Assembly (NCBI GenBank): GCA_024336345.1
Contig: JANFOG010000010.1
Span: forward strand, 1,240,001-1,304,000
DNA length: 64,000 nt
Direction of reading: 5' to 3'
DNA from: Mariannaea sp. PMI_226
Lineage: Eukaryota > Ascomycota > Sordariomycetes > Hypocreales > Nectriaceae
Both the position numbers and the translations under genes were made by a program. The notes under the pieces were generated by a model. That model had not been told where the DNA came from. It saw only the letters and a program-made list of their open reading frames with translations, and searched no databases. Positions 1 through 64,000 of the stretch are shown piece after piece (positions within the stretch are counted from its first letter, which is position 1; each line of letters begins with the position of its first letter).

Positions 1-332
1 CGGGCTGATCTTAAAACCAGTGTCCTCGCCGTAATCCCCCTCAACTATCACAAGCCATTTTCTTCTTACGTTACATTCTGATGTTAATGACAAGTCCACT
101 CGTACCAGATTTCAAAGTCTATCTCCCTACGGCCCCGTTGGCCCTGTCAGGTGTGTTATCCCGAAGTTCCATGGGCCCGGGTCCGGGATACCCCTTGACC
201 CAGACAACGCAAGCATATTATCGTGGATTTAATCGTGCTAATATGCCATGCAGTCCTACATTTGGAGTAAAAAAGTATTACTTGTGCAAGTAATTAATTT
301 TTCATCTCTCTTACAAAACCAATCACAGAACA
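1..332. other. Upstream region of the old yellow enzyme gene
   Basis: I see no gene here. The last 40 bases before the ATG at 333 are pyrimidine- and A-rich, as in fungal leaders. Open frames in this stretch show no recognisable protein. Confidence 0.5.
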
Positions 333-1650
333 ATGTCCACTTCAAACTCCGGGATGGACTCCCAGTTATTCCATCCCTTGACGATTGGCAATGGGAAAAT
401 CACACTGAAGCACCGGGTCATTCTCGCGCCGTTGACTCGAAATCGTGGAACTCCGTACAACAAGATCTCTACCTTGGAGAATCCAAACCGGGTGTGGCTT
501 CCAAATGAGCTCATGGTCAAGTACTACAGCCAACGAGCTACAGATGGCGGACTGATCATTTCTGAAGGACTTCCTCCTTCTCTAGAGGTAAGAAACACTA
601 TCATTGAAGGAAACAAGAAAAAAACGAAACTTTCCCGAGATTTGAACCAACTGACGCCATTCGAAGGGAAATGCTATGCCAGGTGTGCCGGGAATCTTTC
701 TTCAAGAGCAGGCCGATGGCTGGAAAGAGATAGTCGACGCCATTCATGCGAAAGGAGGATTCGTCTATGCCCAGCTCTGGCACTCTGGTCGGGCCAATAT
801 CCCACAGCTCACAGGAAGCCCCATAGCAGCCCCGTCGGCGGTTCCCTGGGACAACCCTGAAGAAACCTTCTCATACCCACCGCCTCACACGTCAGAGCCG
901 GTCAAGATTGCCGATCACCCACCGGTTGAGATAACTGTGGATCACATCGAGAGGACAATCAGAGACTACTGCAATGCGGCTAAGGCGGCAATGGATGTTG
1001 GCTTCGATGGCGTCGAGCTGCACGCCGGGAATGGCTATCTGCCGGAGCAGTTCTTGAGCTCGAATTCCAACCACCGCGTGGACGCTTATGGAGGGACTCC
1101 AGAGAAACGCTGCACCTTTGTGCTCGAGTTGATGGACGAGCTGGCCAAAACAGTTGGCGAAAATAACTTGGCCATTCGTCTGACCCCGTTCGGCCTGTTC
1201 AACCAAGCCCGCAGCCAGCAGCGTGTTGAGACCTGGGGCCATCTCTGCCGCGAGTTGAAGAGCCGCCATCCCGCTCTATCCTACGTCAGCTTCGTCGAGC
1301 CTCGCTACGAGCAGCTCTTCTCCGAGGCCGAGAAGCAGACGTTCCTCGACTCGTGGCAGCTCCCGGAAGTAGACCTGTCCATGTTTCGGACCATCTTTGG
1401 CTCGACGCCCTTCTTCTCCGCGGGTGGCTTCGACGACAAGAACTCCTGGGGAGTTTTAGAAGCCGGCAAATACGACGGCTTGCTGTACGGCCGGTACTTC
1501 ATCAGCAATCCCGACCTGGTAGCCCGGCTGCGCAACGGGTGGCCGCTCGCGCCGTATGATCGGTCGCGCTTCTACGGGCCGTTTGAGGACCCTGAGACTG
1601 GATACACGGATTATGCCGACTACAAGGAGCGCACATGCACCATTATTTGA
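333..1650 (+). CDS. Old yellow enzyme family NADH:flavin oxidoreductase
   Basis: Predicted FMN-dependent ene-reductase using NAD(P)H to reduce activated C=C bonds, cytosolic. Two exons, 333-587 and 667-1650, give 412 aa. The intron (588-666) starts GTAAGA, has a CTGAC branch point and ends AG, and joining is in phase 0. The join restores the family segment SLE|GNAMPGVPGIF that precedes the AQLWHSGR strand. The catalytic HxxNGY is present as HAGNGY (H204, N207, Y209), followed by the usual SNxHRxDAYGG substrate/FMN loop and a C-terminal YGRYFISNPDL phosphate-binding segment. Length fits the roughly 380-410 aa of fungal OYEs. It converges on the aldo-keto reductase gene. Whether it serves the nearby peptide locus or general detoxification is not shown by the sequence. 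Confidence 0.9.
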
Positions 1651-2457
1651 TCCAATTCTTCAAATGGCTTCCACCGTTTCAAACAGTTTCGGGAGGCGGC
1701 GGGTGGCGCTTCTTAGTCTGCATTGGGTTGCTTTGTCGACCATCTTTTTCAGCAAGGGGGGGAAAAAATTGGTGACATTTTGCACAGATTGAAGCTCACT
1801 GCCGGATGTAACCAACAACCAACAACTCCAGTGACAACCAATAAAAATCTTGTTCCCCTTTTTTTTCTTTTTGTATTTTGTCTTTACTCCCCCCTACGCG
1901 GCCCTTTTGTTGCATATTACTGCCTCTCTTTATTGTTGTATCCTTTTTTTTTTTTTTTTTAGTAGATGCAGGGGCAATCCTTCTTCCCACTGGGCTGCCG
2001 GTGGGGTACCCTGTCAAATGCAGGTCCGGAATGACAGACGTTACATAGAGGAGGCTGTGTTACTTGTGAGAAGTTTATATCATTAGAGTTATATCTCATT
2101 CCTTTATTACTTTGTTGTTTGCTATCTACGAAATGCAAATATGATTTGACGCTTGTTCCTCCATTCATGCCTACCGGATGAGATAAGAGGGAGACTGGGA
2201 TCTCTCACGGTCGTGGGTGCGCGCCCATATCTGACAAATGATCACCAACACGCAGCCATTTCCAAGCTTGGCATTACGACTTACTTCATCGCCTTCATTT
2301 CATTGCTCTCAATAAAGACTTTCAAGTCATTTGTAAATTTTCCATTATCATTTTTATTTTTTACATTCATGTCAACATAATCGTCTTAGTAGACAAGGCT
2401 CTCTATATGACGTCCTTTCCTACTCTCATTTCACTTGGTCAGGTCTAGTCTATGCTT
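1651..2457. other. Convergent 3' intergenic region
   Basis: Lies between the two 3' ends of the OYE and AKR genes. It contains T-rich runs (about 1858-1870 and 1941-1960) and AT-rich sequence suited to polyadenylation on both strands. I see no gene. Confidence 0.5.
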
Positions 2458-3572
2458 TTACTCATCATCGCCAAGGAACACAACGAAGCCGGTGGGCAGG
2501 AAAAGTCCGTCGCACACCTTGAAGCGATCCTTGATGCCATCAATGCCAGCCATCTCCTCCTCGGTCAGATCCCAGCCATCCAACTGTCGGTTGCCCTCGA
2601 TACGCGAGGGGGTCACACTCTTGGGGATGACGCTCCAGCCCTTCTGGAGACCCCACATGAGCAGAACCTGCTGGGGGGACTTGCCCTTGGCCTTGGCGAT
2701 GTTGAGCAGAGTCTCGTTCTTGTAGAGGGGAGAGTCGGTCGAGCCGAGGCATGAGTAACCGGTGCTGTGGATGCCCTTGGAGGTGTTGTAGGCGACGAGC
2801 TTGGGAGATGGGCGGCAAGGGTGCAGCTCAATCTGGTTGACAGCGGGAACAATCTAAAAGGACAACAGTAAGTCAATTGATCACTTGACGGGCGCTAATG
2901 ATGGAACCTCTCAAGACACAAAGACCTGATCTACCGTCTGGAGGCCAAATAACAAAAAAAAAAAAGGTGAAAAAAAAAGATAAAGGAAAACATACCGTGG
3001 TATCGGGGTGGCTCAACAGCTCCTCGAGGTGAGTGATGCCAAAGTTGGAAACACCAATGTTGCGCACCTTGCCAGTACCGACAAGCTTCTGCATCTCGTG
3101 CCAGGTCTTGACAAAGTTCCAGTCCTCATAATGCTTCTTCTTGTCGTCAGGGTTGGTTGAGCTGGGCCAGTGCATCAGGTACAGGTCGACGTAGTCGGTG
3201 CCCAGGTTCTCCAGACTGCGGGTGATGGCCTCGGGCACGCGCTTGTGCCAGGGGTTGTCGAGCTTGGTGGTAAGCCAGATCTGGTCACGGGGAACACCGG
3301 AGGCCCTAATACCGGCGCCGACATCCTTCTCGTTGCCGTAGGCGAAGGCAGTGTCGATGTGGCGGTAGCCACCACGGAGAGCAGCCTCCACGGCGGTGGT
3401 GACCTGCTCCGGGGGGGATTGCCAGGTACCGAGGCCAAGGGCGGGCATCTTGTCACCCGTGTTGAGGGTGAAAGTGCGGCTGTTTTAAAAACAAGATTAG
3501 CACATTATTGCGCGAAAATGGTGAGAGTTGGAGTGGAAGTGTGCCATACCTGGTCTGGTTGGGAGTAGTCAT
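2458..3572 (-). CDS. Aldo-keto reductase (Gcy1/glycerol dehydrogenase-like)
   Basis: NADPH-dependent carbonyl/aldehyde reductase of the AKR (beta/alpha)8 family. Three exons on the minus strand, 3572-3550, 3479-2996 and 2853-2458, give 300 aa. The 23-nt first exon is joined through GTATGG...CAG, the second intron through GTATGT...TTTTAG. The catalytic tetrad is complete: D50, Y55, K80 and H111 (DTAFAY, LTTK, LMHWPSS). Late NADPH-binding residues appear in VIPKSVTPSRI. The overall pattern (KMPALGLGTWQ start, GWDLTEEE end) is closest to the Gcy1/GldB glycerol dehydrogenase group known to me, but substrate cannot be fixed. The protein stops at DDE, which is near full length for the family (about 300-325 aa). 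Confidence 0.88.
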
Positions 3573-5807
3573 GATGGCTGATTTCTCTGGGTATAACACG
3601 TCTTTAGAGGCGCCTCGATGGTATTTTCAACAATGCGACACGACAAGTTTCTTCCCGTTTGAGTTCTGATGAGAGAAAGAGAGAGTGTGAGAGAAGAAAA
3701 CAAAACCGAGAGAATCCCCTTCCATGCGGTCGTATTTCTACTCTTTGCGACACCAGCGCATTCCCCCGCTCTCTCACCCATGTCATGACGAACCCCCCAC
3801 CAAAAGATGCACCGAGGGGATTTCATCATTCGGCGAGCTCGGCCTACGCAGCTTCAGATTGGTGCGCATGCTCCCCATCTCCCCCACCATTTCCGCCATT
3901 CCAACGATGAACCCCCGAATCTTGCCTCCACTGACCTCTGACCTATGAGAGGGCAAGTATTCACCGGTGGGAGGCGAAATCGATACTTATAAACTCGGCT
4001 GCTACAAGAAAAATAAATTACGCATAAAAGGCAAGGCCATGAGCGATCACGGCGGCCGGACTGGCTTTACCGCGCATCAGTAAAGAAAATGGATGAGATG
4101 CACCTGGAACGGCTGCGGAGGATGGGAGTCCGCAATGGAGCCTACTGATCAGGTTACTACGCATTTATAAGAGTCAGACGTGGCCCGGGGTTCTGGGGAT
4201 AAGGAGGGGGGTCACCAACCGGGGGTCTAGCGGTGTTGGGGTTTATAAGCGCGCCAGGCAATTCTTCTGCCCGCCTTCCAGAGAGTTCCTGAAGTCGTAC
4301 TATAAGGGTATCATCTGCGTCGCATTGCTTCGTCCAGGCACAGAACCAGAGCCGCCTTGGCCTCGACGCAGGGTCATGTTGGGCCCCAGCACCAATTGGG
4401 GAAGAAGCTTGTAGCCGCTCGAATCAGTCCACACGACAGCTACACACACCAACCAACTTCCTGCCGCAGTGAGATAGATATCCACCCATAAACGCCTTCC
4501 TACGTCTACCTGGGGCGAAGTGATTGAGAAATTAAAATGCGCATGAACTGGTCTATCATGAGTGCTGGCGGGAGATGACGTAGGACCATGCATACAGACG
4601 CTGAGTACAAAACACTGTCATTGGACGATGTGACATCGAAAGCTCAGCGCCTCTGCGGCACAAAATATAAAAATGACGCTCACCCCACCATGATGGCCAT
4701 CGCGGTCTACCTATATAGCCCACCCACCTGTGAGAGAAGAGTGCTGTGCCAAAACCGATTGACTAATCGTTTGGATGGTGGTTTCTCCTCACTTTCCGCC
4801 TACATGGGGAGGTTCTGCCTGGGGTCACCGCTCTGGAGCTGTCTGGGTCGCCTCAACGGCCTCCGTACTCCCAACTTTGACTAGGAGAGAGCGCGCGATC
4901 TCCATGGTGCAGGGAATGAAGAAGCGCTACGATCTATGGATCCTCACGATCCGTGGAATAGCCAACTCGTTTTGTAGCACAGCGCAAGGCACAGGGTTTA
5001 ACATTTATTTAGTTAGGCACATTACCTGGATCTGCGACTAACCACATCTCGTGAGTCTTAGTTGGGCTGGAGTGGAGGTCGCTTTGCAACTGCCGAATCG
5101 CCGTGGTTCCTCTTCGAACAGCTACCCGGCTCCATCTTCCAGTGTGTAAAAGTATTGCCGACGTTTGGCTTTGGCCTGGTGATAGATACTTGGTTGCCTC
5201 AGCGTTCGGTATAATGTAGTGTTCACGAATTCACTTGTGGGGTCTTACAACAGCGCACAATGCAATGTCAGTTACCTTGATAGATCATTCAAACAGTGCA
5301 TCTTTATTTGTCGCTAGCTCCGATGTATACGTGAACAAGAAGAATGAGATCGCCCTACCTATTTGACCAATTCGGGATTGGCCCGATCATTACATGTATT
5401 TACCTTGTTTACATAACTTTACGGCCGAGTAGGTGTACAGGACTGCACACTAGTATAACCATGCAATTGGTTGCAGGGGTCAAATAAAGTACTCAGTTAT
5501 CACTTGCATGATAGCCTATCGGGTAATTTTAGAATCATTTATTTATTTGGTAAGAGGGGAGAACGAGGCATGTACTAGAAACCTGTTCCAGTTATACAAT
5601 TTATAACACACTCCTCATCCCCCTCCTCTATCCCCCCTGCCCTTGTTTCTTCATCTCCTACTGCCCCTGTACCTCTCTGCCTCTCCCCGGTTCGTAAAAT
5701 TGGCGTATGCATCTTCATAGGTCGACTATGCTCGGCGTGTCATGTAATCATAGGTACCACTAAACCGGCAATGCCGGTAGTATCCTTGGTTCTCCTTCAC
5801 GGTTACC
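3573..5807. other. Intergenic region, no gene seen
   Basis: Holds the AKR promoter at its left end, with CT-rich and ACAC-like stretches around 3640-3950, and the 3' flank of the repeat-peptide gene at its right end. Short open frames at 4300-5040 lack any family signature and I do not call them. Confidence 0.45.
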
Positions 5808-6472
5808 TTAGTTGGTAGCCTCCTTCTTCCACTGCCAGTTAGCGACACCGTCGGTATCGCGAGCTTCCTTCTTCCACTGCCAGTTGGCGACGCCATCGGT
5901 GTGAGCCTCGTCGCGAGCCTCCTTCTTCCATTGCCAGTTAGCAACACCGTCGGTATTGGCGGTATCACGAGCCTCCTTCTTCCACTGCCAATTGGCAACG
6001 CCGTCAGTAGTGGCCTCGCTGCGGGCCTCCTTTTTCCACTGCCAGTTGGCGACGCCATCGGTGTGAGCCTCATCACGAGCCTCCTTCTTCCACTGCCAGT
6101 TGGCAACACCGTCAGTGTGAGCCTCGTCGCGAGCCTCCTTCTTCCATTGCCAGTTAGCGACACCATCGGTAGTGGCCTCACTACGGGCCTCCTTCTTCCA
6201 TTGCCAGTTAGCAACACCGTCGGTATCACGAGCCTCCTTCTTCCACTGCCAGTTAGCAACACCGTCAGTGTTAGCCTCGCTGCGGGCCTCCTTCTTCCAT
6301 TGCCAGTTAGCAACGCCGTCGGTGGTGGCAGTGTCCCGAGTTTCCTGGTTCTATAAAGAGGGGACATAAGTATTTATATGTAGCAGTAAAGGTTGTGGTA
6401 CTGTACAGGAGTGGGAGCAGCGGCGGTGGATGCCGCAAGGGTCATGCACGTGAGAAGAACGGAAGCCTTCAT
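5808..6472 (-). CDS. Secreted ten-repeat peptide precursor (putative RiPP/KEP)
   Basis: Two exons on the minus strand, 6472-6407 and 6350-5808, encode 202 aa. The 56-nt intron (GTACAG...TTATAG) sits in phase 0 just after the signal peptide. Residues 1 to about 19-20 form a secretion signal (MKASVLLTC... ending ASTAAA). From residue 23 to the end there are ten units, each ending TDGVANWQWKKEA. The core is identical in all ten, while the 1-4 residue spacers vary (SEAN, D, SEAT, DEAH, DTAN), and codons vary synonymously. This is the layout of Kex2-processed repeat precursors such as UstA or PhomA (dikaritin RiPPs) and of alpha-pheromone precursors. KK is the likely kexin site and EA a likely dipeptidase trim. 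There are no Cys residues in the repeats, which argues against a standard Pezizomycotina alpha-pheromone. The divergent UstYa-family gene supports the RiPP reading. The modified product is unknown. Confidence 0.85.
5811..6320 (-). repeat. Ten tandem 45/54-bp coding repeats
   Basis: In-frame tandem array within the precursor gene. Full units are 18 codons. Units 3 and 10 are shorter by three codons because the spacer is a single Asp. Third-base differences among units (for example GAC/GAT, GGC/GGT, CAA/CAG in the core) show selection on the peptide rather than recent DNA copying. Confidence 0.93.
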
Positions 6473-8167
6473 ATTGGATATTCTTTGAAGTGAATAATTG
6501 TATATGTGCTTTGATAGTGGGTGTAGTGATGGAACTCGGAGAAGAAGAAGTAAACTTGTAGCTGTGACACGGTCCTTTTAAACTTTTCGCAGGTATTCTC
6601 TTCGTGCGGTATAGACCAATGCTAATACCAGTGCCTAACAAAGTAGAGGTGGATATAGATCGTCTTGCTGCACCCATCGTCAAAAACAAATACCTTCTCA
6701 ATTTGTGTTAAAGGTAAACTAGATCTTGGCAATATATCCCTTGCTTTCAAATCAAAACGGAAGGTGATGGCGCTGATCAGAACTGCTCACTTGAATCATT
6801 GTTCCCGATTGATTGCTGGAGTCAAGCGTCTAGCCCCCTCTTGCAGTCCAGATGTCGTCAGCGTACTAGCATTCTGTTGCCACACCAGCCATTGCTAAGC
6901 TGACATGTCGAAATAGTGGAGATTTCATTCTTTTCCTTTTCCTTTTCCCGTAAGCACTCCATTCAGGAACCTTTGGTTATCATGTTTACAGAGCACGCTT
7001 AGTGGCGGCAAGGTTGTGGTATTGAAGAGGAGTCTTCCGGCAGGGAGATCGGAATAGTAGCCTACCCCGGACCTTAGTGAGAGTGCCGAGCTCCAGCCTG
7101 GCAACGGCTCAGCTATGGGGGTACGACAATTCCCCGTTCCAAAGACAGGACATATTCTCGGGTTGGGTTTTGATACTGATTATTAATACAAGCGAAACTG
7201 ATAGAAAAGAGCCAACAACTGTGTTGAAAAAGATGGCCCAACTACCAAAGGAGAGCGTTAAGAACGGGTCAATCGAACGTTCTCTCGACACCTGAGAACT
7301 AGGTGTTCGCCGCTGTTGTGTTTCAGGTCTATCCTGTTTGGCTGTGTACTATGATTTCCCCATATCTACTCATTAAGTGGACGCCAAACAACGATAATAG
7401 GTCGGCAATGTCACATGCATCATTGATTTATATCGCTCATCTTCTGACTATTTCATTTCTCCTAGCCAGGATTGAGGAGGAGGAACTATGGTGCTGCAAC
7501 GAGAAGGGAAATTCGAGAAAGCAAAAAACAACATATATACCATACCTCGGAGAGACTAACAAACTGGGAAGCTGGGAAGGTTCTCGCGAGATAGGGCTGG
7601 GGAAAGCTGGTAAAAACCTCTCTCTGATTAGCTCAAAGGCAAATGATATGCATATATTTGATGGCCTAGTATCCTCACATTAATCCAAATAGTTTCGATT
7701 ATCTTTACAAAAGGACCGCTAAATGTCGCCGAAGGACTGCCATATACAGAAGGACACTACCGCTCAGACTAATCCGGGGCCATCAGTCAGATATTACAGA
7801 AGGACCTCTATTTTAAGAAGGCCTACCAATTTCAGACGTGGCCACGCTACTTAGACTAATAGCTAACCCCAACAGGAAGGCGACGCTTTACGGGATGCAC
7901 CTCTGAAGAGCCAGTCCATTGAATCTTGATTGCATAGAATGACGATACCGTGTATAGCCGTATAATAAAACCTTTGGACCACTAATACGTGCGTATCGAC
8001 GAGAAATCTCGTCATGCCCGCTAAGTGGTAAAGAAGACAATCAGGCATCTCGTCGCGGGTTCCTCTTGAGAAGAGTAGTAGAATCAAGCGGTTTAATCAC
8101 ATCTCTTGTGTACCGTACTTTTCTTGTATTCCCTTTTTCTTCTCTTCCTCTCATTTTCCCAGGCAAA
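6473..8167. promoter_or_regulatory. Shared divergent intergenic region of the peptide locus
   Basis: About 1.7 kb separates the precursor ATG (6472, leftward) and the UstYa-like ATG (8168, rightward), so both promoters lie here. The stretch just before 8168 (about 8105-8162) is strongly pyrimidine-rich, typical of fungal core promoters and leaders. Open frames at 7077-7683 have no family features and I do not call them. Confidence 0.5.
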
Positions 8168-9138
8168 ATGGGCAACATCGACGACAAAGACAGAGAGGAT
8201 AGTTCTCTTGATGAGCTAGGCCCTTTCTTGCCATCATCCTCAGTCCGAGAGGATGGCAAACGACATCGTCAGAAACGCACAATTCTGATATACTGCCTGG
8301 CGGCGATGCTTGCCGTGTCTTTAGGTGCCAACATCCTCACATACATTTATATACACAGCGACTCGTTTCTTGACCCAGCTTGTATATTGCATACACAACA
8401 GAATCGTATGTCTCTTTTTCCATTCTTATTTTCTTCTTCTGCTTCTTCCCTGTTCCTACTCTTCTCTCTCTTCATGCATCCCGCCACCCATGTATCAAAG
8501 CATACCTTGAATATGTTTTTTTTTGCTAACCTCCCTCAGCCACGCCTGTTGATATTCCATTACATTTCGGCTCTGTCCGCTATGATGGAAGGTTCCTTAG
8601 CAACTCATCATCTATTTACCGCCAGCCCCCATCCCCCGAGGTAGACGCTGCATGGGAAGCTCTCGGCACTACCTCTAAGCCTCTCATCCTGTCTCCATCA
8701 CAGGCCAAGCGGGCAGGACTCAGTCCTGATCATCTGAAAACCCCGTCTGGGGACTTTCCAACATACTTTGAGTTCGATCATCACTTGCACTGCCTCAACA
8801 TGGTGCGCAAGTCTCTCTTCTACAACTATGACTACTACTCCTCCCCAAACGCCACACATTTACACATCGGCAAGAATCACATGATTGTTGCGAAACACGT
8901 GACACATTGCATTGATATGTTGCGGCAAGTAATTCAATGTAAGCCTGATTTAGGCGTATTTGGCCTGTATTGGGTCAAGGATGAGGTGGAAGGTATAGAC
9001 GGCTCCTTTGTGGATTTCGATACCGACCATAAGTGTATCGACTGGGAGGCATTGAAGGGATGGGTTGCAAATCATCAGACTGAAGGGATGAAGGTGGAAC
9101 TAAGGGAGGGAGATAAGATTCTAGATGCTGCGCCGTAG
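8168..9138 (+). CDS. UstYa-family (DUF3328) oxidase, putative RiPP modifier
   Basis: Two exons, 8168-8405 and 8540-9138, give 278 aa. The intron begins GTATGT and ends CCTCAG, and the codon is split C|CC. Residues 1-37 are charged and cytosolic, and about 38-62 form one membrane helix (ILIYCLAAMLAVSLGANIL). The rest is a lumenal domain with the two signature HxxHC motifs, H160-H163-C164 (HHLHC) and H199-H202-C203 (HVTHC). N-glycosylation sites NSS and NAT are present. UstYa proteins catalyse oxidative cyclisation or hydroxylation in ustiloxin, phomopsin, asperipin and cyclochlorotine pathways. I chose the ATG at 8168 over the in-frame upstream AGG/ATG region because a CT-rich leader ends there. 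The nearest gene is the divergent repeat precursor, its natural substrate candidate. Confidence 0.9.
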
Positions 9139-12083
9139 TATGTATACGCGAGAGTAGTAGGTACAAAAAAAAGAAAGATATAAAAAAATAAAAAAAGGCT
9201 AATAAGACACACCCATTATGAATACATCTATAACTCGCAGTTGAAAATTTTTACTTCTCTACAGTAAGTGACAAGAGATCGATTATGAGCATAGCACTAA
9301 TTACCTATTATCCGTTACGATTACATCTCCGAGGCATACGGCCGTAGAGTCACTTGAGGTGGGTGAATCGGACAAAGTACACCTCCATTCCATGCTACTC
9401 TCCTCTCCATTGCGGCCTCTGGGGAGAAAAAAAATTTAAGGAATTCTTCCGCCATTTGTCGGCGACAGGGTAGCAGGGGTTTGCGCAAAGGCAGCACGAA
9501 GTAGGCATGTGGTCTAGTCTCCTGCATTCGAATGAATAGGTTTTTTGAGAGATAAAATGAATACCTAGGTGGAGATGTGAATGGAATACAAGTCCCTGTC
9601 TACTACTTCCATTCTCACCTATAGAACACATAAGCCATCATTGATAGTTGCTACAACAACGGAGTTGATTGCCCAATTCTAATAGCTCGCTTGGGTTTTT
9701 CCTCTGTCCCCCTTGATGACAAGAGGATTTGATTCTAATCCTGATCTTTCTCCGTGTGTTTCCGGGACAAAATCGGCCTAGCTGACTGTATTGTTCTCGC
9801 ATCGTCACATAGGCAGCTACTAATCTTTCATATCGTGCTTGATACAGACCCATGCAATTTAGAGATTTCTAGTAACTTAGTATTTGCGAGCTATACGACT
9901 TGTTTCTCGAAAGCCCATCTCGCTGTTCGCTTTTCGCTGCTCGCTGTTCGTCTCTAATCAGAAAAATGATTCCATTCAATTCCGCTCAGTAATTACTGTT
10001 CCTTGTAGATTTTCCTATCTCCGACGTCATTATGTGTAAAGCCGTGTTCTGAGCTTCCTCTTCTGGGCTGTATGATGTGCAAAGCTTCAGCGATCCTTGT
10101 GGGCCTATAATTTTTTCGCCCACGCACGCGCACACGCACCTCTGGCGGCAAGCTTGGTAACGGCCCGCTGGTGCAAGGCATGGCGAGCCGCTAAAAGTCT
10201 GAGCTATCCCTTACTTCGAATAGGCCTCTTTTCTCCCTCCAACGGCGGACGTTTTAAGATAGAAGCTTGCCTCTACGAAACTAGCAGCGCCTAGGCAGCT
10301 GATATTATTCCTAGTTTAATAGTTAAAATCCACTCTCCTCGTCTGCCCAGTGCCGCCTCCTCGCATTGCAGGAGGTTGATAAATATGCCCTTTCTTGACA
10401 ACTCATGCCTAGGAACTTTTTCCTAGCGTGGCATCTTAGGAAGGTATTATATATATCTGCTCATCATTGAGACAGGGCAGCATCAGGTTCTTGGTTCTTG
10501 GCATGCTTCTCTTGTCTAGATCCTGACCTTATTAGAGTCTGGTGTCAGTGAGGCAGGTCTTGTTTTCCTTGAACAGGTATGTCATAGAATAAATGTCCCT
10601 GTTTCGGCTATCTTATACCCCTGTGAGCCGACACAAACCCTGGGGTCGTTTTTGAATACTCCAACAGACAGGGCATTGAGCAGTGGATATTATCAAGTTG
10701 CAACGATCTCAGGATTATTAATCAACTAGCTCTCAGCACTAGGATCAATATATAACCCAACACTCCTCCCATTATAGAAGCTAACGAATATATAGTAGGT
10801 AGTTGATCCTCCCCTTTACATGCAGTATATTGGCCCCATGAATAAGGAGGCGTAGCACGTTGATCTTCTTTCAAAAAAAGGCAAGTGCCCTTTGGCAGCA
10901 TGATACGTACCAGCTCCTGTATACGTATTCTTTGTTTGCTTGAGATGCCTGCATGATCCTGAGAACCAGGCCGACCTTAGGCTTTAGAATAATCGTCCTT
11001 TCTACAACCTACATTTCTGGCCTTGTGTGACTTGGATCACCTTATTTCCCGCATTTCTATCGACGAAATTTACCTTACACGTGTAATAGATGGGCTTGGA
11101 GCTGTTACATATCATCTCAAATTAGCTGCGATTCCATTTCCCAATACCATTTCTACCGCTTGAATCTACTATGTACACACTCCGTTGAAATCAGATGAGC
11201 CGTCCTCCAAAACGCAAGCAAACACAGTAGGGAGGAACATAGTCAGATAGAGAACAGCACTACTGAAGTACAAGACGGGAAAGGGTTCCCAGATTGTGAT
11301 AGTATTGGTTGGTTAGAATTGAAAAGATTTCGAAAGAAGTATGATCCAGTTACCGAGGATATAAACGAGTTACATAACCTGATATGCCGGAATGACTGAT
11401 CGTCTGTATTCATAGGCTCGCTCTCATGATATGACAATCCGTTGCCTGTTCCCTCACGGAAACCGGAAGAAGACTTTATCAGTCATGGTTACACCCACGC
11501 ACACACAACTTCGGAAAATGCCACGGCCCGAAATCGGGACCTATCCCGTGCTTATCCTACCGTATATCGAAAGGGTGACTCAGTACTTGCATATAGAATC
11601 CGCTGACTCACGTTCGCATAACTGCTCCTAAAACAGGGATTAAATGAATAAGTAACTCGTATTGGATTACTCCATCTAGACTTTGGATGGGCATCTAGCT
11701 ACTTCCCCTTGAGTCATGACTTTAGTCACCAGACTCAGTTTATACAGGAACAGAGACTGTTTCCACATGATTCAAACAGTAAACATGCTGATTCTCTTGT
11801 CAATATCAAATCCGGAACTACCTAGTTCGTCCCTTTAGGAGAACAAATATTCAGACCGTTACACCCATAATCAGCCCGGTGGGCTCAGTTTCTCTAAATA
11901 CTCTTGAGCCCATGCCATCATATTCCCTCCTCATCAAATCCGGCCATTGAGTCGTTATGCACCATTCCATTGCAGAAACTCCATCCTTTCCAACAGTCCT
12001 GAAGACGGTTCATCTAGACTTTTATTGCTTTTTCTCAGGTTTCCAACCCGAAAAACCTATTCCCACACTGTCTTGAACACTCC

Positions 12084-12117
<34 letters not shown>

Positions 12118-12197
12118 ATGCGTATGTATATGTTGGCTGTGCGAGTTGGTGAGTAGCACGTAGGCCTTGCCCAAGTAACTCAGCTCACACTCACGGG
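9139..12197. other. Gene-poor AT-rich block
   Basis: I see no gene over about 3 kb. Open frames are short and unlike known proteins. It may hold decayed mobile-element sequence, but no terminal repeats or element proteins can be pointed to by eye. Confidence 0.4.
12082..12132. repeat. (TA)n(TG)n compound microsatellite
   Basis: A run of TA dinucleotides passes directly into a run of TG dinucleotides and then a degenerate TATG tail. It lies just downstream of the bHLH gene's stop codon. Confidence 0.9.
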
Positions 12198-13170
12198 TCA
12201 CACTCCGCACGCAGCTAATCTGCCTCTCAACTCCATCCCTTCCATCTCCAACCTCCCCATCTGCCTCTCCAGCGTCCTGATGCGCTCCGTCGCCAGATCC
12301 AGTACCTCCGCCTTGCTAACTCTCTTCTCCCCGATCCCGTCCTTCCGGCCGCCCGCCACCCCCGTTGGCGGAGGGAGTACGGCCAGCAGCCGCTCAAAGT
12401 GCAGGTTCAGTCGCTTTCGGTACTGCTGCTCTACTTGGTTGTGTGCCGCCCGGGCCTTTACGTCCTCTTCCGTCTCCGTGGGACGCTGCGGAACCATAGT
12501 GGGCCCTTTGCGTGGCGCGCGGGATGCGGTGCGGAGCTGAGCCACGGAACGCTTCTTGGCCCTGGTTGTCGTTACGGCACTGTGTCTGCTGCTGCTGCTG
12601 CATCGAAGTGGATGCTGCTCCTCCTCTTCTTCTCGGGGCGAGGAGTCATCAGAAAAGTCGTCTGCCATGGGGGGCGTCGGTAGAAACGCCGGCTGTGCGG
12701 GCCACATCCCCCCTGGAGTGTATAGACTGGGACTCGGGTCGCTGGTGACGCTATATTGATCAGAGAGAGCGACGGAGCCTCTTTGTCTCATAGAGAGCGG
12801 AAACTGTCCAGCTGTTGGGACGTCCCCGACAGAATAGTTACTCGAAGGGTAGTCTCCGAGGGTGTGGTCAAAGTAGAAGTCTCCTATTGGAGACGGGAAT
12901 AGCGAGTTATCAAGGCTTGGGGTTTCTGGAGAGTGCAGATTCGTCTGGTATGGGGAACGAGTCAGCGGGGTTTGAACTTTCTTCGAGTGTGTTCCGTTCA
13001 TTGTGATAAATGCGACTTACCGGTGATTCGGCACCATAAGGACTGGCATCTTGCCCTGTATATGGCATTGCCGAGGCTACAATGCCTCCCATCCAGCAAC
13101 TTTCGCTGCCAATCCCTCTGTGGCTAATTGAGGCCCCGTCGCGGGAAGCCTCAAGGTATGTCGAAGTCAT
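12198..13170 (-). CDS. bHLH transcription factor
   Basis: Two exons on the minus strand, 13170-13021 and 12944-12198, give 298 aa. The 76-nt intron (GTAAGT, CTGAC branch point, CATACCAG) joins in phase 0. The N-terminal 200 residues are Ser/Pro-rich with an acidic EEEEE patch and low order, as in activation regions. The bHLH lies near residues 214-285: basic region with AHNQVEQQYRKRLN, helix 1 HFERLLAVLP, a Gly-rich loop, helix 2 SKAEVLDLATERIRTLE, and a short leucine-bearing coil. The HNxxEQxYRxRLN pattern resembles fungal SREBP-like or so-called GlcD-gamma HLH factors. It is nuclear by function. A Met four codons upstream (13182) is an alternative start. It lies about 3 kb from the UstYa-like gene; any regulatory link is conjecture. 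Confidence 0.85.
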
Positions 13171-16100
13171 GATATTATGCATTGTGTGTGAAACGGGGAA
13201 GAAAAAATTATCGTCAAGAAATCCAGTGTCGGCCAGCAAACACAATCATCACGCAAGCAGTCTTTGCTTTCTGCTTGTTGGTTGCTTTTTCTCTTTCTCT
13301 TGTTTTCTCTTCTGTCTGCGTTATCTTCTTTTTCTTTTCTTCTCCTTTCCTTTTCCTTGAGTCAATTCTGGCTTTCACACGCAGTTTAGGAGTCGGCAAT
13401 GCTTAAGTCTCGAAGCAGGACGGGTCTTTTGTCGGGTCGAGAAGCATAAATCCATCTCACGTAGTTGGTTCCTCCCTTATTGTTTCCTTGCGCTTTATGT
13501 AAAAGCTCCCCCCGTCAAGTATTACGTTCCTTATATACGTCCGTGTGTGGGTGTGCGGATGATACAGGGAACGGGCAGGCAACGAGGCAAGTTTTCTCTG
13601 TCGAGGGGAGATGTAAAGCAAAACAGGGTGGACGCAGGCCCTTTATATAGTTATTGAAAAGTCGTTCTACTTTTTCCCATTGATGCTCAGCTGCCAAGGC
13701 TCCTCTGGCACTCTCACGTGGTACACGCCAGCGCGGGGGGTGGTCCCGGGCCAAACCCATGGGGCATACTCAGAAAGGCGAAATTTCCTTGGCTGGTACG
13801 GTAGACGGGGCAATGGGAGCTCGGCGGGCAGACCAGAGTTGCATCCCTCTCAATGCATCCCGTGCGGCATAGCCGAGGGGACCAGTTGGGCTGACACAGG
13901 TTTGAAAAGAGAGCTACGTACGAGAGTTGGGAGTCAAGGAAAATATAATAAATAAAAATAATAATAATAACGAACCTGGTGAAGACGTATATTTCTGAAT
14001 AATCCTTTTGGTCGAGGGTGTTTCATCGCCAAGCATTCTTGGCCAAGAGTCATTCAAGTGGGAATTGATGAGTAAATGCCAAGATTCATTCATCCATTTT
14101 ACATGCTTGATACGTAAGGGAAACAGACTCTTTTGCCTGATCTTACGAAGCCTTTTTTTTTTTTTTTGGGAAAAGCAATCTGCTTATTTACGGGAATCAA
14201 ATAAGAATAACAAAAGGAACGAGCAAAAATAGCTAATGAATGAATTACGAAAAGGCTTGTGATGTGTAAAGCAGTGACGCATCCAGCTAGGTGCCCGTCA
14301 AGGGCCACAACACCGGACTTTCATCTCACATGGCGTGAGAACGAAAGCACATCAAGCCAAACAACATGGGCACAAGGTTTGACTGACAGGGATCCTCTCT
14401 CCATTCTTCTCCCCATGGGACAAAAGACAAAATATTTGGGGTTACCCCTCACCCGCGCATGATTTTGAGGGAACAAAAGACGTGGAGAAGATTGGCGATG
14501 ATGGAGGAACAGAGATTTCCTCTTGTTGCGTGAGATTGGCAAGAGATTATGGGAGATGCCTTGTTGCAGGATGCCAAAGCCAGATTAGCTGGTGTGTACC
14601 AGATGGGCGGACAGAAAACGAGGCTAGTAAACAGATCGTCCTGCAACTAGAAAAACGATTCCTTGCATGTTGGAGAATTTGGGGAATTTGGAGATTCTTT
14701 CAAAGCTGGATACGGAAAAGGGTAGAGCGTTCGTACTAAGGTAGCCATGACAGGAGTCTTTCATCACGGCTCTGTCTTCCCCCCCTCCCTTCTTCGGTCT
14801 GCCGGTGTTATCAACGTATCCCGCATCTACAAAGCATAACTCTTCCAAGAAACTGCTCAATAACATCGACCAAGTAGACTTACAATCCTTGTCGACGAGT
14901 CGTTCGTTCACCCTCTCCGTCCGTCCGCCCGCGGGGGTGAGTTCGAAGAATCCTCTACTTCTTCAAGCCGACAGATGGCCCAGGCGCTTCAAGGCCCAGG
15001 CTCGAGAGACCCATCAAAAATGGGACAAAACAACCCACCTCCCAAAATATAACTCGATCACCTCTCAGTAAACTCGATCAGCTCTTGGATTCATTCATTC
15101 ACCTGGGCCGCGGCCTTGGCTCGGCATCCTCGCTTGGCACTCGGCGTGTTGCCTCATGGGCCCATTCGCAGCCATCATCATCTCACCACCACGAGCACCT
15201 CCCTTGGCAATCCCGGCCCACGGCCCTTGCGTATCTCGTTATGCATCTGAAGATGCCAGGACCGAATGGCATTGAAAATCCCAACTCCCTTCTCCAAGCG
15301 GTCAAGGAAAATTGCCGCGGTGCTGCTGCTTCTCTGGTTTTCACTTTCGTCCGAGGCCTGCTGTCCCCAAAATACCCGAGTCGTTAGCCGACGAAGTGCA
15401 GGCCATCGCCCAGACTGTGCAGACGCATGCTACTCTCCATCTTCTTTCTCACGGCATTCCCCAGTTCTTTCCCCAGTGAAATAAAAGAAATCAAGAATTA
15501 AAACAGGGAAAGAAAGAAAAAAAAAGGAAAAAAAAGCAAGATCATCGTTTGCAAGCTTGATCCCATCTAAGGATCTATCTTTATTGGATCTCCCACTCCA
15601 TACCCTTTTTTTCTTCCCCAGAAACCACACTACAGTTACCATCCCTCAGCCCTACCCGCAAGTTACCGTAGCGGATGCTGCTAGGGCCAATTACGATGCA
15701 TCATAGCAGTAAGCCCGCGCTGTGCGTGAGGGGGAATTAACGTGAACTGCAGGGGTAATCATGAACTTGTTGATGCAGCTTTTGGGTTCTTTTTTTCTGA
15801 GCTAAGGAAAAAAAACTCCGAATTTCTCGGTATTTCTCTCTTCTCCCTCTTGTGACAGCGGGAGTGGAAGCTTTGGGGAAACTCGAATCTCGGGGACCCT
15901 GCGCGTCACCTTAATTACCTAGGGACCTAGATTCGGGGGAGGCGTCTGGGGGTGGGCTGCGCTGAGGGGCGTGCTGACACAAACAACCTTCTTTACATTG
16001 AAGACTGCAGGTGAGCTCGCGCAATGGAAGGATCATTACCTGCGGATTACAGCTAACTCAAAAGGTACCTAACCTACAGTAGGTATCCACGTATCTTACG

Positions 16101-16521
16101 TGCCTTCTGTAGCTTGCTGGTCCAAGGTAGCCAAGCATCCATCTCACGTCACACCTGCCCTCCGCTGTCATAACAGTCATGGCTAAGGATGAAATTTAAG
16201 AGACAGGCGAAAAATATCATTTGATTTTTCCCCTACCAAGGGCTAGCTAAGGACGGGATGTAGCGTGGATGGGACAAGATGTCCATTTGAAAAGTGACGA
16301 CCTTCCCAACCATGATTACACTGGAACCGAGCTAGGATCGCGACATCCACCGGGATGCCTCCATTACCTGGTGCGAATCTGAGCACCATCTAACCACCAA
16401 AACCACAGACCAGAGACAAAGGGGAATATAGAAGTCGCAGCCTCTGACACTTTCGTGTAATGCTTCAGCGATGCAGGAAGCTGGCTTGAAAGCCAGAGAC
16501 GCCGATAATGTCTTGTTACAC
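13171..16521. other. Intergenic region, bHLH promoter and unassigned sequence
   Basis: The left part is the bHLH promoter with CT-rich tracts on the plus strand (13265-13360), that is AG-rich on the coding strand. I see no supportable gene in the remaining 3 kb. Open frames at 14805-15387 lack signatures. Confidence 0.4.
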
Positions 16522-17455
16522 TCAAGCGGCAAGCTCGTCGGCCTCCTCAGCGCTCTCGACAACCTTCGCCTTCTTTGCTGGGGGCTCATCCTCTGTTGGT
16601 AGAAGAAGCGTGTCAGCGATGCTATTTCGGTACGCAGTGACTAGAATGTGAGAAGAAAAAAATAACTTACCAGTAGGTTCTCCCTCATCGAGGGCCTCGG
16701 TGGCGCGTTTGCCGTTTGTCTGCTTGCCGTTGGCAGCTTCGTTTTCATCGTCAGCATCGACGTCTTCCTCTCCCTCCTCATCTTCCTCTTCCTCTTCTTC
16801 TTCTCCATCTTCATCGGCAGCAGCCTTGGCCTTAGCCTTAGCCTTCTTGCCGTTGGTCTCTACCTCGCCATTGGCGTTTTCAGCACCCTCATCTTCGTCT
16901 TCTTCCTCATCTTCCTCGGCATCCTCCTCCTCATCTTCATCCTCTTCGTCATTTCTTCCAGCTTCGTCATCGGTGGAGACATACCTAAGTACGGTGGCTC
17001 GGTCAGCAGGAGGACATGGCAAGTCATGAACCTAAGTGATGGGGGGTGGCAATCGATCATGACCGTCCAAAGAAAAAAAAAAGTATAGGGGAGCATTGGG
17101 GAACGATGGGAGGTGGTTGGATGATTCCCATCGCTTGCATCGTAATGTGCGTGACACCCGAATTGGCGATGAGGCTGCTGGTGCATGGCACATGCGACGT
17201 CACTTTGGGCGCATCGCATCACTTTGCATTCGCGCTTGCGCATTGGCCCCAAGCTTGCGCAAGTCCATTTGCGACAGCAACAGCGACAGCAATTGCGCCA
17301 ACCACCACGAGAAATAGGGGGATAAAATAATAACAGGGAAAAGGGACACGGTCAAAGGGCAAAGCAACTTACTCCTCTTCCTCCTCGCCATCGGACTCCT
17401 CAGGGAGGGAGACGAGTTCCTCCTCCTCTTCTTGACCTCGTCGGCTGCGGACCAT
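16522..17455 (-). CDS. Glu/Asp-rich acidic protein of unknown function
   Basis: Three exons on the minus strand, 17455-17373, 16984-16671 and 16592-16522, give 155 aa. Splice sites are GTAAGT...ACTTAG (388 nt, CTGAC branch) and GTAAGT...CAACAG, and frames join in phases 2 and 1. More than a third of residues are Glu or Asp, in long runs. Basic interruptions (GKKAKAKAKA, AKKAKVV) could act as nuclear signals. No folded domain or histone-chaperone motif can be recognised. Such composition is found in histone chaperones and nucleolar proteins, so a nuclear chaperone-like role is a guess. The unusually long first intron for this genome should be checked with transcripts. The alternative is two shorter exons with a different first exon. 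Confidence 0.65.
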
Positions 17456-20400
17456 TGTGGATATTTTGGGGGAGGACTGTTTGACGGTGGATGTTGTGGT
17501 ATTGCGACAGTTGGCAGCAATGATGAGAAAGTTGGGAAGAGAAAATCGGTCAATTCAGAGCTGACGGAAAATGGAGGATGATGAGAAGGGAAAAAAGGAA
17601 AAAGAATTCAGGTGTGTGTGTGTGTGAGGGAGAGAGGAAGAGAGAGGAGAGAGAGGGCGAAGAGCAGAGACAGGCAGGGGAGCGAACACCAAAGGGAGCG
17701 GGCGACGGCAGGATACTGTGTGAGTGGAGGGAAGCTCAAGAGGAAAAGCTTGCTTCGGGGGCGTCGACCTGTTACTCCCTGGGACCTGGACGAAGAGGTA
17801 CCACAAGCTTAGAGCAGTGGGCACACACTGAAAATGAAAAGCACGGGGAGAGCTGTCTGAGTGCTCCGGACTTCTAGGGAGGGAGGGAGGGGGGAGAGAG
17901 AGCGAAATGGGCGAGGCGACGGCGCAACGGAGCAGCACCGTCCTCTCAGTGGTGGGTTCCTGCTGTGCCAATTGCAGATGTCAATAAGTCATCATCACTG
18001 CCGTCGCCTTTAATCGCCAAATCCGCCCATCGCGTTTCACTCGGGACACTCCTAGGGAGTCTAGAGGCGAGCTTGAAATTGTCTGCGGGAGGCTTTGGTG
18101 TGAATGCGAATGCACTTTGCGCGTTGCTCCGCGTGTCTGGGGCGGGCTAGGCAACGGATAGTGCGGGCGCAAACAGCGATGGGAGTGAGATACATCAGAA
18201 TTGGCAGAGGCAGTGTAAGAACTCGAGGTAGAGCTCTATCATGCTCTCCCCACAAACATTCACTAACTAGACTTCGATGTCGGGAGGGTGCGTGGCTGTG
18301 GATGGGCGTGTGAGTGGACTTTGGGTGGTGTGGGTAATGTTGTGCTTCCCTCTTGTTTTGTCTCGTCCTAAACTCACTTGACGCAGCAAAGTCCGTAGTA
18401 ATTAGCCAAACAAGCCAAGTTGGTCAGCAACCAGGCCAACAATAGTCGAGAGACACAGGCTAGCTAGGTAGGATCGGAGTATCGGAGTATCGACTCGCTC
18501 AACTGCTCGAGGGTCGAGGCACTGGCGAGCGACCAATCAGCTAAGCCAATCCCACCTGATCAACTTGTTTGACCGGTTCCGGGAACAGTTAAATAAGGGG
18601 CTTCTCCGTTTAACTTTGCTTCTGTTTTTTCAGACTGCATTCGGGTTAGGGCGTGTCTATATCCGTACAAGATAGTCGATTCACTTTGAGCTGTCGCTGG
18701 GAGGTCGCTGGGAGGTGAGTACGGCATAGGATAGGTCCTGTAGGTCGTAGTAGGGAGAAAGGTACGTAGTAGTTGCACTTTGCGCCGGTGGGATTCGCTG
18801 GGGGGTTGGGAGGACACCAGGAGCAAGTCAGCCGGCTCCCCTTCTCCGTCACCTCGAAGCTGGGCTGGGTTGTAGCCTGTCGCTCTCAAGCTGGCTTGAG
18901 GAGCACACAATTGTGACGTAAGGGTGGCCTTGGCCGCTCACCATTTTGAACTGATCAAGGCTCAGCTGAGCCTGGTGAGTGTACACTCTCAGGGGCTGCT
19001 CGTTTCCGTTGCCTGCCCCCCGTTGCCTGCCCCTTTGCCAGGTCGGGCCATTCATAAGACTCGGATCATTTTCTTCCCCCCAATTATGCCGTCCATCAAA
19101 ACAACGGCGAGCAAACAGATAATATGTCACAAGGGTGCGCACATGAGCTTAGATTGAGAAATGCCAGTCTGCTCACTGGGTCGATATATTAAACAGCAAT
19201 GTGAGAATGAGCTGCGGCTGTGCAGAGGGAAACATCCCCTAGAAATTCCTTCTCATGTATGACGGCAGGAGGCAGTAAGAGCTTAAGCTCAAGAAGCTTG
19301 GACCTCCGGCGCTTTATCCGGAATTTCTCCGAGAGATCGATCGATTTCGTTGCTCAAAGACCGTGGAAAGACCACAGGAAGTCCCAAGGACGGAACCGCA
19401 GATAGCGCGACGGTGCGACCCTGCAGAAGTCAGGGAGAGAGGAGGAAAAAAAATAACAACTTCCCGGGGTGATGATGAGCGAGCATGGTTAATCCCTCAC
19501 AATTTCAAAAGCTCTGTGAGTCTATTGGGTAGCACAGGGAGGAAGGTACGGCAGGAGCAGCGAAACGCTCGAACCATGTAAGCCGGCGCGCACATCAGAG
19601 TGCAGGTCCGGCACGTTCTCAAGGGCCGATGTGAAAATGCTGAGTCATCTTGTCCAGCATCGTCTTCCTTGGAATCTTTTCACCAATAATCAACGATGGT
19701 AGGATTTGCCTTAACCTTACTGCTAGATTCAGAACTAAGATTTCGTTCCATATTGGAGTCAAGAGTGCTTAGAGTGTTTCCCATGAGACAGGCCAGGTGA
19801 TATCAGTACGGGGATCATGTATAGGCCAGATAAAGCAAGCTCATAACACCCCATAGGCGTTTGCACAATGAGTCAAGTTGATCCAACATTGCTTCAACTA
19901 AATATGGGCAGCGGCATGCTTAGCTTCGATACCTAGGGCCTTCCGGGTGCTCATCATTGAAAATATATTAGCCAGAGATTCCCCACGATTCGGACCAAAG
20001 ACCTGAGATAACCATTCCTCATATGTCGATGAGGATCTCCAAAAGCGACAGCAAGGCCTAACATATAGCTAACAGGGGCGCGCTGAGTAGATTTGGTTCA
20101 ACTCGATAGTGTACGCCTGACATATATGTTCTTGACCTTCCTTGTTGAGCGTCAGAGATATAAAATCGTCTTTTCTAGTCTTGTTTAGGAACTGATAGTT
20201 TGAGGATGTAGCTATGAACTTCCCATGCGTTATAGAAAGTCATAGTAATTTACTTGTCTTAAGTAAGGAGTGAATCTGAACGGGTATAGCAATATTTGAA
20301 TACCAAAAAGACGTATTAAACATATCCCCCTTTCTATGTATAAGGCGTGTGGCACTTTACTCCCACCAAAGCGGACATCCTGAGGAATATCAACTTTCAA

Positions 20401-21552
20401 ACTAGTTGGGTGCATTCTCCATATGATTAAAGTGTAACAGTATTGAAGTCGCAGACCTAGACACAACTTTCATATTCACTATCAGCGCAGTGAAAGGCAA
20501 GAAAACGGAAGTTGCTTGCCATTTGGTTCTGATGATACTAGCAACTGTGTATGGGGGAGCCAAATCTTTCATGGTTGTTATTTTCCTGCTTCCTGAGAGC
20601 AGATCTAAGATAGTGCACTGGACGACGACCTGATCATAGCTTCGTCCTAGCGCTTCACAAAGGACTAAGAGTGCGAATCAAAAAGCGAACGGTACCCAAA
20701 TAGACAACTGGAAACACATACCTAGAGTATGTTATCTATCTCAAATACCTTGGACAACAAATAATTCTAGCATGAATAGACATCACACCGTCGTAGATTT
20801 CAAATACCATCTACCCACGAAACTTACCATTTGACAGGAATCAATGAGTGTTGCTAGTATCTTTTTATTCCGTACTATACTCAGCTCCGTTAAATTTACC
20901 CAGACGAGAACTTGCGGTATACAAAAAGCACGCAACCAAAGTATCACTTACTCCTACCTACAATACGTATATAAAAGCTGAGAGGGGAGAACACTGGACA
21001 AAGAGATGATTTTTTCATTAATATATTATACAATTCTAATATACTCGCTGGTGAAAAACTCGTCTACCACCCTAGGCTAGAGGGCGAGATTGACATAAGA
21101 GTGTGGCGGCTGATGTGACCTGTTAGGTGATCTTTCTTTTCGCGTTACACGAAGAGATGTCCCCGGGAACGGTCCTGCCCATTGATTGGTGTTACAAAGT
21201 ATGTGCATGAAGCTATATTCCAGTTTAGTTGAGGATGGTTTGTATCTCAGGGTTACCTCCCGGAACACACGCTGACTGGTTGCCAGATCAGATACGCGAT
21301 GGCAGCTCCCGGAGTAATCCACAGCGTTGACGGCGAGAATTTACGTCTCTGCGCTAAGCCAGTCAAGAAGACCCGACGTCTTGGCTGCAAGCCTCTGGCT
21401 AAGCTTGAACGCCAGCTACATGTTGTGATGACGTATGGAGGTCGTTCGCAAACATGCAATGCAGATCTCAGGCTACTCTCGACTAGCTAATGGTTCTGCA
21501 CAGCAGATTATGGCGAAAATCGAGGTGCGGGTATCGTGTAGCAGATGGCATG
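17456..21552. other. Gene-poor block
   Basis: Contains the promoter of the acidic-protein gene, with a TG microsatellite at about 17610-17627 and GA-rich tracts. From about 19.6 to 21.5 kb the sequence becomes AT-rich with only short open frames. I see no gene. Confidence 0.4.
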
Positions 21553-22161
21553 TTATAACTTCGCCTTCAGCTTGACTTCTTCTTCCTCCTCCTCTTCCTT
21601 CATGATGGCAGCAATATTCCGCCGCAGATCTTCTGCCAAATAATGCGCATCATCCTCGTCCAATTCCTCCCGTTTCCCCCTCCCAAACATGGTAAAGCTT
21701 TCGCTATATCGGCCGCTCGCTCTAATGTCGGGGCGGGGAATAATATGATAGTGCATGTGCGGTACGACCTGGGCTGCAGCAGCACCGTTATTTTGCACGA
21801 CATTCCAGTCGTCTACGCCAGTTGTGCGGGTCATTGCTTTAGATAATATGCGCAGATAACGGCCAAGTTGAGCTGCCTCGTCTGCCGTGACGTCGCTGAG
21901 CTTCTCGCGATGTTCGCGTGGACACAAGAGAAGATGGCCATGGCTGAGAGGGAGGATATCGAGAAAGGCGACGAGATCAGGGGTAGAGAGAACGATATAG
22001 GCGGAGGGCGAGATAAGCTCAGGGTCGATGGAGTGAGAGGACTGTTCTGGAGGCTCGGTAGGGTTGTAGGGCTCGTAGGCGTGCGCGATGATGCAGAAGG
22101 GACAGGCGCAGTCGGGCGGAGCGGCTGAGGGATCGAAGAGTGTGGGTGGCGGGTGGCCCAT
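21553..22161 (-). CDS. HIT-family nucleotide hydrolase/transferase
   Basis: Single-exon gene of 202 aa. The histidine triad is clear at residues 135-139, HMHYH, within VVPHMHYHIIPRP, preceded by the typical PLSHGHLLLCPREH strand-loop (residues 71-84) and VVQNNG. HIT proteins bind nucleotides and hydrolyse or transfer NMP groups, using the triad's middle histidine as nucleophile. N-terminal Cys18, Cys20 and Cys23 (CACPFC) could form a metal site, as in some fungal HIT proteins. The C-terminus ends in a Glu run and a Lys-rich tail. The start at 22161 is the only in-frame ATG before the domain. Whether it is Hint-like or Fhit-like is not certain. Confidence 0.9.
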   Translation of the reverse strand: MGHPPPTLFDPSAAPPDCACPFCIIAHAYEPYNPTEPPEQSSHSIDPELISPSAYIVLSTPDLVAFLDILPLSHGHLLLCPREHREKLSDVTADEAAQLGRYLRILSKAMTRTTGVDDWNVVQNNGAAAAQVVPHMHYHIIPRPDIRASGRYSESFTMFGRGKREELDEDDAHYLAEDLRRNIAAIMKEEEEEEEVKLKAKL

Positions 22162-22897
22162 GGCTGATTGAGAAGCTCCGAAGAGAGTTGGGGATTAAGG
22201 CTCAATGGGTCTTCTTGGCCTGTATTCTTTGCTTGGAAAGAGCCTGCTCGGGGGCAGATGAGCTGGGAAATGGATAAGGTCGACGATGCAGGAGAAATGA
22301 AAGTGCCGAGGTTTTTCTTGGGCGTTGAGTTGGGTGCCGGTCTAGTAAGAATATTGCGATCCAAGCTTACCTTAGTGTTATGCGGTGGCTTGCATTGTTT
22401 ATGAATCGCTATGGATTGTACCGAGGCCCAGCATCAGTCGGCCCCCCCCCCCTTTAAGCCTTAAAAAATAACTGCGTCACTCGTCGGTTTGGGTCCTTTC
22501 GAAAACCGTGGGGTCAAGTGCCCATAGCGTTCTTCAGTGCCGTCATAAGTACTCCCCAACTATGATGAATGCCCAAAGATCTACCATAGGGGAAAACGCG
22601 TCTTGCAAAGGATTGTCCAAATGATGGCCTGATCCTCACAAAATAAGATTTTCATGACGCGCCTCGACAAGGCGGACTTAATCTGTGATCGATATTGGGT
22701 AGATGGCTCACTATAATAAGCAGAGTGCAATTAGTAGCATCATCACTAATTTCTAAGCCTGATGGCAACATAGATGAGAAAGATATTGTAGTATGACAGT
22801 AAATATTGATTCAACATTAAAATATAAAATATAAATGATCAAATAAAAATTTTTAGTCTGACAATAAAAGCAAAACTGAAAGACACAAAGCTATTTA
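22162..22897. other. Intergenic region
   Basis: Holds the HIT gene promoter and, at the right, the AT-rich 3' flank of the zinc-finger gene. There is a C10-11 homopolymer at about 22443. I see no gene. Confidence 0.5.
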
Positions 22898-25800
22898 TCA
22901 AGTAGCTCTGGTCCCAAGTACAACAGCTGGCATCAAGACTGCTAGTACTCCAATAGAGTACGACCCAATCCCTGTCCCGCCTTGAACATCCTTCATGGCA
23001 GTACACCACCCAATAGTTAGGATTGTCAAACAGATAACCAAACCTATAACCAACCAAGCGACCAAGGCCCAGTCTACATCTTCAACAATATAGAAGCCCC
23101 AGCCATATGGTAAGTTTCGGGAATTATGGCTATGATCTATCCAACGTAGCTCGCTATGGAGCCTTTTGGGGAGCATCTCCGTGGCGATACCAATATGGTC
23201 CCCGGGGTTTTCAAACAAATGCATAAAAATGTCTGGAGGGATAGGAACATTTCCATATTGAGGGGGGCAAGGATTGTAGAGATATTCTCCGCGCATGATT
23301 TCCTTGATGGATGGAATTGAATCAACCTCAAAATGGGTTACACACTCCTTCGACTGTTTTAAACATAATAGCTGAAACTGTATGAGGGTTCGTCAGCTAC
23401 TTGAAAGAGTCTGCAGCGTACAAAAGAAACTTATACCTTAATGTAATGCATAGTTTTCGGCTTCAAAAAATGCGAATACCACTTCTTCTTGCGTAGATCG
23501 CGATATGCTCTCCGTAGTTTATCAAAAACTTCCTTATCATCGTCCATGTCCGTGACATTGACATTGGCCAGCTTGATCAATCGCATGCCCGTATTTACAC
23601 ATAATAGCATATACATGTTTGTTCCTCGTGGATAAAAACGATTCGATGTACTACTCTCCGCCATACTTGTCGAATATTCTGTATTTGGGGAGTCGCGTGA
23701 CGGTGTGTTGCTGCTACGCGATGAAGTGGTCCCGGCGCTTGAGGAACCAGAGTGTGATTCGTCATCTGAGCTTGAACTTGTAGATGAGATAGTATGTATA
23801 TTCTGAGAGCCACTTGCTTGTTGAGCGAATGCTAGAACAGCGGCCTCATGTTTCCGAGGCACGTCGATACGAAGCCGTTTGCCGCACCTCTGTCTGCATA
23901 ATTAGTTACGTATTATCTTTTGAATAACATTTAATAGGGTCGGCTTACACATGTCCAAGATACTCGAACATTTCCAAGAGAAACTTTTGGCTGCATATAA
24001 TCGCTTATGAGGTTGCGGTACTCTCTTGATATCTGGCCCAGAGCAACGACCCAGGTCAAATTGGAACCGACCTGACTATGAGTTGGTTCTTGGAAATTAG
24101 GATCGAGAGCTATGGGGGTGATGAAGGGTTGGTTATTTTCTAAATTCTCAGAATGGAAAGGACCCGATGAATCCTTGCTAGAAGAGCCACCATCGTCTGA
24201 TGCTGTTGTTGAGCTCGGTGGAATGAAGGTTGGCTCAGTATGTGCTTCGGGCTCGACATCGGGGAGAATATCGGAAACTCGAGACAACCTAGGATCAATG
24301 TTCAACCATTGTCTGAGCATTTTATGAAACTCCACAAACGCGTTGGACGAAATTAAAAAGTTCTTGACCGCCTCCAAGGTCTGAAGTTGGTTGTCTCGAT
24401 CATTCCCAAACTCCTCATCACTGCTCACAAACTCGTTTTCATCTCGCTCTAAGCTGTCAAGGTAGTAATTCAGGTGTTGATCTGCATCTGGCGTACTGAG
24501 CTGATTGTTTGAAGTTAGATCTTTCATGACAGCTTCTTTAATCTCAGCTGCGATCGCCGCAGAATAGATTCGAACAAACTGAGCTGCCTGTCTCTGAGAT
24601 GGCTTGACTGCTTCCAATCGTAGAGCTCGTCCATATTTCATGAGCAGTCGCCGTACATTTCGCTGAAATTTGTCTGCACCAACACGGCAAATCCCGATGG
24701 AAAAGAGATTTCTCAAATCGTCGTCACTTAGAAGCAAGTTTGTGAGGTCCGTTCTCGCACTCCCCCAAACCTCTCCAACGGAACTAAAGGAAGAGGCAAG
24801 AGAGGGCGCGTTCGACATGACGCTCTCGACATCGCTCTCATCCGAATCATCCAAGGGGAATCGATACACGCCATCATCCAAAACAGGACTGTGGTGCTTG
24901 TTGACAGTTTGATGAATCGGGATCTTTTTATTCCATTCACCACTGGAGGTTCGGTCAGGCAATCGATAACCGCATTCATAATCGGACAGTGTCGAGTAGG
25001 CATCTTCTGGATTGCGTGTTGGTACGGTCGGGTTGTCCTGCCGGGGTCCGAGGTTGGGGGTAAGGAGAGTAGGACTCCGTTCCGACACCATTCGCGGTTG
25101 TGAAGAGTCTGAGTCAGAACTTACTGTTGATGTTGGCTGCACGGTGGACGTTGACGATTTTCCAAACCATAGCTTGTTGATAATGCCTTTAAGAAAATTA
25201 TCTTCAGTTGGTAGATCTCGTTTTGGAGGGTGATTTGGACTCGTGCTAGAGTCGTGTCTTATTATGGTCACGGGACCAGCGTTGTTGTTTATTATGGTTA
25301 CGGTCCCCGAATTGTTTAGTCTCCTGTTTATTTGACTGCTGAACCCTTCACCGCTAAACGGCAAGAAATGTTCGGATTCCAATAGCTTAGGATAGTTATA
25401 CTGGTATAGGTGATTCTTGGCTAAGCTATCAATATCACTGTTCAAGGTTAGTCTGTTATACCCGTGCTTCATTGCTTTGATCTGTATAGAAAGAAGACGC
25501 ACTGTCTCTGCAGGTGGCGCTCGAGCAAGTCATTTCGATAGAAGGTTCTTCCGCACTTTGGAATTGGACAATTGAGCTCATGTGATGCATCGGTAAATTG
25601 ATGCCGCCGTCTAGCACTGTTAATGAATACTTCAGAAAGAGATTCTGGAAATAAGCAACAAACAGTAGATGTTCTGTTATGGCGGTTACGGTCTTCGCAA
25701 TTGCTAGTATTAGAATAGTTGTTGGATGATAAAAGTCAGCAGAAGATATGCGTACCCTATGGTCGCTACTACAGGTGTGAATCGTCACATCCCTCTCAGT

Positions 25801-26186
25801 TTTAGTAGTCTTGTCAATACTGGGGTCATGATTGGTCGGTGGTTCGGCAGGAAGGTTCCTTTGAATTGGCTTTATGAAACTACTTCCGGATGGCGTCACA
25901 TGGGTAGGGTCGTAAGGTGTTTCTATTGAGCCGGTGCTAGGGTGACTGTGAAGACGTCGACTTGATAAGCTATTGGAATTAGAGGGCAATTGCTGGTGAT
26001 CTACCTCGAAGAGTTTGGTGCCGTATCTATGGGGCCATTTTGTAAAGGGCCAGGCGCAAGCTGCTCAATTTCGATGGGGGAGTAGGTCGCAGCAGCAGGC
26101 AAGGGGAAGGGGTCGGAGGGCGGGAGTTGCGATGAAGTCTCGGGTGACGGGTCGACATGATCATCAACCTGGGCCTTGGGGGACAT
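22898..26186 (-). CDS. C2H2 zinc-finger protein with two C-terminal TM helices
   Basis: My seven-exon minus-strand model is 26186-26005, 25945-25756, 25703-25690 (14 nt), 25616-25503, 25437-23949, 23889-23437 and 23377-22898, giving 973 aa. All joins keep frame. Removing the 65-nt intron at 25502-25438 (GTGCGT, CTAAC branch, AACAG) completes a perfect C2H2 finger, C145-x4-C150-x12-H163-x3-H167. The middle is Ser/Pro-rich and disordered, then helical. SWTCRCGKRLRI follows, with CxCG possibly metal-binding. The C-terminus has a conserved-looking PCPP...PPDIFMHLFENPGDH segment and two hydrophobic helices near 918-939 and 945-968. I know similar architectures as uncharacterised fungal proteins. 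Function is unknown. The first intron acceptor (59 nt model) has in-frame alternatives giving 35 or 44 nt. Confidence 0.72.
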
Positions 26187-27083
26187 CTTTATGCTCAGAA
26201 TAACCAAGCCTTGAAAAGTACGAACAGACGAGTGGAAGAGGGAGCTTGGATATGTGAGTAGAAAAGAAATCAACCAAACTCAATCAATGCTGGAGCATAT
26301 ATGACCGTGGTAATGAAGTAGGGCTAAAGAGAGCTCAAACCAAAGACGGTGTGTGGAGGGACAGATTGTAGTTGGTTTCAATGAACGTAATAGCCCAAGA
26401 GATGATAGGTGCCGTATCTACAGCTACTCAGTAGCAATTGATAGATACATAATAAGAAATCTTTCACGAAGAAAGACGTGACAAGGATAAGTCGGGTTTC
26501 AACCTACAACAATATGCTTAGGACAACATGATGAGACAAGTCACTGGTATTGGATTTTATATTTATTGAGTTACTAGACCTTTGGGTAGGAAATAAATGG
26601 TAATTGATGCCTAATGTTACGGCCTAGTTACCTTTGGGCCCTGATTGCCTTGCAAGGCGAACTTTCAGCTTCTTAATGTATAAATACAATAAAAGTGCAC
26701 AAGGTGCATAAGGTGTTGGAAGAAACTGAGCTGTTGAGGTTTTAGTGGGGCCTGTCCTAAGTCACATAATCGCGAATACGCTGCTGCACGTTGTCAGTTT
26801 AGCGCCTAGCTATATTTTAGCGACCTCTAGCATTACTACGTAACAAGCCATCTTTGCAGCTCCCAGACTACACGGATCAGGCAGTCTCTCACCGCCTTGG
26901 AAAATTCTGCCGGAAATATTTCCCCTCCACCACCGCCATGACCATGTACATGACCAATCACTCGTAGTTATTCTTTTTCCTCACACTCTGCCGCCATCAC
27001 CACCACCGCAACTTTCTCTCTTCACAACCGCCTAGCAACCTACGCCCTTTCTTCCCCCTTGTCGAAGCCAAAGCAAAACAGAA
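26187..27083. promoter_or_regulatory. Divergent promoter region of zinc-finger gene and RPB12
   Basis: No gene seen. A pyrimidine-rich CTT/CCA tract at 26990-27060 immediately precedes the RPB12 start and fits a strong housekeeping core promoter. Confidence 0.5.
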
Positions 27084-27403
27084 ATGCCTCGCGAAGAATA
27101 CCAGGTGCCTACCGGTTCCTCCGGCGCCCAGCGCGGTGCTACCCGCGATGTCCACGAGACTCGCTCCGTCATCTCCTACCTCTGTGGCGACTGCGGTGGC
27201 AGCGTCAACCTGACCAAGGACGCGCTGGTCGCGTGCCCTCACTGCGCTGGCCGTGTGCTATACAAGGAGCGCACCAAGCGGTAAGAAAGAATCCCCCAAT
27301 CTTTTCTTCCTATGGGCCAGACCCTTGCTTTTTTTTTTTTTTGCGATGCGGAGTACTGATTCGAATGCGATTGTATAGAATGGTCCAGTTCGAGGCGCGA
27401 TGA
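27084..27403 (+). CDS. RPB12: RNA polymerases I/II/III shared subunit RPABC4
   Basis: Two exons, 27084-27280 and 27379-27403, give 73 aa (yeast Rpb12 is 70 aa). The intron begins GTAAGA and ends TATAG, splitting an Arg codon. The zinc ribbon is explicit: CGDC in YLCGDCGG, then CPHC in ACPHCAGRVLYKERTKR, followed by the invariant C-terminal MVQFEAR. This subunit is shared by all three nuclear RNA polymerases and stabilises the Rpb3 arm of the assembly platform. It converges on GPN1, whose product is needed for RNA polymerase II assembly and import. Confidence 0.97.
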
Positions 27404-27761
27404 ATCAAGCATAGACGATACAACCCAAAAGGAAACGGAAGCGCCGCATGCGAGGGATGCATTTTTGTTTAGAGAACAGGTCAAGGGAGTTTAGGGGTCT
27501 GGGATATGGGGACGGAAGAAGAAACATGGCGAAGAATGATAGAAGGCGACTCAAATGACAAGGCATGCAAAAGAATTGTCGTAATACCGTCTGATTAGCT
27601 CTTTTGGTTTCAGCCCTCCCCCAATTTTTATTGCCTATAGGTAATTATCTAAAAATTACAATTCATCAAAAGTCAAACCCATCCAATTGTCCATTTCATG
27701 TAATGAAATCCCTTCAACACCTGGGAACGCCTCTTTGTGATAATGTTTGCAGGACAAAGCT
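27404..27761. other. RPB12/GPN1 convergent 3' region
   Basis: 358 bases between two stop codons, AT-rich towards the right. It probably contains both polyadenylation signals. No gene. Confidence 0.55.
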
Positions 27762-28978
27762 TTATTGTCCCCTTTGAGAGTAGAGGTACTTTGCGAAGCT
27801 TGCGTCGGCCATGATGGAGTCGTCGTTATCGCCTACAGCTGCTTCGTATTTCTCCTGAAGACTCTGCTTCTTCGCCTCATCGTCGGAATCTTCTGAGTCG
27901 TCATCGCTAGCCACATCCAATTCGTCCTCCTCCGCCTTGGGCGCCGCCGTAGTGTTCGCACCAACTGACATGCCCTTCATCATCTTATCAAGTTCCTTGT
28001 CTCGGGACTCCTTTTTCTGTTTCTCTCGTTCCTCTCTCCTCCTCTCTAGCTCAGGAAGGTAGTCTCTAATGAACTCCTCCCTCTTCTCCTCGACGGCCTC
28101 GAAAAACTCGTCAATACCAGTGCCTAGTCGCGAACTTACACCAACAACGCTGAGGTGGGCGTAGAACTCTTCAAGCATGAGACTCATGGAGTTGAGCAAG
28201 CTACCCATGTACCCGCTACCTCCGTGGCCACCGCCTTCCACACCGCCCAGGGCATCAGCGTCTTCATCTCGTCGCAAAGCCTCTTGGAAAGCCTCAAAAT
28301 CAGTCATCCACTCCTTGGCAAACTCGGCATCCTTCACATCGGTTTTGTTGAAGACCAGGATCATCGGCAATTTCGTCTTGTAGAGGATAGAGCAGGCGTA
28401 GAGCATGTTGGACATAAAGGTTGAGGTGGAGGCAGTGCGAGGGGTATCAATGACATAGGCAATGACGGTGGGGAAAGATGATGCAAGAGATTCAAGAAGA
28501 ATGGTTCCGGAGGCAGACCAAACAAACACTTCGATCTGGCCGGGAGTATCTACCAAGATGCGGTCGAGGGGCTTGCGGTCGGGATTCTCAGGATCGGGCT
28601 TGGAGCGCTTCTCCAAAAGGTTGACAATCTGATCGACCTTGGTGGCGAAAAGGTTGAGCGAAGTCAGGATACCGCCGTTCGGTCCAAGGTTGTACTGCTT
28701 CATGACTTCCTCATAGTTGACGGAATCGCGAATGTCGATGTTGGACTCGAACGGAACGGAGATGACGGCTGGATCGAGGTTGATAACGTAGGGAGGAGTC
28801 TGTTTCTCATGAAGGTAGGCATTGATCCGCCGCATAAAAGTAGTCTTTCCGGATCCTAGGGGTGGATGGTTAGAGCAACAGGCTGGTGGGAGGGAGGTTG
28901 GACAAGCTTGCCTGCCATGCCGACGCAGACAATGGCTACGGGCGGCTTGGAAGCGGCGCCTGTGGAAGAGGAAGCCAT
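27762..28978 (-). CDS. GPN1: GPN-loop GTPase 1 (Npa3)
   Basis: Two exons on the minus strand, 28978-28912 and 28855-27762, give 386 aa. The N-terminus restores VCVGMAGSGKTT, a P-loop at residues 20-28, only if the intron is a GC-AG intron (GCAAGC, CTAAC branch, CCCTAG). The codon for Gly23 is split by it. The GPN insert that names the family is at residues 80-84 (GPNGG), followed by DTPGQIE (switch region) and NKTD for guanine binding. The C-terminus is a coiled, charged tail with acidic [10 protein letters not shown]. Npa3/GPN1 is a cytosolic-nuclear shuttling GTPase needed to assemble and import RNA polymerase II. An apparent upstream extension of the open frame to 29315 is intron read-through plus promoter. 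Confidence 0.95.
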
Positions 28979-29729
28979 GGTGGTTGGCTAGGTCGGTTTC
29001 CAAGTCAAGTTTTAGATCAGGGAAGGGCGTGATTTCGCAAGTCAGTTCTCTAGTTGAGATGGGAAGGTTAGAGAAGGCAGTGTTGAGCGACGGGTGGTGG
29101 GGGATGAGTCTAAGACTGAATTTGGAGACCAAACAAATTTTTGGATTACAGAGTTGAAACTGCACTATCAATGAGAGAATGCCGGGTGGATGCCCCGCGC
29201 GGGGTCGTCCGCTGTTAGCTAGTTGCCGGGTACCCAGCACGTCACTGAGGAAGATGCACAGGCAGACTTCAATGTTGCTGAATAAGCCAATGAGACATGG
29301 ATGGGAACATTTCACAACATGTATTCCTGTGAGTGTGAGGATAGCAAGATGACTTCTGAGGTTCCAGCTCTACCTATACACACACATACGCACACACATA
29401 CACACATACACACGCACAAATCTCAAATACCTCTCTTGGGTTATCTAGACAATTGAGGCTCTGCATCAAACACATCTGTAAGGGTATTGCAACTATTACT
29501 TCTCGTTATAGGTTTGAATCTGTTTACCTGGAACGGCACCTAGCTGATGACCGGATATCTAGGATTTCGCCCGTCCCCGTCTATTCCATACTCTCCTCTC
29601 TTCCCTAATTCTTTCCCATTTGCAACTTGACATAGAAATCCTTGAGTTGACACTTCATGGGTCGTTAAAAATAAACTACATAAATCTCGCTTATATCAAC
29701 TTGGGTACTTTACCTCGCAGCGTCACGGG
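28979..29729. other. GPN1 promoter and ChAPs 3' flank
   Basis: No gene. It includes the CA-rich microsatellite listed separately. Confidence 0.5.
29377..29418. repeat. Degenerate (CA)n microsatellite
   Basis: Imperfect CACACATA and CACACG units in the region between the GPN1 promoter and the 3' end of the ChAPs gene. Confidence 0.85.
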
Positions 29730-32108
29730 CTAACCGTCAGTTCCACTGCTTCGGAAAGTGGCGCACAGAGCCGCGTAATGATGAGTAAGATCGAGCACAT
29801 TCTGCGGTAGGTTGGTTGCCTGGATAATGCTGCGCACCTTCACAGCTCCCTCGTCCTCGATAAGGGTTCGGATTGTGTGGAGCAGCTCCGGGCTGAATTC
29901 ACTGTACCATCGGTATTGCCACGTCACTAGGCGGATCATGGAGGCAACCGTCTCGCGCGTGCTCTTTGTCCTTTCGAATACACGTAGGATGCCGGCCAGG
30001 GCCTTGGGGCTGAAGCGCAATGACAGGCATGCGCGGTATGCTTCCACAGCTTCGTCTGTATGATGCAGACGCTCCGCGAGGGCTCCCAAAATTTCCCACT
30101 CCTCTGCTGACTTTTTGTATTGCATTTGCTGGGCACGATACTGAGCCATCTGGGTTCGCCAGATCGTGTACACTCGAAGATCCTCGTATAGAACCATGAA
30201 TAGACTGTCCAGCCAGCGCTCACAAAGCCGTTTGGTGTTGAGCTTTGACAAATGGTCATCCTCGTTGGCCTCCTGGGGGAGAAGGAAAAGATTAGATCAA
30301 AAGTTATATGAATGGTCTGACCAAAACTTACATTATCGGAATCGGCCTTGGCCTCATCTGGATCGATGGTGTTTGGAGGCTTTTCTACACCCTTCTCCTC
30401 GTCACTACCCTGGCCATTACCATTGACCAATCCAGTCTCCTCTTTCTCAGTCGGCTTCTGTGAAGCTTCGTCTTTTTCTGGCGCTGCCGCTTCATCCCCG
30501 TTGGTAGTAGGGTCAGGTGTGCCACGAATGCCGTCGGTGCTGGGATTCCGGTGCGTAGCAGGCTGCGTGGCTTCCTGTTTCTCCGTTCGATACTCATCTT
30601 CCATAACAAAGACGTTGCTGCGAATCTTCAAAAGCTGGTCCCAGCCGATCTTGGCAGTCATCTCCGTCAAAATGTCGTACGCTTGTTTGAAGGTGCCACG
30701 ATAGGCCGCAGCTCTCAAGTTGAGCAGACTGGGATCGACATGTTCTGAGTATCTCGTCTCAGGCTCACTGTCAATTTCATCAAGGCGAGTTTCGGGTAAT
30801 GTTGGTAGGTGAACCTCTTTCGGCTCTGGCATAAGCGGTGTGTCCTTGTCTTGATAAGTAAACATTGGGCACGAGTTGAGGATGGTGAGGGCATTATCCC
30901 AATCCTCCATAGCAACATAGACTTGCGCAAGACGAGCCCAGGTACTAAACTCAGTCGGAGCGGCTACGGTTCCCCTGTCGGCACAGGCCAGTGCCATCTT
31001 CAATCTCTCTTCTCTGCTCTCTGGTGTTGTGGCGAGATTGGCCTTCTTCAGGAGAAACGCGGCCTGGTTATCAAGCATCACATAATCCATGGGTGTTTCC
31101 TTCAGAGCATTGTGCAGGGTCTTGACTCCCGCAACTTCTTCATTGCCCATGAACATAACTTTTGCAAGCAAAGATGACACCTCAATGCTCTGCTCACGAA
31201 GTTTCTCGAAAAGGTTGATGCCTGAAGCATATCGGCCGGTCGTTTCAAGGTATTTGAGAAGGCCGGTGGTTAGGTGGTTTGAGACGTTCGTAGGCACTTG
31301 CACCACCGAATCAGACCCTAGCTGCCATCCTATGAAGTATTATTAGATTCGGAGCAAACTTTCTTGGCTTGTGGCGCATACCTCTAAAAAAGAGTTGCTC
31401 GGCAGCGTTGAGGAAGCGATGTTCCGTCTCGGTGTTTGTCACTGGGTTGAATCGTCGAACACCCATAATCTTTCGAATAGTATCACCGCTACCATCGTCG
31501 GCGTAGGAGTAGGCTCGTAGGACACTGCACAAGTATGTCTCTAGCCAGAGATCCTCCGATGCTTTCCTCTTTTCGCCTCTCTCATCAATACAATAGCTCT
31601 CTACAGTACCGGGGATGGAGACGTGGACGCGCATATCGAGGCGCGAAAAGGCATTGTAACAACTGAAATGATATTAGCGTACTCCATGCGGTGGTCCAAG
31701 TCCGACAACGTGATAGCATACCAATAAACACCTTCCACGATCTTGTTCACCGCATTGGGCCCATGCTCTCTGTACGTCAAGGTATTGATGTAGGCAGCAA
31801 GACTCGCTGAAGAAGATGCATCAACTCCAGTGACATGGTGATATACGCCCGTCTGGAAGTGATCAGTATTATGTCTACGATGCGCCGGATGAGCTTGCGC
31901 ACCTGTTTCGCTGGGTTTCGGACGGCGTGCTTCAGGAGGTGGACGAGATCGGGAGGGCCAAGCTCTCGGAGGCCAGCGAGTGAGTCGGTTCTGGCATCAA
32001 TTGACTCGTGTAATATCTCCTCGGTGATCCTGTGAGACCGTCAGTTGAAGCTTGGCATTTCGATCATATCCTAATCTAGACATACTCAGGCACCGCTGGC
32101 GCGACCAT
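29730..32108 (-). CDS. BCH1: ChAPs family exomer cargo adaptor (Bch1/Chs6-like)
   Basis: Six exons on the minus strand, 32108-32086, 32029-31903, 31852-31722, 31662-31382, 31329-30332 and 30272-29730, give 700 aa (yeast Bch1 is 724). Every join keeps frame with GTATGT/GTGCGC/GTATGC/GTAAGT donors. The restored N-terminus reads TGVYHHVTGVDASSS, a hallmark of Chs5p-Arf1p-binding proteins. The central part has TPR-like helices (LFEKLREQ, LLKKANLAT, STWARLAQVYVAMEDWDNAL). An acidic low-complexity insert lies at about residues 430-520. The C-terminal helical part keeps LCERWLDSLFMVLYEDLRVYTIWR. ChAPs bind Arf1 and Chs5 at the trans-Golgi and sort cargo such as chitin synthase to the surface. Which of the four yeast paralogues it matches cannot be settled; filamentous fungi usually have one or two. 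Confidence 0.92.
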
Positions 32109-32570
32109 GGTGACGACGCGGCTCTGTTAGAGCCGAGGATGAGTAAATGAAAGAGACTTGCAAATAGCAAGGCCAATGATGAAGGTTGAAACCCCACAAG
32201 ATTGGTCGTTGACAGTTGCGGATTCCCTCGAATGTTGGTGCAGCTGGAGTAAGATAGTGCCGTCTCGTAGCTGGCCCCTAAGATCTGGCTTGACAGCTGG
32301 AGCTTGGGACAAAGCGCGAGTCCACTTTGTCTAGGCCCCAGCCTTATCCTGCGCCACACCCCACGTGCCCCTTTCAAGACACCCCGAACAACGACGTGGC
32401 TGATACCTCGAACCGCGTTCAAACGCGCGTTGCATCATAAGGAAGCTTTAATTGATGCGATGCCAACAAAATAGGCTTCATACACCTTTCACAGCAAAAC
32501 AGGTCTTCGTCACAACTTCGAATGTCGACACTTGCACCGGCGCAAGTATAGCCCGCCATCATGGTAATAG
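32109..32570. promoter_or_regulatory. Divergent BCH1/HIR3 promoter
   Basis: A 462-bp head-to-head spacer between the two start codons. It must hold both promoters. No gene. Confidence 0.6.
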
Positions 32571-35500
32571 CCACAGGAAAATTACGGTCATTCATTTTTG
32601 CTAATATAACATAACAGCCGGCTTTCCAAGCCATCAATATCGAGCCAGAGGAAAACGTCGATGAGCAGATTGACACAACAAGGGAGCTTCATGTCGGTTT
32701 TTGAAGTCTTCTGGTAGCAATCGAGTCAGTAATTCTAACACTTTATAATAGGTGGACGAAGCCTTAAAACGATTCCAATATGCTCTGAAGCTCCATGCCC
32801 AAGGGGCTCGATCACGAGAAGCGGCTGCCGAAGCGTACGACGATTTATTCCAGTCCGAAATTTTCAAGTACCGCGAAGCAAAGACGGATTATGAACGAGC
32901 AGAGCAACAGGCCGACGGAAAACCAGATGATCCTCTCCTCAACCCGTTCTCTGATGAGTTGAGCGTGGACGCGGGCGGCGCAGATGGAGTGGCCGCGAGC
33001 CTGGCGCAAGCGCTCTACCTCTCCTACAAGAACCATGGTCAATTCTTTGTCGATAAAATTAAGGATAAAATTGGCGCAGATCCGGCGTGGAAAGAACAGC
33101 ACCGACTTGGGTATTATGACGACGATGGGCGGAAGGTCATTGATAGCTGGACAGTGGCTCTGGACCAAGACCCATCTGATCCAGAGCTTTGGAGGCGAAT
33201 GGCGCGGTTCGCTGCATCGATTAATAGCGGAAGGATAAAACGCTACTGCTTAGAATCGGCAATCGAGCTGGATGACGATCCGACGGTGATGGAGTATGAT
33301 CCGCCGTCGCTGGCAGAGGGTCTCGCGGGTGAACAATTGAAGGATCAACTCCAGCTCCTTGATGATGAAATCGCCCTATCTCATCCTATCATGGCACCTT
33401 GGATTAAAAAAGATATGCCGGCCTTGCTCAAGCGTCATCTTGATCCTCTCCCGTTTCTACCTGATCCAACGAAAGATCTGAAGCCTCCCACGTCGAATCC
33501 TGGCGCCCAGGTCGAGGGCGAAGCAGAAGAACCCCCGCCCCGAACCATTTCGAGGAAACAATCAGTAAAAGCTGTATTAACGTGGCCCGGTCTGGGAGGA
33601 GAGTTGATGAATTGTCTCGAGAACACCAGCGGGGCGTTGGACGCTTGCGATTTGGTCGCTAACAGCACTCTGGAAGATGTGGAAATGAAATCCCAAACCG
33701 ATGAGGCTGCAACTCCCATCAATGAGGCAAATGAAGAGGAAAAGTCCACCAGTCAGGACACAGCCACGAGTGAAGGAGAAACAAAGGATACTAAAACGAA
33801 TGCCAACGACAAGGATGTGCCTGAGAATGTAGCCGAATCCGAGAAACGAAAAGAACGCAGCACGTCTATTCCCACCAGAAAGCGATCTCAATCAACCGCC
33901 GGTCTGCCCGACGGGATGGAAGAAGAAGCCATGGCTGAGAAGCGAAGCAAGCGTGTCCGACGAAGAGAAACTCTCCAAGCCGAAGAAACAACCGACCCGA
34001 GCACGCTCATTGCAACTCAGCTACAGCCATATCAAGGTGCAGACCAAAACCTCTTTCAGATGACAAAGAGTATTCTCGAAAACATCGGGGTGGAAGACCA
34101 GTCCATGTTTAGTGCCATCACAGAAATCTTGGATTCATGCGCAACCGAGGACCGACCAGGGAAAATAACCTCACTGGCGGCGAAAGATTTACAGAGCGTT
34201 ATGGTAGAATTCAAAGAAGGAATTGCGAGGGCTTTATTGAGTAAGAATGAGAAAGCTAGCCTTGGCTTGTCATCCTTTCTCGAGCACGCCAAAACCGGTT
34301 CCCAAGATCAAACCACTACTGTGCCTTTCGATGAGGCGCAGGGTCTCAAGCCTTTCGCCAAAAGGATTCAAAAATGCCGATCTTGGATGAATGGTGAGGA
34401 TATTGCATATGAGTGGGTTCGAGCCATCAGCGAAAGCTACGCGACAGTGAAGTGGTCAGACGAAATGAAAACGTCTGTTGTTCAAATGCTCAACCGTTTG
34501 GACACTGTACTATACCGACGACTGACTAGCGAAATGGAATTCGCAGCGGGCTCTGCGGAAAGGCTTTCAAGTCTCGAAAACATCGTACCAATGCTCTTCG
34601 AGCTTCACATCGATATCTACGAGCGGATTACGAACCCTAGTAGCGTTGTTGAGTATGCAACTCGGGTTGAGACAAAAGACCGACTTGCAAGATGGCTTGA
34701 CATCGCGTCAGCATATGTGCGAATGTTGGAACGGCCTTCCAACGATCCATTGGCCGCTCGTTTTGTCTGGGGCTCAGTTCTGGCTTCATCGCTTTCCGAG
34801 AATCCAGTTCGGGAACACATCCTCATTATGTGGACTTCTCTTCGGGACTTCCTAGTTGAGGAGAAGGTGGCCTCAATCAATCTCCCAAACAATGTGGTCA
34901 TGCCTACAATATCTTCTGCTGCTGCTGACCGAGAAATCTCAAAATTGACGACGATGGACTTCTTTCTCGGCCTTTTCCAGGATGACTTGGAAAATCCGGT
35001 TCATGTAATTGAGACATTGGAACCAGTTCTCAACCCTACCTCTGTATACACATCCACCGAGAATCCTGATGATACCGCTTCCGTTGCTAACGACGGGGAG
35101 GAGAAGACTAGGGACCACAAGAAGCAAACCGTTTCTGACTGTGCAAGTCAGGGACTTCAGGATCTATGGAAATTTCTTCTCAACAGCAGTACCGAGCTGC
35201 GGTTGTTCCTTTGGTCACGACTAGGCGATGCGTACGATGCCATCGGATACACTACGAAGAAATTTTCTTGTCAACTGAGAAGCATTGAAATGATTATCGC
35301 CGACCTAGAGGGTCAGACGTACACCAAGACAGTAGATGATTCTCGCAAACTCTTGCTAATGAGGACTCTGAAATCCTTGGATGAACTGCTCATCCAGTCA
35401 CTGTCGATGGCATTGAATGACAACACGTCGTTCGAGATCATCGACGACGATCACATTAAGACAACCTCGGCTGCCCTCGCCAAAATCAGTTGCTTGTTGC

Positions 35501-38500
35501 ACGTAGTGGCACTCTGCGATGACGAAATACAGGTTGGAATCAAGCCTGCGCCGCCCGGAAACGCCGCAAGCAAGTCCGCCTTTCAATCACTCCGGAATAA
35601 GCTTCGTGAGATGCAGGTTCGAGCCTGGTCCCTCCAGTACACAATCCTCAGAGCTGCCATTACCGATGAAACGTCTATCATTGCGCGAGAAAATGATCTC
35701 GCTGACTTCTTAGCGGCGGTACATCAGGTCATTGGTATTCGCAAGTTTTGCAAGGCGTCGAACAAGATATTCCTCAAGATTATGCGTGTTGAGCTTCTCA
35801 AGTTGAAGAACATTGAGAACTGGGAAGACTATTTGGGTCAGGTGCTCTACGACTTGCATGGACTGAAGCTTGGAGCGGGCGTTTGGGAGGTTCAAGACCA
35901 CGCTTGTCCTCCTGAGAAGCTGGAGAAGCGCCAGACCATGCAGCTGGTTGAAAGAATCATGATTCTAGCCAACCGAATGCCAATGAAGGACTTATTGAAG
36001 TCGGATCTGAAGACAACCATCGATCATATGCAACAAACCGTTGGACAGACAAAGTCGACGCCCCAAATGATCCACAACCTGCGTAATTACACTGAGTTTC
36101 TGAAGAGACCAATCCATCCACTACGACTTTACCAGGCTCTTGTTGGCAGTGTTTCGGTTGACGCTGTGTCAGTCAACACTGCGGAGACGGCGCTTGCCAC
36201 GCACGGGTGGTTCTTTTTACTTGGGATGATGGCATTAACCAAGTTCAAAGGTGTTGATCTGAACCGCCGACAGACCCCTGGCGCGACGGATGATTTGCGA
36301 ATTGGAGCGACCTTCCTCCGTCTTCAACTACAATTTACTGCAGACCGATGGGATGCCTGGTTTCGATTGGCTGAATGCTTCGATTACGAGCTCGATGAAG
36401 CCGTGTTGTGGACTGCGGATAAGATGAACAAAGATCGTGCTGAACTTGTCAAGTTTCAGCGTAATGCCATACATTGTTACACCCTCGCGCTCTCCCATTC
36501 GCGAAATGTTGAGGTAGATACTCATGACGGAGACCCTTTGCACGATCTCTATCACAAGTTCGCCATGCGGCTATATGCCTCAAGCAGAGAGCCTTTTGCT
36601 ATGGAGCCTTTTATCCACTCCGACCAAGAGAGATTCTTTATCGAAACGATGGGGTCTGGCACCTTCAAGCGAATACTACATGACCAAATGACCGAATACA
36701 AGGTCTGGAAATTTGCAGCAAAGTTGTTTAGAATGGCCATGGAGCGCCAGCCTGACAATTGGAAGTAAGTATTACAAGAAAATGAAGGAGAACTTTTAAG
36801 AATTGAAACTAACAAACCAATAGGAACCACTTTATGCTTGGCAAGTGCTACTGGAAGATGTATCAAACTCCCGACGAAGCGTTAGACGAAAAGGACCTGC
36901 GCTCCAAGGTGACCATGGACGTTCTTCTCCGGTCTTTGCAAAAAGCTGTGAAAGTGGCTTATAATGCACGAAAATCCCGAAGCAGTGAGCCTATCCTTGA
37001 GCCTCATTATAAGATCGTCTCGATATTGCACAAACTGGTTTCGCGTGGGGATATACCTTCGGTCGATGCAGCAAACATCTTGTCCGAGCAACCTTTTGGC
37101 CTCGCTATCAACCCTGACGACATTTTTGCATCGTTCTCCGAGCCTGAGGATTGGGAAGAATACATCATTCGAAATCTTTCCAAGTTGAGGGACAAGGACA
37201 AGTCCAATTGGCAGCATCGCATCATCATGCGACACGCTCGCATCTTGTTCGACGAGGGCGCCTCAGTACTAACTTCAGACAGCAAGGTCGAAGCCAGAGC
37301 TGCTTTTGCTATCTTGCGCGAAAGCATGGTCACCAAGACGATGGTTATCAACGTTTGGAAGTGTGATGCTGAGCGGCCTGGTCGTCATCATGTCTATACC
37401 GAACAGTATGCTCGCTTCACAACGAAGCTCCTTGGTATCATGTCAGACTTGAGCAACATGGAGCAGCTTCTCAAAAGAATACGGAAGAAGGGTGCAGATT
37501 TCTATCACTTCGTCGACTTGTGGCAGTCATGTTGCATGGTGTATCTGAAGTTGCTTCGACAAAACTATCATGTCAATCCATTCCAGGACGACGCATTCAA
37601 ATCGCTGTCGGGTGAGGAATTTGACATCGTGGGTGAGCGAATAGCCGAATGGGCCGCGAAAGATGGCACCGATGTCCCCGTCTTCAACTGCATGAGGGAT
37701 GCAATTGAACTAAAGAAGCTGAACGCCAACTTAATGAAGGTTACTCCAATTGATGACCTTCTTAACGACTGTTACTCCAAGATTTATGTCGAGATAGCCA
37801 AGACACTTCCTGGCCCTGAACCAAGCAAGGTCATTGAGGAACGCAACATCGCAAAGGAAGCTGCAGCACAAGCTGAGGCAAAGCCAGTCAGCTCTTTGAG
37901 TAGCATTTTAAATCTGCCCAATGGCCGAGAAAGCATCGCGGGTACCATAACACCCCAGGAGGGCGATAAGCAAGATGCTGCGCCTAGGCGGAGGGCCGGT
38001 GTCCGGAGACCAGATGTTTTACGAAAGGCAGAACAGGCTGTCATTCGAGCTTTGGAGGCGCCAAGAACTAGCAAGAGCCGAGTCGGCAGCATCTCAAGTG
38101 GAAAACAAGGAAGCCAGACACCAAATCCTGCGGCCAGCGCGGCAGTTAGTGAAGCTGGTAGTGAGGATGAAGGTGCCGATGCTCAAATGCGAAGAGAGGC
38201 AGGCGAGGACGTGGACATGAAGGATGTGGACGACAATCAGGACCATGATTCCCATGATGACATGGCAGACGGAAAGGCTACGGAAAAGGATGAGAACGAG
38301 AGCGAACCAGGCAGTATTCACGACTCTGCAGACGATGAGAGCGATCTTAGCGACGTACCCGAGGGCTACGACGAGGAAATGCCTCCCGGCCTCCTCTCAC
38401 GGGGTCTTGGGCAGTCAAGTCAGAGTGGTGATTCTAGTGGAGAAGATGCCGACAGTGAGAGCGAAGGGGATGATGAAGAGGACGAGAGTGAGGGAGAAGG

Positions 38501-38828
38501 AGTCGAGGAGGCCGAAGAAGTTGAAGAAACGGAAGAGGTTGACCAGGCTGAGGAGGGTGAAGAAGAAGCTGAGGAGGTGGAGGCGGACGAGGAGGACGAA
38601 GAGGAAGAAGGAGGAGAAGAGGCTGAAGAGGCTGAAGAAGAGGGCGAGGAAGAAGAGGGCGAGGAAGAAGAGGAAGAAGAGGAAGAGGAAGAAGATGAGG
38701 ATGAGGATGAGGATGGCGATGGCGATGGAAGGGAGGAGCATGATGATGAAGATACTGAAATGGCGGACGTGGCGGATGATGAGACAGCACAAGCGACCCC
38801 AGAAGGAACGCCGGGTCCAATAGCGTAG
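32571..38828 (+). CDS. HIR3: HIR complex subunit Hir3 (CABIN1-like)
   Basis: Four exons, 32571-32573, 32618-32692, 32752-36764 and 36824-38828, give 2031 aa. Exon 1 is just the ATG, followed at once by GTAATA...CATAACAG. Exon 2 then reads [17 protein letters not shown], the conserved start of fungal Hir3, and exon 3 continues [18 protein letters not shown], a TPR-like repeat. Further helical repeats include [10 protein letters not shown] and [13 protein letters not shown]. The last 200 residues are extremely acidic ([11 protein letters not shown] and similar), as expected for a histone-handling protein. HIR (Hir1, Hir2, Hir3, Hpc2) deposits H3-H4 independently of replication and represses histone genes. 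The length fits filamentous-fungal Hir3 (about 2000 aa). The ATG-only exon is inferred from splice signals and frame. Confidence 0.93.
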
Positions 38829-39265
38829 AACGTAACAAATCTTGTGGCTCGTGTCCTCCGGTCTGGGCGTTACATTTGGCATTGACGATTTTAAAAGCTG
38901 GCTTCGACAGGAGCTAGTCCATTGGATTTGGGAGTTTTGGATGGAATAGATTATGGTCTAACTTGGGTACTTGGAGCGTTTACAAGAATACATTTTAATG
39001 CATGCGATATTGGAGTTGACTGAAACGTAATGAATTGAGCGTGAGGCCTCGACAGTCATATGGAATATTGTGGATATTGTATGGAGGATTGGGGAAAGTC
39101 AAGCTTCTGAAGCTTGAGGAATATGTTCCATGATTTGCCAGATGCTAGAGTATATGGTAGGTTTGCGAGTTGCTGGAAAACGGCGAGACACCTATTTCTC
39201 AGTAAAATTGTTTAGTTAATAGGCCACTAGAGCGCTATAGCTTTCATCAAACAACACAGCCAATT
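38829..39265. other. HIR3 3' flank and tRNA upstream region
   Basis: AT-rich, no gene seen. Confidence 0.5.
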
Positions 39266-39352
39266 CCCCGAATAGCTCAGCTGGAAGAGCGTTCGGCTGT
39301 AACTGATCATCTTGTTACCGAAAGGTCACCTGTTCGAGCCAGGTTTCGGGGA
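39266..39352 (+). tRNA. tRNA-Tyr (GTA) with 14-nt intron
   Basis: Acceptor CCCCGAA pairs with TTCGGGG, with discriminator A. The D arm is GCTC/GAGC, the T arm ACCTG/CAGGT around TTCGAGC, and the anticodon stem TTCGG/CCGAA. The anticodon GTA lies in loop CTGTAA. Between stem halves there are 21 nt, so after a 7-nt loop 14 nt are intron, the size seen in yeast tRNA-Tyr. Mature length is 73 nt. Confidence 0.96.
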
Positions 39353-39363
39353 CAGCAAATTTC

Positions 39364-39369
39364 TTTTTT
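39364..39369 (+). terminator. Pol III T-run terminator
   Basis: A T6 run 12 nt beyond the tRNA 3' end. Confidence 0.8.
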
Positions 39370-42300
39370 CTTCCTTTTGTTTTTTGGTTGTTGTTCATGA
39401 AAAGTAAATGATGTATCTAGCTGTGCCTTGTTTCAGGGTTGTTGTCTTTTTTTTTTAGGTGTCGCATGAAGCATTATTCTTTGAGGTGATTATGCTTTCT
39501 TTGGCATCGTGGTCGATCTTTGGTTGTTGAGTTAGGTTACATTGCACTGTACGAAGGCAAAATGTGGAGGACAAATCCGCTGTATGATGCGCAATTAGCT
39601 GTCCCGTTTGTTGATCTCTCTCTTATAACAGTGAAATAAAATACCCTAAAGTTCATATCTCATCTGATAAATAGACTCAGACGTATCAAATAGGCTAATT
39701 GTTGCTCTCAGTTAATGTTCCTCTTGAGTGTCAGGCAGACTAACCTATAGCTTGCGTTGCCTGGAACTCGGGACTCGTTGGCGCCTCCGCTGCAATACAG
39801 GAGTCAGTGGAGTGAATGAACTTTCCACAAACACAAATACTCTCATAATCAGATATATCGCTCGAAGATTGCAGTTTGGGTATATCTTTTAATGCGCCTG
39901 GCCGTTGGCCAACTTGGGGCTGATAGAACAATGAGACAGCAAGAATGTAGGGCGTGAATAGGACATATTGGGAGCACCAATAATAAAGAATGCGAATACA
40001 TAGAGAACATCGATGCTATTGTTTCGTTTCAAGGAGCGATAAATTTATTCCAAACAAGCGAGAAAAACATCGCCATCATTGAAAGTTTATGACATTGATG
40101 CCCGAGTAAGTAGGAGTTGGTGAAGTACATAACTAGTTCATGGGCAGCCTCTTTTCTGTCTTCTCCAATTACACGCAACGCCACGAATCATTTGGCTACA
40201 TCATTTTGAAAATACTGTTTAGAAATACTAGCTAACCGTGTTCACGATGAATTCGGACTCTCCTCCAACCCTGCCAAACGAGTCGTATCCAGCATCGTAT
40301 GGTTCATCTGGGGCTCTCTGGGGGGCTCTCCAGCGTCACACTTATATTGCGGCGTCTCTACACACTCGAAACTGTGATCAAACGGCGGGATGCGAGCCCC
40401 GACATAGTCACCGATAACAAAGGCTATTTACAGTCGCAAAGACTGCGCAGTAATAAACCCGCCACAGGTTTCGGTTTCACGATGGCTCAGATTCATGGAC
40501 AGCCAGGACGAAAGATGGAACTGACCTTTTACTAGCGATACCCCCTTGGATCTGAAAGGATTCACAGCTGTGATCAGCAAAGGAATCGAGCCAGTGCCGA
40601 TCAAAGCACATTGACAGCTCATCGATCTGCAAAAATAATTACGGCTCAGGTACACATCGGGACGGTCCACAAAAGATTTCGAGAGAGAGTGGAAAGGACG
40701 GCAAAGCAACTCTTGGCCAAGACGTCATGTGGACACTCGATTTTGACAGTAAGCACATATTGGACGTGATCAAGGCTGATGGATCTGCCCTGGAGGCGAT
40801 TGTGGACGGCTTTCTGGGTCGCCAAATTATTATCAGCCCCAGCTGAAAAGTGAAGTGTGAGCGATACCGGAAGTTCGGGAACCTCTTTCGCAGTTTGAGT
40901 AGAGGTGGGGAGGATACGAGATCATCCGAGCTAATTAATCCTCAGGTGGGAGAAAACGTGGAAGCCCTGTGCCCCTATGGATTTAACTAAGAGAACAACC
41001 AATGTAAGGGCAGAGCGATTCCCGAATCGCCGTCGATACCAGCGTTGACAAACACTCAGGGAACTGTAGACGGCTCTTAGAGCTGGTCTATTAAACGGGG
41101 CTTTTATGATCGGTTCATGACATCGGTTCAATACCGGATGGAAAATTGACCGCGCGAGAGCAAGTCGATGTCCGGACAAGGGAACCAAGGCTGTCCACGT
41201 TGGTGCTCGCCGCTTGTGGTGTGATCCAGTTCGCTGCACTTGTCAACAGACCTGATGCACTCCTGCCAAGGAACCAAGGTTCCAGGCAAATCCATAACTT
41301 TGGAGTCGTACCCCATATATTTGGCAATGTTCCGGTGATTCGCATGGCTGTAGATCCTAGCTGTCAATGGGTGCACCAAACCAGTATTGTAGGGACACCT
41401 GAGTGGGCTGAGCATGTAGCAGGATATGAAGCAATCTATGCCACAGATATGCATGGGGGAAGAGAATTGTCACTATTTCTGAGTAAGTAAGTTTTTACGG
41501 GGAGAGGATCCATTATGGTGACCATGCAGACAGTTCAGAGAGAAGGAATAAACTATGGCTTTGCATATAAACTTGAAGATTTAACACTGGAATATTTTAT
41601 AACTAACAGCGTAATGAAGGATCTTGTCACTGTTTTCCCGGGAGTATTTAGAGATGACCTTTTGTACTATGGCATGACCTTTTGTGCTTTACTTCTGCAC
41701 AATATTTCATTATGGAGGTAAAAGGACTGGCTCTTCTTGCCCTGAAGCTATCCCAAGCGCCTATTCACTCTCCACTGAGATGCCAAAAAGCCCCGCGGTC
41801 AGCACCGTCTGACTCGTTTGATGACGCGGTACGATTCATCTCAGGAAGCACTTTGTCAACCACCCACTGGACTCTTTCTCACCACAAAGGGGGGCCAACC
41901 AACTAGTTATGTGTTGACCATTGCGATGCGCCCTTCGGTAGCCAATCCCAACCCCCTCGTGGACTTCCACGAGATAATACCAAGATGGGAAACGCTTCCC
42001 ACGCTGTCCTTTGTTCTGGAAATGGAGCCCAAATGCACACATATGGAGAACTAATTATGGAGTACAGTAATGCACTGTCTGATAGTGTTTCTCCGCAGTA
42101 GCATAGCACTCGTCTGGTATTTAGAACGGCCTATGACTGAGCTGTAAAAGATATTGAGATACCTGTTCAGTGAATTTTGACTGTACTCTAGGAGACAGTC
42201 CCTGCACGACATAGCCCGTTTTGGATTCATGCACCCAACAACCATAATTCCTCCTCTCTCCAGAGGACTCCAACAAGTTTCCTTAGTGAGATTGTGCTGT

Positions 42301-45039
42301 GCTGTGCTTAGCGCGGTATGACAAAAAAAGACTGGTGGTTCTGACCCCTTGCAGTAGTTCATCATCGGGGAGAAATGGCTTGAGAGACCAGCAACGCGCC
42401 ACAGCCGTTTGGATGTGTGTGTACCCACTCACACATATACGGAAACAGGTTGGTAGCTTTCCGGTCTGCTCTCCGAGCCAAGCCGTTGCGGAGACTTTTT
42501 TTTTCTTCTCTGGGTTTCTCTTTTTTTAAGCCCTGGTCTGTCGGTGGGTTGCGGAGTCTTTCGGTATCTAAGCGAGCTTTCCAACCGGCTCAGGCGAGCC
42601 GACTGACAGTTGTGGTAGAACTCACTAGTATCAAGATGGTTCGTGGACTTGTGAACCCCCCCTTGTTCAGAGGCGATGATCGATCTGGAAGGCCAACCGT
42701 AGTCAACAGGGAGCTCCAACACGACTTACCGGCTCCACCAGATCATGCCCCCTTGTTCTCGGGAGTTTTGTCTTGGATGCTGAAAGTGGATGATAGACCT
42801 GGATGTCCAGACTACTGTCATACTTGGCCAGGGTCATTAGTCGGCGAAGTACAAAAAAAAAAAACCTACAACAAAATTGGTAATAACGCCACCCACAGCG
42901 CAAGGATAGGGGTTTAGGGGACAGGGATTTACTGCTGTTGCCTTACAGCCTCCTAGGGGGGAGGGCCGAGTCAAGATTCGAGTACTATGGAAGACTATGG
43001 GATGAGGACAGACACAAGTTCTTTGTGAAGAGTGTTGATACATCAACAAAAAGAATAAATCGAAAGAGAAGATAGAGTAGACGGGAGAAGAACAATGGTG
43101 CTAGTAATTCAGGCTACCAAATAAACCTCACGGTACTCGGTAGCAAGCGCATCGTTTCATCATGACGGTGGCGTTAGCCACTGCGTCACCAACCTTTCAG
43201 CTGTCGTAGCTACTCTGGGACACTCTGTAAGCTCGAATTGGTACCTTCGGTTTAACTCTGCTTGATCCCGATTTACCTCTTCTTTGATTCTATGATAACT
43301 GTCATCAATTGCTTTTGTCTCTTTCTCTTGGTCTAAGCACAACTGATAGCTAGCGGAGCACGCACAGCGCGGCTCCCCCCCTTTCTCTGCGTACGACTCA
43401 TACGATACTCGTGGAGGTGCTGTGTACTCTATCAAGTACGCCGCTTGGGCCTACTGTGTGGCACATTTCTTAGGCATTGAAGTACATTCGGAACTTGCCG
43501 GCAAATCAGGGTAGAGAATACAGAAAATTGATCTTCCGCGGTGGCGCAATTAGGATAGGCTGCGGCACAGTCACTCCAGTAAATGAACCAGCTAATGCCG
43601 ATTCGAAGTATGTAACCCCCAGCCGCGAAGCGCGATAACTCTTGAAATACCGGCCCTCCAAGAAGAAGAAGCTGGTGTGTTGGGAGAGGCCTATACGTTA
43701 CGGCCGAAAGCTCTCGGAAAAGTGATGGGAGCAAGAGAGCTGACTCGTTTTCGGGATGCCGTTTATGAGTAGATGGGGCTGGGTATAGCGTGGCAATATT
43801 ATGGAATTCGTAGCAATCAGTACTGTACGGTAGCAGCCGGGTTATCTAACTCTGCAAACGGTGTTCCCCAGTGGACGGCATTGGAGAATCAACAAGCAGA
43901 AATGCTAATAGAGGTCATTCGTAAACATTGAGTTGATATCGGCGTTATTGGGTGGATGGCTCTGTGTGGACGGAGTGCTCCGCACGCGAAGAGAAACGTG
44001 AGAGATGAGATGAGTTACTGTGCATATCCTTGCAGGACAAGGACAAGGATGGGAATCGTTTCATTTGCCAGCTCATGCCAAGACAAGGCTCAAAGTTGAT
44101 TGAAGGATAATTAACCTTGATATAGACCTGATGGAGGAATGGGTGGGAAACTTACGTACAAAGTACGTAGGAGTCTCTACCGCTCTCACGCTGTATACTT
44201 GAGCGACAACTGTGTTCGGGAATTGCTGCCACTAGGTTTAAGCAAGCGACATGAGGCGTCTGAAATTCGTATATCGATATACTATGTATGTACTTGATGG
44301 TACTTGGTTCCAGAGCCTGGGTAGCAGGTGGTTTCATATCACAGACACACGGATGGATACATATCACCCGGGCGTTGAAGTACCCTCCTTCCAGACCGTG
44401 CCCGCATCCCTGATGCATTCCAATGCTCGCGTCAAAACTGGAGTGACCAGGCTGCATTCGAACAGGCTTTGTGCAAAGTAGACTTCCCATATGGTATTGC
44501 ATTGATGGCTCGTGTAACCCAATGAATAAATCCCTCCACCTACTTTTGCCTGAAACGGAAGTGGTTGCGCGCACAGACTTGACATACTCAAAGCTACCTT
44601 GGCCAGAAGCAACCGATCGTTAGTAGAAGGGTAAGAAAAAAAAATCAGCTTCGGCATCGAGTTGAGAGGGGGGGAGACTTGGGAATGGGTCCGTCGCTCC
44701 CCTTCTCTAGTTTTGCTATGCGCCACTTACACTAGACTAATGGTTTCCTGATTTGGAGGGGTTTGGAAGGGATAGAGGAGGGGGGCCACGGGAGCCACCC
44801 ACACACACACACACACCATTGAAGAATCCCATAGCCGTCCCGTGGTGACAAGACTGGAATGGACGCAAGAGAATGAAGGGGTGGAGGGGGTGGGCGCGGC
44901 TAAGGCAAGATTCCCAGATGTATAAGTGAATTGGGGACCCGAATTCCATGCCAGGGTTCCCGCCCTGTTGCGTTGATCTTGTTGGCCTTCGTCGTTCGAG
45001 CAATGCAAACGCTGGATCGCATATCCCGAGTCTCTTGTC
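39370..45039. other. Gene-poor block of 5.7 kb
   Basis: I see no supportable gene apart from the weak candidate open stretch at 43160-43852. A short CA run at about 44800-44817 lies near the receptor gene promoter. Decayed repeat sequence is possible but not shown. Confidence 0.4.
43160..43852 (-). other. Possible hypothetical gene or relic (two open segments)
   Basis: On the minus strand a frame stays open from about 43852 to 43432 and a second, shifted frame from 43460 to 43160. The second segment has protein-like composition: Cys residues (CACSASYQLC), then a charged helical stretch (KEEVNRDQAELNRRYQFE). No clear initiating ATG or confident splice pair connects them, and I recognise no family. 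It may be a multi-exon gene, a degraded gene, or chance. Confidence 0.2.
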
Positions 45040-46391
45040 ATGTCTGATCCAAAGGTAACTCAGGCCTTCAAGGACGGCCGGGTTCCAGACGGCATCACCG
45101 CTGCCTACCTGGACCAGTCCAAGGATGGACCGGCAATCGCAGGTATCCTCGTTGTGACGATCCTCGCAAGTCTGGTGGTTATTGGACGACTGTGCTCTCG
45201 AGCCTTTTTGCTTCGGAGATTTGGACTTGATGATGCGTTGACGCTGCTTTCTTGGGTATGTTCTGCATCAGCCTCTACATTGTTTCCATCCCTTTGCATA
45301 TTTGTCTTCATCTTGCCATTGTGGCAGACGAGCCAGGGAAAAATGAAGATGGCTAACCATGTATCCCAATTATTCTAGCTTTCCTACATTCCGTTCGTTG
45401 CCCTGTGCATACATCTCATTAATCTAGGCTCCGGTCGACATATCGAGTATATTCAGTATGTACTTGACATGGACACCGTCAAGGTGACGGAGGTCTTGGA
45501 TTTTGCCGCCCACATCATCTACACAACTGCGCTTCTCTTTTGTCGAGTTTCTGGTCTCGCTCTCTACTACCGGCTGTGCAACCACCACGATGGCCTCCGC
45601 ATCGCGATCCGCGTCGTCTTTGGCATTCTTGTCGCCGGATACCTGCCTCAGGTTTTCCTCCTGATCTTCCACTGCCGGCCCGTCACCGGCCTGTGGCCAT
45701 ATGAGTGGCAGCCCGGTGTGGACGACTACGTCTGCTTGCAATGGGGTTTGGTCTACAGTGTGAACTCTGCCGTCTCGTTGATCTGCGACCTGCTGCTCTT
45801 CGGTATTCCCATTGTTATGCTCCGAGTGCTGGAGATGCCTCATCGCCGAAAGGTTCAACTTGCTTGCATTCTTCTCCCCGGTATCTCGTAAGTCCAAACA
45901 AGAACTACCTTGGGGGACAATTTGCCCTGCCCGCTTCCCCCTGCTAATATTCATCTTGCAGCGTCATCGCCATCTCAATTACTCGCCTGGTTTTTGTCAT
46001 CGAAGGACAGTGGCAAACCGACCAGTCTTGGTCTTACAATGCCCTCCTGGGAGTTGAAGTAGCGGAAATCGGAACCACCTTGATCGCCTTGTCTGTGCCA
46101 GGCATTAAGCCATTGCTGGACAAGTACATCCTAAGAAAGGATCCCAACGGCGACAGCACCGGCCCCTCGAAATACGGAAAGCAGAACAGCAACTCGAGGG
46201 GCACGGCGCTCCGATCACTGAACCTCCGACCGGAGCACAACGTGCTATCGAGCCGGGGTGCCTCTGCCGAGGGAAACTTCCGCAGCGTGACCGAGTTCAA
46301 GGACAACCGGAGCGAAAACAGCGCAGATGGAATCCTGGTAAAGGTGGATTTCCAGATCAAGGAGGATAGGTCGTCTTCCCAAGTTCGATGA
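45040..46391 (+). CDS. Seven-TM rhodopsin-domain membrane protein (PTH11-like)
   Basis: Three exons, 45040-45255, 45379-45887 and 45962-46391, give 384 aa. Introns are GTATGT...TTCTAG and GTAAGT...TTGCAG, joining in phases 0 and 2. Seven hydrophobic helices can be seen, starting with AGILVVTILASLVVIGRLC and ending with VAEIGTTLIALSVPGIKPLL. The RFGLDDALTLLSW segment after helix 1, CRPVTGLW, and SVNSAVSLICDLLLFGIPI are typical of the fungal integral-membrane/rhodopsin domain family (PF20684), which includes PTH11-related receptors. There is no CFEM domain. The C-terminal 100 residues are a hydrophilic, Ser/Arg-rich cytosolic tail. It is likely a plasma-membrane sensor, ligand unknown. Confidence 0.88.
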
Positions 46392-47846
46392 GAGAAGAGG
46401 AAGTTTACTTGTATGGGAGAGACAAAATGGGAATGGCAGAGGAGCAGGAGGAAAGGGGAAAAAAAAAAGAAGCTATTCCCAGCTTAATGCATATGATTCA
46501 ACGAATATTTTGGAACTGTGGCTTGGGAAGCCGCTAGCTGTGGATTTCTCAGCGATTACACACAGGGACTATTGACATTTACCATCTGTAGCACTACTAG
46601 GTATATTATACAGAGTACTTTTCTTCGTTCAATATTTGGTCATGAAGTTGGAATAACCGGTCTCATTTGGGCCAGCATCGAAGCAAGGGTTGGTAGGCCT
46701 GTCAGTACAGGCCTTCACTCAATACCCATGTCTCTCAGGTGAAGGGGGGCTCCCAGGCTTATGCCAAGTGACAAGGGCATAATGAGAGGGTGGGACTTCA
46801 ATAGTACAAGCAGTTTGCGCAATACGTAACGCCTTTGCTGCGAACGTAGTAGTGCGTTTCTGAGCCGAGACATGGGTGGGATTTGTCATATGCATGTCAT
46901 GCAGAGTAGAAAACCCATGGCTTCAGAATAAGAAAAGACTGTAATTTACGGTACTGTGTTACACGCCCTTGCTTCTTTTCGGTGGGAAGAAGGTGTGTGC
47001 ATGAGCTTCATACCCATGCTCGCGTGGCAATTCATTACTACGTAGTAGTAGACGTTGACCAAGCATGCAGCCCGTTGGTGGCGAGAAAGGCAAAAACAAA
47101 ACTTGCCGATGCTCTGTGGTGCCCAGTGCAAGACAAGATGAGACAAAATTCGTGTTGAAGAACTTCTGTTTCGAGAATACTTGTTCACTAGGAGACCACC
47201 TACCGGCCAATTGATTCTCCCCGATTCTTGGGCATAATTCTCCCGGAATGGAGCACACAATCTCCCATGTTGGAAATGGCCTCGCAACCCATCAGAACCA
47301 CTGGCCAAATCGAGCAAAGGTTTCTTGATTAGTTGAGGGATCTCACTCACACAACGACTCAGCATCCCCAGAAGGCCTCCACAGGCAACGTGTGTGCCGA
47401 TTTAGTCTGATGAGGGGAGGGGAAGACTTAGTCCCAGTCCGGCCGAGCAGAACCTGACTAGCAGCTATGCCGTGTTGGCCGTGAGAGCCGAGCGCGAACC
47501 AGGAGCTAGAGACAGACCCTTGATTGCTTTTTTTTTCTGTTGCGACATTCTGTTTCCCATGTAGGTACCCCGTAATACGGGAACGTACGCGCGATGAGCA
47601 CATACTAGTGCCTTGCGGTGGCGTCCCGCCTTTAAAGTCAATAGAAAACGTCCGTTCATCTTGCAGCTTAGGAACTCTCAACGGCTTTGCTGTCTCTCGT
47701 CGCTCCTTTCAGTTTTCTTACTTCCTTCATTTATACATCATATCCATTCGCTCATTACTTCTCCTTTCTTCTTCCCCTCCCCCCTCCTCCTCTTCCTCGC
47801 ATCTCGTCTCGTTGCCGTCTCCCCCGTCTGGTCCTCCCCCGCCATC
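46392..47846. promoter_or_regulatory. Intergenic region with CT-rich amidase promoter
   Basis: No gene seen. The segment 47690-47846 is a long pyrimidine tract (TTCTTCC, CCTCCTCC repeats) that runs up to the amidase ATG and fits a strong fungal promoter/leader. Confidence 0.55.
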
Positions 47847-49844
47847 ATGTTTGCTCGTCTTTCGGTGGCCGCCCTCCTCTTGGGCCAGGCCTTGGCGCAA
47901 GACAACAACTTCACCATTGACTATGTCCAGCCTCAGGCTTCCACCCTGCTCCCTCTGCAGGAGAATGCCGGCTCGGATAACCTGTTCCCTATGGACGATT
48001 GCTTCGGCTTCAAGCTCCATGAGGCCACCATCGACCAGATGCAGGCTGCCATGAAGGCTGGCCGCATTACTTCGGTCCAGCTGGTGACCTGCTACATGAC
48101 CCGAACCTTTCAGACGCAGAACTACCTGAAGTAAGTGCACACTGAGCTTATGCGATAAGAGCTTCATGAGCTATATATATATATATTTGCCATTATATAT
48201 ACAAGCAAGATAGCATCTTTCGTTGTTAGCTTAGGTTCCTTTGCTAACTGGCCCTTTTACAGCTCCCTCCTCGAGTTTAACCCTGATGCGCTCGCCATTG
48301 CTGCCCAGCGTGATCTCGAGCGACTCCTCGGCAAGGTCCGTGGTCCTCTCCACGGCATTCCTTTCACTGTCAAGGACAACATTGCCACCAAGGACAACAT
48401 GGAGACCACTGCCGGTAGCTTGGCTCTCCTTGGCAACATCGTCCCCCGCGATGCCTTCGTCGTCAAGCAGCTCCGTGACGCCGGTGCCGTTCTCTTCGGC
48501 AAGGCTGGTCTCAGTGAGTGGGCCGACATGCGCACTAACTGGTACTCTGAGGGTTACTCTGGACGTGGTGGCCAGGTCCGCAGCGCCTACAACTTGACTG
48601 TCAACCCTGGTGGCAGCAGCTCCGGCTCTGGTGTTGGTGTCGCTGCCAACACCATTGCCTTCTCTCTCGGCACTGAGACCGATGGTAGTGGTAAGTGAAA
48701 CTCATCCTCCTCTATGCCCACACTTGACTCGAAGTTGGAGGAAATGTGTATTTGAGGAATAATGAAAAAGAGAAACAACGACTGGAAAACTAACTGGTTA
48801 CTCAAAGTTATAAACCCTGCCATGCGCAACTCTCTCGTCGGTATCAAGCCCACCGTTGGTCTTACTTCCCGTGCTGGTGTCGTTCCCGAGTCTGAGCACC
48901 AGGACACCGTCGGCTGCTTCGCCCGAACCGTCCGTGATGCCACCCTGGTTCTCGATGCCATGTATGGTGTTGACCAGCGTGACAACTACACCCTTGCCCA
49001 GCAGGGTAAGACCCCCAAGGGCGGATACTCTCAGTTCCTCACCACCAAGGACGCTCTCAAGAACGCCACCTTCGGTATCCCTTGGAACAGTTTCTGGGTT
49101 TACGCCGACGACGACCAGCTTAAGCAGCTCTTTGGCCTCCTTGACCTCATCAAGTCCGCCGGCGCCACCATCATCAATAACACCGAGATCACCAACTACC
49201 AGACCCTCGTCAGCCCCGACGGCTGGAACTGGGACTACGGCAGTGTCCGTGGCTTCGCCAACGAGTCCGAGTACTCCTACATCAAGGTCGACTTCTACAA
49301 CAACATCAAGACCTACCTGTCCGAGGTCAACAACACCAAAGTCCGCTCTCTCGAGGATATTGTCAAGTTCAACTACGACAACGACGGTAGCGAGGGTGGC
49401 TACCCCTACGCTGACGGCAAGGGCCACCCCGCCTTCTTCAGTGGCCAGGACGGTTTCCTCGCCTCGCTCGCCACCAAGGGTATCAAGAACGAGACCTACT
49501 GGCAGGCTCTGGACTTTTGCGTGAACGGCTGCCGTAATGGTATCAACGACGCTCTCACTTACAAGGGCAAGAAGCTTGATGGTCTCCTCGTCCCCCCTGA
49601 TGTCGCCCAGGCTCCCCAGATTGCCGCCCAGGCGGGATACCCCATGATCACCGTCCCCGCCGGTGTCCACTCCGATTCCGGTATGCCCTTCGGCCTTGCT
49701 CTCATGCAGACTGCCTTCGCCGAGGACAAGCTCGTCAAGTGGGCCAGTGCTATTGAGGACCTCCAGATCAAGTCCAACACCATCTACAAGCGCTCGCTTC
49801 CCGAGTGGCGCGACTACCTTGTCCGCAACATTCCCGTCATCTAA
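47847..49844 (+). CDS. Secreted amidase-signature hydrolase
   Basis: Three exons, 47847-48130, 48263-48690 and 48808-49844, give 582 aa. Introns are GTAAGT...TTTTACAG and GTAAGT...CAAAG with TAAC branch points. Residues 1-17 form a secretion signal (MFARLSVAALLLGQALA). The amidase signature family Ser-cisSer-Lys triad is visible: K132 in FTVKDNI, S213 in NPGGSSSGSG and S237 in TETDGSV, with the 24-residue spacing between the two serines as in FAAH. N-glycosylation sites (NNT, NES, NET) and a cysteine pair (CVNGC) fit secretion. The enzyme should hydrolyse an amide bond, substrate unknown. High use of C-ending codons (GCC, ACC, AAG, GTC) suggests strong expression. The (TA)n run in intron 1 is a microsatellite. 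Confidence 0.93.
48173..48186 (+). repeat. (TA)n run in amidase intron 1
   Basis: About seven TA dinucleotides within the first intron of the amidase gene. Confidence 0.85.
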
Positions 49845-50667
49845 AGTGTGACAACCCAGAGATAAAAAGAGGTGGATCATGAACTCTTTAACGTTTCGAT
49901 CTGGGTGGTGGTTATGCGCCTCATTGAGAATGGCCACCGCTTTCCTATATAGTACTTCTCCTCAGTAGCCATAATAGACACACAATAATGATAATGCCGC
50001 TATAGACTTATGCTGGTTCCAGTTCCACGTCTTTCGCGTGCATATTTTGTCGCATGTTAACGCTTCAGTGATATTTAAGTATGAATGATAGCAAGATCTC
50101 GATGCGAACTCTTTCCGCGGATGATCGAGACTTGACAGTAAAAGTTACAAGTCTTCATTTCTCGAGAGTTCAAGACGAATGTTATATCAAGTATAGCTCT
50201 ATCGGGTTGAACTTTGGCTGGCATTCCAAGCCGTCGGTTTCTTGGCGCGAATGTCAGTAGGTGGCGCTTGTCATGGTTGGCGGCTGTGGCGTTGAGCACA
50301 CCACTACTAGACGCCTCGTACCATGCAGATCTATATTGTACTGTGCATGATTGTTAGCAGCAATCTGGATCTTGATAGACCGTGTCCGATGCATCATTGA
50401 ATTCCTATGCCGAAACGCAAAACCCATCTGCGTTGACAATGGGCAAGCGAAGGTTCGACCAGCTAAACAACGTACAAGGTTAGTTACACTACTACTCGTT
50501 TCTACATTAAGGCTACTTGGAAGCCAAAATATTCGGAGAGATTAGCCAAGGTTCAAACGGTAGTCGTTCTTGAGCGAGGCGTTCGCAACAAATGCTTTAT
50601 TCATTTCTACCTTCACAAGTAAATGCGGCGCGCGTCCTCTTTTGGTTCTATTGTGAACTCAGCGCCT
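49845..50667. other. Convergent 3' intergenic region
   Basis: Lies between the amidase and alcohol dehydrogenase stop codons. No gene seen. Confidence 0.5.
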
Positions 50668-51750
50668 CTAGTTCCTCCCGAATGCCTTGTCAAACCCAGT
50701 CAAGGTAAATCGATAGTGCACTTTGTTCGCGTTGAGCCGCTCAATAGCCTCCTTGCACCCTTTCTCCGAAATATCAATTGTCTCCACCCAGGGTCTAACG
50801 CCCTTCTCTGCTGCCAACTTCAGCATAGCATTCATTTCCTGGTGGTTGCCAATGTGACTTCCTGTCAACTTCGGGGCGTTTCCAGCAAAGCTTTGTGCCG
50901 TCATTCTGGGCAGTGGTTTGTCAGGTATGCCAACCATGTGGAATTCACCCCCAACTTTGAGTGTGGAGAGGTAGGCGGGCAAGTCAAACTCGTTTGTCAT
51001 GTCGGAGCAGTTGAGAATGAAGTCGAAAGCGAAGGCCCATTTGTCTTGCCAGCCCTTCTCTTCCGTCACAATGACCTCCTTGGCACCTAGTTTCTTGCAG
51101 TCCTCCTTCTTGTGAGGTGAGTGCGTGAGAGCGTATGTTTCTGCTCCCAAAGCCACGGACCACTGAAGGCCGAGATGTCCAAGGCCACCAATGCCGCACA
51201 CTGCCACTTTTTTACCCGGGCCAATGTTTGCTCGAACAAGAGGTGAGTATGTTGTGAGGCCAGCGCAGAGTAATGGTGCTACCTCTTCAGTCCTCAGCTT
51301 ATCAGGGATCTTGAAGGTGAAGTATTCGTGAGCTCGGATATGAGACGCATATCCTCCGTGTGCCCAGCTGCCATCCGGATATTGCGCATTATACGTGTCC
51401 ACCTTCTTCGGGCAGTAGTTCTCATTCTCGTTTTTACAGAGATGACATTCCATGCATGAGGATATCTGGGCGCCAACACCGACGCGATCCCCTTCCTTGA
51501 TGCCCTTGACATGGCTGCCGACTTTGATAGCTTTACCTACGACTTCGTGACCGACGCAGAGGGGCCCTTCGTAGTCACCCCATCCGCCAGTGATGGTGTG
51601 CACATCGGATCCGCAGACGCCGCAAGCATCAATCAATACATCGATATCATGATCTTCGAAAGGTTTAGGCTTCAGCTCCTCTCGGCGGAATGAACTCCAA
51701 GTTTTAGGGCCGTCGACGCAAAAGCCTTCAAATGTTTCTGGATAGCCCAT
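50668..51750 (-). CDS. NADP-dependent zinc alcohol dehydrogenase (CAD/Adh6 type)
   Basis: Single-exon gene of 360 aa. Catalytic zinc ligands are C46 (CGVCGSD), H68/E69 (GHE) and C162 (LLCAGLTTY). The structural zinc site is C99, C102, C105 and C113 (CMECHLCKNENENYC). The Rossmann motif GIGGLGHLG follows at 186-194. These match the cinnamyl-alcohol dehydrogenase branch of medium-chain dehydrogenases, such as yeast Adh6/Adh7, which reduce many aldehydes with NADPH in the cytosol. The length matches the family (about 360 aa). The ATG at 51750 starts MGYPETFEGF, the usual short N-terminus. Confidence 0.95.
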   Translation of the reverse strand: MGYPETFEGFCVDGPKTWSSFRREELKPKPFEDHDIDVLIDACGVCGSDVHTITGGWGDYEGPLCVGHEVVGKAIKVGSHVKGIKEGDRVGVGAQISSCMECHLCKNENENYCPKKVDTYNAQYPDGSWAHGGYASHIRAHEYFTFKIPDKLRTEEVAPLLCAGLTTYSPLVRANIGPGKKVAVCGIGGLGHLGLQWSVALGAETYALTHSPHKKEDCKKLGAKEVIVTEEKGWQDKWAFAFDFILNCSDMTNEFDLPAYLSTLKVGGEFHMVGIPDKPLPRMTAQSFAGNAPKLTGSHIGNHQEMNAMLKLAAEKGVRPWVETIDISEKGCKEAIERLNANKVHYRFTLTGFDKAFGRN

Positions 51751-53238
51751 CTTATTCGATTAATGATGAAAAAAGGACCAATATGTTGAGGTAGTGAAAT
51801 TGCACTAAGTTTAGTGATTGAAGCGAGAATCATGCAAGCCAATTCAGACATAGAAGTGCTTTTTATACTAATAGTATTTGATTAAGATGACGTTAGGGAG
51901 GTCAGGGAGTGATGGAAGAATGATTTGCTGTATCATATCCAAGTTATTAGCCGAATATCCAACGCCTCTCGATGACGTTGATCGTTTCCACAACGGATAC
52001 TCAATCGTACCGTCATAAAAGAGGATAGACGGTACAAACGGTTATGAGCGACATTTCCTTGCCCACTTTCTCATTCAATCTATTATATTTAGTGGAATTT
52101 TTCGAAGACGTCATGGACGACTACCATGGAGCTACGGTTGTTCACTATCCCCGCCTGATATGGCAATTGCAGGGATACTGAGGAGAGAAGGGTATTGGTA
52201 TCAACCAAGCTTTTTGTGACTACACGCAAGTTCTAGTCGCTGAGAGAGGCATTTGTATATCGCTTTTTCTTTGTTTCTCATGCTCTTCATTTTACTTGTT
52301 TACAGTCAAGATACTCCTTCGCTCTCGCTTGCAGCTAACCTATACCCAAGATTCCAAGCTATGAAATTGAGCTAAAGATGAGCCATAGGTGTAATTACAA
52401 TTAAGTATATAGATTAGCCAAAGTAATATACTGTAATTAAATCGAATCAAAGTACTGAAATAAGATTCATGCTCAAGAGATTGAGTGACAATGGTACGAT
52501 TGCCTAGTCTATAGTTCCTTGACCATGGTGGGAGCATTCATCTCCTGGCTCAACACATATAATAATGTTGGACTTATATTTTTTTTCCAATGGCGTATTC
52601 TTCTAAGGTGGATTTATTAATTATTTTTCTACGTTCTGGTTGCAAATATCTGTGGTCGAGTTGACGTCCATATGTCACATGCGGTACTCAGTCTCTATAT
52701 CTTATTCAGTTGACAGCAGCAAATGGGTACAGAAGTAATCGATTTGTGATTGTCCGACCTTGTTGGACAACCCTAGATATTAATAAATAACAGCTAATTG
52801 TCATGCTCCACCTAGTCGCTAATAGGAATTGAAGAACACAATAATGCTCTTCCTGCAAATTATTATAGAAAAGCCCTCCCTTGCCACCAGCCTTGCGTAC
52901 ATAGCAGAGGGTGAGCGACGGCTCATGGACTTGATACTTCAGCGACCATTGCATAGGTCTCTCTTCTCAATTGGCTATGAGCTTAGCCACGAGACTTTTT
53001 GTGGGGTTTTCAATGGCTTGACAAGTACTTTCAAATTTCTCACAAACAACAGGAAGTATTGACAAGAAAGGTTATATGTTTCCAATGTTTTTGGTCATTA
53101 AATTCATAGTCGTCTAATATATACCCGATATACCGATCGATGTCTAGTCTTGTTCCCACCTCGCCAATTCAGATCGATCACAAGCTAGTTGTATAAAACT
53201 CCTTCCATCTTTCCCATCTTATTCCTGGCGCCCCCGGT
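51751..53238. other. ADH promoter and AT-rich intergenic region
   Basis: No gene seen. The right two-thirds is AT-rich with only short open frames. Confidence 0.45.
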
Positions 53239-54633
53239 CTAGAAAGCAAAGACTTGGTCATCCAACTTGCTCACAGGACGGGCCTTCTCGAAGCCCAAGC
53301 TCTCTGAAATCTTCTTCATGGCGCTAATCATGGGAGGAGGTCCGCAAAGAAGCATCTTAACATCAGCCGCAGGTTTGGGCAACCATTTCTGTCGCACATA
53401 GTTAGAGAACCAAGTCATATAACAGCCAATGGGAAGGAACTCACGGTCATCATATCTGCTGAGACGAAACCAACACCACCAATCCAACCCTCAGGGGGGT
53501 TGTTAAGAACGTAATGCACACGGATGCCAGCATCCTCTTTGGTCAGTGCATCCAACTCGTCCTTCAAGAGGATATCTTCCGCATTCACGTTGGCGAAGAT
53601 CAGATCAACCTCGGTCTTATCACCGCCAGCACGTCCGCGCTGGATTGCGCGAATAACTTGTAGCATTGGCGTAATACCAGTACCGCCAGCAATCATTGCG
53701 AAGTGACGGACCATGTTGGGGGTGTATACGAAAGCTCCCTTGGGGCCACGCACTCGGATGTTGTCGCCAATCGAAAGGGTGGTAAAATATTTGGAGATGT
53801 TACCTAGCGGGTATGACTTGATCAATAGGTCAAAGTAACCCCGCTGGTGGTCGCCGGAGATGGGTGTGTAAGAGCGGATAATTTCCTTGGTTTCGCCATC
53901 GGGTTGGGGGAGATGGGCACCGATGGAGATATGCTGGCCGATTGGGAGACCAACAACCGACTCAGGGGTGGGGAGGGTGAAGCGGTAGCTAAAAGAGGCA
54001 GACGAGTTAGTATCACGAAAGCCAATTGATACGACAAAATTGAAAGAGAGGGGAGCTAGTAGCTTACATGGCGACGTTGTGGGAGATGACAGTCTTTTCC
54101 TGGAGGGGGAACTCTTGGAAGGCATCGGGCTTCAACACCGTTTCGACGACACCGTTGGTGGTTTGTGTTGATGCATCGGCCGCGGGGGCATCGTCGATCT
54201 TCAAGGCGGCAACCGGAAGTTCGTCAACCGTCTTGTCCGTGTCTTGTGGTGGTACTTCGTCGGCGGCAGCACCTTCAAGCTTCAAGGTGCCAATGAGAAG
54301 GTCCGCAAGGATCTCGTCTGCCTCTTCTGAGTGCTCAGCATCTACGTAAGCTTCGGTGGCATCTGTTCCAGCAACCTCGACAAGAATCTCGCCGCCACCA
54401 CTGTTCAGAAATTTCTGTTAGCTTTCAGTCTTTGAGAGAGCGAGCAATTGGAGCCGGATGGTGGAAAGCAATTGCAAAACCAAGTAAAAGAAATATGGCC
54501 ATCATTATGTAGGTACTTACGGGTGCTCTGACACAAAGGAGGTAGAATTGTAGACCTTGCCGTGGATGACGAAGTAGAGGTCATCCTCAGTGTTGTGCGA
54601 TTGCACCTCCGTAAGGGTGAATTCTTTAGACAT
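53239..54633 (-). CDS. Cytochrome b5 / cytochrome b5 reductase fusion
   Basis: Four exons on the minus strand, 54633-54521, 54400-54068, 53988-53445 and 53388-53239, give 379 aa. Introns are GTAAGT/GTAAGC/GTGAGT with CTAAC-type branches. Residues 1-75 are a cytochrome b5 domain with both heme ligands, H37 (EHPGG) and H61 (DAEHSEEA). An Ala/Asp-rich linker (about 78-125) leads to a reductase: FAD motif [16 protein letters not shown] for NADH/flavin, and C-terminal CGPPPM. So one chain can pass electrons from NADH through FAD to its own heme. No membrane helix is present, unlike Cbr1 or Mcr1, so it should be soluble. Fungal fusions of this order are known but acceptors are not settled. Confidence 0.92.
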
Positions 54634-56627
54634 TGGGACGCGTGCAACCAGACGATGAGTGAAGCTCGTGTCGAGAGGAAGAATGGAGGGGCTTTGGAGG
54701 GGTTGGAGGGGTCAAAGGTGTACACGCTGAGAGATAGATTAAAAAAAAAAAAGACAAGAGACAATATGGTCAGGAACCAGGACCAGGATGCAGCGCACGT
54801 ACGTTAGCAGAATAAGAGCCATGTATGTAGGGACTGCAGTAACACGGAAAGGCGCTCGAAAATCCGGGGTTTGGGGGATGCCGAACCGTGTCCGTCGGGG
54901 TACCTTGACTGATTCGGGTTCGAGTAACCCAATCAACCCACCTTTCCAACACACAAGGTCAGTTGCCACTCCATCTATAGAGTCCTAGTTCGGACCTGGC
55001 CTGGCGCGGAGCCAGCCACGGGGCGTGTGACCGTGTTGGCCTTCCAGATGAGGCAGTTTATAACGGTGAGGTGTCCCGGATGTTGATGGGACTAGAAACT
55101 TCTATTGGGCATCTAGATAAAGTCCCAACCTAAATTCAGTAGTCGAGCGACGGATTGTCTAGGAGTTTGCCCAGGGTTTGACACCAACATGACCAGCATT
55201 TCAAGATCTGAGATCTCTCGAAGTCCTGTAGGGGCTCCGGGATGTATGTCTCAAGGGGGGGTTCAGAGCTAAGGCACACCTTCAAGGATACAGTAGTGGT
55301 ACAATACGACCACGTCCAAGTCTACATCCACATGGGGCAATAGTATTGCCACCTCCCTGCAACAGATGGCCAATCATTATGAACATATATCCACCATGAG
55401 GCTACAGAGACCCGCGACTTCGGAGTAGGCACACGGCTTTCAGATACCGATCCCAAGCCCCCTCCATGAATCCGTGTCTCCACATGCGGAGAGCCTCCCT
55501 CTCCCCCTCCTCCTAGCTATCTTGTTATGCAAATAGTTACTATCAGCCAACTCCACTCCTGACCAACCCCTCGTTTTCGGGAGGGGGCAATTTGATGACA
55601 AGCCTTACTTGGCACTCAATGAGAGAGAAAGCTGTTGTTGAATGCAAAGCAGCAACATGATAAAAAGTGAAAAGCAAAAGGCGAGTTCTGAGTTATCTAT
55701 GTAGGAGGACGTCAATTCCGCGGACACGCCGGGCATACTCTCCGCGTTGCCCTCCATCCAGTTGATAGGGTTGTGCCCTTTCTTATCTGTGTCCCCCGCG
55801 TTTGAGTGCGGGGTCCGGCCCGTCGACACCGGGTTCCATTTTTACAATACGGCACCTCCGCTCAACAGCTATTCCCAGAACTCATAAGGCTGATTTCGTA
55901 TTACGTGACGGAATTATTTGGTATCAGGTGGCGACACATCATGAGACCTCCTAGCTCAGAGGGTGGCATACTATGGTATGTCGAATCAATAGATGGCTTG
56001 TGTGGTGACTGGGAAACGAGGTCATGAAAAGGGATACACAGAATTGCCTGTGTCATCTCCCCCCCCCCACGAAAGAAGCAGTAGTAGTGTATACTATGTT
56101 TTTTACTTTTCTATCAATTAAGATAGTCATCTTTCATCGTAGCCAAAAAAAAAAAAAAAAGTATCAACTATCTTGCTACAATATTATCTTAATACACAGT
56201 CCCCTGCCTGGTTGAGCGCCGTATTGTACTACGCAGTGCAATGTTCAACCGCTATCCCATCGCCTGTGATAAAATACCTTCTTGCCCTTCAATCAATCTA
56301 GAAGGATTCTATACCGAATTCTGGAAGTTCTGAATGCGAAACATGAGTTTGCTGTAAATAGTTGCAACTAGAACCATCGCACGGGTTATCCGTACTCCCG
56401 CCTAGCTTTCCCCAACAATGAGTTCCCCACAGCTACAACGAACCGATAATGAGGCTAAGGATGGGATGTCACCATCGCGTCGCGGATGACCGCAGATGGC
56501 ATGGCAACAGTTATGAAAGAGTCAAAACTGACTCATTTGCTTGGGCAATACGAACAGTACTTCTGTGTTTGATGTAAATTTGAAGCCAAAGTAGCACGAC
56601 TCTGTCTCCATCGAAACACAGCCACTT
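54634..56627. other. Intergenic region, no gene seen
   Basis: Holds the b5/b5-reductase promoter at its left end. C- and A-homopolymers occur at about 56063 and 56145-56160. No supportable gene. Confidence 0.45.
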
Positions 56628-56715
56628 CCCCGAATAGCTCAGCTGGAAGAGCGTTCGGCTGTAACTGATCATCTTTGTTACCGAAAGGTCACCTGTTCGA
56701 GCCAGGTTTCGGGGA
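56628..56715 (+). tRNA. tRNA-Tyr (GTA) with 15-nt intron
   Basis: Same mature sequence as the copy at 39266, including acceptor CCCCGAA/TTCGGGG and the GTA anticodon. The intron carries one extra T (CATCTTTG in place of CATCTTG), so it is 15 nt. About a dozen bases upstream and CAGCA downstream also match the other copy. Confidence 0.96.
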
Positions 56716-56727
56716 CAGCACCAAATC

Positions 56728-56732
56728 TTTTT
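56728..56732 (+). terminator. Pol III T-run terminator
   Basis: A T5 run 13 nt after the second tRNA-Tyr. Confidence 0.75.
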
Positions 56733-57876
56733 GAGGTCTAAGGCGCGTGTTTGGGTCTCAATTTTTTTTAACTCCGTCATTTGCGCGCAAAGTATATGAA
56801 AAACCATGTCGGCATGTAGGACAGACAGGTCCAGTTCAATTTATGGTAAATGCTTGCATTGGTGTCTGAAGGGCCAAGAAAAAGTTGAGTGGCTATCAAC
56901 CGACACCGATCCTCAATTTGTGACACTTCCCCAGGTCATTCTCATTCGCCAGTGCGACCAAAAACGCCCAGGGCTGCCCCAAAAAAACGCACAGATCCTC
57001 CAGCCAATCAGATACCTTATAATGATTCGCTTCGATTTAGTTGGAGTATTGGAGTATTGGAGTATTGGAGCGCGCGAAAATATTTATGACAAAGATGGTA
57101 GTCATAGTCAGCTTCACTCTAGACCGAGTACTAATCTATCGTAACTTTGATTGTTGGGAAGAAAGCCACCATAGCACATTGACAAAGCCCTACAATGATT
57201 TAAGATTTGGCTTTGTCTCTATATAACTGTCTGTCAGCTGAATCTGAGAGACTGGCAAGGGTAGATAACCCTGAATCATTTCAGTAGTATAGAGGTAAAG
57301 TGGTTTACGCCTTATGCTTTATCTGGTTTTAGCTGTTGTTAACAAGTCATGAGAAACAAGAGCCTGATCGCCTTGTCCCTTGTGTCGCGTTCTGAACTGC
57401 AGCACATTATATATTTGTTGGAGCTCGGCTTTTGGAACTTGCATGTTGAAGAAATTTCAGAATATATAAACCAAGAAGTGAAGCTTGAGTTGAGTGCCTT
57501 TGGTTATGAAAGGGAGGTGATTGATCGAAAAAGCCTCCTCTAATAGCTCACTAGGTACCTCAACAACAACAATCGTAGTTTTGCAGAACAGAATCTTCTT
57601 TTTCTTCTTTTTGGGCATTACATAGCGAGCTCACCAGTGGACTGAGCTACGAATGTACACAAAGTCACGATATCCAGGTGTATGTAAAAGGCATAGTATA
57701 AATATAATTGTAAATATGTATGTCAAAATGTTCAAAAGAATGTCAATAGTAACTGCCTGGTTTTATGTTGTTAATTACGAAATACACGGCCAGGACTTTG
57801 GAAATCACCCATGAATAGGGCTTGTATTCGAATGTTTTGTTTTGCTAAATCTATTTAACACGCTTTCCAGGACAAT
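56733..57876. other. Intergenic region, no gene seen
   Basis: AT-rich. A GGAGTATT unit is repeated three times at about 57043-57068. The open frame at 57349-57543 has no family signature. Confidence 0.45.
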
Positions 57877-59511
57877 TTACACCCGGGTCTTCTCAAAATC
57901 ACCCTTCTCACCCATACCGGCGGCAGACAAGTCATTGCGTGTATCACTAGTCTCCAGATGCATTGCGAGTATGACTTGATTCATGCTTTCATCCATGAGA
58001 TACGTCCTGCGTCCTCGAATAAACCAGAAGCCAATCGCAATAACAAGCATAACGCCAAAGATGGCAATCGCGTAGTTCATGTCGGCGGCGGTCGGGTTGG
58101 GTGTGTAAGGCATGAAGAAGAATACGGTCGTGATGGAGCAGTAGACGAGGGAGATAACGTTCAACACGGGTCCATATTTACCCAAGGTGAACTCTCTTGG
58201 TGGCAACTTGTCGCGTCCAGCAACGAGCAGAGTGACGATCGGGATGCTGTACGAAATCGTAAGAGCGATCGTGCTCACCGACAAAATGGCCTCGAGCACG
58301 GTGCTGGAAAACAAATAAAGCACGCCGATAACTCCAATAATGGCGCCCTGGAGCCACAAGGCGCGCGCAGGGACACGCCAAGTTGGATCGACATAGCTAA
58401 AGTATGGCGAGTATGGGAGGCCGCCATCGCAGGCGAAGCCCCAGGTCAGACGGGATGAGGTAGTCAAGACACTCACTCCCTGACCGAGTCCATTGAAGAT
58501 GAAGAGCGCAAGCAAAACGGCACCACCAGTCAGACCAACAGTATCCTGCAACAACTGCATGAAAGGCAGGCCGGTAGGTGTATTGATAATTCCGTCGACA
58601 TCCTGGATGCAGAAGAGACAAACGATCATGAACAGCAAGCCGGTTACAGCACTGCAGATGACGCAAAGGTACATGGCCTTGGGAACATTGCGCCGAGGGT
58701 CCGGAATCTCTTCCGTCATGTGGATGATGGCGTCGAAAGCCGTCAATCCATAGGCCGCCTGGACCAATCCCGTAAACCACACCACGCCGTCACCCCAGCC
58801 CGTTTCGTTGATCCATTTACCAAATACAAAGGACGCAGGCTGGAACTCTAGACCTTTCTTGACACCTGTGCAGACAAGCAAAGCGATGCTGATGACGAAG
58901 AACAGGGCAAAGAAGCCAAGACCCACGAAGTCGTTGAAGAGGGGGAGGATCTTGTCCTTACGGCATGCAACCAGGTTGATGAGGGTAAACATGAGTGTAA
59001 TGCCAATGTAGACAAGGAACTGAACCCAGCCTTTGGTGGCACCCGTCCAGTCGGGGTCGAACATGACCTTCATTCCGAGCAGGAAGTTGTTCATGAAGGC
59101 AATGACAGAGGCTGTCAGAGCCCACCAGCCGAAGGTGTTAATCCACGCGCAAAGGTATGAAACGAATCGACCAGTTGGAGTATTCCACAGTCGATATACC
59201 CAGAAGGCCTGGCCCAGGGTGGTGGGCATGCTGCTGCAGAGCTCGCCTAGGGAGACGGCAACGCAAATATTGCAAAAGCTGACGAGGAACAAGCCCCAGA
59301 CGATACTGATGGGTCCTCCATTGGTCAAGCCACTAGCCAGGTCCTGCGCGAAAACGGACCACGTGCCTAGGACGCAAAAGCCGAGAGCAAGAGTGCTCCA
59401 AATGTTGAACTTGCGGGAGAGGGTTTGAGTGGCAACATCGTGGGAGAAGTCTTTCGGATCAGGCACGGATGCGGCGATTGATTGGGGGCGTGGTTCCATG
59501 GAGGAAGTCAT
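57877..59511 (-). CDS. APC-superfamily amino-acid/choline transporter
   Basis: Single-exon gene of 544 aa with about twelve membrane helices. The first true ATG is at 59511 (MTSSMEPRPQS); the open frame extends 13 codons upstream only through a TTG. The N-terminal FNIWSTLALGFCVLGTWSVFA helix, then GLTNGGPISIVWG, SLGELCSSMPTTLGQAFWVYRL and AFDAIIHMTEEIPDPRRNVPKA, are characteristic of the fungal amino acid/choline transporter family (ACT, TC 2.A.3.4) that includes Hnm1 and GABA permeases. It imports an amino acid, choline, GABA or polyamine at the plasma membrane; which one cannot be read from sequence. The hydrophilic C-terminus has Lys residues suited to ubiquitin control. Confidence 0.93.
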   Translation of the reverse strand: MTSSMEPRPQSIAASVPDPKDFSHDVATQTLSRKFNIWSTLALGFCVLGTWSVFAQDLASGLTNGGPISIVWGLFLVSFCNICVAVSLGELCSSMPTTLGQAFWVYRLWNTPTGRFVSYLCAWINTFGWWALTASVIAFMNNFLLGMKVMFDPDWTGATKGWVQFLVYIGITLMFTLINLVACRKDKILPLFNDFVGLGFFALFFVISIALLVCTGVKKGLEFQPASFVFGKWINETGWGDGVVWFTGLVQAAYGLTAFDAIIHMTEEIPDPRRNVPKAMYLCVICSAVTGLLFMIVCLFCIQDVDGIINTPTGLPFMQLLQDTVGLTGGAVLLALFIFNGLGQGVSVLTTSSRLTWGFACDGGLPYSPYFSYVDPTWRVPARALWLQGAIIGVIGVLYLFSSTVLEAILSVSTIALTISYSIPIVTLLVAGRDKLPPREFTLGKYGPVLNVISLVYCSITTVFFFMPYTPNPTAADMNYAIAIFGVMLVIAIGFWFIRGRRTYLMDESMNQVILAMHLETSDTRNDLSAAGMGEKGDFEKTRV

Positions 59512-62500
59512 CAGGAAAGTGGGCGCTGTGGCGTCATTCGCAATAGACAATAGATTCTGTAGGTTGTCATTCGCAACAGATTGGTGTAGATGCGGCGATG
59601 GCAGCCTGATCGATCCGATAGATTCTGGGGGCAGCGTGCTGGCCTCCTTTTATAGCATCCCGGGTGAGTCGAGGCTAAGCAATGGCCATGGCTAGTGCAC
59701 TCTAAATCAACGAAGGGGGCAAATGGGGGGAGGGGGGCTGCCGCTTATCCAGGTGGATTCAATACCATCGAGAATCAGTATTCCCCCCGCATTTCATCTT
59801 CGATTGAACGCGGAGAAGATGGGAAATAATTCGTATTCTACATCATGGCGGAGTCAACTGCTCTGTTGAAGGCTTGTCATCAAACTAGTTTCTACATCCC
59901 GCCGGCGGCCCGGGGTCATCCGTTGGAAATGCCGCAAGGGTTACGCAATATATAGATCAGACTGGATGGCTGAATATGTCCCAAGGGTCCCCCCCTCAAG
60001 GACGCCACGAGAAATGATGGTTCATAAATATTTCAAGACGGAATCCTTACTGGGCATGGGCAACTTAGTGCGGGGGGGATCTGGGGAAGATGCCGATCTA
60101 ACACATGAAGCATTAGCACGGGCACCAGGGAGGAGGTTGAGGCTTTGCGTAAGACTAACTTGATTCGTGCAATAGATTGCAAAGTCGCCTCATTGCCACT
60201 AACGTCGGGAGGGAATAAAAGGGAAATCACCGCCGAGCTAGTGAGTCGACGATCTAACTGCATTCGTGCAATAGATTGCATGAGTTAAATGTTGCGTATG
60301 AAAGATCGATATTACTGTACCAGACCCTGGGGCTTTTGGGTACGATATGGACACAGAGATACTTATCTAGCAATTCATATCTCGACCCAAAGCAGGGACT
60401 GGCATTGGAGATAAGCGATATCTTGTCAGCATATGTATGCATGATAATCGAGATCTTGATATGACATGTTCTGTCATGATCCTGGGGGCTTTGTCACGGG
60501 CAGATTCGTCCATTTCGCTAGGCCTCAGCGATACGCCGAAGGTTGATAGTCTATCTGCCTAGGTGCCGCCAGGGATTTAGCCAGGCCCGGAGTCTCCTTC
60601 CCAAGAAATAAACAGGCAAAGAGTTCAATGCGAAAATAGCATTAGTTAAATAGATCTCCGGGGTCTGAATTCAATCCCTTCCGTCCGGGGTAGTTGGCCG
60701 GCGGCATACCCCCCCGGCGGCGGTCCCCAGATGCCACGTCCCCCAACTGAGCAGTTCGTTGTCAATGCTGGCGTATGGCTTAAGCCAGCTAAGTGGCGAA
60801 GTTTGCTTCTGTTGGGTAGCACAATCGTGCCGCCCTTAGCTCAGGAATCCGACAGCATGGACGTTTTATTAACTTTGTTATCCTACCAATAGCGGGCTGT
60901 AACGAAAATGACTTAAAGTATATGGCTCCCAGAGGATCAACTTATCATCACTTTAGCCTGCCGATGTTCCGTTGTTTTGTTTGCCTCGCCGTTCTGAAGC
61001 CGAAGTCTTGGGATTGCTGACGCGTAGCAACACAGACCAATCCCCTCAAGCTTCGGCTTACTCATATCATGGATTACGAAAGAAGCATTAGGCGCTTAAT
61101 AGGAATAAAGGAGCCTTATGTGTCGCTATTGCAGTAATTTCAAGGTAGCTATCTGCCTATATTACGCCCAAGCAAACCCCCGAGAGTGAACATACCAGAG
61201 TCTTAGCTCAGAAATTCCCACAATACCTCCAATTACTAATTGTCTCTCGTTATACGCACACTCATTTCGCGCATCTTGGTCATTCTATTTACCAACCAGA
61301 TAACATTAAGTGCCTCGACACATTTCTCAGTTTTGTAGTCAAAATAGAATGTTGATTATTGAGTTGAGACAGGAAAGAGGAATTGCAACAGCGTGAAAGT
61401 CATTGGACATCCATATTTCATGTCATCGGGGTGCGAGTCACTTGGAGACATACTCAACACATATTTCAGAACAATGGACCCTTTAATGATGTACAACCTC
61501 ACATTAATATCTTGATACTGCTAAACACACCAGCTCAGATGTGGCATAGTTATCCATAATCGCAAGCTTGACATAAATGGGCTTGGATTTGAAGTCCCAC
61601 TTTGATACGAATGGCGGTGGCGTTCTTCGTCGGGCCTTCTCCTGGTGGAATTCAACTAATGCACGGCTTTCTCGTTCATTTCTCAGTCCGGGCTTAGCTA
61701 GTTCACGAGCCCACGTAGGATGACCAAACGTCCTTCAAGCTTCGATCTATAATGCTCATCCCATCAAGTAACGAATTTATAGATATCAGGGAAACCTAAG
61801 CTTTTCGTACAGCAGGCGAAGAATTGAATTTGAGGAGAGCAAGACCAGTAGACACCAGGTTTGGCGAATTCAGCAGAGAGATATTAAAGAGATGTCATCG
61901 GAATTTCAGTGCTGATCGACAAAGGGTTCCCATTTCTCAAAAACCAGAGCAAAAAAGGAAAGGAAAAGCCGCATAGACAACAATTTCGACGTAGTTTGGC
62001 CGCGTCTAGGGCGTACAGAGCTGCTTATTGTTGATACGATTGTTTATACAATTTAATATGTCTCGATTTATCTGTTCCATAGGTAGCCACCAAGCTCGCG
62101 AAATATCAATTAGTCGTGATGGGAGTGTACGTTGGTTAGTTTTATCAAATCAATTGTGTTTTTCCGTCGAAACTCTCGATCTTCTATAACCTCCTCTCTT
62201 CCATTTCATTGTATACAAACTAATGTCTCAACTTCGCAGCAAATGGGTCGGAGGAAGCGTCATTTTCATGACAACAAGGAAAATGTGGCTCAAGAGTAAT
62301 TAAAACGACGACGAGAAGAATCAATATTTCCAGATTATTATTGTGATATTATTAATAATAAGGAAAACATATAGATCATAGAGCCGCATGTTGTGGCTTT
62401 TAAACTGTGATAACAAGCAAACAGGCGCTTGTTGAAAACATAGCCGCTGTTGGTATATTCGCAGTACGCCAAGGCCACAAAACGAATTATGATGTTTACA

Positions 62501-63742
62501 CTTCCATCACACTTAAATTTGACAAAAGCTCAATTGGGTAGTTGATGATAAAATTGCCAATAGCAGCCGAGGAGTTGTATGTAGTCCGGATGGCTTTTGA
62601 TTTTAGCTGCTGGTTTGAAAATATAGAGGATGGATGGCTATTACACTCAGAGCACCTACTTTCATACCTCTTGGGTGATTCCGTATACTTTTACCTCGAT
62701 TTGCTACATACGGTCACCATGTAGTTATTCTGGAAGAAGATATACCATGGAGCTTTCTCATCTCCTGATGTTAGGCATTGCTAGGAGGATAGCAATTGTA
62801 AATCAATTATTGGCCAGAGCAGAGAGACTTGTCGGCAATATGATCTCGTCATCAATAATTGAGTATTATCAGAAGCTGAAAGACAGTAGAGATACTCCTC
62901 CTGCAGCAGTAGTTATAAAAATAGCATGCGCCCAAGGCAACTCTGATGCTCGGCTCACATGTCGCCGCAACGGACCTGCATCTGTTAGATTAGATGAATA
63001 AGTCATGAGAGGCGTGAATAAAACCCCCAACTACAGTCACTGATTGAAAATCATGATCAATTAGATTTCTTGTCAAAGTAAATTATCATAGATATGTATA
63101 TATATTCTGACTATCATGAGCTCCACTGGCTCTGATAACGGAAACCCCTCCATGTCCGGGTTCATCATCTACCGGGCTCTTATCTTTCACAAAGCCTTTG
63201 GTCGATAAGGAACCCTGCTCGCAAAAACGCCAGCCGTATTAGTAGCCTCCGGCAAATGCGTTTTCCCTCTCGGTAGTTGGTTATCATGCCTGGAAATCCA
63301 TGGGCAGCTTCGGGCCAAGGCTGGTCTTTGCGTGGATCACGACTCCACAGTCCACCAGCACCCGCCGCAAACCGAAGGTCGAAATGACAGCTTGGGCGCG
63401 CCCGACATGATATCTATTAATGCTGGACGCAACGACAGCATTTGTGATTTGCCAATTGCCATCACCTTCTTAGTACGGATGCTCAGTATGCATGGCAATT
63501 TGCCGAAGCATTAGAAATACTGTAAACAATAAGCGGATTCCGAACTTTGGGGGAAAATAAATAAGATAACTTCGCCGCCGAGTTGCACACTCATCGGTAA
63601 ATGTCGTATCTTCTTATCTCGATATTAGATAGACCAGCCTTGTCCCGATTATCTATGCTACCATTTAACGACGTATAGATGAATTGGTTTAAATATTGAA
63701 AACACTCTTACTTCTCACCAATCCAGCATTGATAATCCAAAA
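59512..63742. other. Gene-poor block of 4.2 kb
   Basis: Holds the transporter promoter at the left and the DUF1338 promoter at the right. The centre is AT-rich with short open frames only. A 19-bp direct repeat is listed separately. No gene supported. Confidence 0.4.
60163..60280 (+). repeat. 19-bp direct repeat pair
   Basis: ATTCGTGCAATAGATTGCA occurs at 60163-60181 and again at 60262-60280, with partly similar bases (CTAACT) just upstream of both. Confidence 0.85.
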
Positions 63743-64000
63743 ATGGCTCCAAGCGCAATTGAACCAGTTCCACCTGGACGGTCGTGGGTCGACCGCGATG
63801 ACCTACGAACTTCCTTCACCTTGGCCATGTCGGCCATGTATAAATCAGAAGTTCCCCTCTACGGCGACCTGGTTCGTATCGTCGACAACGTCAATAAATC
63901 GACGTTTGGCAACGTCCTCGACCCTAAGGTCCTTGCCATGCGCTTCGGGGATGTTTCATCTACTAGACTAGACATAGAGAGACACGGGGCGATTCGTCTA
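63743..64000 (+). CDS. DUF1338 / HglS-like 2-oxoadipate dioxygenase (5' part)
   Basis: The first 86 codons of a gene cut by the window edge. MAPSAIEPVPPGRSW is followed by VDRDDLRTSFTLAMSAMYKSEVPLYG and LDIERHGAIRL. This is the start of the DUF1338 family (VOC-like fold), which includes 2-oxoadipate dioxygenase/decarboxylase (hydroxyglutarate synthase) of lysine breakdown. H81 and R85, in the HGAIR motif, match the spacing of the metal-binding His and the substrate-binding Arg known in bacterial HglS (H70, R74). Function in fungi is less well studied. The ATG is preceded by CAAAA, a good fungal start context. Confidence 0.88.
   Translation, partial: MAPSAIEPVPPGRSWVDRDDLRTSFTLAMSAMYKSEVPLYGDLVRIVDNVNKSTFGNVLDPKVLAMRFGDVSSTRLDIERHGAIRL

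Follow-up and report, generated by a model that had tools for sequence, protein, structure and literature searches.

Enzymes of the UstYa/DUF3328 family cyclise peptides of the ustiloxin type, and copper-dependent macrocyclisation by a DUF3328 enzyme was reportedly described in a JACS paper of 2025. The pathways to ustiloxin and phomopsin combine a repeat precursor carrying Kex2 sites with UstYa-family enzymes, and they use a tyrosinase and a Tyr-Ile ether. Asperipin-2a (AprA/AprY, Aspergillus flavus) requires AprY, the one DUF3328 enzyme of this system, and the four-gene cluster as listed in the source contains no tyrosinase (PMC6514808). Tyr ethers close the rings of its FYYTGY core. In victorin of Cochliobolus victoriae, whose multi-core precursor is of the Kex2 type and has an aromatic residue at the core C-terminus, the ring is closed from Phe to Leu (PMC9233826).

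The genomic extent of such systems was surveyed by Umemura in 2020. Kex2-processed repeat proteins (KEPs) were defined there as having three or more units in tandem, each at least 8 residues long and bounded by KR, KK, RK or RR sites; 7,878 were counted, 22% had DUF3328 neighbours, and the frequency of DUF3328 genes peaked at the position adjoining the repeat gene (PMC7329392). Among the repeat sequences of DUF3328-associated KEPs, 65.6% contained Tyr and 20.5% contained Trp, and one repeat type, P-3, combined Trp with Pro (PMC7329392). Here we describe a repeat precursor gene with a Tyr-free, Trp-containing core beside a UstYa gene in a 64,000-nucleotide stretch of the genome of the soil fungus Mariannaea sp. 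PMI_226, referred to as the window.

Results

A predicted spliced gene for a ten-unit repeat protein

The gene at 5808-6472 on the minus strand of the window is well supported, and its sequence indicates that the product is very probably a secreted repeat precursor of the Kex2 type. The initial annotation had proposed that a 66-nt signal-peptide exon is joined on this strand to a 543-nt exon encoding ten copies with an identical core. Indeed, removal of a 56-nt intron gave a protein of 202 amino acids, consisting of a signal peptide and exactly ten identical TDGVANWQWKKEA units (Table 1). The segment NQETRDTAT lies between the product of exon 1 and the first unit, and the last unit is followed by a terminal TN. 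The array was called independently by Tandem Repeats Finder (score up to 628). The hydropathy of the exon 1 signal peaked at 2.27 over residues 5-13, and the signal peptide would be cleaved at the A-x-A site. The precursor thereby has both an N-terminal ER signal peptide, as judged by hydropathy and the A-x-A site, and a tandem array of at least three units, each of 8 or more residues and bounded by dibasic sites, as KEPs do.

Table 1. Features of the precursor locus and of related loci in the same genome. Positions are those of the window unless a contig (C) or locus (L) is named.
Feature	Position	Strand	Description
Precursor exon 1	6407-6472 (66 nt)	-	MKASVLLTCMTLAASTAAAPTP = signal peptide MKASVLLTCMTLAASTAAA then PTP; A-x-A site
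Precursor intron (predicted)	6351-6406 (56 nt)	-	Phase 0; GTACAG...TTTATAG, directly after the signal-peptide exon
Precursor exon 2 with stop codon	5808-6350 (543 nt)	-	No Met
Repeat array	5817-6323	-	Ten TDGVANWQWKKEA units; spacers RSEAN, RD, RSEAT, RDEAH, RDEAH, RSEAT, RDTAN, RDEAH, RD
UstYa/DUF3328 exon 1	8168-8405	+	N-terminal tail and transmembrane helix
UstYa intron	8406-8539	+	GTATGT...CTCAG with CTAAC branch sequence; agrees with the database protein
UstYa/DUF3328 exon 2 with stop codon	8540-9138	+	Catalytic domain with HHLHC and HVTHC (HxxHC twice); PF11807, E 2.4e-40
FMN oxidoreductase (PF00724)	294-1650	+	
Aldo/keto reductase (PF00248)	2458-3484	-	
UstYa clusters	C20, C2, C19, window, C7		Two genes on C20, two on C2 near the contig end, one each on C19, in the window and on C7
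Precursor with DVNAPDW units	C20:3833262-3833593 (L024 5262-5593)	-	90 amino acids; KR joins 7 perfect DVNAPDW units, which follow a signal exon and a 62-nt intron; no Tyr in core; UstYa gene about 1.8 kb away
Precursor with DVDYIREG-type units	C20:3844217-3844750 (L025 7217-7750)	+	Secreted, many units, Tyr-containing core; about 1.4 kb from another UstYa gene
Precursor with GN[H/Y][L/V]W-K units	C2:1661178-1661639 (L020 4178-4639)	-	Unspliced, secreted, 154 amino acids, 9 units without internal dibasic sites; about 3 kb from the UstYa pair
Precursor with NTNIYCFIDKR units	C19:3956559-3956970 (L022 5559-5970)	-	117 amino acids, 3 units alternating with KRCPPA segments; Tyr and Cys; about 2.5 kb from a UstYa gene
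Tyr/Gly-rich repeat protein	C7:55670-56053 (L028 2670-3053)	+	Secreted; GKK segments and three copies of YGDYK; UstYa gene of C7 about 2.4 kb away
Canonical alpha-pheromone precursor	L029 1075-1908; units C20:3005177-3005845	+	6 WCERIGQSCW units

A splice is needed, as a stop codon (the TAG of the acceptor) immediately precedes exon 2, which, as had been claimed, contains no Met. Two GT-AG pairs retained the full signal peptide and all ten units, combining the donor GTACAG either with the acceptor TTTATAG (202 amino acids) or with AACCAG 6 nt downstream (200 amino acids); with the other pairs listed, the first unit was lost or the signal was shortened. The donor of the predicted intron departs from the usual GTANGT. 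All 3,406 YAG sites on both strands of the window, excluding its ends, were scanned for an ATG signal-like exon followed by a 45-90-nt GT intron and a long open frame. The scan returned 7 models at 3 places. Four belonged to the precursor, two of these leading into the rival frame +1 described below, and the other two places were membrane-protein genes according to Pfam, namely an amino-acid permease and an ORF with a rhodopsin domain. The same order of signal exon, short intron and repeat exon recurs in two more precursors of the genome, where the intron likewise adjoins the end of the signal-peptide exon (MRGLVPLVAFLSAVSGAPSPM/62 nt/KNGIIQRDVNAPDWKR... and MKITALLFATCATLAVAAPSTE-S/61 nt/PRNTNIYCFIDKR...).

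A divergent UstYa gene beside the precursor

The precursor and a UstYa/DUF3328 gene are divergent, with 1,696 bp from ATG to ATG. A random position in the 42.2 Mb of the genome would lie within this distance of one of 7 UstYa genes with a chance of 0.06%. The protein obtained by joining 8168-8405 and 8540-9138 was 100% identical to the hypothetical protein BGZ63DRAFT_466409 of Mariannaea sp. PMI_226. Both HxxHC motifs were invariant in 15 of 15 aligned rows, which were chosen from 110 matches, and a hydrophobic segment, ILIYCLAAMLAVSLGANIL, was recognised in the sequence. The AlphaFold model of the protein, built on the 15-row alignment, had a mean pLDDT of 49.5 and was too poor to be relied on beyond the likely membrane helix at 26-65. 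The surroundings expected of a ustiloxin-type precursor were thus found as a nearby DUF3328 gene, an intact HxxHC...HxxHC motif and a hydrophobic membrane segment, the last being modelled as a helix with low confidence. The activity of CctR depends on the HxxHC pair; this enzyme binds two copper ions per monomer (2:1) and uses O2, and its catalytic part has been suggested to lie on the luminal side of secretory organelles (PMC12435403). A signal-peptide precursor would pass through this compartment.

Among 27 larger selected ORF pieces of the window and the 20 kb upstream, Pfam detected no tyrosinase, S41 peptidase, methyltransferase, PKS or NRPS. The four tyrosinase matches of the genome were located on C24 and C1 only, and the tyrosinase of ustiloxin/phomopsin-type clusters has no counterpart at this locus. 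A kexin P-domain is encoded on C25. An FMN oxidoreductase gene and an aldo/keto reductase gene lie on the other side of the precursor, and each may or may not have a tailoring role.

A tree was constructed from 66 rows, comprising the first 60 of 110 proteins at E <= 1e-5 and six paralogues of the same genome, two of which were pieced together roughly. Twelve proteins including that of the window formed one clade on a long stem with support of 100/100. The members were from Mariannaea, Trichoderma (seven records) and Xylogone sp. PMI_703, together with three environmental or unnamed sequences. Trichoderma orthologues of the window UstYa include T. arundinaceum TARUN_7446 and those of T. novae-zelandiae and T. 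asperelloides. The relatives in the clade were 59-70% identical to the window protein, and the next match by score was 36% identical. The spread of the clade is patchy, as Xylogone belongs to another class, the Leotiomycetes, and Mariannaea to the Nectriaceae; judging from these sequences, horizontal spread is possibly the cause. In the tree the window protein shared a side with the C7 paralogue and was placed apart from the five own paralogues that adjoin other precursors. These placements are unsure, as the five sit on long branches and the remaining rows were picked as matches to the window protein.

Repeat precursors beside other UstYa genes of the genome

A profile search with PF11807 across the 42.2-Mb assembly (25 contigs) gave 10 matched pieces, which were read as 7 genes in 5 clusters, a lower bound. 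The flanks of these genes were searched for ORFs of at least 40 codons with at least three copies of a 6-residue word. Including the window, signal-peptide repeat precursors were found within about 3 kb of four of the five clusters, amounting to five precursors. In the other UstYa flanks (76.4 kb) the detector returned 4 arrays, against none in 114 kb of control sequence, made up of 54 kb of the remaining window, the 20 kb that adjoins it upstream and 40 kb from other parts of the genome. For all four non-window precursors to fall in the flanks under equal density, P was about 0.03, a value obtained from a small sample and a small control. The C7 flank contained no array at the 6-residue-word setting. 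The Tyr/Gly-rich repeat protein on C7 was detected with 5-residue words only, and it was left uncounted because this setting also flags two long low-complexity ORFs in the 114-kb control.

The cores of three of the five precursors end in Trp followed directly by Lys (NWQW-K, NHLW-K and NAPDW-K). N-x-x-W-K is common to the NWQW core and the NHLW core on C2, for which kinship and convergence are both conceivable.

Processing signals and the pheromone question

The initial annotation had named a cyclic RiPP or a pheromone as the product of the precursor. As an alternative, the precursor might encode a linear signalling peptide of hormone or pheromone type that stays unmodified and is released by Kex2, Kex1 and Ste13, with the UstYa gene belonging to another pathway or being a chance neighbour; we consider this unlikely. 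KK occurs at the same place in all ten units and is directly followed by EA in each, an arrangement resembling the KR-EA of alpha-factor (PMC6339444). In the precursors treated in that source, such a STE13-like signature is typical of pheromones and absent from those of cyclic toxins and epichloecyclins, which speaks against a UstYa-modified RiPP (PMC6339444). A WXW motif is present in the yeast alpha-factor profile (PMC7329392). The position of the window UstYa away from the five precursor-adjacent paralogues, unsure as this placement is, likewise favours a linear peptide over a UstYa-modified one.

A STE13 signature consists of XA or XP dipeptides behind the Kex2 site; here EA follows KK in all ten units, and nine of nine spacers continue with RS or RD. 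Successive KK sites are separated by 16 residues in seven of nine intervals and by 13 in the other two, so EA plus spacer measures 7 or 4 residues, respectively; as these lengths differ in dipeptide phase, dipeptide trimming by Ste13 alone cannot yield one N-terminus. The fungus has a canonical alpha-pheromone precursor elsewhere (Table 1). The WQW core lacks its cysteines, Cys being absent from the TDGVANWQWKKEA unit, and is not of the WC...G...CW type known from filamentous ascomycetes. The pheromone pattern matched the genome 11 times; six matches belonged to the canonical gene on C20 and five were single and scattered. The window precursor was rejected as the alpha-pheromone gene of this fungus. 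DUF3328 neighbours are almost never found near pheromone/alpha-factor genes in the survey, which gives three exceptions (PMC7329392). The RiPP branch of the original proposal consequently gained from the adjacent UstYa gene, and the pheromone branch lost ground to the separate alpha-pheromone gene and to the rarity of DUF3328 genes near such genes.

It is far less probable still that the protein acts uncut or as long fragments, like a wall, repellent or effector-like protein in which KK is incidental. There is a precedent in Rep1 of U. maydis, a Kex2-repeat protein that is neither toxin nor pheromone and yields 37-residue wall peptides (PMC6339444). The fixation of KK in ten of ten units, the constancy of the core against the varying spacers and the adjoining UstYa gene argue against such a role here.

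Codon differences and the reading frame

The ten 39-nt units were all distinct as DNA and identical as protein. All 10 variable columns of the unit were third codon positions, a pattern with P of about 1.7e-8 if transitions fell at random. In the frame of the precursor, pairwise comparison of the units gave 186 synonymous and 0 non-synonymous codon differences. The array is open in two of three minus-strand frames and one of three plus-strand frames, and the other frames were examined in turn. Frame +1 of the minus strand, reachable via the donor GTACCA and with units ending in GRRR, was rejected with 0 synonymous and 165 non-synonymous differences. The plus-strand frame that has the same wobble positions gave 165 synonymous and 0 non-synonymous differences, but was interrupted by 4 stops. 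Of the remaining plus-strand frames, one contained 10 stops, and one was open but had no dibasic sites. As one plus-strand frame has the same wobble positions, the third-position pattern alone does not pick the strand. An uninterrupted frame and a conserved protein occur together solely in the frame of the precursor; selection, perhaps with gene conversion, is the likely cause of the protein-identical units. A neutral minisatellite with an accidental open frame and no gene, for which the open frames on both strands and the lack of a match in the protein set searched might be adduced, is extremely improbable in view of the exclusively synonymous differences, the in-frame signal exon and the UstYa neighbour.

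Searches for homologues and described relatives

No homologue of the precursor was found at E <= 10 in a set of 5.8 billion proteins, either with the full 202 amino acids (the 7,994 candidates sharing most words were scored) or with the first 100 (85 candidates). This set covers annotated proteins, and unannotated orthologues could escape the search. The precursor itself is apparently unannotated, as the set contains the neighbouring UstYa of the same genome and no match to it, in agreement with the earlier view that ATG-based calling misses the gene. Pfam also matched the array weakly to a protein of phage T7; at 0.0027 this match lay below the cut-off and was attributed to chance. In the open-licence literature, no relevant paper was found for the exact core strings. 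That literature also yielded no chemically described fungal RiPP with a Trp-based UstYa crosslink; the search concerned main texts, and the unit could be listed in supplementary tables.

Discussion

The proposal of a secreted Kex2-type repeat precursor that requires a splice was supported by the present analysis. We consider it likely that this precursor and the UstYa gene form the two-gene core of a RiPP pathway in which the peptide would be processed by Kex2 and modified by UstYa. The evidence for this reading includes KK-EA in ten of ten units, differences between units that are synonymous only, an in-frame signal exon, the divergent UstYa gene and the repeat precursors beside other UstYa clusters of the genome. 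The signal peptide would direct the precursor into the secretory pathway, where a Golgi protease of the Kex2 type may cut after KK at each ...NWQW-KK/EA... junction. A Kex1-type carboxypeptidase would then strip KK to give ten peptides ending in ...TDGVANWQW, and the N-terminal spacers containing EA and R may be trimmed to a common point. The calculated [M+H]+ values of candidate products are 1076.480 for TDGVANWQW, 860.405 for GVANWQW, 803.384 for VANWQW and 633.278 for NWQW; loss of 2H would give 1074.464, 858.389, 801.368 and 631.262, respectively. The membrane-anchored UstYa, with its HxxHC...HxxHC copper motif presumably in the lumen as in its family, would oxidise the core.

Tyr is absent from the whole 202-residue precursor. 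Since the core has no aromatic residue other than Trp, a Trp-involving macrocycle would be the likeliest product, closed perhaps within W-Q-W or N-W-Q-W, both of which offer an i,i+2 spacing; the exact bond is a guess. The two Trp of W-Q-W are spaced like Tyr and Ile in the Tyr-Ala-Ile of ustiloxin, and the residue order of bacterial darobactin gives its Trp-Trp ether this spacing as well. The crosslink of darobactin (PMC9055067) is matched in plants by the lyciumin-type BURP cyclases, which are copper enzymes with four conserved histidines and link the indole nitrogen of Trp to carbon (PMC12186524). In both cases a Trp side chain enters an oxidative crosslink, but the enzymes differ (radical SAM and BURP, respectively), and the parallel is one of chemical analogy, not of homology. 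That the UstYa copper enzyme closes a ring via tryptophan, and that the same idea is used at least three times in this fungus (NWQW-K, NHLW-K and NAPDW-K), is put forward tentatively, as a possibility that we rate below even.

As no tyrosinase is nearby, the route would resemble that of asperipin-2a rather than that of ustiloxin. The locus and asperipin-2a have in common a single DUF3328 enzyme, whereas the transporter and the isoflavone reductase of the latter were not seen beside this pair among the ORFs scanned, and its core is closed through Tyr. A Kex2-site repeat precursor with a UstYa-family enzyme is likewise found for ustiloxin and phomopsin, which differ from this locus in their Tyr-Ile ether and tyrosinase. 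Since a search of the core for Tyr found none, we class the gene product as a Kex2 repeat precursor with a DUF3328 partner, outside the narrow Tyr-ether dikaritins. The multiple cores and the aromatic C-terminal residue are features of victorin too, but the residue here is Trp. Sordariomycete alpha-pheromone precursors resemble the present one in signal peptide, repeats, dibasic sites, EA dipeptides and richness in Trp, and differ from it in their WC...CW core; the fungus has its own such gene elsewhere, and a DUF3328 gene adjoins the precursor described here.

The contrast that the initial annotation drew with Tyr-containing dikaritin cores was overstated, as victorin is closed via Phe (PMC9233826) and about one third of the DUF3328-associated repeats in the survey are without Tyr (PMC7329392). 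The precursor agrees with the DUF3328-associated KEPs of that survey in its signal peptide, its tandem units between dibasic sites and the adjoining UstYa (PMC7329392). It departs from them in using KK where KR is commoner, in a unit unmatched in the protein set and literature searched, and in Trp as the sole core aromatic. As the survey counted Trp-containing precursors with DUF3328 neighbours, the present pair has in silico parallels (PMC7329392); it is of a kind already counted, and its predicted chemistry is unusual.

Precursors whose start codon lies in a tiny exon and whose repeat exon is free of Met can escape gene finders, and each of them may feed a whole peptide natural-product pathway. 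With repeat precursors indicated beside four of the five clusters of this one genome, a practical route to further ones is to search the flanks of UstYa genes for spliced repeat ORFs. The fungus probably makes a small modified peptide that is not yet described. The pair offers a compact and testable system, in that the ten cores are identical, there is a single enzyme of copper type, and the core contains no aromatic residue besides Trp. If the core is modified, it would answer directly whether DUF3328 enzymes act on Trp, the known cyclised fungal RiPPs compared here being closed via Tyr or Phe. Ring closure through Trp, if true, would extend DUF3328 cyclisation from Tyr and Phe to indole chemistry, in parallel to the lyciumins and darobactin.
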